Origin: Chloracidobacterium sp. CP2_5A
Lineage (GTDB): Bacteria; Acidobacteriota; Blastocatellia; Chloracidobacteriales; Chloracidobacteriaceae
DNA: 37,384 nt
NCBI GenBank assembly: GCA_002254845.1
Contig: NKPT01000035.1
Span: forward strand, 1 to 37,384
Direction: 5' to 3'
In this document: positions 1-37,384 of the stretch, in pieces
Numbering within the stretch: position 1 is the first letter of the stretch
Layout of the letters: every line of letters begins with the position of its first letter
The notes under the pieces: generated by a model
The model's database searches: none
Told to the model about the DNA's origin: nothing
The model's input: the letters and a program-made list of their open reading frames with translations, nothing else
Made by a program: the position numbers and the translations under genes

Positions 1-1
1 C

Positions 2-196
2 AAGGAAGAAAAGCCAAACAAGGAAGAAAAGCCGGAGGAGAAGAAAGAGCCGGTCGTCGGCGCTGAAGGCGCGACCGGCAGCGCCGCGCCGGCCGCGGGC
101 GCTGACCCAGGCAAGGACCCGAAATCCGGCGAGCTAAAAGCCGAGCCGGACGCTGCGAAGGGGAAAGCGGATAAGCCGGGCGAGACGAAAAAGTGA
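2..196 (+). CDS. C-terminal tail of a Lys/Glu/Pro-rich protein (partial; possibly SecG)
   Basis: This open frame runs in from the left edge for 64 codons and ends in TGA at 194-196. The visible tail is low-complexity and consists mainly of Lys, Glu, Pro, Ala and Gly, with no recognisable domain. A 14-bp direct repeat (AAGGAAGAAAAGCC) occurs at 2-15 and again at 20-33. A tRNA-Leu follows 38 bp downstream. The order secG then tRNA-Leu is common in bacteria, and some SecG proteins carry charged, Pro-rich C-terminal extensions, so SecG of the Sec translocon is a reasonable guess. Nothing in the visible residues proves it, because the two SecG membrane helices would lie outside the window. Confidence 0.55.
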   Translation, partial: KEEKPNKEEKPEEKKEPVVGAEGATGSAAPAAGADPGKDPKSGELKAEPDAAKGKADKPGETKK

Positions 197-234
197 TACC
201 GTTTGGCTGGCCGTCGCGGCGGCTAGCCAGCGAT

Positions 235-317
<83 letters not shown>

Positions 318-325
318 CCTCACCG

Positions 326-356
326 CGAATGGCGCGTCGGGCAGGCGCGCCATTCG
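326..356. terminator. Hairpin between tRNA-Leu and pdxT
   Basis: A perfect 11-bp inverted repeat, CGAATGGCGCG (326-336) and CGCGCCATTCG (346-356), encloses a 9-nt loop. It lies 8 nt after the tRNA and 22 nt beyond the pdxT stop, between convergent genes, so it could end transcription from both sides. There is no T-tract on the plus strand. The right arm plus its flank is imperfectly repeated at 364-382. Confidence 0.55.
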
Positions 357-378
357 GCCTTAAGCGCGCCATTTGACC

Positions 379-966
379 TTAGCTGGATGGCTTGAGATCA
401 AAAACAAATTCGTGGACGCGCGTGTCGTCGGTCATTTCAGGATGAAACGCGGTGGCGAAAATCCGTCCCTGACGAACCCACACCGGGCGTCCGCCATATG
501 TGGCCAACACTTCGACGCCGGGACCGACGGCCTCGATGACGGGCGCTCGGATAAAAACGATTTCCAGCGGCTCCGGGCCGAGCGCATCCACGGCGATTCG
601 GGCTGTGAAGCTGTCTACCTGCCGCCCGTAGCCGTTGCGCCGGGCGGTTATGTCCAGCAGTCCAAGCGACGCCTGCGCGGGATGGGTAACGACGCGGGCG
701 AGCAGAATCGCGCCGGCGCACGTTCCAAAGAGCGGGCGATCAGACGCCGCGAAGTCCCGCAGGGCGTCGAACCAGGGTTCGGCGCGCAGAAAGCGCAGCA
801 TGGTCGTGCTTTCGCCGCCCGGCAGAATCAAGCCATCCAGTCCGTCTAAATCAGCGATCCGGCGCGCGAGGCGAGGGCAGGCGCCGGCCCGCTCAAGCGT
901 TTGAGCGTGCGCGGCGAAATCGCCTTGAAAGCTGAGTACGCCAATCGTTGGCGCGCGATGGAGCAT
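379..966 (-). CDS. pdxT: Pyridoxal 5'-phosphate synthase glutaminase subunit PdxT
   Basis: PdxT is the glutaminase half of the DXP-independent vitamin B6 pathway. It hydrolyses glutamine and channels ammonia to PdxS. The protein (195 aa) starts IGVLSFQGD at residue 8, has the PGGES oxyanion-strand motif at 49-53, the nucleophile in GTCAG (Cys83), and His175 and Glu177 in FHPEM, so the class I amidotransferase triad is complete. Length is typical for the family. I chose the ATG at 966 because upstream codons add about 35 basic residues with no family counterpart. No strong ribosome binding site precedes it. Its partner pdxS lies about 30 kb away at 30937-31830 instead of adjacent. Confidence 0.95.
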   Translation of the reverse strand: MLHRAPTIGVLSFQGDFAAHAQTLERAGACPRLARRIADLDGLDGLILPGGESTTMLRFLRAEPWFDALRDFAASDRPLFGTCAGAILLARVVTHPAQASLGLLDITARRNGYGRQVDSFTARIAVDALGPEPLEIVFIRAPVIEAVGPGVEVLATYGGRPVWVRQGRIFATAFHPEMTDDTRVHEFVFDLKPSS

Positions 967-1092
967 AGGGTTCAGCGGCGGTTGGCGCGTTGGCCCGCGA
1001 CTATAGCACGTCCGCCGGGCGTGACCAATGCCCGCGCGTCGCGGCGCCATTCCGACCCCGTCCTGACGCAAAGCCTGACACTGAAGTAATGT

Positions 1093-1121
1093 TTGACCTC
1101 TGTTTTACCCCAAAGTAGGCT
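1093..1121 (+). promoter_or_regulatory. Candidate sigma70-type promoter for pscA
   Basis: TTGACC at 1093-1098 matches the -35 consensus at five of six positions. It is followed after 17 nt by TAGGCT at 1116-1121, a weak -10 with three matches. It would give a leader of about 215 nt before pscA. This is the best match I found in the gap, but the -10 is poor and GC-rich genomes produce chance matches. Confidence 0.25.
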
Positions 1122-1330
1122 GAAACCATTACGGCACATGCGCGTCAGCCCGTCGCTGCTCCTAAATTTCGCGCGCGGATTCCTCGATGAACGGGCGACA
1201 GCGCGGTTTCCGCAGCGGGCGCATTTCGCGCCATCCTTTTGTTTCCGTCCCCGCTTCAGCGTCCCCGCGAGTCAAGTTGCTGACGATGCCGCGCCGGCTT
1301 TGGGCGCAGTCGGCGAGAGAGACCTCTCTA

Positions 1331-1337
1331 GAGGGAG
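1331..1337 (+). promoter_or_regulatory. pscA ribosome binding site
   Basis: GAGGGAG ends 6 nt before the ATG at 1344 and decides that start over the TTG at 1338, which would overlap the site's optimal spacing. The first four bases can pair with CCTC at 1323-1326 across a TCTA tetraloop, so the site could be partly masked. Confidence 0.7.
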
Positions 1338-1343
1338 TTGCAT

Positions 1344-3941
1344 ATGGCTAGCTTTTCGTCCTACGCCAACGGGGTGAAGCGGTGGTACCAAAAACTGGAA
1401 CTGCCGATGCCGCCGGAACGGATTTTCGGCGCGCATATGATGTTGATTGGTGGGCTAGCATGCCTGATTGGGACGTACTTCTTCGCCAGCATGACGATGT
1501 GGAACGACGGTTACGTGAATATCACGCTGCGTCCGCGTCTCATCTCGCTGGGCATTTACGACCCGTATGACACCGAGCAGATTCAGAAAGTATGGTTGCC
1601 GCTGATTGGCGAGTTCAGCGCGAAACACTTGCCCTTCTTCGGGCAGTATCCTCTGACGATGACCGATTTTCGGCTCTTTGGCTGGGGATCGTTCCACATT
1701 GGGCTAGGCCTGTGGCTGATTTACGCCGGCGCGGCCCACTACTACGGCGCGCGCGGCGGCGCGACCATTGGCGAAATCTTCTGGCTGCTGCCGTATGTGC
1801 CGGGCCTGAAGGGGCTGTGCCAGATCAAATGGTTCACGCCGGACGGGCCGTGGTACAAAGTCGGGCTTCCCTGGGGCAGCTTTGCCAACACGCCGTGGAA
1901 GATTTTGCGACGAACCTACGCCGACGCCCTCAGTCCGCACACGATTTACATCGGGCTACTATTTTTCATCTGGGGCTTGGTGCTGTGGCTCGTGCTGGAT
2001 AAGCCGCCCGTGCCGCTCCAGCCGGCGCAGGTGATGACGCCCAACGGGATGATGCCGATTGAGCAGGCGCAGTTTCCGTACGGCTGGTATGACCCCTATC
2101 TCCGGCAGGTCATGCATCCGATGAACACCATCAACGGCGAAACCACGATGTGTTTCGTCTGGGGCGTGCTGTTCGTGGCGCTGGGCGCGTACTGGTGGTA
2201 TCGGCCGCCGCGCAGCGTCAACATCACGCACCTCGAAGACACAAAGGCCGTCTTCCATGTGCATTTGACCGCTATCGGGTATGTGAGCTTCGCGCTGGCC
2301 ATCGTCGGCTTTCTGGCGCTGCGCAACCACCCGTCGTACCTGATGCTCAACGATATGAACGTCATCATCTACGGGAAAAAAATCGTCAATCCCGGTCGGA
2401 TGATTCACAACATGATCACCTTCAACCATGTGCAAGTCGGGCTGATCTACGTGGCGGCGGGCGTTTTCCACGGGGGGCAGTACCTGCACGGGCTGAATAT
2501 TTCCGGGGCTTACCGGCAGGCGCGCTCGAAGTTCATCACCTGGTTCCAGAATCCCGACCTCCAAACGAAGATTGTCGGAACGACGATGTTCGTCAGCTTC
2601 GTGACCGTGGTGTTTGGCTACGGGATGATCTGCTGGAACACGGGTTCCGAGCTTGACCTCAACTTCGGCATCTATCAGTTCCGCTCCTATCGGGCGATTC
2701 AGATGGACGGCGAAGCTGGCAACGTGGGCTACCGCGTTTTCCGCCCGAAAAATCCGTGGGACCCAACCGCCGGCGGGGCCTGGGTGACGAATCCCGACGG
2801 CACGGCTAAGCTGGTCAAAGCGCGAAACTTACAGGTTGGCGACCGCATCCTCAACGAGGAACTCGGCATTGGATCATCTCCGACCTACAGTTTCACGACG
2901 ATCGAAGAGATTAACTACAAGCCCGAATGGGGGCAGTCGAAGCTCTACGCCGTGCAGTGGGGAAGCTGGACGCACTTCCTGCGCAAGGTCAATCCGCTGT
3001 TCTGGGTGGATAAGGGCATCTGGTACCTCCAAAACCAGAAGACGTTTGAGGCTTCCCGCAAGGCTGACGAGGCTTATCTGGCCGCCCACCTCAAGGCGGT
3101 GAGCCTGCTCAATCAGCTCGACGAAGCGAAGTCCGACGAAGATAAGAAGAAAGCCCAGGAGGCTGTGGACCAGTTTCGTCCCGACCTCGAAAAAGCCCAT
3201 GCCAGCATGCTCGAGTGGAACGAGCGGCTGGCGAGCACGCCGGCGGTGCTCTACTCCAACCTGCGCGACCAGCACCGCGACGGCGAAATCAACGATGCCA
3301 TTTTCTTCTGGCTGATGATCGGCGGCTGGCTGTTTGGCTTCATCCCGCTTCTGCGCATCGCCTTCCACAACTACCAAAGCCCGTGGTACAGAGACTTTGA
3401 ATGGCGCAAGCAGTCGCCGGACTTCCCGTGCATCGGACCGGTCAAAGGCGGCACGTGCGGCGTCTCGATCCAGGATCAGCTCTGGTTCTGCATCCTGTTT
3501 TCCATCAAGCCGCTCTCCGCCATCGCTTGGTATCTGGACGGCGGCTGGATTGCGACGATGATGGCGCGCGGCAACGAGGCCTACTACCTCACGCACAACA
3601 TCAGCCACACGGGCGGCGTGTTCCTCTACATGTGGAACGAGACCACGTGGATTTGGACGGACAACCACCTGACGGCGATGCTGCTGTTGGGCCACCTCAT
3701 TTGGTTCGTGAGCTTCGCGCTCTGGTTCAAGGATCGCGGCTCGCGCGCGGAAGGCGGCGACATTCAAAGCCGCTGGGTGCGCCTGATGGGCAAGCGGCTG
3801 GGCATTAAGACGCTCCAGGAGGTGCGCTTCCCAGTCTCGAACTTGGCGACGGCGAAGCTGTGGGGCACGGTCTTCTTCTACACCGGAACCTTCGTGTTGG
3901 TGTTTCTCTACTTTGCCGATGGGTTCTTCCAAAATCGGTAG
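1344..3941 (+). CDS. pscA: Type I photosynthetic reaction centre core protein PscA
   Basis: PscA forms the homodimeric core that binds bacteriochlorophyll and the FX [4Fe-4S] cluster and performs light-driven charge separation in the cytoplasmic membrane. The 865-aa product has eleven strongly hydrophobic segments, the number expected for type I cores. Seven lie before residue 432 and four after 653. The FX motif PCIGPVKGGTC is intact, with Cys696 and Cys705 as the two ligands from each subunit. The segment between helices 7 and 8 (about 433-653) is a large hydrophilic insertion ending in a charged, probably helical stretch (about 565-632). The ATG at 1344 follows GAGGGAG by 6 nt. pscB and fmoA follow on the same strand. 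The gene is full length and uncorrupted. Confidence 0.97.
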   Translation: MASFSSYANGVKRWYQKLELPMPPERIFGAHMMLIGGLACLIGTYFFASMTMWNDGYVNITLRPRLISLGIYDPYDTEQIQKVWLPLIGEFSAKHLPFFGQYPLTMTDFRLFGWGSFHIGLGLWLIYAGAAHYYGARGGATIGEIFWLLPYVPGLKGLCQIKWFTPDGPWYKVGLPWGSFANTPWKILRRTYADALSPHTIYIGLLFFIWGLVLWLVLDKPPVPLQPAQVMTPNGMMPIEQAQFPYGWYDPYLRQVMHPMNTINGETTMCFVWGVLFVALGAYWWYRPPRSVNITHLEDTKAVFHVHLTAIGYVSFALAIVGFLALRNHPSYLMLNDMNVIIYGKKIVNPGRMIHNMITFNHVQVGLIYVAAGVFHGGQYLHGLNISGAYRQARSKFITWFQNPDLQTKIVGTTMFVSFVTVVFGYGMICWNTGSELDLNFGIYQFRSYRAIQMDGEAGNVGYRVFRPKNPWDPTAGGAWVTNPDGTAKLVKARNLQVGDRILNEELGIGSSPTYSFTTIEEINYKPEWGQSKLYAVQWGSWTHFLRKVNPLFWVDKGIWYLQNQKTFEASRKADEAYLAAHLKAVSLLNQLDEAKSDEDKKKAQEAVDQFRPDLEKAHASMLEWNERLASTPAVLYSNLRDQHRDGEINDAIFFWLMIGGWLFGFIPLLRIAFHNYQSPWYRDFEWRKQSPDFPCIGPVKGGTCGVSIQDQLWFCILFSIKPLSAIAWYLDGGWIATMMARGNEAYYLTHNISHTGGVFLYMWNETTWIWTDNHLTAMLLLGHLIWFVSFALWFKDRGSRAEGGDIQSRWVRLMGKRLGIKTLQEVRFPVSNLATAKLWGTVFFYTGTFVLVFLYFADGFFQNR

Positions 3942-3946
3942 CTCAA

Positions 3947-3981
3947 GCCGGCGGATGACCGCGCGCCTGTCATCCGCCGGC
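3947..3981 (+). terminator. Strong hairpin immediately after pscA
   Basis: A perfect 13-bp inverted repeat, GCCGGCGGATGAC (3947-3959) and GTCATCCGCCGGC (3969-3981), with a 9-nt loop, begins 5 nt after the pscA stop. Only three T residues follow, so it may be a partial terminator or a 3'-end stabiliser and not a full stop. Confidence 0.6.
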
Positions 3982-4015
3982 GCTTTCCCGGCCGCGCGCC
4001 GAGTCCTGTAACAAA

Positions 4016-4053
4016 GTTCACATTGCCGCCGGTGACGGTTGTGAACATTTTTT
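4016..4053 (+). terminator. Hairpin plus T-tract between pscA and pscB
   Basis: GTTCACA (4016-4022) pairs with TGTGAAC (4040-4046). An inner GCCG/CGGT helix continues the stem past a 2-nt bulge. The stem is followed by A and six T residues at 4048-4053. This is the layout of an intrinsic terminator. The symmetric GTTCACA/TGTGAAC arms could alternatively be a protein operator. Confidence 0.55.
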
Positions 4054-4110
4054 CAATACGGGCCTTGAAAAAAGTATCCGTCATCTTCCGGTGTGAAAGG
4101 CAAAGTCACC

Positions 4111-4629
4111 ATGGCAGACGAAAAAGTAGAAACGACCAATGGCGCGCCGGCGAAAGCCGCGGCTAAGGCGCCGGCCAAAGCCGCGGCTAAGGCGCCGGCC
4201 AAAGCCGCCGCGAAAGCGCCTGCGAAGGCTGCGCCGCCGCCCATTCCAGGACCGCCGAATCGACTGTCGCGCCCGAAGACGGCAGCGCCCAAGCGCAAGC
4301 GCGACAGGCAGATTTACACGATTATTGAAGAGCTGTGCATTGGCTGCGGCTTCTGTACCGATGAGTGCCCGCCTAAGGTCAATGCCATTCTTCCGCGCGA
4401 TGTGGAGGCCGTTCTCGATGGCGGCGAAACCTACTGGATTGACCAAGCGCGGTGCATTAGTTGCTCGCTGTGCTTTGTGGCCGGCACCTGTCCGACGGAT
4501 GCCGTGGTGTTCACGGAGGGCGGCGTCTCGCGCACGCAGTACATGGAAGACTACATGCATATCGAGATGGTTGATCAGCCGTACTGGCGCGAGCGCAACG
4601 AATTGTCCCGGATCGGGTCAATCCTGTGA
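4111..4629 (+). CDS. pscB: Reaction-centre iron-sulfur protein PscB (FA/FB-type)
   Basis: PscB carries the terminal electron-accepting [4Fe-4S] clusters on the cytoplasmic face of the reaction centre and passes electrons from FX to soluble ferredoxin. The 172-aa protein has a first cluster motif with Cys76, Cys79, Cys82 and Cys86 (CIGCGFCTDECP). The second has Cys115, Cys118, Cys121 and Cys127, where five residues instead of three separate the last two cysteines. Residues 11-50 are a repetitive Ala/Lys/Pro arm, a kind of extension also known in green sulfur bacterial PscB. I chose the ATG at 4111, with AAAGG about 10 nt upstream. A GTG at 4093 would add six residues. It lies between pscA and fmoA on the same strand. 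Confidence 0.93.
   Translation: MADEKVETTNGAPAKAAAKAPAKAAAKAPAKAAAKAPAKAAPPPIPGPPNRLSRPKTAAPKRKRDRQIYTIIEELCIGCGFCTDECPPKVNAILPRDVEAVLDGGETYWIDQARCISCSLCFVAGTCPTDAVVFTEGGVSRTQYMEDYMHIEMVDQPYWRERNELSRIGSIL
4144..4233 (+). repeat. 24-bp tandem repeat inside pscB
   Basis: Three full 24-bp units (4144-4167, 4168-4191, 4192-4215) and a partial fourth (4216-4233) encode APAKAAAK repeats. Units 1 and 2 differ at one base only. Unit 3 and the partial unit have diverged at third positions, suggesting recent duplication of the first two. Confidence 0.85.
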
Positions 4630-4746
4630 AGTACGATGGAAGCGCGGGCGCGCCCCGATGCGGCTCGCGCCTAACGCCTGACCCCGGAGCCAGCCGCGGT
4701 AGCTTTTAGGCTACAGGGCCTTGCAGCGATCGCGGCGCGGACGGAT

Positions 4747-4858
4747 GGAAGCCGCGTCCTGAAAATAAAGGCTTCCGCTTTCTGCGTCCCCTGCGCTTGA
4801 ACCCCCGCGACCAGATTGGCGCGGGGCATTTAGGCTGGCTCAAGCGGCTTGCCAGCCT
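4747..4858 (+). promoter_or_regulatory. Three consecutive hairpins in the fmoA leader
   Basis: The 259-bp gap between pscB and fmoA holds three inverted repeats. GGAAGCC/GGCTTCC lies at 4747-4753 and 4770-4776. CCCCGCG/CGCGGGG lies at 4803-4809 and 4820-4826, with an inner CCA/TGG. AGGCTGGC/GCCAGCCT lies at 4832-4839 and 4851-4858. The last one ends 16 nt before the ribosome binding site CAGGAG (4875-4880). They could end pscB transcripts, mark a processed end, or stabilise a separate fmoA message. No gene is visible in the gap. Confidence 0.5.
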
Positions 4859-4888
4859 TGTTACTTCCCTCTTGCAGGAGACCGCCGT

Positions 4889-5986
4889 ATGGCAAGCAAA
4901 CTCACAACCTCAAACTATGACCTTGACCTTGATGCAACCGGGTGGGGAACGCTCCGCGCCGAAGCCCGAGTTTCCAACGTGCCTTCCGCTTCCCCCCTAC
5001 TGCCGATTGACGGCGAGCTGAAGCTCGAAGCCAAAAAAATTGAAGACGATGTGGTGCGGCTCACCTTTTTCGGACAATCCATTGTGGACGGCATTCTCGG
5101 CCGCGTCGAAGGGGAGTCGGATATCGCCAACGAGTCGCCGACGCGCCGCGTCGCCGCCGGCGACGGCAAGATAACGGTCGGCAAGTTCTCGCATCGCTTC
5201 GAGTTTGAAGGCGTCGTGGATTGTCTGCGCTACTGGCGGTCAAAGGCCATTGACGACAACATCATTGCGCGCAAGCAGCGCTTGCTGTGTGGCAACCTGT
5301 TTCACGACCTGTCCATTCGCGTGCCGCTCGACAGCGAGGAAGTCATTGACACGTGGCTCGAGATGCAGGACGCCTTTCGTAACTCGCCCAATTTTGGCGA
5401 TTACATCAAGGACGTGTGGCTGATTGGGCCACTGTGGAACGCGCTTGAACAGACCGGGCAGAGCCTCGACAACATTGACGTGTATTACTTCTCGGAAGTC
5501 GAGGGGGGCGAGAAATCGCGGATTGACTTTCGCTTCGCGGGCGGCGGCACGGGCATCGTGGACTCCATTAGCCGGTGGCTTGAACTCTTTCCGATTGACG
5601 GGTTAGGCAAGCCGGTTAACCAGGGCGGGCGCGTCGCGCGGTTGCAGGGGAACTTCAATGCCAGCGTGCAGGGCATTGAAGTCAAGCTCTTCGTCGAGTT
5701 GCCAGGCTTTTCCGTCCCGATTGAGGGCGGCAAGCGAAAGATTCTCAACCATCCGCTTGTGCCGCTGGCGCACCACGGGATCGCCGTGAACTCCGAGCCG
5801 GCCGAGCTCGGCATTCGCTTCAAGGTTTCGATTCCGAAGGGCAAAAAGTTCATCGAGACCGCCAACAGCTTTGAGTGGGACCGCGTGGCTGAAAACGTGC
5901 GCGTGTTCACGGGGGGGCGCTACAAGGCATGGGCCGAAGGCATCTGTAAGGGCAGTTACTCGCCGTTTGACATTTTCTTCGGGTGA
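4889..5986 (+). CDS. fmoA: Fenna-Matthews-Olson bacteriochlorophyll a protein FmoA
   Basis: FmoA is a water-soluble trimeric antenna protein that binds bacteriochlorophyll a and passes excitation energy from the chlorosome baseplate to the reaction centre. The product is 365 aa, the usual length for the family, and has the beta-strand-rich pattern of FMO, beginning SNYDLDLDATGWG near residue 8. Histidine-bearing segments such as FEFEGVVD (preceded by SHR), LFHDLSIRVP and NHPLVPLAHHG occur where chlorophyll ligands are expected. The C-terminus is SYSPFDIFFG. The ATG at 4889 has CAGGAG 8 nt upstream. There is no signal peptide, consistent with its position on the cytoplasmic side of the membrane. 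Its place after pscA and pscB supports coordinated supply of antenna and core. Confidence 0.96.
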   Translation: MASKLTTSNYDLDLDATGWGTLRAEARVSNVPSASPLLPIDGELKLEAKKIEDDVVRLTFFGQSIVDGILGRVEGESDIANESPTRRVAAGDGKITVGKFSHRFEFEGVVDCLRYWRSKAIDDNIIARKQRLLCGNLFHDLSIRVPLDSEEVIDTWLEMQDAFRNSPNFGDYIKDVWLIGPLWNALEQTGQSLDNIDVYYFSEVEGGEKSRIDFRFAGGGTGIVDSISRWLELFPIDGLGKPVNQGGRVARLQGNFNASVQGIEVKLFVELPGFSVPIEGGKRKILNHPLVPLAHHGIAVNSEPAELGIRFKVSIPKGKKFIETANSFEWDRVAENVRVFTGGRYKAWAEGICKGSYSPFDIFFG

Positions 5987-6017
5987 TGCTCCCTGGGCAA
6001 GGAGGCTTCCGCGACGC

Positions 6018-6101
6018 GGTTGCGGGGCAACCTAGGCGCGGCAGGCAAAACAGCGGTCAAGTTTAGACGCTGGAGCGCGGGGCAGGCGCGGCGCGCTCCA
6101 G
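6018..6101 (+). promoter_or_regulatory. Two hairpins between fmoA and the ArsA-like gene
   Basis: GGTTGC/GCAACC (6018-6023 and 6027-6032) forms a short tight hairpin. CTGGAGCGCG/CGCGCTCCAG (6070-6079 and 6092-6101) is a perfect 10-bp stem with a 12-nt loop. The second ends just before the purine-rich GGGGGAA ribosome binding site of the next gene and lacks a T-tract, so it may affect translation or RNA processing. Confidence 0.45.
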
Positions 6102-6112
6102 CCGGGGGAATC

Positions 6113-7375
6113 ATGACGGGCACGCGAGTCATCATCTATTCCGGCAAGGGCGGCACAGGGAAAACGACGGTCTCGGCAGCGACAGCTGTGACGCTGGCGG
6201 CTGCCGGGAAAAGGGTTTTGGTCATTTCGAGCGACCCGGCGCACTCGCTGGGAGATGTTTTCCAGATGTCGCTTTCGCGGACGGCGCCGACCCCGATTGC
6301 CGAAAATCTCTTCGGCTTGGAAATTGATACGCTCTACGAAGCCAAGCGCAACATGGGCAACTTCGAGAAGTTTGTGTCGGAAAGCTATGAAAAGCGCGGG
6401 ATTCGCTCTTCGGTGGCCTCCGAGCTTTCGACGCAGCCCGGCCTCGATGAAATCTTCTCGCTGGTGCGGCTGCACCGCGAAGCCCTTTCGGGTCAGTGGG
6501 ATGTTGTCATTCTTGACACCTCGCCCACGGGGAACACCCTGCGCCTGCTGGCCTACCCCGAGCTGATCGTTGGCGGCAGCGCCGGCAAGAAGCTTTTCCG
6601 CCTGTATCAGGGGATGTCCTCGATGATGAAGCCGTTTGGCTCATCCAACGGCCCCGACCCGGAATTTTTCAACGAAGTCAATCAGTTGCTTGACTCGATG
6701 AACCAGGTAAGCGCGTTTCTCGCCGAGGAAAACGTCACGCTGCGCTTGGTGCTCAACCCGGAAAAGCTTTCGATTCTGGAAAGCAAGCGGGCCTATACCT
6801 TCACGCACATCTACGGGCTGACCATTGACGCGGTGGTCGTCAACAAGATTTACCCGGTCGGGGAGGCGCTGCGGGGCGCGGAGCTGGGCAGTTATTTTGA
6901 CTACTGGTCAAGGCTCCACGGGCGTTACTTGGATGAAATTGAGTCGTCTTTCGCGCCGCTGCCGATTTTCAAGCTGTTTCTTGAGCCTTGCGAGCCGCTG
7001 GGCGTGGACGCCTTGCGCCAGGTTGGCGTCAAAGCCTTTGGCGAAACCGACGTTGGCCGCGTGCTCTACAGCAAGAAAAACATGTGGGTCGAGGAGCGGC
7101 AGGCCGCCGACCCGCCGGACGTCCGGCGGTTTGTCGTGCGGATTCCCTTTCTGGCGGAAAGCGAGCATGTCGAGGTGCAGCGCGTCGGCATGGACCTTTA
7201 TATGTGTATTGGGCGGGTGGCGCGGAGCGTCTCGCTGCCGCGAATTTTGTCCAACGCCGAGATGGCGGGCTATGCGGCGGAAGGCGAGTTGCTGACGGTG
7301 ACGTTCCGCGAGCGCGCCCGCGAGCCTGAGCCGCCCCGTTTGACGCGGCTGCGACGTTCCCCGGCCGGCGCTTGA
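6113..7375 (+). CDS. ArsA/Get3-family P-loop ATPase
   Basis: This 420-aa protein belongs to the ArsA/Get3 branch of the deviant Walker ATPases. It begins with the signature loop GKGGTGKTT (residues 11-19), then DPAHSLGD, and LDTSPTGNTLRLL as the switch and Walker B region. It has a single ATPase domain, so it would act as a dimer. Family members either energise anion export or target membrane proteins. No arsenite permease or arsR gene is nearby, which argues against an arsenic role. It follows fmoA on the same strand and precedes two cytochromes, so a role in assembling or targeting photosynthetic membrane proteins is plausible but inferred. Related ATPases are known in green sulfur bacteria. 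I chose ATG 6113 because the P-loop then sits at the normal distance. Confidence 0.88.
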   Translation: MTGTRVIIYSGKGGTGKTTVSAATAVTLAAAGKRVLVISSDPAHSLGDVFQMSLSRTAPTPIAENLFGLEIDTLYEAKRNMGNFEKFVSESYEKRGIRSSVASELSTQPGLDEIFSLVRLHREALSGQWDVVILDTSPTGNTLRLLAYPELIVGGSAGKKLFRLYQGMSSMMKPFGSSNGPDPEFFNEVNQLLDSMNQVSAFLAEENVTLRLVLNPEKLSILESKRAYTFTHIYGLTIDAVVVNKIYPVGEALRGAELGSYFDYWSRLHGRYLDEIESSFAPLPIFKLFLEPCEPLGVDALRQVGVKAFGETDVGRVLYSKKNMWVEERQAADPPDVRRFVVRIPFLAESEHVEVQRVGMDLYMCIGRVARSVSLPRILSNAEMAGYAAEGELLTVTFRERAREPEPPRLTRLRRSPAGA

Positions 7376-7437
7376 TTTGGCGCTTGATTTACGCGGGGTT
7401 GGCCGCGAGCGCCCCGCCGACGCGAGGTCTAAAGAGC

Positions 7438-8106
7438 ATGAAAAACATCAAGATCATGATCATGGCGCTAGGCGGCGCTTTGGCGCTACTGGTCGGCGGC
7501 TGCTTCGTCGGCTCCCGCGACCCGAACGAAACCCGCTATCCGAAAGAGCCAATGCCGCTTCAGAACCAAACTTCCAAAACGGCCGAGGAAATCGCCCGCG
7601 AGAGCATCGCGCAGAACACGCCGAGCATGCGCGACGCGGCGACGCTGCGCGATCGCGTCACGCCGGTCAACTTGCAGCAGGTCAACGAGCAGGATGTCGC
7701 CGGCAACGATCCGATGGGATCGCCCGCGCGGGTGGAGCTCAACGAAGGCGAGATGTACCGCGACCCGCTTGAGATTTATCGCGAGGGGCGCGCGCTGTTT
7801 CAGAACAACTGCGTTGGCTGCCACGGCCATAATGGCTGCGGGAACGTGCCCCGCTCGACAAACTTCACGGATCCCGGCTGGCAGGAAAACAACTCGGACG
7901 GCGGCATCTATTCCTCGATTTACAACGGCAAGGGCATTGGCAACGGCGGCGGCGCGATGCCGGCTTACTACAATCAGTTGAGTCCGCAGCAAATTCGTTA
8001 CTTGGTGACTTATTTGCGCGCTTTCAAGGGGAGAGAATGCAATGGCTTGCCGACCCTGAACGATGTCGAGCGCATGGTCGCCGAGCGCCAGAGCAAAAAG
8101 CCGTGA
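7438..8106 (+). CDS. Mono-haem cytochrome c lipoprotein (first of a tandem pair)
   Basis: The 222-aa product has a lipoprotein signal peptide ending VGGC (acylated Cys22), a linker of about 100 residues, then a class I cytochrome c domain. The haem is attached at CVGCH (Cys125, Cys128, His129). Met174 in AMPAYY is the likely sixth ligand, followed by the usual C-terminal helix SPQQIRYLVTYLR. It would sit outside the cytoplasmic membrane. The gene begins 62 bp after the ArsA-like gene and is followed by a paralogue. Its place in the reaction-centre block makes it a candidate electron donor to the oxidised special pair. A reaction-centre-bound cytochrome c is reported for Chloracidobacterium, but which gene encodes it I cannot settle here. 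The ATG at 7438 has GAGG 10 nt upstream. Confidence 0.9.
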   Translation: MKNIKIMIMALGGALALLVGGCFVGSRDPNETRYPKEPMPLQNQTSKTAEEIARESIAQNTPSMRDAATLRDRVTPVNLQQVNEQDVAGNDPMGSPARVELNEGEMYRDPLEIYREGRALFQNNCVGCHGHNGCGNVPRSTNFTDPGWQENNSDGGIYSSIYNGKGIGNGGGAMPAYYNQLSPQQIRYLVTYLRAFKGRECNGLPTLNDVERMVAERQSKKP

Positions 8107-8195
8107 GAGACTTCCTGAAGCGCATTGATACGCGGAGAGGCGCCGTGGCATGTAGGAGGGCCACCACCCGGAGGACATCTCAAGGAGTTATGATC

Positions 8196-8765
8196 ATGAC
8201 GGACACAATGAAAAAAGTCGCCCTCTTGGGCTTGACGGCGGTGATGGCCACGGGGTGTTTCGTCGGCGCGCGCAACGCGAGCGAGCCGCGCCTTGGAGCG
8301 TCGCCCATCGCTTTGTCCCGCGCCGCGCCGGCGTTTCTGCGCGAGGCGCAGGCGCTTTACGAAGGCTCGACGGATGGACTGCCCAAGGAAACGCCGGCCG
8401 ATGAAATCGCGCATTACAAGGCGATGCTGGCCGAGCTGCAAACGCGCAACTATGCCGCCTGCTCCGGCTGTCACCAAGCGAATGGCGGCGGCAACAAAGC
8501 CATTAATGCCACCAACTTTCAGGATGCCGGCTGGCAGCGGAATAACTCGTCGCCGGGCATGGTCACGTCGATTGTCAACGGCAAGGGCAAGGTCATGCCC
8601 GCCTACAAGGATAAGCTGACGCTTCAACAAATCAACTATCTCGTCGAATACATCCGTCGCTTTGAGAGGGCGAAGTCTGACGCCGCGCCGATTACGGCCG
8701 GTATCCCGCGCGGCGCCGCGCCCAGCGATCCGCCCCCGGCGACGGAGGAGGCCGTTCGACGCTGA
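8196..8765 (+). CDS. Mono-haem cytochrome c lipoprotein (second of a tandem pair)
   Basis: This 189-aa protein is a diverged copy of its upstream neighbour. Both share the acylation region GCFVG (Cys21 here), a TNF-D-GWQ-NNS block after the haem site and a closing LQQINYLVEYIRRF-type helix. The haem motif is CSGCH (Cys89, Cys92, His93) and Met134 in KVMPAYK is the likely axial ligand. The linker between lipid anchor and haem domain is shorter than in the first copy. AAGGAG at 8182-8187 lies 8 nt before the ATG at 8196. The in-frame ATG at 8190 would be too close to it. It would be a periplasm-facing electron carrier and is the last gene of the photosynthesis block. Confidence 0.9.
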   Translation: MTDTMKKVALLGLTAVMATGCFVGARNASEPRLGASPIALSRAAPAFLREAQALYEGSTDGLPKETPADEIAHYKAMLAELQTRNYAACSGCHQANGGGNKAINATNFQDAGWQRNNSSPGMVTSIVNGKGKVMPAYKDKLTLQQINYLVEYIRRFERAKSDAAPITAGIPRGAAPSDPPPATEEAVRR

Positions 8766-8773
8766 ATAAGCGC

Positions 8774-8803
8774 CTTCCGCTCCCGGCTTATCGGGGGCGG
8801 AAG
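8774..8803. terminator. Hairpin between convergent cytochrome and kinase genes
   Basis: CTTCCGCTCCCG (8774-8785) pairs with CGGGGGCGGAAG (8792-8803), 12 bp with one mismatch or wobble, around a 6-nt loop. It starts 8 nt after the cytochrome stop and touches the stop codon of the convergent kinase gene. It lacks a T-tract but is well placed to end both transcripts. Confidence 0.6.
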
Positions 8804-9886
8804 TCACTCCGCTCGGCCGCTCCCGGCGACGGCTGCAAGCTCCTCCGCTTGCGCTCTCTCGCGCTCCAAAGCCGACTGAACGAGCCACGTCACTCGCGGC
8901 AAATCGGCAATATGATCCAGCGCCTTGCCCGCGCCGCGGAGCGCGACTGGAATGTAGCGCAGATAGACCGGGTTGCGGCGCGCAGCGAACTGATAAGCGT
9001 ACGTGCCAATCGCCTTGAGCAGGCGCTGCGCCTGCATAAGCTGATACTCGCGCTCAAACTGCGCCCGCGAGGCGTAGCATTGCGTTCCGAAGGCCGCAAC
9101 GTGCAGTCGCCAGAATTGCTCTTTGAGCGCGGCCTGAAAGTCATCGTCGAGCGCGGCGTAGGGATCGCCCAGCAGCGAGGCCAAATCGTAGGTCGCTGGA
9201 CCCATCCGCGCATCCTGGTGATCAATGACCCAGAGCTTTCCGGCGTGGCGCATGAGGTTGCGCGCATGGTAGTCGCGGTGACAAACCACCCGCGGCGCGC
9301 GGGCTAGGCGGTAAGTTAGCGCGAACAGCTCGCCCAGAATGAGCGATTCCTCTGTCGCTGGCAGCCGCCACTGGCAGTACCGCTCGACGTAGTTGCGGAA
9401 GAAGTAGTTCATCTCCCAGAAGAGCTTTTCATCGTCGAAGGCCTGCCGCCAGGCGATGGAGTCCCGCGCTTGCGCCGCCAGGGTCGTTTTCTGGATGTCC
9501 ACGATGAGGCGCAACGCCTGGTCGTAGTCCACGCGGCGGGCGATTTCCGGCTGATCGGCCAGGGCGTCCTGAAGGCGACAGTCGCCCACGTCCTGCTGTA
9601 GGACCACGCCGCGCCGATCATCCACCTTCAGCACGCGGGGCACGGGAATCCCGGCCGCGTGAAAGAGGTCGGTGACCTCTAGATAGGCAAGCGCCTTGGC
9701 GTCGAATTCCTCCGCATAGACGGCGGCGATGAAGGTTTCATCGGAGCGCCGAATGCGGAAGTACATTCGGGTTGAGGCGTCGCCCAGCAGCGGCTCGACG
9801 GCAATGGGCGCGTCTTGGAAGTAATCGCTGAGAAAAGCGGAGAGGTTGTCCGTAGGGCGCGGAAGCGGGCAATGGTCAGCGTTCAT
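8804..9886 (-). CDS. Aminoglycoside-phosphotransferase-fold kinase (AmgK-like)
   Basis: The 360-aa protein has the APH/choline-kinase fold. It shows a nucleotide-binding N-lobe with GDASTRMYFRI near residue 36, the catalytic loop VCHRDYHARNLM (H-x-D-x4-N) near 215-226, and the metal-binding segment VIDHQDARMGP. This combination resembles the bacterial sugar kinases that phosphorylate N-acetylmuramate and N-acetylglucosamine at C1 in cell-wall recycling (AmgK), usually paired with the nucleotidyltransferase MurU. No murU is visible here, so the substrate is uncertain. Its start overlaps the end of the upstream PEGA-protein gene by 11 bp, indicating translational coupling. Confidence 0.82.
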   Translation of the reverse strand: MNADHCPLPRPTDNLSAFLSDYFQDAPIAVEPLLGDASTRMYFRIRRSDETFIAAVYAEEFDAKALAYLEVTDLFHAAGIPVPRVLKVDDRRGVVLQQDVGDCRLQDALADQPEIARRVDYDQALRLIVDIQKTTLAAQARDSIAWRQAFDDEKLFWEMNYFFRNYVERYCQWRLPATEESLILGELFALTYRLARAPRVVCHRDYHARNLMRHAGKLWVIDHQDARMGPATYDLASLLGDPYAALDDDFQAALKEQFWRLHVAAFGTQCYASRAQFEREYQLMQAQRLLKAIGTYAYQFAARRNPVYLRYIPVALRGAGKALDHIADLPRVTWLVQSALERERAQAEELAAVAGSGRAE

Positions 9887-11243
9887 TCAGGTTGGGTGAG
9901 GCGGTTTTCGTTGGATTGGCCTTGCGCTGGTCGGGCGCGGCTGAGGAGTGGCGCCAGCTTTGCCACAGCTTGACGCCGCGCTCAAGGTCGCGTCCGGTAA
10001 ACTGGTATGTCGCGCCGTCGGAGAGGGTCACCGTCAGGCGACCTCGGCTCGCCTGCATCGTGGCGATGGCTTCAGTCGGGATGGACAGGCTTTCCGCGCC
10101 GCTTGGCGAAGCAAAGGCCAGCCCAGCGGCTGAGAAGCGCAGCGTGCCGGGCTGCGCTGATTGGCGGGCGCTGGACTGGCGGGCGGCCGGCAAGGAAACC
10201 GCCGCTGGCAGGGCTTGGTCATCGGCTTGTTGGCGCTCAAGCTGTCGCAGGCGGAGGGAGAGCGCGCGGTCTTCCGGGAAAAGACGCGCCAGGCGACGGT
10301 ATTCGGCAACCGCTCGGTCAAGCCGGCCCTGCGCGACGTAAGCTTCCGCCGCTTCCTGAGCCGCGCGGCGCACCGCGGCGCGTAGCGTCTGCGCCTGCGT
10401 CTGTCCGCGGTCATGAGCGAGCACCTGCGACAAGTAAAAGTAGGCGCTCGCCTGCGGCGGGTCCAGGTAGCGCCCGTCGGCCATCGCCGCTTCGGCGCGC
10501 GCCAGAAAGCGCGCCGCCTGCCCGCGGTTGGCTTCAATCAGCTCGGCGATGCGCGCGACGCCGGCCTTGCTTCGCTCGTCGCTCGGAAAGCGCGTCAGGA
10601 GCGTCGTGTAGGTCGACTGCGCTGCGGCGAGATCGCCGCGCCCGGCAGCCAGCTCAGCCTGACGAATGAGGGTATCCCGAATGCTGGCGCGCAGATCGCT
10701 CGCCGGCCCGTTATCCGGCTGAATTAGCAGAACCGCGTCGGCGTAGTAGAGCGCATTGTCGTTGGCCGGGGCGACCAAATCGCCGCGTTGGAAGGCGTCC
10801 GCCGCATGCTGCATAAACTCGGCAATCCGCTCGGTTGGCGCGCCGTCGCCCACTGCCGATAACGGCGGATCAGACCTAACCGGCTGGAGGACAAAGCTGA
10901 CCGCGACCTCCGCGCCGCTTTGCTCAAGGACGACCTCTTGCTCGGCCAGGAGGAAGCCGTCCCGAACGGCTCGCAGGGTGTGCGGTCCAAAGGCGACGCG
11001 CTCAATCGTGCAGGGCGCGGAGCCTATGCGCCGTCCGTCTAGCCAGACTTCAGCCCCAGGCGGCATCGTCACGACATCCAGCCTGCCCAGGGCGGATGGA
11101 TACCGCGTGTAAAGCAAAATTCCAGCGCTGACCAAGGCGGCGACCAAGAGAAAGCCGAGCGCGACAACCGTCCAGCGCCCGACGCTTCCGCGCTTGGCGA
11201 GGACAGGTCCGAGTTGCGCGCGCGAGAAAGAGGCGGTCGTCAT
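9876..11243 (-). CDS. Membrane-anchored PEGA-domain protein with TPR-like repeats
   Basis: This 455-aa protein has a short cytoplasmic N-terminus, one membrane helix at about 24-47, and a PEGA domain at about 53-110 containing MPPGAEVWLDGRRIG. A long Ala-rich helical region of TPR-like repeats follows at about 140-345. The last 90 residues hold a small beta-rich segment (TLRFSAAGLAFAS and SDGATYQFTGRDL). PEGA domains are extracytoplasmic and often belong to surface or envelope proteins. The precise role is unknown. It overlaps the downstream kinase gene by 11 bp, so the two are probably made together. The ATG at 11243 gives a normal N-terminus before the membrane helix. Confidence 0.8.
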   Translation of the reverse strand: MTTASFSRAQLGPVLAKRGSVGRWTVVALGFLLVAALVSAGILLYTRYPSALGRLDVVTMPPGAEVWLDGRRIGSAPCTIERVAFGPHTLRAVRDGFLLAEQEVVLEQSGAEVAVSFVLQPVRSDPPLSAVGDGAPTERIAEFMQHAADAFQRGDLVAPANDNALYYADAVLLIQPDNGPASDLRASIRDTLIRQAELAAGRGDLAAAQSTYTTLLTRFPSDERSKAGVARIAELIEANRGQAARFLARAEAAMADGRYLDPPQASAYFYLSQVLAHDRGQTQAQTLRAAVRRAAQEAAEAYVAQGRLDRAVAEYRRLARLFPEDRALSLRLRQLERQQADDQALPAAVSLPAARQSSARQSAQPGTLRFSAAGLAFASPSGAESLSIPTEAIATMQASRGRLTVTLSDGATYQFTGRDLERGVKLWQSWRHSSAAPDQRKANPTKTASPNLNER

Positions 11244-11423
11244 TGGCTCCCCGATTAACCGAGCGTCGCCGTTTTGACGCGGCGCGCCGGCCCTTGTTCG
11301 CGAAATGGCGTCAAGTGTAGATTTTGGATTCTCCGAGCGTCAACACGCCGCGCAGGTGGCGCGAGCCGTCAGCCGGCTCGCCATGCGTTGAAGATCCTTC
11401 GCTTTTGTCATCCGCAGTACGCT

Positions 11424-12038
11424 ATGAGCCGCGCCGCCGCCTTTGCACCCGATACGCCCACTGAGACCCTGATTGGCCTGTTGTCCGACCCGTCCGCTCA
11501 AGCTCGCCTGCAGGCCGTGGAAGCCCTGCGCTTACGCAAGGAAGCGTCCGCCTTGCCGGCGCTCTTGCCGCTCCTGCACGATCCCGATTGGTGGGTGCGG
11601 GTCGCCGCGGCCGACGCTGTGGGCGCGCTTGGCGATGCCTCCACGACGCAGGCGCTGCTTGCCGATTTACAGCACCCCGATCCGCTGGTGCGCAGCTCGG
11701 TCACGCTCGCGCTGGGGCAGCTGCGCCACAAGCCAGAGTTTGAGCGGATGCTCCCGATGCTGAGCGACGCCCACCATTGGGTGCGCTACGCGGCGGCCGT
11801 CGCGCTGGGCGAGCTCGAAGACGCGCGGGCTGCGGACGTTTTGATTCCGGTGCTTTTAGAGGATGCCGACTATCTCGTGCGGGCCGGCGCCGCTCGCTCG
11901 CTAGGCAAAATCAAGCATCCCAAGGCGATTCGCCCGCTGCGGCGGGCGGTCGTCAAGGACGACAACGAGCTGGTGCGGGCGGACGCCTTGGAAGCCCTGC
12001 GCTGCATCTGGAACGGCTCGCTCGGCGACGATGCCTAG
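11424..12038 (+). CDS. HEAT-repeat protein (PBS-lyase HEAT-like)
   Basis: The product is 204 aa and consists almost wholly of about five HEAT-like repeats of roughly 31 residues. Each has a pattern like VRxxAAxALGxLxxxxA, for example WWVRVAAADAVGALGD, LVRSSVTLALGQLRH and YLVRAGAARSLGKIK. Such solenoids bind other proteins. In cyanobacteria related repeats occur in phycobilin lyases, but no phycobiliprotein is expected here. I chose the ATG at 11424 because the open frame before it is Arg-rich without repeat character. It is transcribed divergently from the PEGA gene across 180 bp. Confidence 0.85.
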   Translation: MSRAAAFAPDTPTETLIGLLSDPSAQARLQAVEALRLRKEASALPALLPLLHDPDWWVRVAAADAVGALGDASTTQALLADLQHPDPLVRSSVTLALGQLRHKPEFERMLPMLSDAHHWVRYAAAVALGELEDARAADVLIPVLLEDADYLVRAGAARSLGKIKHPKAIRPLRRAVVKDDNELVRADALEALRCIWNGSLGDDA

Positions 12039-12104
12039 CGCGCTTCTTGAGCTTTCAGGTTCCGGGCGACCCTATGCCGGGTCGCGCTAACGCGCCGCCG
12101 CCCG

Positions 12105-13145
12105 TTACGGCGACCTAAGCCTTTCGAGGGCGCGCGTCACGAAGTCGTCCCGCCCGCCGGTCAGCGCGGCCGCCTTCTCGTAGGCCGCAATGGCGGCGTC
12201 TTTCTGTCCGGCGCGCTCATGCGCGTAGCCCAGCTCGCGCCAGACGCCGGCCTCGTTCGGAAGCAGCTTGGCGGCTCTGGCGAGCGTGTCCGCAGCTTGT
12301 TCAAGCCGCTTTTCGCGCGACAGGGCGAGTCCCAGCGCGAACAGGAGCGCCGCGTTATCAGGCTGGGCCGCGACGGCGCGCTCCAGCTCGGGAATGGCCT
12401 TGGCGAATTGCCGTTGGGCGACGAGCAAGCGGCCGCGCAGTCCGGCGGCGAGCAGCGGCTCGGACCGATTGACTTTTTCGATGCTTGCCGCGGCGCGCTT
12501 CGCGGCAGCGGCATCCGGCGCGACGGTCATGCCGGCGACATCGAGTTCCGCCAACAAGCGCCAGGCTTCGGGTTGGCGCTCATCCCGCGCAACCGATTGC
12601 GTCAGCGCTTGGCGGGCCGCGGCTTCATCGCCTTGCCGGTAATGGGCATAGCCAAGGAGCGTCAGCGTCGCGGCTTCAACTTCCAGGCGAGCGGCGGCGA
12701 ATTCCAGTTCGGGAATGGCGGCCGCGAAGTCGCCGGCCAAAAAGAGCGCCTTGCCCAGAGCTAGCCGCGCAACGGCGTCTTCGCGCTTTTCCAGCGCGCG
12801 CGTTAGCTCCGCGGCCTTGCGCAGGTCCGCCGCCGCCGCCGCGTATTGCTTCAGTTGCAGGCGGCACAGGCCAATCAGGCGATAGGCCGCGGCCTGTTCG
12901 GGATACTGGACGGCGACCGGCTCAACGGCTTCCAGCGCGGCGGCATATTGCGTTTGCTGGTAGAGGGAAATGCCGCGCTGAAGGCGCGCCTGCGCGTCTT
13001 CGTCGTCGCTGAAAAGGCGTTTGGCTTCCTGCGCCGAGATGGTGCAGACTAGCGCCAGGACAAGCGGCATAGCCCAGCGCCCCAGAGGATGGCGCGGGCG
13101 AGCCGCCCTTGGCTTCGCTTGCGTTTCCTGCGCGCGTCCCCGCAT
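12105..13145 (-). CDS. Exported or membrane-anchored TPR protein
   Basis: The protein (about 346 aa from the ATG at 13145) has a basic N-terminus and a hydrophobic segment around residues 26-38 that is a signal peptide or anchor. A run of tetratricopeptide repeats follows, for example QRGISLYQQTQYAAALEAVE, with further repeats near AAAYRLIGLCRLQLKQYAAA and ATLTLLGYAHYRQGDEAAAR. TPR arrays are scaffolds for protein complexes. No partner is evident. The start is uncertain: ATGs at 13190 and 13070 are in frame, and none has a strong ribosome binding site. It is divergent from the unknown gene at 13264 and convergent with the HEAT-repeat gene. Confidence 0.8.
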   Translation of the reverse strand: MRGRAQETQAKPRAARPRHPLGRWAMPLVLALVCTISAQEAKRLFSDDEDAQARLQRGISLYQQTQYAAALEAVEPVAVQYPEQAAAYRLIGLCRLQLKQYAAAAADLRKAAELTRALEKREDAVARLALGKALFLAGDFAAAIPELEFAAARLEVEAATLTLLGYAHYRQGDEAAARQALTQSVARDERQPEAWRLLAELDVAGMTVAPDAAAAKRAAASIEKVNRSEPLLAAGLRGRLLVAQRQFAKAIPELERAVAAQPDNAALLFALGLALSREKRLEQAADTLARAAKLLPNEAGVWRELGYAHERAGQKDAAIAAYEKAAALTGGRDDFVTRALERLRSP

Positions 13146-13263
13146 CCCGTATAGACACTTCCAAGCTGAGCGGATTACCATCAATGTCATATCCTATACT
13201 GATTTAGGGCGTTTTGCCCAATCCGCGCCCAGCGCGACTTCAATCCTTACCGCCAGACTCGCT

Positions 13264-14088
13264 ATGGAACACCGTCGAGCGAACGACACGCCGCTTACTG
13301 AGGCCGATATTGAGCTCTTCAACCGCTTTTATGTGGATTTTCTGCGCAAGCGCTTGGATGACCCAGTGTCATTTCTCAAAGTGGGCACGCTGTTGCGCCG
13401 CGGAGACCTGCGCCACGCCATGCAGGAGACCATGACGCTGCGCCCGATGTTCGAGCAAGCGATTCCGAACGTTCGTCAGCGCGACCTGCTGCTGAGCTTT
13501 CCCGGCGTCTTGCCCAATCTGCACAGCATTCTCTTTGACCTGTCGCAGAGCTACGGCGTGGAAGGCGCTACCGTACAGATTATGAAGCGCGAGCAGGTGG
13601 AAACGCACCTCGACGGCACGGAAATGTTCCGCCTCGACGTTGACAAGGCAATGGAGGATTTTCCCTCGCTGCCGGACGACGACCGGCAGGCGCTGCTTCG
13701 GCTCCTGCAGGCGCGCCCGGGCGAAGCCACGCTGCGGTTCCTGCTGGTCATTTTAGCCGATCATCTTTTCCTGGTGGCGCTGCCAAGCAACGCGACCGAA
13801 ACCACGCCGGCGCTGGGGCGCTTGCGCCAGTTAATTGAAGCCCGACTCGGCGAAAAAGCCGATGAGCTAATTGTCGAGTTTTTCACCGTGGGCGGCGGGT
13901 ATATTCGGCGCGCTGGCGAAGGGCTGGTTTTTGGCGGTAGCAATCCGCTGTTCGATCCGATCTACGCCGCGCCCGAAGCGCCGGCGGTTAAGGTTTTTCA
14001 GCAGCGGTGGCAGGAACACAAGCTCTCGCTTGTCAAGCGCATCCTCTCGGCCGAGATGCCCGAGCTCATTGTCGCCTTCGACCGCTGA
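13264..14088 (+). CDS. Protein of unknown function
   Basis: I do not recognise this 274-aa protein. It has no signal peptide or long membrane helix and looks soluble and mostly helical. It has a hydrophobic strand LRFLLVILADHLFLVAL near the middle and a glycine-rich element with VGGGYIRR and LVFGGSNPLFDPIY near residues 220-245. The C-terminus is helical and ends AEMPELIVAFDR. Its codon use resembles that of the neighbours and the frame is clean, so it is very probably expressed. The ATG at 13264 is preferred because the residues upstream lack family-like character. The gene is transcribed away from the TPR gene and converges with the response regulator. Confidence 0.75.
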   Translation: MEHRRANDTPLTEADIELFNRFYVDFLRKRLDDPVSFLKVGTLLRRGDLRHAMQETMTLRPMFEQAIPNVRQRDLLLSFPGVLPNLHSILFDLSQSYGVEGATVQIMKREQVETHLDGTEMFRLDVDKAMEDFPSLPDDDRQALLRLLQARPGEATLRFLLVILADHLFLVALPSNATETTPALGRLRQLIEARLGEKADELIVEFFTVGGGYIRRAGEGLVFGGSNPLFDPIYAAPEAPAVKVFQQRWQEHKLSLVKRILSAEMPELIVAFDR

Positions 14089-14122
14089 GCCAGCCCGTCA
14101 TTTTTCCAGCCGTTTTTCAGCG

Positions 14123-14488
14123 TCAGCGTCCAAATATTTTTCGAGCGGCTTGTTGCAAAACGTCCAGCTCGAAGGGCTTGGCCAAAAAGCCCACGCGCTC
14201 CGACGGAAACATCCGGCGAACTTGCGCGACGATGTCCGTGCCGGACATGATAATCGCCCGCGCATCGGGGCGCCGGGCCAGCACTTCTTGCGTAAGCTGC
14301 AAGCCATTGATGCCGGGTATTCGGACGTCCGCGAGCAGACCCCGTAAGCGCGGCAGCGCGAGAGCTTTCTCTAAGGCTTTATCCCCGTGGCGCGCCAGGG
14401 CGATCTCATACTCCGGCTCCAGCAACTCGGCGTATAGCTCGCACAGAAGCTCCTCGTCATCGACGATCAGAAGGCTGGGCTTTGGCAT
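14123..14488 (-). CDS. Single-domain response regulator
   Basis: This 121-aa protein is a stand-alone receiver domain. It has the acidic pair Asp10-Asp11, phosphoacceptor Asp54 in LLADVRIPG, Ser82 in IIMSGTD and Lys104 in LAKPFE. No output domain follows, so it would act by protein contact, like CheY or Spo0F, or as a phosphorelay step. No histidine kinase is in the window, so the partner must lie elsewhere. It lies 88 bp downstream of the recU-like gene on the same strand. Confidence 0.9.
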   Translation of the reverse strand: MPKPSLLIVDDEELLCELYAELLEPEYEIALARHGDKALEKALALPRLRGLLADVRIPGINGLQLTQEVLARRPDARAIIMSGTDIVAQVRRMFPSERVGFLAKPFELDVLQQAARKIFGR

Positions 14489-14576
14489 AAGTCATTTCAA
14501 ATCCGAAGAATAAGGGCACAGCAAAGCTACGCCGCTTATCTATTGCGCGTTAGGCGCCTCTTGGGGGAAGTCCGGG

Positions 14577-15257
14577 CTAAGTGGCTAGCTGAGTCAGCCC
14601 CCTGTAATCCGCGCCGAGTGTCCGTTCCTGAGCTTCTATGGCGGAAAGATAGTCGTAGATGACGAGCCCGCGGCCAGGCTGAACTCGCGCAAGCCGCTCG
14701 GCGCAGAAATGATAGGGAATGCTCTTGCGTTGGCGCGCCCGGCGGAAAAGGGCGACGACCTGGATAGGCACAAAAAAAACCAACTGGCGCGTGGCAAACT
14801 CGACCAAGAAGCCCGAGATCGCCCCGCAGTCCGCCATCCGCTCCAGAAATGTCACTTGGTGCGGGTGCAAGTTGTCGAAGTCGAGCGAGTCCCGCTTCGT
14901 TGTCTTGGCGTCATAGAAAATACCCCTCCCAGTTGGCGCTATGACGCCGCCGTAGTCCGGCTCGCCGCGCGACTCTGGCACAAACGCGCGCGGGTAGCCT
15001 TCCTGTTCGCTAGCAAGGGACTGCCTCAAGCTTGAGGAGGGCATGGTATCTCCCGTTTTCAGATGCGCCAGCGACGGCGAGGGCGGAACGATTAGTCCCT
15101 GACGGCGGATATTTTTGGGCACAACATACTTGCCCGGAATGGCCTTGCGCGTGATGCAAGCGCGTCCGAGCTGCTCATACGCTTCGTTCGTGCGGTTAAT
15201 CGCTTCCTGAAAGCCGCTTCCACGCTCCGCGCCGCGCTGTTGTCGTCCGCGCGTCAT
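14577..15257 (-). CDS. recU: RecU-like Holliday junction resolvase
   Basis: RecU cleaves Holliday junctions during recombination, mainly in Firmicutes. The 226-aa product shows the family pattern. There is an N-terminal RG-GFQEAINRTNEAY segment, a predicted metal site DYGGVI (Asp101) followed by GIFYDAKTTK (Asp116, Lys118), and then HQVTFLERM and FLVEFATRQLVFFVP. Relative to the compact core there is an extra stretch of about 35 residues between the N-terminal helix and the catalytic strand (about 55-98). Firmicute RecU generally has Glu where Asp116 stands here. The gene lies 26 bp after the metallophosphoesterase gene on the same strand. The assignment is by motif and fold pattern only. Confidence 0.72.
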   Translation of the reverse strand: MTRGRQQRGAERGSGFQEAINRTNEAYEQLGRACITRKAIPGKYVVPKNIRRQGLIVPPSPSLAHLKTGDTMPSSSLRQSLASEQEGYPRAFVPESRGEPDYGGVIAPTGRGIFYDAKTTKRDSLDFDNLHPHQVTFLERMADCGAISGFLVEFATRQLVFFVPIQVVALFRRARQRKSIPYHFCAERLARVQPGRGLVIYDYLSAIEAQERTLGADYRGLTQLAT

Positions 15258-15283
15258 AGCTCAGCTTCAGGCGCGCGGCTGCC

Positions 15284-16165
15284 CTATCGTCGGACGAGCC
15301 GCAAAAGCGAAATCTCCGGCGGGCATTGGTAACGAATCGGTAAAAAGATCGTTCCCAGCCCGCGATTGACATAAATCTGAGTTTTTTTCATCTGCGCCCA
15401 GCCGCGGGTGTATTGCTTCCCGTGGCGGTTAAAAGAAATGGGCGCGCCGATGACGGGGAGCTTGACCTGTCCTCCATGCGTGTGGCCTGACAGCACCAAG
15501 TCGCACTCGGCCAGCGACGCTTCCTTGATAATGTTCGGGTTATGGGAGAGCAAAACGCGCGTGTCCCGTCGCCGCGTCCCCTTGAGCGCGGCGACCAGGT
15601 CGTGATTGCGCGTCGTCGTGTCCCCAAGGCCACAAAGGTAAATAAACCGCCCGCCAATGTAAATCGGAATATTAGAGTTGTTTAAGACAGGAATGCCGTT
15701 TCGCTCGAAAGCCTCAGTCACAGCCGAGGCGCCAACCCAGACGTCATGGTTACCCAGGACCGCAAACACGCCGAAGCGCGCGCGCAATCGCCCTAGGCAC
15801 TCGGCGCACGGCTCGACATAGCGCGTCGTATGCGTCACGTAATCGCCGGTCAGGACAACGATATCGGGACGCAGGGCGTTGGTTTCGGCGACGGCTTCCT
15901 CAAGGCGCTCCAGCGATAGGTACGGGCTGTGATGGATATCCGAGAGCTGGGCGATCGTGAAGCCATGAAAGTCATCCGGCAGGCCGTCAATTGCGATGTC
16001 CTGGCGGTCGATCTGAAAGCGGTAGGTTTCCTCAACTTCGAGGTTGGCGCGCTCGATGAAGTCCGCCGTGAATTCGAGCAGGGCGTCGCGCTGCTTGAGG
16101 CTGCGCGGGCGCTTGGCTTTGGGATGACTGAGCCGGTGGCGATTGAGAATCCGAGCGATGGGCAT
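15284..16165 (-). CDS. Calcineurin-like metallophosphoesterase (YkuE/YaeI type)
   Basis: The protein contains the full set of metallophosphoesterase motifs in order: LSDIHH, GDYVTH, GNHD, LLSHNP and SGHTHGGQ, which bind a two-metal centre. The order and the closing VNRGLGTIFLPIRYQCPPEI segment resemble the YkuE/YaeI group, some of which act on UDP-diacylglucosamine or other phosphodiesters. The substrate here is unknown. I list the ATG at 16165 (about 293 aa). A TTG at 16210 with a G-rich stretch upstream would add 15 residues and is a real alternative. It lies between the photolyase-N-like gene and recU on the same strand. Confidence 0.88.
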   Translation of the reverse strand: MPIARILNRHRLSHPKAKRPRSLKQRDALLEFTADFIERANLEVEETYRFQIDRQDIAIDGLPDDFHGFTIAQLSDIHHSPYLSLERLEEAVAETNALRPDIVVLTGDYVTHTTRYVEPCAECLGRLRARFGVFAVLGNHDVWVGASAVTEAFERNGIPVLNNSNIPIYIGGRFIYLCGLGDTTTRNHDLVAALKGTRRRDTRVLLSHNPNIIKEASLAECDLVLSGHTHGGQVKLPVIGAPISFNRHGKQYTRGWAQMKKTQIYVNRGLGTIFLPIRYQCPPEISLLRLVRR

Positions 16166-16225
16166 GGCAAACGGCGGGAGAAAGCGAAACGACCATCGCT
16201 TTCGGTTCAATGAGCGAGCCCCCAG

Positions 16226-16690
16226 CTAGTCGCGAAAGGCGGCGCGCTCGATCTTTTTCCAAAAAGCCATAAATCTTTTGGGGACTGGGCCACTATACGG
16301 CACGAGCTTGGGCTTTGGAAACTGTTGAACCGTCAGCCCGCGCTCCTCAAGCCGGCGGACGAGTTGCCGATACCGCGGCGCGTAGGTTTCCGTGACCGCG
16401 ATGCGCGTCGCGCCGCGCGACCGGCAGAAATCCAGGATCTCTTCCTCGACCTTGCCGCGGCGCAGCTCCTTGTCCGGGTTTGGGATGCGCTCATAGAGGT
16501 CCACAATGCACTCATAGATGAAAAACAGCCGTTTGAACGTCAGACGGTAGCGGCTTGTCAGCAGCGCCTCGTCAAAGACGAAAATGACTGGCGCGGACGG
16601 ATAGGCTTGCAGCGCCGCGTCGCGCGGCGAGAGCGAATCGCCATGCAGCCAGACGCAAACGGCGGAGGCTGTTTCGACAGATTGCGGCAT
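16226..16690 (-). CDS. Stand-alone photolyase N-terminal-domain protein
   Basis: This 154-aa protein resembles only the N-terminal alpha/beta (antenna) domain of DNA photolyases and cryptochromes. It has a first strand AVCVWLHGDSLSPRD, then IFVFDEALL, a helix KRLFFIYECIVDLYE, a GKVEEEILDFCRSRGATRI strand-helix unit and LPKPKLVPY-like ending. The C-terminal FAD-binding helical domain is absent: the gene stops and the metallophosphoesterase gene follows within about 60 bp. It therefore cannot be a repair photolyase by itself. It may bind a pigment or nucleotide. The ATG at 16690 is favoured because upstream codons overlap mnmA. A GTG- or ATT-type start slightly upstream cannot be excluded. Confidence 0.7.
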   Translation of the reverse strand: MPQSVETASAVCVWLHGDSLSPRDAALQAYPSAPVIFVFDEALLTSRYRLTFKRLFFIYECIVDLYERIPNPDKELRRGKVEEEILDFCRSRGATRIAVTETYAPRYRQLVRRLEERGLTVQQFPKPKLVPYSGPVPKRFMAFWKKIERAAFRD

Positions 16691-16793
16691 AGGCGGCGGC
16701 GGTTGGCTGGTGACGTACTGTGTGTCAACCCGGTCGCGGATTGCAATGAAAAATGCCCCGTTTGAAGGATTTTCGATTGAGCGGACAAGCCGT

Positions 16794-17972
16794 CTAGCTC
16801 TGCGCGAGAATCCAACCGCCGCCCAGGACGCGCTCGCCATCGTAAAAGACGACGGCCTGCCCAGGCGTGATAGCTTTCTGCGGCGCGTCAAAGACCACGC
16901 GCGCATTCCCGTCAGGCAACGGATAGACCGTCGCCGGCGCTTCCTCGTGGCGGTAGCGAATGCGGGCTGCGCAGCGCAGCGGCGCGGTCGGCGCTTCTCG
17001 AGCAATCCAGTTGAGGCGGGTCGCCGTCAGCGACTTGCCTGGCAACTCTTCCTCGAAGCCAACGATCACCCGCGCCCGCGCGGCGTCAATGCCGATGACA
17101 TAGAGCGGGCGCCCGTCGCCCGCGTTCACGCCGATGCCGCGCCGCTGCCCGATCGTGTAGCGGTGCGCGCCCGCGTGCTGACCGAGGACGCGCCCGTCCG
17201 TCGTGACAATCTCCCCCGGTTGCGGCAGGTTGCGGCGCAGACCGAGCTGCACTAGCGGCCCCGTGACTGGCGACTGCGGGAGCCCGTCCACTTCGCCGCC
17301 GGCTTCGGCCACATACCGCTCAATGAATCGCGCGTAATCGCCGTCGGGAATGAAGCAGATTTCCTGGCTTTCGGCTTTCTCCGCCGTGGGCAGCCCGTTT
17401 CGGCGGGCAATCGCGCGGGTTTCGGCCTTGGACAGCTCGCCCAGCGGAAACAGAGCGCAGGCGAGCTGCTCCTGCGTCAGCTCAAACAGAAAGTAGGACT
17501 GATCCTTGCGCTGGTCGCGGCCCTTGAGCAGCTCCCAGCGTCCGGTCGCGTCGTTGAACTGCGCGCGGGCGTAGTGACCTGTCGCCACCTTGGTCGCGCC
17601 GACATCGCGGGCAAGCGCTACAAGCGTGTCAAACTTCATCCGGCTGTTGCAGGCGACGCAGGGGCTGGGCGTGCTGCCGTTGAGGTAGCTCACTACAAAC
17701 GGGCGGACGACGCGCGCTTCGAAGTCGTCCTCGAAGTTGAGGACGTAAAATGGAATGCCCAGGAGATTGGCGACGGCCCGCGCGTCGTAGAGATCATCCA
17801 GCGAGCAGCAGCGCGAGGGCAGCGGGTTGCCGTGGGCGTCCACATTGATGCGACGCTGGTTCCAGAGCTGCATGGAAAAGCCGACAATGTCCTGCCCCTG
17901 CTCCGCGAGCAGGGCGGCGACGGCAGAGCTATCCACGCCGCCCGACATGGCGACGGCAATGCGCTCAGTCAT
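16794..17972 (-). CDS. mnmA: tRNA-specific 2-thiouridylase MnmA
   Basis: MnmA installs the 2-thio group on uridine 34 of tRNA-Lys, -Glu and -Gln, using sulfur relayed from a cysteine desulfurase. The 392-aa product has the PP-loop ATP-binding motif SGGVDSS (residues 10-16). The catalytic cysteines lie in CVACN (Cys105 and Cys108 region) and ICFIPDG near residue 210, and ATGHYAR is also present. Length is normal. I chose the ATG at 17972 because GAGG precedes it by about 9 nt. An in-frame ATG at 17993 adds seven residues. It heads a same-strand series mnmA, photolyase-N-like, metallophosphoesterase, recU, response regulator. Confidence 0.96.
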
Positions 17973-18123
17973 CGGTCTGCACCTCGCTTCCATCGTATGC
18001 GCGCCGCGTTGCCAGGAGCGAAGCCGGGGCCTGGGGCGCAGGCGGCGGGCGGTCGGCCACAGCTTATAGCGCGCGGCGCGCGACAGCCAAGCCGCCTCTG
18101 CGTCAGGCTGTGGAAAGTTTGGT

Positions 18124-18163
18124 GGTAGCTCGCGCGGAAGTGCGCTACCCTACGCCCTTTTTT
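18124..18163 (+). promoter_or_regulatory. Hairpin with T-tract upstream of typA
   Basis: GGTAGC (18124-18129) pairs with GCTACC (18144-18149). An inner GCGC/GTGC helix closes a GGAA tetraloop. Six T residues follow at 18158-18163, 8 nt after the stem. It lies 60 to 85 nt ahead of typA in the divergent gap with mnmA, so it could be an attenuator in the typA leader. Confidence 0.35.
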
Positions 18164-18209
18164 GAACGTTTCAGGCCCCACGGGCTTGAAGGCATAAGAG
18201 GTGCGCCCT

Positions 18210-20021
<1,812 letters not shown>

Positions 20022-20088
20022 CGACGGAAAGAGCGCGTCGCCCAGTCGCGGGGCGTGACGCGCCATCGGAGAGCCGCGCTCCCAGCCT

Positions 20089-20778
20089 GTGCTGATTGTC
20101 AACGACTTATCCTACCGGTATCCGGGCGCGGCGGGACGCCCGCCGCTGGTCATTTTCGAGCGCCTGTCCTGGTCAGTGGAGGCGGGCGCGTCCGTGGCGA
20201 TTGTCGGGGCGTCGGGGGTTGGAAAGTCCACGCTGCTGCACGTCCTGGGCGGGCTGGACGCCCCGGCGAACGGCGAAGTGTTGGTTGCCGGCGCGTCGCT
20301 GTGGGCTTTGTCGGCGGCGGCGCGCGCGCGCTTTCGCAACCAGACCATTGGCTTCGTCTTTCAGTTTCACCACCTGCTGCCGGAGTTCACGGCGCTGGAA
20401 AACGTCGCGCTGCCAATGCGCATCGCCGGCGTTGGCGCGGCCGAAAGCCGCCGCCGGGCGGCGAGGCTGCTTGAGCGGGTTGGACTGAGCGACCGCCGGA
20501 GCCACCTGCCGCCGGAGCTTTCCGGCGGCGAAAGTCAGCGGGTCGCGCTAGCGCGGGCCTTGGCCAACGCGCCGCCGTTGCTGCTGGCGGATGAGCCGAC
20601 CGGCAACCTCGACGAGCGAGCGGCGGCCGACGTGCTTGCGCTGCTTCATCAGTTCCAGCGCGAGCAAGGCCTGACGCTGATCCTGGTGACGCACGACCTG
20701 AAGCTGGCGGCGACCTGTGACGCCGTCTGGCGGATGGAGCGGCGGCAGCTCCATCCGGCGCCCGCCGCCGCGCCGTGA
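20089..20778 (+). CDS. ABC transporter ATP-binding protein (LolD/MacB-type)
   Basis: The 229-aa ATPase has Walker A GASGVGKS, Q-loop FVFQFHHLLPEF, signature LSGGESQRVALARAL, Walker B LLLADEPTGNLDE and the H-loop VTHD. The FQFHHLLPEFTALENVALPM stretch is typical of LolD, which drives lipoprotein release from the inner membrane, and of the related MacB and FtsE group. No LolC/E-like permease is adjacent: rsmD follows instead. The exact system is therefore unproven. The start is the GTG at 20089. No ATG lies close by and the ribosome binding site is weak. Confidence 0.88.
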   Translation: MLIVNDLSYRYPGAAGRPPLVIFERLSWSVEAGASVAIVGASGVGKSTLLHVLGGLDAPANGEVLVAGASLWALSAAARARFRNQTIGFVFQFHHLLPEFTALENVALPMRIAGVGAAESRRRAARLLERVGLSDRRSHLPPELSGGESQRVALARALANAPPLLLADEPTGNLDERAAADVLALLHQFQREQGLTLILVTHDLKLAATCDAVWRMERRQLHPAPAAAP

Positions 20779-20875
20779 CGGCGAGCGGGCGCCGGCGATG
20801 CGAGCGCCGCCGGCCTTGGGTTGCCAAGCCGCGCGCGGTCGCATAGCGTCAAAGGCGGTTGACTTGGTATCGCCT

Positions 20876-21427
20876 ATGCGCGTCATCGCTGGCATTCACA
20901 AGGGTAAGCGGCTGCGCAGCGACGAAGGGCTGCAAACGCGGCCGACTTCCGACCGTTTGCGGGAAACGCTCTTCAACATTCTTGCGCCACGCATCAGCGC
21001 CGCGGGCTTTCTCGATCTGTGCGCCGGCTCCGGCGCGGTTGGGATCGAAGCCCTGAGCCGCGGCGCGGCGCAAGCGACGTTCGTCGAGCATTCGCGGCGA
21101 GCGCTCGTGGCGCTCGTGGAAAACTTAGCCCGGTGCGGCATCGGCGATGAAGCTGAACTCGTGCAGCGGGACGCCCTCAGCGCCGTCAAGCAGTTCATCC
21201 AAGCGAAGCGGCGCTTTGACTTCATCTTCTGCGATCCGCCTTACGCTTCGCCGATTTACGCGCCGTTGCTGGAATTATTAGGCGCGCAGCCGCCGCTCAG
21301 CGAAGACGGCTGGCTGATTGTCGAGCATCACGCCAAGCGCCCGGTGGCGGAAACGGTCGGCGAGCTGCGGCGCTTCCGCGCTGTTCAGCAGGGGGAGTCC
21401 ACGCTAAGCTTCTTCAGCTTCCTGTGA
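20876..21427 (+). CDS. rsmD: 16S rRNA (guanine966-N2)-methyltransferase RsmD
   Basis: RsmD methylates G966 of 16S rRNA using S-adenosylmethionine. The 183-aa protein starts MRVIAGIHKGKRL, the usual RsmD N-terminus, and has TRPTSDRLRETLFNIL, the SAM-binding LDLCAGSGAVGIEALSRGA and the catalytic CDPPY. Length is typical. The ATG at 20876 is supported by this N-terminus. Its 3' end overlaps the convergent corC-like gene by 24 bp (21404-21427). Confidence 0.95.
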   Translation: MRVIAGIHKGKRLRSDEGLQTRPTSDRLRETLFNILAPRISAAGFLDLCAGSGAVGIEALSRGAAQATFVEHSRRALVALVENLARCGIGDEAELVQRDALSAVKQFIQAKRRFDFIFCDPPYASPIYAPLLELLGAQPPLSEDGWLIVEHHAKRPVAETVGELRRFRAVQQGESTLSFFSFL

Positions 21428-22687
21428 GGCGGGCGCGGACCGGCGCAGCCGCACGCGCCGAATCGCCCGCCCGTCGCTTTCCAACACCTCGACTTCAAGC
21501 CCCCGGACAATGAAATGCTCGCCCGTGGACGGCACGCGCTCCAGCTCGGAAACAATGAAGCCGTTGACCGTTTGAAAGTCGTCGCCCGACAGCTCGCGCT
21601 CCGTCATAACCTCAATCTTGCGAATTTCCGCGCTGCCCCGGACAAGCCAAGTTCCGTCGGTCTCAAGCAGCGCGTCGCCGTCTTCCGGCGGCTGATCCTC
21701 GTCCTCGATTTCGCCTACGATTTCCTCAAGGATGTCTTCGATGGTGACCAGGCCCGCCACGTCGCCATACTCGTCAATGACCAGCGCGATCTGCATCGCC
21801 GACTTGCGCATGTCTTCCAGCAGGTCGGCGATGCCCTTGCTTTCGGGGACAAAGTAGGCCGGGCGCACAATCTCGCGCACCGGCAGGTGCTCGCGGCCGC
21901 TGAGCAGACAGTCTAGCGCGTCGCGGATGAACACAATCCCCACAATGTCGTCGGAATCCTGCTCGAAGACCGGCAGGCGGGAACGACGCTGGCGCGTCAT
22001 CGTCTCGCCGGCTTCGCGCACGGTGGCCGAGGCGCGTACCGAAACGATGTCCGGGCGCTGGGTCATAATTTCGCGGACGGCTGTATCGCTGAACTCAATC
22101 ACCGATTGAATCAGCTCGCCTTCCTCTTCCTCAATGATGCCGGCCTCCTCGCCGACATCAATCAGCGCCTGAATGCTTTCGCCTTCGGTCGGCGGGAGCG
22201 CTTCGGGGGTGAGGCTGCGCTCCGGCTCGACGCGAAAGCTGGCAATGAGCTGGCGCATGGGGCGAATGACGGGCTGGACAGCGTTAAAATACAGCCGAAA
22301 CCACGGAAGCAGCCGCAGCAGGTAGGCTTCGGGCTGATTTTGCACAAGGATGCGCGGCAAAATCTGCCGCGCCGGAATCACCAGAAACAACGCCGCGCCA
22401 AGCGCCACCGGGAGCGCCAAGGGCGATGAAAAGCGCTGGGCGAGAAAGATGGCGACTGCCGTGATCGCGAGCGTGCCGGTCTGAAGCCCAAGCGACAGGC
22501 TTAGCCAAAACTCCAGCCGGTGGCTGAGCAGGTGACGCAAAAAAGCGCGCTGCGGGGACTCATCCGGCATTTCGGCTGCCAGCGACCGCAGCGTTACTTC
22601 GGAAATCGAGCCGTGGGCGCTTTCAACCAGAGCCAGAAAAAACAACCCGCCAGCGGTCACGAGCGCGAGGGCTAGCGCATATTCCAT
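21404..22687 (-). CDS. HlyC/CorC family transporter (CNNM, CBS-pair protein)
   Basis: The 427-aa protein has a membrane domain with hydrophobic segments at about 2-22, 60-82 and 90-108 (DUF21/CNNM type). Two CBS domains follow at about 205-330, with MTQRPDIVSV and DEYGDVAGLVTIEDILEEIVGEI, and then a C-terminal CorC_HlyC domain (about 345-420) with GDDFQTVNGFI. Family members take part in magnesium or cobalt efflux and resistance. The cytosolic CBS pair probably senses Mg-ATP. It lies 71 bp downstream of ybeY, and ybeY followed by corC is a widely conserved order. Its 3' end overlaps rsmD tail to tail. Confidence 0.9.
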   Translation of the reverse strand: MEYALALALVTAGGLFFLALVESAHGSISEVTLRSLAAEMPDESPQRAFLRHLLSHRLEFWLSLSLGLQTGTLAITAVAIFLAQRFSSPLALPVALGAALFLVIPARQILPRILVQNQPEAYLLRLLPWFRLYFNAVQPVIRPMRQLIASFRVEPERSLTPEALPPTEGESIQALIDVGEEAGIIEEEEGELIQSVIEFSDTAVREIMTQRPDIVSVRASATVREAGETMTRQRRSRLPVFEQDSDDIVGIVFIRDALDCLLSGREHLPVREIVRPAYFVPESKGIADLLEDMRKSAMQIALVIDEYGDVAGLVTIEDILEEIVGEIEDEDQPPEDGDALLETDGTWLVRGSAEIRKIEVMTERELSGDDFQTVNGFIVSELERVPSTGEHFIVRGLEVEVLESDGRAIRRVRLRRSAPASQEAEEA

Positions 22688-22758
22688 AGACCAACGCGCG
22701 TGCTCAAACAGCGACGCGAAAACTCGACAGGCCCAACCGAATCAACCGGCCGGGCGAG

Positions 22759-23271
22759 CTACCACGCAGCCGGCGACGCCAAGAGCTGCCGCCGCAACCG
22801 ACGCTCGAGGCGCGTCATTTGCCCCGCGTCCGTCTCGTGGTCGTAACCACACAAGTGGATGACGCCGTGGATGACGAGTCTTTGGATTTCTTGCGCGAAT
22901 GTCAAGGCATGGCGCTCGGCATAACGCCGGGCGGTTGGCGCGGCGATCACTACCTCGCCCAGCAGCGGCCGCTCGCCATCCAGGCTTGCCGTCATCTGAC
23001 TGAAGAACCAGGCTTCGCGCTGGGCCGGCGCGTGGTCGTAAGGCGACGGGAGCGCCAAATGGGCGAATGACAACACATCGGTCGGCGCATCGATGTTCCG
23101 ATAGGTCAGGTTGAGCCGGCGCATCGGCTCGTCGCCGACAAACGCCACGTTGACGTCAACGGCGGCGGCTAGGCGCGGGCGCAAAACGGCGTCCAGCGTC
23201 GCCTGCGCGAGTTGCGCGACGGCGGCGCGGTCGAGGCGCTCGCGGCGCTGGCGGTTGACGATATAAACCAT
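22759..23271 (-). CDS. ybeY: Endoribonuclease YbeY
   Basis: YbeY is a zinc-dependent RNase involved in 16S rRNA maturation and ribosome quality control. The 170-aa product has the metal site HGVIHLCGYDH (three histidines), preceded by the LNLTYRNIDAPTDVLSF block diagnostic of the family. I chose the ATG at 23271, since the longer frame upstream enters the neighbouring gene's 3' region and has no family similarity. corC-like follows on the same strand. Confidence 0.95.
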   Translation of the reverse strand: MVYIVNRQRRERLDRAAVAQLAQATLDAVLRPRLAAAVDVNVAFVGDEPMRRLNLTYRNIDAPTDVLSFAHLALPSPYDHAPAQREAWFFSQMTASLDGERPLLGEVVIAAPTARRYAERHALTFAQEIQRLVIHGVIHLCGYDHETDAGQMTRLERRLRRQLLASPAAW

Positions 23272-23318
23272 GACCTTGAAGCGGGCGACTGACCTGACGT
23301 CGCTTCGCCTAACCCAGT

Positions 23319-24098
23319 CTAGCGCCCCCGACGATGTCGGGCAAAAAATGACCAAATGACTTCCGTCGCCTGAATGTCCCTGCACTGGTTGCCGACGAGG
23401 CGCGGAGCCTTGGGCGTATTCGCGCCGGGGATTTGGTGTCCGCCGCCCAGGATGGCGTAGAGGATCGCTTCCGGCTCAGGGTCGCGTCCTGCCCACCGGC
23501 GAACCTCAACCCGACACTGATCATTCGGCGCAAGGTCGGGCAGCTGTTCAATGGTCGGCTCGGCCGGCAAGCGGGCGGCCGTCCGCCAGAAATCAACGGT
23601 CGCTTCAGTCGAAAGCGTCGTCCCGTAGGCGCGGCCCAGCGCGCGCACTTCGCCGCCCTGCCAAGGCATCATCGGATCATCGTCGCCGTTCCTGATGCGG
23701 ACGGTCAGCGCCTGAACCGGCGTTTTGTCACGCAAGTTGGTCGGCAAGTTCGCAATTCCGGCGGCAATTGCCGCCAACTTGTCGCCCAGCTCAATCCGCA
23801 GGCGGTAGGTCATCATCCCGCCGTTTGAAAAGCCGACGCCATACATTCGGTCCGGGTCGGCTTTGCCGGCCTTGATAAAGTCGTCCATGATCGCGCCGAT
23901 GGAGCCAACATTGTCCACGCCGGCATTGTCTTTCGGACGGCGAAAAGTTTTTCCGCGCCCATCGTTCCACTGGCCGTCCACGCCCGCCGGATAGACGGTG
24001 ACAAAGCCTTCTCTTTCGCCAAGTCGGGCAAATCCAAAGGATCGCTCCATTTCTTCGCCGCCGCCGGCCGCTCGATTCGGTCGCAGACGATTTAGCAT
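23319..24098 (-). CDS. PHB-depolymerase/LpqC-type esterase, N-terminally truncated
   Basis: The visible product (about 259 aa) matches the middle and end of secreted poly(3-hydroxybutyrate) depolymerase-like esterases. It has FVTVYPAGVDGQWNDGR, the nucleophile elbow GVGFSNGGM, the acid in GDDDPMMPW and the histidine in GGGHQIPG. What is missing is the N-terminal part: the signal peptide and the first strands with the HGGGG oxyanion-hole loop. Only a GGGEEMER remnant precedes the conserved REGF block. No other frame upstream supplies the missing part. It may be a decaying gene or a shortened enzyme. The ATG at 24098 is a nominal start. ATG 24050 is the next in frame. Confidence 0.65.
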   Translation of the reverse strand: MLNRLRPNRAAGGGEEMERSFGFARLGEREGFVTVYPAGVDGQWNDGRGKTFRRPKDNAGVDNVGSIGAIMDDFIKAGKADPDRMYGVGFSNGGMMTYRLRIELGDKLAAIAAGIANLPTNLRDKTPVQALTVRIRNGDDDPMMPWQGGEVRALGRAYGTTLSTEATVDFWRTAARLPAEPTIEQLPDLAPNDQCRVEVRRWAGRDPEPEAILYAILGGGHQIPGANTPKAPRLVGNQCRDIQATEVIWSFFARHRRGR

Positions 24099-24262
24099 AG
24101 CGACTTGCGCCAACTTGCACGATATGGGGTAGCGCCCTGTTGGCGACAAGCTAAGAATGCGTCAGCAAGCCGGAAAAACAGTCGAAAGGGCGGCCGCTCA
24201 GGTCTGGCACGCGAGTTGTCTAGTCAATGGTCAGCATCTTTGGTTATGGAGGGACAAATGCC

Positions 24263-24742
24263 ATGATGACCGCCGCGCGAAATCGAAGCCGCGTTTTGGG
24301 CGCCGCGTTGCTGGGCTTGTTTTTACTGGTCGGCGCGGCGCTGCCAGTCGCCGCGCAGAGCTGGGACCCGTGGGGCGCAAGCGACCCGCGTTTCAACCGA
24401 CGACCGCCCTCGGAGCAGTGGGTGCGCGAGCGCGGACGCGATATTGGATTCCAAATCGGATTTGAAGACGGACGCAACGACCGCCAGCGCGGGTTTCGCT
24501 CAAGCTTCCGAAACGCCACGTATGAAAACGCGATGCAGGGCTTCCAGCGCGAGTGGCGGCATGACGGCAACTACCGGCGCGGCTTCCGCGATGGCTACCG
24601 GGCTGGTTATGAGCAAGGGTACAACGACCTGCGCGGCAGACGGGGGCGCGGACGGGGGCGCGACAATGACTGCCGACCCGACTGGCGCGGCAATCGCGAC
24701 TGGGGCTGGCAGCAGGGGCGCGGCAACGGGCGATTTGATTGA
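24263..24742 (+). CDS. Secreted Gly/Arg/Tyr-rich repeat protein of unknown function
   Basis: The 159-aa product has a basic start, a hydrophobic core LLGLFLLVGAALPVAAQS that looks like a Sec signal peptide cleaved after AAQ, and a mature part rich in Arg, Gly, Asp and aromatic residues. GF/GY-containing elements recur, such as IGFQIGFEDGRND, YRRGFRDGYRAGYEQGYND and a final RGRGRGR patch. Proteins with YxxGYxxG repeats are common hypothetical exported proteins in Acidobacteria. No enzyme motif is seen. GGAGGG at 24248-24253 stands 9 nt before the ATG at 24263. A strong terminator follows. Confidence 0.82.
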   Translation: MMTAARNRSRVLGAALLGLFLLVGAALPVAAQSWDPWGASDPRFNRRPPSEQWVRERGRDIGFQIGFEDGRNDRQRGFRSSFRNATYENAMQGFQREWRHDGNYRRGFRDGYRAGYEQGYNDLRGRRGRGRGRDNDCRPDWRGNRDWGWQQGRGNGRFD

Positions 24743-24769
24743 TGCGCCTCTCTGTGGCGTCTGACCAGC

Positions 24770-24809
24770 GCGGCGGCGAGCTTGCTTAGCTCGCCGCCGC
24801 TTCTGTTTT
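24770..24809 (+). terminator. Intrinsic terminator after the secreted-protein gene
   Basis: A perfect 12-bp stem, GCGGCGGCGAGC (24770-24781) and GCTCGCCGCCGC (24789-24800), with a 7-nt loop, is followed by TTCTGTTTT at 24801-24809. It is the clearest rho-independent terminator in the window and separates the secreted-protein gene from the aminotransferase. Confidence 0.85.
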
Positions 24810-24889
24810 GGCTGGCGGCTCGACAGCCGCCTGGTTTTTGGTCACAATCGCTTCCCGGCACGTTTGAAGCTTATAGCTTGAGGGGCATT

Positions 24890-26074
24890 ATGGTGACGTT
24901 TCGGCGCGCGCTGCGGCTTGACGGCATGCAATCTTCTTCGACGATGGCTGCGACGGCGGCGGCGGCGCGGCTTCGCGCCGAGGGGCAGGCGGTCATTGAC
25001 TTGGGGGCCGGAGAGCCGGATTTTGATACGCCGGTCAATATTCGCCGGGCGGCGGCGCGGGCGCTGGAAGAAGGGAAAACGCGCTACACTCCGGCGTCGG
25101 GCACGGCCGAGCTCAAGCAGGCGATTGCGGACTACATCGCCGAGGAAACCGGGACGCGCTATCCGACAAGCGCCATTATCGTTTCGGCCGGCGGCAAGCA
25201 AACGCTCTTCAACGCGCTGGTCAGCCTGATCAATCCGGGCGACGAGGTCATCATTCCCGCGCCCTACTGGGTGACCTTTCCTGAAATCGTCGCTTTCTGC
25301 GGCGGCGCGAGCGTTTTCATCCCGACCCACAGGCAGGATTTCCGCTTGACGGCGGACCTGGTTGAGCGGGCGCTCACGCCGCGCTCGAAAGCGGTCATTG
25401 TCAACTCGCCGTCGAATCCTTCAGGCGTGGTTGTCCCGCCGGACGCCATCCGCGAGATTGCCGAGCTGTGCGCGGCGCGCGATCTGTGGCTCATTTCGGA
25501 CGAGTGCTACTACAAGTTTGTCTATCCGCCGGGACGGCCGTTTTCGGCGGCGAGCTTGCCGGCGGCGTTGCGCGAGCGGGTGTTGGTTTCCGGGTCGCTA
25601 TCCAAGACCTACGCGATGACAGGCTGGCGAATTGGCTATGCGCTGGCGCACCCGGATTGGGTCGCCGAGATGACCAAGGTGCAGAGCCATTCAACGTCTA
25701 ACCCAACCACCTTCGCCCAGTGGGCCGCGATTGAAGCTCTGCGCGGCGGCCAAGCGTCCGTGGGGGCTATGCTGGCGGAGTATCAAGCCCGTCGCGACTG
25801 GATTGTTCCGGCGCTGGATGCGTTGCCGGGCGTGAGCTGTCGGCAGCCGGAAGGCGCGTTTTACGCTTTCCCTGACTTTTCGGTTGTTCTGGCGAAAGCC
25901 GGCCTGCGCGATGCGGATTTTGCGCAGCGTCTGCTAGAAGAAGCGGGCGTCGTCGTGACGGCTGGCTCGGCCTTTGGCGCGGACGGCTATGTGCGGATTT
26001 CCTACGCCAACTCTCTCGCGAACCTTCAGCGCGGCGTGGAAAACATCCGCTCGCTTATCGAGCGACTTGGCTAA
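24890..26074 (+). CDS. Pyridoxal-phosphate aspartate aminotransferase (class I)
   Basis: This 394-aa enzyme is a class I aminotransferase of the bacterial aspartate/prephenate aminotransferase group. It has GAGEPDFDTP near residue 38, the PYWVTFPE segment, NSPSNPSG for cofactor and substrate contacts, SDECYYKFVYP, and the PLP-binding Lys239 in SGSLSKTYAMTGWRIGYA. It interconverts aspartate and 2-oxoglutarate with oxaloacetate and glutamate. Some members also act on prephenate. The ATG at 24890 follows GAGGGG by about 5 nt. The DUF937 gene follows after 29 bp. Confidence 0.93.
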   Translation: MVTFRRALRLDGMQSSSTMAATAAAARLRAEGQAVIDLGAGEPDFDTPVNIRRAAARALEEGKTRYTPASGTAELKQAIADYIAEETGTRYPTSAIIVSAGGKQTLFNALVSLINPGDEVIIPAPYWVTFPEIVAFCGGASVFIPTHRQDFRLTADLVERALTPRSKAVIVNSPSNPSGVVVPPDAIREIAELCAARDLWLISDECYYKFVYPPGRPFSAASLPAALRERVLVSGSLSKTYAMTGWRIGYALAHPDWVAEMTKVQSHSTSNPTTFAQWAAIEALRGGQASVGAMLAEYQARRDWIVPALDALPGVSCRQPEGAFYAFPDFSVVLAKAGLRDADFAQRLLEEAGVVVTAGSAFGADGYVRISYANSLANLQRGVENIRSLIERLG

Positions 26075-26103
26075 GCGCGCGGAACAAAACAAGGAGAAAC
26101 CAT

Positions 26104-26682
26104 ATGAGCGATCTCGTCAGCGGCTTGCTTCAGCAGTTGGCCGGTCCGGCCGTTGCTCGGCTGAGTCAAGCCATTGGCGCCGACGAGGCGACTACAAGCA
26201 AGGCGGTGGCCGTGGCGGTGCCCTTGCTTATTGGCGCGCTGGCGCGCAATGCGGCCCAGCCGGAAGGCGCGCAGTCTCTGCATCAGGCGGTCGTCAAGGA
26301 TCATGACGGAAGCATTCTCCACGATGTCGCCGGCTTTTTGGGCGGCGGCCAAGCGGGCGGCGGGGACGGCATCCTGCGGCACGTTCTGGGCGAGCGGCGC
26401 CCGGCTGTGGAGCAAAATCTCGCTCAATCCACCGGCTTGGCCCCGGCGGCGACCGGGCAAATGCTGGAGCTTCTCGCGCCGGTCGTCATGGGCTGGCTGG
26501 GGATGACGCAGCGCCAACAGGGACTTGACGCGAGCGGCGTCGCCAGTCTGCTTTCCGGGCAGGCGCAGGCGACGCCGGGCAACCTCCTGGGCGCGCTCAA
26601 CGCGCTGCTCGATGCTGACAAGGACGGCTCCGCGCTGGACGACATCGCTCGCTTTGCGATGGGCTATTTCAAAAAGCGGTAA
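26104..26682 (+). CDS. DUF937 (YidB-like) domain protein
   Basis: The 192-aa protein matches the pattern of DUF937 proteins: an N-terminal helix SDLVSGLLQQL, then VAVAVPLLIGALARNA, a Gly-rich HDVAGFLGGGQAGGGDGILRH-type stretch, and LELLAPVVMGWLG, ending with a Lys-rich FKKR. Function is not established for the family. AAGGAG at 26091-26096 lies 7 nt before the ATG. It follows the aminotransferase closely and may be cotranscribed with it. Confidence 0.85.
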   Translation: MSDLVSGLLQQLAGPAVARLSQAIGADEATTSKAVAVAVPLLIGALARNAAQPEGAQSLHQAVVKDHDGSILHDVAGFLGGGQAGGGDGILRHVLGERRPAVEQNLAQSTGLAPAATGQMLELLAPVVMGWLGMTQRQQGLDASGVASLLSGQAQATPGNLLGALNALLDADKDGSALDDIARFAMGYFKKR

Positions 26683-26713
26683 CTAGCGCCTGATGAGGGC
26701 GGCGCGCCGCCTC

Positions 26714-26742
26714 GCCCCGCGCCCGGATGACCGGCGCGGGGC
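26714..26742 (+). terminator. GC-rich hairpin between the DUF937 gene and gyrA
   Basis: GCCCCGCGCCCGG (26714-26726) pairs with CCGGCGCGGGGC (26731-26742) with one bulged C and an ATGA loop. A short palindrome GGCGGCGCGCCGCC lies just before it. There is no T-tract, so termination strength is uncertain. Confidence 0.45.
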
Positions 26743-26754
26743 GGCTTGGCTTGG

Positions 26755-26799
26755 CTTGGCGCTTTCAAAAACTTGCAAAAAACTTGGCGCTTTCAAAAA
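26755..26799 (+). repeat. 17-bp direct repeat in the gyrA leader
   Basis: CTTGGCGCTTTCAAAAA occurs at 26755-26771 and again at 26783-26799, 28 bp apart, and ends 8 nt before the gyrA start. A CTTGG triplet repeat precedes it. It may be a slippage duplication or a pair of regulatory sites. Confidence 0.7.
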
Positions 26800-26807
26800 A
26801 GAAGCTT

Positions 26808-29255
26808 ATGGACGAGCAAAAACTGATACCGGCGAACATCGAAGACGAAATGCGCCGGAGCTACCTCGACTATGCCATGTCGGTCATCATCGGCCGGGCG
26901 TTGCCGGATGTCCGCGATGGCTTCAAGCCGGTGCATCGGCGCGTGCTCTGGACGATGCATGAGCTGGGTAACACGTTCAATAAGCCCTACAAGAAGAGCG
27001 CCCGCGTCGTGGGCGACACCATCGGCAAGTATCACCCGCACGGCGACCAGGCGGTTTACGACACCATCGTTCGGCTGGCGCAGGACTTTTCCATGCGCGT
27101 CCCGCTCATTGACGGGCAGGGGAATTTCGGCAGCGTGGACGGCGACGCGCCGGCGGCGATGCGGTACACCGAGGTGCGCCTCGCCCGCATCGCGGAGGCT
27201 ATGCTGGCCGATATCGAGAAAGAAACGGTTGACTTCCAGGAGAACTACGACGGCTCATTGAGCGAGCCAGTGGTGCTGCCCACGCGCTTTCCCAACCTGC
27301 TGGTAAATGGCTCGTCGGGCATCGCCGTCGGGATGTCCACCAACATTCCTCCGCACAATCTGACCGAGACGCTCGACGCCACGATCCATCTGGTCAACCA
27401 CCCTGCGGCGACCGTTGAGGACTTGATGAAGTTCATCCAGGGGCCGGATTTCCCGACCGCGGGCTTCATCTGCGGGCACAAGGGCATCCGCGACGCTTAC
27501 CTGACCGGGCGCGGCTCGATCACGATGCGCGCGCGCGCGGCCATTGACTATGTCGGCGGCAAGGGCGAGCGCGAGCGACAGGCGATTGTCGTAACGGAAC
27601 TGCCTTACCAAGTCAACAAGGCAAAGCTGCTGGAAAAGATCGCCGAGCTCGTCAACGAGAAGCGCCTCGAGGACATCGCCGACCTGCGCGACGAGAGCGA
27701 CCGCGAAGGGATGCGCATCGTTATCGAGCTCAAGCGCGGCGCCGTGGCGAAAGTCGTCTTGAACAACTTGTTCAAGCTGACGCCGATGCAAACCAACTTC
27801 GGCATCATTAACCTGGCCATTGTCAACGGGCAGCCGCAGATTCTTGATTTGGCTGAAACCCTGCGGCACTTCATTGAACACCGGCGCGAAGTTGTGCGTC
27901 GCCGGACCGCCTTTGATTTAGCCAAAGCCGAAGCGCGCGCCCACATCCTCGAAGGGCTGAAACAGGCGCTTGATGTTCTTGACGCGGTGATCGCGCTGAT
28001 TCGGGCGGCCAAATCGAGCGCCGAAGCGCGCGAAGGTCTGATGACGCGCTTCGCGTTTAGCCAGCTTCAGGCGCAAGCCATTCTGGAAATGCAGCTTCAA
28101 AAGCTGACCGGGCTGGAGCGCCAGAAAATCGCGGATGAATACGAAGCCATCATCAAGCGGATTGCCGAGCTGCGCGAAATTCTTGAAAAGGAAGCCGTGT
28201 TGCGCGCCGTCATCGTGAGCGAGCTGCAAGAGATTCGGAAAGAATACAACGAGCCGCGCCGGACGCAGATCGTGGACGAAGACGCCGAGCTAACCATCGA
28301 AGACCTCATCCCCAATGAAGAGGTTGTCATCACGATTACGCGCGGCGGGTACATCAAGCGCACGCCGCTTTCGGCCTACCGCACGCAGAAGCGCGGCGGC
28401 ACGGGGCGGCGCGGCATGGCGACCAAAGCCGAAGACGTGGTGGAGTCGCTTTACATTGCCTCAACGCACAGCTTTTTGATGATTTTCACCACGAAGGGGC
28501 AGGTTTACAAAATCAAGGTTCACGAGATTCCAGACGCGGCCACCTCCGGGCGGGGCAAGGCGATTGTCAATCTAATCAACTTGCCCGATGGCGAAAAAGT
28601 CGCCGGCACGATTCCGGTGCGGGAGTTTTCATCTGGTCAGTTCGTCGTGCTGGTGACGCGCCGGGGGATGATCAAGAAAACGGAGCTTGCGGAGTACGCC
28701 AACATTCGCTCGAACGGCATCATCGCCATGGGGATCGAAGAGAAGGACGAGCTGATGGCGGTGCAGATGAGCGATGGCGCGAAGCGCATCCTCATTTCGA
28801 CCTTCAATGGGCAGGCCATTTGCTTTGATGAGAGCGACGCTCGCGCCATGGGACGCCCCGCTTACGGAGTGATCGGCATTCGCCTGCGCGATGACGATTA
28901 TGTGACTGGCATGTCCGTGGTGACTGGAACCGAGGATGTTCTGGCCATATCGGAGCTGGGGCTTGGGAAGCGCACGCCAATGTCGGAGTATCCGGTTCAT
29001 CGCCGCGGCGGACAGGGCGTGATTACGATGCGCGTTACCGAGCGCACGGGCGGCGTTATCAAAACGCTTCCGGTCAAGGATGACGATCAAGTCGTTATCA
29101 TCACGGAAAAGGGTCAGCTTGTCCGAGTGGATGTCAAGCCGATTCGAAAAACCGGCCGCGCCGCGCAGGGCGTCAAGGTGATTAATTTGTCAGAGGATGA
29201 CAGGGTCGTGGATGCATCGCTCGTCGAAGCTTCCGGCGACGATATGGCGACCTAG
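26808..29255 (+). CDS. gyrA: DNA gyrase subunit A
   Basis: GyrA forms the DNA-cleaving part of gyrase. The 815-aa protein starts with the conserved EDEMRRSYLDYAMSVI block and has the catalytic Tyr120 in AAMRYTEVRL. The C-terminal beta-pinwheel has the GyrA box variant QKRGGTG, which favours gyrase over topoisomerase IV. In the quinolone-determining region KYHPHGDQAVYDTIV carries Gln81 where E. coli has Ser83, while the acidic Asp85 (E. coli Asp87) is kept. I chose the ATG at 26808, since the upstream frame is Lys-rich leader. gyrB is not in the window. The ribosome binding site is weak (AAGAAG). Confidence 0.96.
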   Translation: MDEQKLIPANIEDEMRRSYLDYAMSVIIGRALPDVRDGFKPVHRRVLWTMHELGNTFNKPYKKSARVVGDTIGKYHPHGDQAVYDTIVRLAQDFSMRVPLIDGQGNFGSVDGDAPAAMRYTEVRLARIAEAMLADIEKETVDFQENYDGSLSEPVVLPTRFPNLLVNGSSGIAVGMSTNIPPHNLTETLDATIHLVNHPAATVEDLMKFIQGPDFPTAGFICGHKGIRDAYLTGRGSITMRARAAIDYVGGKGERERQAIVVTELPYQVNKAKLLEKIAELVNEKRLEDIADLRDESDREGMRIVIELKRGAVAKVVLNNLFKLTPMQTNFGIINLAIVNGQPQILDLAETLRHFIEHRREVVRRRTAFDLAKAEARAHILEGLKQALDVLDAVIALIRAAKSSAEAREGLMTRFAFSQLQAQAILEMQLQKLTGLERQKIADEYEAIIKRIAELREILEKEAVLRAVIVSELQEIRKEYNEPRRTQIVDEDAELTIEDLIPNEEVVITITRGGYIKRTPLSAYRTQKRGGTGRRGMATKAEDVVESLYIASTHSFLMIFTTKGQVYKIKVHEIPDAATSGRGKAIVNLINLPDGEKVAGTIPVREFSSGQFVVLVTRRGMIKKTELAEYANIRSNGIIAMGIEEKDELMAVQMSDGAKRILISTFNGQAICFDESDARAMGRPAYGVIGIRLRDDDYVTGMSVVTGTEDVLAISELGLGKRTPMSEYPVHRRGGQGVITMRVTERTGGVIKTLPVKDDDQVVIITEKGQLVRVDVKPIRKTGRAAQGVKVINLSEDDRVVDASLVEASGDDMAT

Positions 29256-29502
29256 TCAACCTCCGGCGGACCGTTGTTGCGGCGGTCGTCTCAGTCGCTC
29301 CTCCGCTCCAGCGCGGCGCGCAGGCGTTGCAGCTTGGGCTTCCAGCGCCGCCGCCCGCGTCGGGAAGCGAGCGGGCGAAGTCTCCCGTGAAGTCGGATTC
29401 GGCGGCGACAACCGCCGGCGCGACTCCGACCGGCTCCACTAAGGCGCCATCGCTTGCCTCCTGGAGCGCCGCTGTAACGCCTTGAGGGCGCAGGCTTGGC
29501 GC
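29256..29502. other. 247-bp gap between convergent gyrA and dnaE-C
   Basis: I see no supportable gene. Two short open frames on the minus strand (for example 29182-29439) overlap gyrA or lack any family pattern. A small GACCG/CGGTC inverted repeat just after gyrA is the only hint of a terminator. Confidence 0.4.
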
Positions 29503-30819
29503 TCACTGAAGCTCAATGGCGCAGTCCGGGAAGGCTGTTTTCAGCGATTTGAGCAGTTCGGGCGACGGCCGAACGCTAAAAGCCTGATGGGCGCGGAGCC
29601 GGGCTTCGACGCCTGAAGGCAGGCGCAGCGCGAAGATGAGCGGGCGATCTCCGCGGTAAGGATCCAGCGCGTCGCGGAGCTTCTCAACCTGCGCCGCGTC
29701 GAGCGCCGCGGCCGGGAGGTGAAGCGTGACGCTTTTCGCATGGCGCTCCCGAAGCCCTTCAAGCGGCTCGGCCGCTTCAGCGATGATTTTCGCTGGCGCG
29801 TCGTCTTCAAATTCCAGGCGCCCGGTGACGAGCACGGCTGCGCCGTCCTGCACCTTGTCGCCCAATCGCTTGAATGTCTCCGGCCAAGCGATAACTTCCA
29901 GGCTGCCGGTTTCGTCCTCGAGGGTAAAAACGGCAAAGCGGTCGCCTTTTTTGGTATTTTTCACTGTGAAGGCGTTCACCACGCCGCCCATGCTGACAGT
30001 GTCTCCGTGAGCGTGGGCGGCAAGCTTGGCATAGGGCACGCTCTTGCGGCTTTCCAGCGTTTCCCGAAAAGCGGCCAGAGGGTGCCCGGTGAGGTAAAAG
30101 CCAAGCGTCGCTTTCTCGCCGGCAAGGCTTTCCTTGACATCCCAATCAGGAACGCTCGGCAGCCCCTCATCCGCGGATTGGGTCAGTTCCGCGGCGAGGC
30201 CGCCAAACAGCGAGACCTGACCAGCCGCGGCGTCTCGGCGCGCGCGCGCGCCTTGCTCCAGCGCGGCGTCAATCGCGGCGAACTTTTGAGCGCGCCCGCC
30301 GGGCAGGCTGTCAAGCGCCCCCGACTTGATGAGGCTTTCCAGGACGCGCCGGTTGAGAGCCTTTGGATCAACTCGCTCGGCAAAGTCAAAAAACGACTTG
30401 AACGGCCCCTGCTTTTCGCGGGCGTTCAAGATGGCCTCCACGGCCGCTTCGCCAAGCCCTTTGATGGCCATCAGCCCAAATCGAATCTTCCCCTCCGTCG
30501 CCGTAAAGCCAAGGCGGCTGATGTTGACATCCGGCGGCAAAATTTCGACGCCCTGCTCCCGCGCGCCCTCGATGTAACGCGCCACTTTGTCGCTGTCGCT
30601 TACCTCGCAGGTCAGAACCGCGGCCCAGAAGTGCGCCGGGTAGTGCGCCTTGAGGTAAGCCGTTCGGTAAGCCAATACGCCATAGCAGACCGAGTGGCTG
30701 TTGGCCGTCAAAACGCCGTTGACGAAGTAGTTATGGCGCGGCCCGCGCATCGTCAGGTTGTAGGTCGGCGCGACGCCAGCCGGCGTCACGCGGGCAATCT
30801 TGAGTTCACGCAGCGACAT
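29503..30819 (-). CDS. dnaE: DNA polymerase III alpha subunit, C-terminal half with split-intein C fragment (dnaE-C)
   Basis: Residues 1-40 look like the C-terminal fragment of an intein. They have a YNLTM strand, the block F/G segment HNYFVNGVLTAN (His29) and terminal Asn40. Ser41 then starts normal DnaE sequence (SHSVCYG, then YRTAYLKAHYPAHFWAA), running 398 residues through the helix-hairpin-helix and OB-fold regions (GGVVNAFTVK, FTLEDETGSLEVIAW) to the stop. PHP, palm and fingers domains are absent. An in-frame TAG at 30850-30852 limits upstream extension, and pdxS ends at 30937, so no N-terminal half adjoins. This matches a trans-splicing DnaE split intein as in cyanobacteria. The ATG at 30819 is chosen. 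A TTG at 30840 adds seven residues. The N-terminal half is not in the window. Confidence 0.9.
   Translation of the reverse strand: MSLRELKIARVTPAGVAPTYNLTMRGPRHNYFVNGVLTANSHSVCYGVLAYRTAYLKAHYPAHFWAAVLTCEVSDSDKVARYIEGAREQGVEILPPDVNISRLGFTATEGKIRFGLMAIKGLGEAAVEAILNAREKQGPFKSFFDFAERVDPKALNRRVLESLIKSGALDSLPGGRAQKFAAIDAALEQGARARRDAAAGQVSLFGGLAAELTQSADEGLPSVPDWDVKESLAGEKATLGFYLTGHPLAAFRETLESRKSVPYAKLAAHAHGDTVSMGGVVNAFTVKNTKKGDRFAVFTLEDETGSLEVIAWPETFKRLGDKVQDGAAVLVTGRLEFEDDAPAKIIAEAAEPLEGLRERHAKSVTLHLPAAALDAAQVEKLRDALDPYRGDRPLIFALRLPSGVEARLRAHQAFSVRPSPELLKSLKTAFPDCAIELQ
30700..30819 (-). other. Intein C-terminal fragment (IntC) of split DnaE
   Basis: The 40 codons encode an IntC-like module. It holds MSLRELKIARVT, a strand YNLTM, and then RHNYFVNGVLTAN, which fits intein blocks F and G, ending in the cyclising Asn. 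The penultimate residue is Ala instead of the usual His. The +1 extein residue is Ser (codon 30697-30699). Its length is like that of IntC pieces from natural split inteins. There is no endonuclease sequence. Confidence 0.85.
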
Positions 30820-30843
30820 CGTGGGAGCGAAAGCGAACAAGGG

Positions 30844-30876
30844 CGTTGCCTATGCCGTTTCAGAGCATAGGCAACG
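30844..30876. terminator. Perfect 12-bp hairpin between pdxS and dnaE-C
   Basis: CGTTGCCTATGC (30844-30855) and GCATAGGCAACG (30865-30876) are exact reverse complements around a 9-nt loop. On the minus strand it starts 60 nt after the pdxS stop and ends 24 nt before the dnaE-C ATG. It could end the pdxS transcript or act in the dnaE-C leader. There is no T-tract. Confidence 0.55.
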
Positions 30877-30893
30877 TCCAAGCCAAATGTCCA
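30864..30893 (-). promoter_or_regulatory. Candidate promoter for dnaE-C
   Basis: On the minus strand TGGACA (30893-30888) matches the -35 consensus at five of six positions. It is followed after 18 nt by TATGCT (30869-30864), a four-of-six -10. It would start transcription about 40 nt before the dnaE-C ATG. The -10 overlaps one arm of the 12-bp inverted repeat. Confidence 0.35.
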
Positions 30894-30936
30894 TCGGCGG
30901 TCGAGCCCTGGTTCCGGGCCCAGATGGCCAGCCTCG

Positions 30937-31830
30937 TCACCAGCCGCGCGCCGCCAGCGCCTGTTCCGCCGGAATGGATTCCATCGCTAGCCCTCGCATT
31001 GGCTGGCTATCCTCGATTTCCTCGCAAGCTTCCAGCACCTTAGCCGGCTCCTGATAAAACGTCGTCGCTTTGACGATGGCGCGGGCAAAGCGCTCCGGAT
31101 CATTGGATTTGAAGACGCCGGAGCCCACAAAGACCGTTTCCGCGCCGAGCTGCATGCAGAGCGCGGCATCCGCCGGCGTCGCCACCCCGCCCGCGGCAAA
31201 GAGCGGAACAGGCAGCTTGCCGTTCCGCGCCACATAGCGAACCAGCTCGTAGGGCGCTTGCAGGCGCTTAGCTTCCGCCATCAGCTCGTCTTCATCGAGA
31301 ACTGTCAACAGCCGGATGTCGCGCCGGATGTCGCGCAAATGCCGTACCGCTTCAATAATGTTGCCGGTCCCGGCTTCGCCCTTGCTCCGAATCAAGGCCG
31401 CGCCTTCGCCAATTCGGCGCAGCGCCTCGCCTAAGTTGGTCGCGCCGCAGACAAACGGCACGCGAAAGGCGAGCTTGTCTATATGGCGATGCGGATCGGC
31501 CGGGGTTAGCACTTCCGACTCGTCAATGAAATCCACGCCGAGGGCTTCAAGAACCTGGGCCTCGGCCAGATGGCCTATGCGAGCCTTGGCCATCACTGGA
31601 ATTGAGACGGCTTCCATAATCTGCCGAATCATGCGCGGGTTCGACATCCGCGCCACGCCGCCGTCGCGCCGAATATCGGCCGGGACGCGCTCCAGCGCCA
31701 TCACGGCCACCGCGCCGGCTTCCTCGGCAATGCGGGCCTGCTCGACATTGACGACATCCATGATGACGCCGCCCTTGAGCATTTCGGCGAGTCCAGTTTT
31801 GAGTCGCATCGGTTGCTGGGTGTCATTCAT
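30937..31830 (-). CDS. pdxS: Pyridoxal 5'-phosphate synthase lyase subunit PdxS
   Basis: PdxS condenses ribose 5-phosphate, glyceraldehyde 3-phosphate and PdxT-derived ammonia into pyridoxal phosphate. The 297-aa protein has the very conserved family blocks [20 protein letters not shown], the loop [36 protein letters not shown] and [14 protein letters not shown] with VGSGVFKS. Length is typical. I chose the ATG at 31830, preceded by GGAGGAA about 9-11 nt upstream. The genes larB and hemB lie before it on the same strand, while its partner pdxT is at 379-966. Confidence 0.97.
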
Positions 31831-31993
31831 CAGGCGAACTTCCTCCGAATAACGCTGCCAATCGTTTTTTATCGGGACAACGTTTCGTTGCCTCCGGCTT
31901 GCGCGGGGGCGCGCTGCCAACGCGCACGGTACGGCCGCCGCCGCTGCGCGCGCAACGGCCATTTGGCGTGAATTTGCAACCAATAGCGAAGCT

Positions 31994-33824
<1,831 letters not shown>

Positions 33825-33832
<8 letters not shown>

Positions 33833-34664
33833 CGCGACGCTCAAACCACCAAACGGCCAGCGCCAGATTGACCGCGACACACCCGACAGCCCATCCAATC
33901 ATCAGCGGCGACGGCGTGGACGCCGAGGAAAACGGCCCAAAGCCGACTTGCCGCAGCAGGGGCGGCTGGAGCAGCGCCGCCGCGTACTGCCACATTGCCT
34001 CCGTCGGCACGAGCAGGCTTGAGGCGACGCCTAGGTTTCGGGCCGTCGCGTTGCCAAGCGCCGCTCCAATCCGCTCCATCCAGCCGCCGATGAAGGCGAT
34101 GCCATACAGCCCGAAGACGACGACGCCGTTGGCGAGCGTTGAAAGCCGCGCGCCGCCAGCAATCGTCATGGTCAGGATCACCGCGCCCCCAAGCCACATT
34201 GCCGCTAGGGCCGCCAAGGCGTTGGGCGGCGCATAGCCGCCGGCCAGCCGCGCCACGAGCAGGACGCCGCCCGCCATAAAGCCCAGGTAAAGCGTTAGAA
34301 GCCCCAGAAAGCCCAGCCACTTGCCAATCACAATCGCCGCCCGGCGCAACGGCTTGGTCAGGAGCGTGTGCACAATGCCCGACGCGATGTCGCCCGACAG
34401 CGTATCCACCGGCAGCGCCACGGCTGTGACAGCGACAAGAAAGTTGACGGCGTACAAGCCGGCCAGCGTGAGCAGATTCAGTTGAAGGCGCTGAATGGCC
34501 GGCGGCGCGCCGTCCGACTCGACGACGGCCGCGCGAAAGCCCCAGGCGAAGAGCGCCAGAAATAAGAGGCCCAGAATAAACGCCAACAAAAGAACCTTGC
34601 GCTGGCGAGCTTCGTGGAAGGTCAGGACGGTCAGCGCCGCCACGCCCCGCAGGTCATCTCTCAT
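33825..34664 (-). CDS. ABC-2 type transporter permease
   Basis: The 279-aa protein has an N-terminal amphipathic LTFHEARQRKVLLLAF segment and six hydrophobic helices at about 26-44, 66-90, 113-136, 150-172, 178-196 and 255-272. LSGDIASGIVHTLLTKPLRR in the first cytosolic loop is typical of ABC-2 permeases such as NosY. No ATP-binding partner gene is adjacent in the window, so the transported substrate is unknown. It overlaps the upstream hydrolase gene by 11 bp and so belongs to the same operon. Confidence 0.85.
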
Positions 34665-35649
34665 GGCGTTTGGTCCGGCTCTCCGGGAGCGTCGTCCCCC
34701 TCTTCAGCCACGCCTGCGCTAACCGCTCGATTTCATCCGGTCGCTCAAAGAGCACAAGATGCCCGGTGCGAAGCAAGATGTGCAGTTGGGCGGCCGGAAG
34801 CGTTCGCGCCAGCCGCTCGCTGTCGGCGAGCGACGCAACCGGGTCGAATTCCCCGGCAATGACCAGCGTTGGCGCCGCCGTGGCCGCCGCCTGTCGAAGG
34901 TGCGCCGCGCGCTCCGGCGTCACCAAGTCGGTCACGGCCAGGAAAGCGGCGCGGGAGTCGCAGTGTACAAGGCTCGTGAAGCACATCTCGACATCGCGCC
35001 ACGTCACTTCGCGTTGACACAGCGTCGCCGAGACATAGCGATAAACAAGCGCTTTCGACGGGATGCGCCGCAGCGTGTCGAACAGCGTCGTGAGGATGGA
35101 TGGCAGCAGGCGGGACTGCAGCGCGCCATAGCCAAACAAGCCGAAGTTCATAACAATATGCCGCCGGACGCGCTCCGGGGCCTGCGCGCCGACCAGCAGC
35201 GCCACCGCCGAGCCAAGCGAGAATGAAGCCAGGCTGAATTCTCGGATGCCCAGCGCGTCCGCCAGCGCCAGCGCGTCCTGCGCGAGCGTCGGCAGGTCGT
35301 AGCGTTCATCCGCTGCCGAATCGGAAAATCCATGACCGCGAAAGTCAAAAGCGACGACGCGAAACCCCTGGTCGCCGAGCGCCGGGGCGAGGCGGTAAAA
35401 CCAATACGAGGAGCAGTCCCATCCGTGCAGCAGAATGACCGCCGGGCCGTCCGCCGGGCCATGCTCATAAACGTGATGCAGAACGCCTCGCAGCGGCAAA
35501 AACCGGGCGCGCGCCGCGAGCGCCCGCATCGCGGCGAAGACTTCCGGCTGCGGCGGCGCGGTTTCCCGCCGCTCGCGGGCGGCAAGCTCGGCAAGGTGGC
35601 GGCGAAACTTTTCCGTGACGAACTCGGCGTCGCTTCGTGGAGCAGTCAA
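34654..35649 (-). CDS. Alpha/beta hydrolase
   Basis: The 331-aa enzyme has the alpha/beta-hydrolase fold with the oxyanion motif LLHGWDCSSYW near residue 74, FDFRGHGFSD, the nucleophile elbow ASFSLGSA, the acid in IAGEFDPVA and the histidine in GHLVLFERP. An N-terminal helical extension of about 45 residues precedes the domain. The substrate is unknown, although the overall form resembles esterases and haloperoxidase-like lyases. Its ATG overlaps the stop of the upstream exported-protein gene by 4 bp, and its end overlaps the permease gene. Confidence 0.88.
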   Translation of the reverse strand: MTAPRSDAEFVTEKFRRHLAELAARERRETAPPQPEVFAAMRALAARARFLPLRGVLHHVYEHGPADGPAVILLHGWDCSSYWFYRLAPALGDQGFRVVAFDFRGHGFSDSAADERYDLPTLAQDALALADALGIREFSLASFSLGSAVALLVGAQAPERVRRHIVMNFGLFGYGALQSRLLPSILTTLFDTLRRIPSKALVYRYVSATLCQREVTWRDVEMCFTSLVHCDSRAAFLAVTDLVTPERAAHLRQAAATAAPTLVIAGEFDPVASLADSERLARTLPAAQLHILLRTGHLVLFERPDEIERLAQAWLKRGTTLPESRTKRHER

Positions 35650-36755
35650 TCGGTCAATCGCTTGAAAGACGAGCCGCGCGCGTCCGGCAAGGCGCGGTCG
35701 TCGCTGAGGTCGAGCCGAAGCATAGCGTCGGCAGCAATGAAGCCATCGCCGGCTTGATGGCGTCGCCAGTAGAAAAACGCGCCGCCCGCGACCGCCCCCA
35801 GAAAGGCCATGCTAGCGCCGGCAAGAACCACAAAGGACGCGATGCTGACCAGGAGTTGCCCGATGTTACGGATGTCTTGCTGAGCGGTACGGGCAGGGGC
35901 GCTGGCGCGGGGCGGGGGATGCCCTAACCAGCGAACGACATAGTCATATTCTACACGCTCTATCGCTGCCTGCGCTCGCCTGACGTCCCGGACGCCATCC
36001 GCGATCACGATGAAGTTGCCCCGCCGGGCAACCAGCAGCTGCGCGGAAGCCAGCGCTTGCGCGGCTTCTAGCGCGGCCGTCGCATCCTGCGGCGTGGGAT
36101 ACTCGGCCACGAGAAATCGCTCGAACGGGGCTTTGTCTGCGTAGGCGGCCCAGGCGAAGGCGCTGCCCGGCGGCGTCGGCAAGTGATGCGGGCGGAGCCA
36201 ATCCGCGCGCGCCAGCCCCAGCGGTCCTACCGCGTAGCGCTCCGTGTCCGGTTGCCGCCCCTGCGCGGGCAGCTTCCGCAGGATAACCGGCTGGCTGGCT
36301 TCCGTTGGCGGCAGCGTCGCCCGCCACGCCTCAAGTTTCGCGCGCAGAAACGCCGCGACGGACAAGCGCTTATCCTCTGCCGCCCCTGCCGCCACGACAA
36401 TGACCGTATCGCCCAGCGCCTCGCCGCCGATGAGCCTGGCCAGCCCGGCGGCGCGACCATCGCTCGGACATCGGTAAAGCAGAAAAGCGACGCCTTCGCG
36501 CTGACCGCGATGCGCCCACGTCGCCCCAAACTCTCGGGCCATTTCGCCTTGGCTGGGAGCGACGAGGTCGGCCGGCCAGGTGGCCACGGATGGGAAGCTC
36601 CGGCTGACGCCCAGCTCGCGGGCTGGAAATGGCCGTCCAGCGGTTTCGTCCCGCTGGGCCGCGCTAATCGCGAAGCCAGGAATGAGGCTTGCCAGCAGCG
36701 CGGCCCCGATAGCCCGCCACAGCCAGCGCCGGCTTTGGCGAAAGCGAGCGGTCAT
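35646..36755 (-). CDS. Exported membrane-anchored protein of unknown function
   Basis: The 369-aa protein has a basic N-terminus and hydrophobic segment AIGAALLASLIPGFAIS that looks like a signal peptide. A soluble region of about 260 residues follows with no recognised domain, though VAFLLYRCPSDGRAAG, GDTVIVVAAGA and FIVIADGVRDVRRA suggest two related alpha/beta modules. A single membrane helix at about 300-330 ends in RR, with a short cytosolic tail. The bulk probably faces outside the cytoplasm. It overlaps both its neighbours by 4 bp (ATGA), so it is part of a tightly coupled operon. Confidence 0.75.
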   Translation of the reverse strand: MTARFRQSRRWLWRAIGAALLASLIPGFAISAAQRDETAGRPFPARELGVSRSFPSVATWPADLVAPSQGEMAREFGATWAHRGQREGVAFLLYRCPSDGRAAGLARLIGGEALGDTVIVVAAGAAEDKRLSVAAFLRAKLEAWRATLPPTEASQPVILRKLPAQGRQPDTERYAVGPLGLARADWLRPHHLPTPPGSAFAWAAYADKAPFERFLVAEYPTPQDATAALEAAQALASAQLLVARRGNFIVIADGVRDVRRAQAAIERVEYDYVVRWLGHPPPRASAPARTAQQDIRNIGQLLVSIASFVVLAGASMAFLGAVAGGAFFYWRRHQAGDGFIAADAMLRLDLSDDRALPDARGSSFKRLTD

Positions 36756-37234
36756 GGCAGCGGCACTCCGGCGCGGCGGAGAATTTGGTCGGCGACGGAC
36801 TGCGGTTGGGCGACGCGCCGCAGCGTAATTTTCCCGGTGGCGGAGGCGCTGTCCACGATCACGTCTCCCAAGCCAAGCAGCCGTTGCGCCAAGGTTTGCT
36901 CGACCGTCACGTCCTGCACCTTGGACAACGGGATGTTTCGCGTGGTTTTCGCCAAAATCCCCGCGCTGACCTCGATCTTTTCATCCGTCAGCGTATAGGT
37001 TTCCGACCACTGAGCGAGATGCTTCACGCCGGCGATGATGAATGGCGCGAGACACAACGCGATGGTAACAAATGGAATGACTGGGGCGAGGCGAGTCCAG
37101 ATGACAGCCTCCAGAGCGCCGCCCAGGATGGCGAACGCGACGGCGAGCATCGTCGCCAAGGCGTACCATAGCCCCACAAACAGAAACGTTTGGCGAAACA
37201 CGACCGGCGCGGGCGGCGGCGGATGGCTTGTCAT
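36752..37234 (-). CDS. Membrane protein with bacterial PH domain (bPH2/YdbT type)
   Basis: The 160-aa protein has two membrane helices (about 14-40 and 46-68) followed by a bacterial pleckstrin-homology domain, seen in YTLTDEKIEVSAGILAKTTR, IPLSKVQDVTVEQ and GLGDVIVDSAS. Such proteins are widespread, and their function is mostly unknown. I chose the ATG at 37234, with GGAGG about 12 nt upstream. The open frame continues further but the extra part is basic and unlike the family. It is the first gene of the four-gene operon ending in the ABC permease. Confidence 0.85.
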   Translation of the reverse strand: MTSHPPPPAPVVFRQTFLFVGLWYALATMLAVAFAILGGALEAVIWTRLAPVIPFVTIALCLAPFIIAGVKHLAQWSETYTLTDEKIEVSAGILAKTTRNIPLSKVQDVTVEQTLAQRLLGLGDVIVDSASATGKITLRRVAQPQSVADQILRRAGVPLP

Positions 37235-37384
37235 GGAGCGGAGCGTCCTCCATACTGGCTTCGTCCAAGCGCGTTGGCGGCGCCGGCCTGACACGGGCGC
37301 GTTGGCGCGCTGGTCTGACATCAGACGCATACACCAAGTCGGCAGCGACGGCAAAGCGCGCTTGCCTGCCCGTCCGAGCTAGCC
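37235..37384. other. 150-bp right end without a supportable gene
   Basis: No complete gene is seen. The stretch should contain the promoter of the PH-domain operon. Any gene further right is cut off. Confidence 0.4.

What the first reader, a model, noticed from the sequence alone, without database searches (positions are those of the whole stretch)
29503..30819. Split DnaE with a trans-splicing intein in an acidobacterium
The minus-strand ORF begins with an intein-like C fragment ending HNYFVNGVLTAN and continues straight into DnaE from SHSVCYG. The polymerase N-terminal half and the intein N fragment are absent: an in-frame stop lies 11 codons upstream of the ATG, then pdxS. Nothing else in the 37 kb resembles DnaE-N. 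This is the architecture of cyanobacterial split DnaE. I know of no report in Acidobacteriota. If true, the replicative polymerase of this phototroph is made only after protein trans-splicing.
Basis: partly seen in the sequence, partly recalled or inferred. Interest (0 to 1): 0.92.

Follow-up and report, generated by a model that had tools for sequence, protein, structure and literature searches.

The report
Split replicative DNA polymerase in Chloracidobacterium
In a genus of light-harvesting acidobacteria the main DNA-copying enzyme is encoded as two far-apart gene halves that carry the parts needed to splice the two proteins into one, and relatives preserve what look like the intermediate steps, including a form with a homing-endonuclease-like gene sitting between the halves.

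Summary
The finding holds. The window carries an intein C fragment fused to the C-terminal part of DnaE (IntC 30819-30700, DnaE-C 30699-29503, minus strand). The missing half is elsewhere in the same assembly (G000:C175:13302-16025, minus): DnaE-N ending in FNK, then a Cys-started IntN and a stop. No other DnaE was found. All 7 searched genomes of the genus (Chloracidobacterium) show the same two-locus split; in three two-contig assemblies both halves lie on one contig, 0.7-1.4 Mb apart. All 15 genomes found with this intein keep the class-1 splicing residues, and in the genus the intein evolves under purifying selection, so trans-splicing is very likely. It is not the cyanobacterial allele: the site is FNK^SHS with Ser at +1, three residues after Y^CFN. 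Eight other Blastocatellia show other states: five have dnaE-N-IntN / free-standing LAGLIDADG gene / IntC-dnaE-C with overlapping frames, one keeps a 22-codon remnant of that gene, one has a Uma2-family ORF there, one is fused in frame. Empty sites in the same genera suggest that the split cassette itself moved by homing. Splicing and homing were not tested at the bench.

The parts
30700..30819 (-). IntC: C-terminal intein fragment, 40 aa, ends HNYFVNGVLTAN
   Evidence: model A1, E 1.1e-29; conserved in 15 genomes
29503..30699 (-). DnaE C-terminal extein (398 aa, from SHSVCYG; HHH_6, OB fold) with stop
   Evidence: TIGR00594 749-1022, E 7.9e-79; PF14579 E 2.4e-33 and PF01336 E 1.2e-11
30850..30852 (-). 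in-frame TAG stop 11 codons upstream of the ATG: the C half is a separate gene
30937..32055 (-). pdxS, upstream neighbour (family match begins at residue 77, so the true start is probably downstream)
   Evidence: NCBIfam PRK04180 E 6e-147; a gene of the same cluster (c3) lies beside the C half in 5 of 7 genus members
26727..29255 (+). gyrA, convergent neighbour downstream of the C half
   Evidence: NCBIfam PRK05560, 1214.1 bits against a cut-off of 902

Best explanation
The replicative polymerase of Chloracidobacterium is made as two proteins from two distant genes: DnaE-N (765 aa) with IntN (142 aa), and IntC (40 aa) with DnaE-C (398 aa). The fragments should associate, fold into one HINT domain and splice in trans (acyl shift at Cys1, transfer to Ser+1, Asn cyclisation, final acyl shift), giving a scarless DnaE with the junction FADYAFNK-SHSVCYG. 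Shown from sequence: both genes, no other DnaE found, all splicing residues, purifying selection on the intein. Inferred: splicing itself and its necessity. Proposed origin (inferred): a cassette at FNK^SHS made of IntN, an out-of-frame free-standing LAGLIDADG endonuclease gene and IntC broke dnaE in place; the endonuclease was then lost or replaced, and in the Chloracidobacterium ancestor rearrangement separated the two halves, which fixed the dependence on splicing.
For: Second half in the own assembly and only two DnaE matches there (sequence). Same two-match pattern, N 1-750/751 plus C 749-1022, in 7 of 7 genus members among the 58 genomes searched; in G001, G004 and G005 (two contigs each) both halves are on contig C1, 1.45, 1.43 and 0.72 Mb apart. 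TIGR01445 intein_Nterm E 2.3e-10. Best PDB matches of the IntN profile are DnaE inteins of the Npu type (4lx3 E 1.7e-11). Cys1, block B TxxH, HN...AN and Ser+1 conserved in 15 of 15. dN/dS in five genus pairs: IntN core 0.07-0.27, IntC 0-0.20, C-extein 0.08-0.17; the tail behind IntN residue 112 gives 0.31-0.96 in the three pairs where it can be computed. Other states in relatives. Movement.
Against: No protein or splicing data. IntC alone has only weak similarity to solved inteins (DnaB intein E 0.0087), as expected of 40 residues. Pfam's Intein_splicing model scores below its cut-off on the N half (15.3 against 35.8 bits), only half a domain being present. G000 is a fragmented assembly (385 contigs, 95.4% complete). 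The order of the evolutionary steps rests on few genomes; the five records outside Chloracidobacterium and near it that could be named (four plus one 'uncultured Blastocatellia') are metagenome assemblies.
Confidence: 0.92

Rival explanations
1. The two halves act as a non-covalent two-subunit polymerase and the intein fragments are decaying relics.
For: Split enzymes can work non-covalently in principle (general knowledge); no splicing data exist.
Against: All splicing residues are kept in 15 of 15 genomes; IntN core and IntC are under purifying selection while the tail behind IntN is less so or not.
Confidence: 0.05
2. Assembly artefact: a continuous intein-bearing dnaE was broken and joined to pdxS.
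For: G000 has 385 contigs and the halves lie on different contigs.
Against: Same arrangement in 7 of 7 genus members, three of them two-contig assemblies, with partly conserved neighbours; each half has its own stop.
Confidence: 0.01
3. The split gene or its intein came from cyanobacteria that share the habitat.
For: The IntN profile's best PDB matches are cyanobacterial DnaE inteins; the habitats overlap (recalled).
Against: Other insertion site, three residues downstream, and Ser instead of Cys at +1. The exteins group with Blastocatellia relatives and the 15 inteins form a group apart from Npu on a long branch (no other cyanobacterial intein was in that tree). The class has its own in-place forms.
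Confidence: 0.04
4. On the order of events: the ancestor was a contiguous mini-intein, as in G009, which was split several times independently, and the endonuclease gene invaded some split points later.
For: G009 has the intein in one frame; a review proposes splitting of mini-inteins (PMC7765530, passage seen).
Against: It needs at least three splits against one re-fusion on the DnaE tree (my reading). G009's linker resembles the split IntN tails. G014 has an endonuclease remnant at the split point.
Confidence: 0.25

Closest known systems
Cyanobacterial split DnaE inteins (Ssp DnaE, Npu DnaE)
   Same: Same gene, split between IntN and IntC, halves in separate genes; IntN related (4lx3 E 1.7e-11)
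   Different: Site FNK^SHS instead of Y^CFN; Ser+1 instead of Cys+1; IntC ends AN after T or S (TAN, SAN) instead of ASN; another phylum; relatives with an endonuclease gene between the halves
'Fractured genes': split inteins with a free-standing endonuclease gene between the halves (Dassa et al. 2009; recalled, paper not held)
   Same: Two gene halves with IntN and IntC and an endonuclease ORF between them, as in 5 Blastocatellia genomes here
   Different: Bacterial chromosomal dnaE; LAGLIDADG_3 instead of the Vsr-like family (recalled); remnant, replaced, fused and dispersed states within one class
Desulfonema ishimotonii dnaE (PMC6390638, passages seen)
   Same: Bacterial, non-cyanobacterial dnaE encoded by two CDSs, with an intein
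   Different: The CDSs are adjacent and the authors state that it is not a split-intein arrangement: a 415-aa intein lies within one of them
Contiguous DnaE intein at the same site, viral contig L129
   Same: Insertion at FNK^SH, +1 Ser
   Different: One continuous ORF with an HNH-like stretch (read by eye)
Split DnaE at Y^CFN in viral contigs L124/L125
   Same: LAGLIDADG-type endonuclease between IntN and IntC, 29% identical to that of G025 over about 200 residues
   Different: Endonuclease in frame behind IntN; Y^CFN site; Cys+1

Membership tests
Class 1 intein, split | Cys1, block B TxxH, terminal HN...Asn, Cys/Ser/Thr at +1 (definition recalled) | tested here: met
   15 of 15 genomes
Class 1 intein, split | Sequence similarity to known intein splicing domains | tested here: met
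   TIGR01445 41.3 bits against 24.5; PDB inteins E 1.7e-11. Pfam Intein_splicing is below its cut-off on the N half
Class 1 intein, split | Splices in trans | not testable with these tools
   needs co-expression or proteomics
Cyanobacterial split DnaE intein | dnaE in two separate genes carrying IntN and IntC | tested here: met
Cyanobacterial split DnaE intein | Insertion site Y^CFN(KSHS) (recalled) | tested here: not met
   N-extein ends FNK, C-extein starts SHS in 7 of 7 genus members. The Y^CFN type is seen in viral contig L124; the Npu query typed from recall matches PDB chains
Cyanobacterial split DnaE intein | +1 Cys (recalled) | tested here: not met
   Ser+1 in 15 of 15
Fractured gene (split intein with free-standing endonuclease between the halves) | Endonuclease ORF between the halves | tested here: not met
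   For Chloracidobacterium: halves apart and no match to the endonuclease model in 7 of 7 genomes. Met in 5 relatives: G025, G033, G147, G150, G151
LAGLIDADG homing endonuclease (ORF between the halves in relatives) | LAGLIDADG_3 domain above cut-off | tested here: met
   PF14528 42.4 bits against 22.5 for G025; the other four align with it at 56-67% identity and were not scanned themselves
LAGLIDADG homing endonuclease (ORF between the halves in relatives) | Cuts the intein-less dnaE allele | not testable with these tools
   only indirect: empty sites in the same genera

The most novel reading that the evidence does not exclude
A mobile split intein. A three-cistron cassette (IntN, out-of-frame LAGLIDADG endonuclease, IntC) homes into FNK^SHS of bacterial dnaE and breaks the replicative polymerase gene as it inserts, so that splitting is a property of the invading element rather than a later accident. 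Chloracidobacterium is the end point: endonuclease lost, halves dispersed, host permanently dependent on protein trans-splicing.
Probability: 0.55. Interest if true: 0.92.

Novelty: new variant of a known kind. Interest (0 to 1): 0.86.

Why it matters
It gives a second bacterial phylum, after cyanobacteria, in which the only replicative polymerase found would have to be assembled by protein trans-splicing, at a different site of the same gene (outside bacteria I recall the split PolB of Nanoarchaeum equitans). It also offers a readable series of states (endonuclease cassette in place, remnant, replaced, fused, dispersed) for steps that a review describes only as 'a series of intermediate steps' (PMC3403396, passage seen). 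The inteins are new candidates for trans-splicing tools; some come from thermophiles (recalled).

Tried and rejected
Misassembly and a second complete dnaE were tested and rejected. The viral collection was scanned with the IntC, endonuclease and IntN alignments: 37, 96 and 203 stretches matched a pattern, none was confirmed; a scan with the Npu IntC and flank gave 11 loci. The named-genome scan gave 6 loci from 14 matching stretches, all acidobacterial; it reads only two peptide patterns and may leave out records near the window, so it is a lower bound. The plasmid search with the N half listed 10 of 2054 records, none over 80% identical, and was not pursued. The dN/dS figures for the endonuclease were out of frame and are replaced by those. 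Synteny showed partly conserved neighbours but not which half stayed at the ancestral place. The +1 Ser codon is AGY in 15 of 15 intein-bearing genes and in 11 of 27 intein-less ones that my pattern found among 33 loci: suggestive of co-conversion, not used as proof. No structure prediction was run, because the joined intein is not a natural protein of the window. Of the 30 relatives' loci, 8 gave no plain DnaE by my pattern and were left out of the DnaE tree; they were not examined, and the tree warns of long branches for G056 and G057. The five class genomes with weak IntC hits (E 1e-6 to 6e-4), the weak IntN hits (34 of the 49 genomes) and the weak phylum hits were not examined. For G149 (genus of G150) the DnaE match runs without a break from 1 to 888 in one frame, but my scripts did not recover the letters of the site. 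In the tree of inteins only 5 of 15 inner branches are well supported.

Full report
1. Observation. The minus-strand ORF of the window starts at ATG 30819 and encodes a 40-residue intein C fragment followed directly by DnaE from SHSVCYG to the stop at 29503-29505. A TAG lies in frame 11 codons upstream, then pdxS. The DnaE part covers positions 749-1022 of TIGR00594 (E 7.9e-79).

2. The missing half. A search of the window's own assembly (3.41 Mb, 385 contigs, 95.4% complete) with TIGR00594 found two matches only: this one and a match to positions 1-750 on contig C175. The ORF there (C175:13302-16025, minus; L001:1075-3798) is 907 aa long: DnaE to ...FADYAFNK (765 aa), then CVTGDATVRDAVTGEL...CTLDHKFYT... 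to a stop. TIGR01445 intein_Nterm matches at E 2.3e-10, above its cut-off. The gene upstream is bchX (TIGR02016, 336.6 bits against a cut-off of 331.2). The joined exteins read FADYAFNK-SHSVCYG.

3. The whole genus. Among the 58 genomes (own genome included), the 7 members of the genus each have exactly two matches, 1-750/751 and 749-1022, at separate places. G001, G004 and G005 are held in two contigs each and have both halves on contig C1, 1.45, 1.43 and 0.72 Mb apart counted along the contig. The genus is Chloracidobacterium: contig G002:C101 (14,863 bp) has the length of CALCKX010000101.1, 'uncultured Chloracidobacterium sp.', and G001:C1 has 2,683,362 bp, which I recall as chromosome 1 of C. 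thermophilum B. The genus belongs to the class Blastocatellia.

4. Is it functional? Cys1, TxxH, HN, terminal AN and Ser+1 are present in 15 of 15 genomes found with this intein. For five pairs within the genus, dN/dS is 0.07-0.27 for the IntN core, 0-0.20 for IntC and 0.08-0.17 for the C-extein, while the tail behind IntN residue 112 gives 0.31-0.96 in the three pairs where it can be computed. That is the pattern of a fragment kept for splicing with a free end. The nearest solved structures of the IntN profile are cyanobacterial-type DnaE inteins (4lx3 E 1.7e-11). Splicing itself is inferred.

5. Not the cyanobacterial allele. Here the N-extein ends FNK and the C-extein starts SHS. The cyanobacterial type is AEY^C...N^CFN (recalled; the typed Npu query matches PDB chains). 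Viral contig L124 shows that type in full: KKFADY^CLSYDTK... and ...VASN^CFNKSHS. The sites are three residues apart and +1 is Ser instead of Cys.

6. Distribution. In 162 genomes of the class the IntC model matches 20, of which 15 strongly (E below 1e-25); the IntN model matches 49, of which the same 15 strongly (E below 1e-40). Most of the 15 contributed rows to the models; G147, G150 and G151 did not and were found by them. In 396 genomes drawn over the phylum 13 match, 8 strongly, all among the 15, and 5 weakly. A two-pattern scan of the collection of 84,980 named species genomes gave 6 loci, all acidobacterial.

7. The other states. In G025, G033, G147, G150 and G151 the two halves lie in place with an ORF between them in the +1 frame. 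It is 268-270 aa long; that of G025 is a LAGLIDADG_3 protein (42.4 bits against a cut-off of 22.5) and the other four align with it at 56-67% identity. In all five the ORF has an ATG inside the IntN tail, 23-44 bases before the end of the IntN stop codon, reading MP[RH][TP]AW[NT]K[RK]L, with GGAG 8-11 bases upstream. In all five its TGA overlaps an in-frame ATG of IntC as ATGA; in G150 and G151 this is the second ATG of the open frame. The endonuclease is itself conserved: dN/dS 0.21 and 0.09 in the two pairs that are not saturated. G014 has only a 22-codon ORF, MPRTAWNKRLTPEIEERITRYL-stop, which begins like that gene, ends with its last bases and still overlaps the IntC ATG as ATGA. G007 has a Uma2-family ORF in the same place (PF05685 E 9.1e-15), overlapping the ATG of the IntC frame as TAATG. 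G009 has the intein in one open frame of 1702 aa. Chloracidobacterium has no match to the endonuclease model in 7 of 7 genomes.

8. Did the split cassette move? For: on the DnaE extein tree the three f4 bearers sit with intein-less f4 genomes, far from f3 and f1, and the intein label needs three changes, all forced by well-supported branches (three changes may be one gain and two losses). On the intein tree the f4 inteins lie among those of f3, next to G033 (support 92/93; few branches of that tree are well supported). G033 and G150 share 60% and 43% of the N- and C-extein but 75% and 70% of IntN and IntC and 60% of the endonuclease; within pairs that look vertical the intein is less alike than the N-extein (G000-G001 88% against 74% IntN; G007-G009 85% against 63%). 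In the genus of G150 and G151, G152 has an uninterrupted dnaE with FNR^SHS and is 92% identical over the last 500 residues of the N part; in the genus of G147, G148 has the empty site as well. Against or neutral: f1-f4 pairs also have inteins as alike as or more alike than the exteins (G000-G150 54% and 42% extein, 57% and 62% intein), and IntC and endonuclease are more alike within f3 (G033-G025 88% and 68%) than between f3 and f4 (70% and 60%); so identities alone do not prove recent transfer. Presence and absence within two genera is the stronger argument. Cleavage by the endonuclease is not shown.

9. Order of states. On the DnaE tree the contiguous form occurs only in G009, inside a group of split forms, so one re-fusion is cheaper than three separate splits. 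I therefore favour cassette, then loss or replacement of the endonuclease, then dispersal. The sample is small and I hold this order at about 0.6.

10. What is in print. I searched the open full-text library for split intein with Acidobacteri*, Chloracidobacterium with intein, naturally split intein with DnaE and metagenom*, intein with acidobacteri* and DnaE, split intein with homing endonuclease and free-standing, split DnaE with intein and non-cyanobacteri* (no paper), split intein with fractured gene (20 of 28 listed), split intein with dnaE and evolution (25 of 107 listed), Chloracidobacterium, dnaE, DNA polymerase III, any two (10 of 343 listed, none with the genus name) and split intein with LAGLIDADG. 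Nothing in these listings, or in the passages that I opened, describes a split DnaE in Acidobacteriota. PMC4071816 lists C. thermophilum B under the rir1-b allele only (its section with Table 3 read). PMC3919608 speaks of cyanobacterial polymerases split by an intein and does not name Chloracidobacterium (passages seen). PMC6390638 describes a two-CDS dnaE with an intein in Desulfonema, which its authors set apart from split inteins (passages seen). Most subscription papers are not held, nor are the two key papers, Dassa 2009 and Caspi 2003, so prior mention cannot be excluded.

11. Verdict. Real, genus-wide and very probably functional. It is a new variant of split inteins: apart from the cyanobacterial allele by site, +1 residue and context, with forms of the 'fractured gene' kind in bacterial chromosomes of the same class.

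Noticed in passing
L124:3389-5029 and 5001-6239 (viral contig; L125 gives the same match): A viral-contig DnaE is split at the site Y^CFN, with a LAGLIDADG-type endonuclease in frame behind IntN and IntC in an overlapping ORF; the endonuclease is 29% identical to that of G025.
   Followed up: partly
L126:1247-2884 and 4950-6227; L127:4995-6236: Two more viral contigs carry IntC-DnaE-C ORFs at the Y^CFN site; in L126 the N half lies about 2 kb upstream with other ORFs between; in L127 no N half was seen in the stretch listed.
   Followed up: partly
L129:1620-6290: Viral contig with a contiguous intein at the same FNK^SH site as the acidobacterial one, containing an HNH-like stretch.
   Followed up: no
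L046, L047, L050 (G007, G009, G033): A second, contiguous intein sits at DnaE profile position 676 (before C[TV]YQEQ), so these polymerases would need two splicing events; in G009 that region matches LAGLIDADG_3.
   Followed up: partly
L046:6724-7437 (minus): A Uma2-family putative endonuclease ORF occupies the place of the LAGLIDADG gene between the dnaE halves of G007; whether Uma2 can act as a homing enzyme is unknown to me.
   Followed up: partly
L001:4193-5077 (minus): The DnaE-N half lies beside bchX (chlorophyllide reductase subunit) in G000 and beside a gene of the same cluster in G001 and G005.
   Followed up: partly
window 30820-30860 and the C loci of the genus: The C half in Chloracidobacterium has no evident Shine-Dalgarno, but a GCAACG block recurs about 30 bases upstream of the ATG in 5 of 7 genomes.
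   Followed up: no
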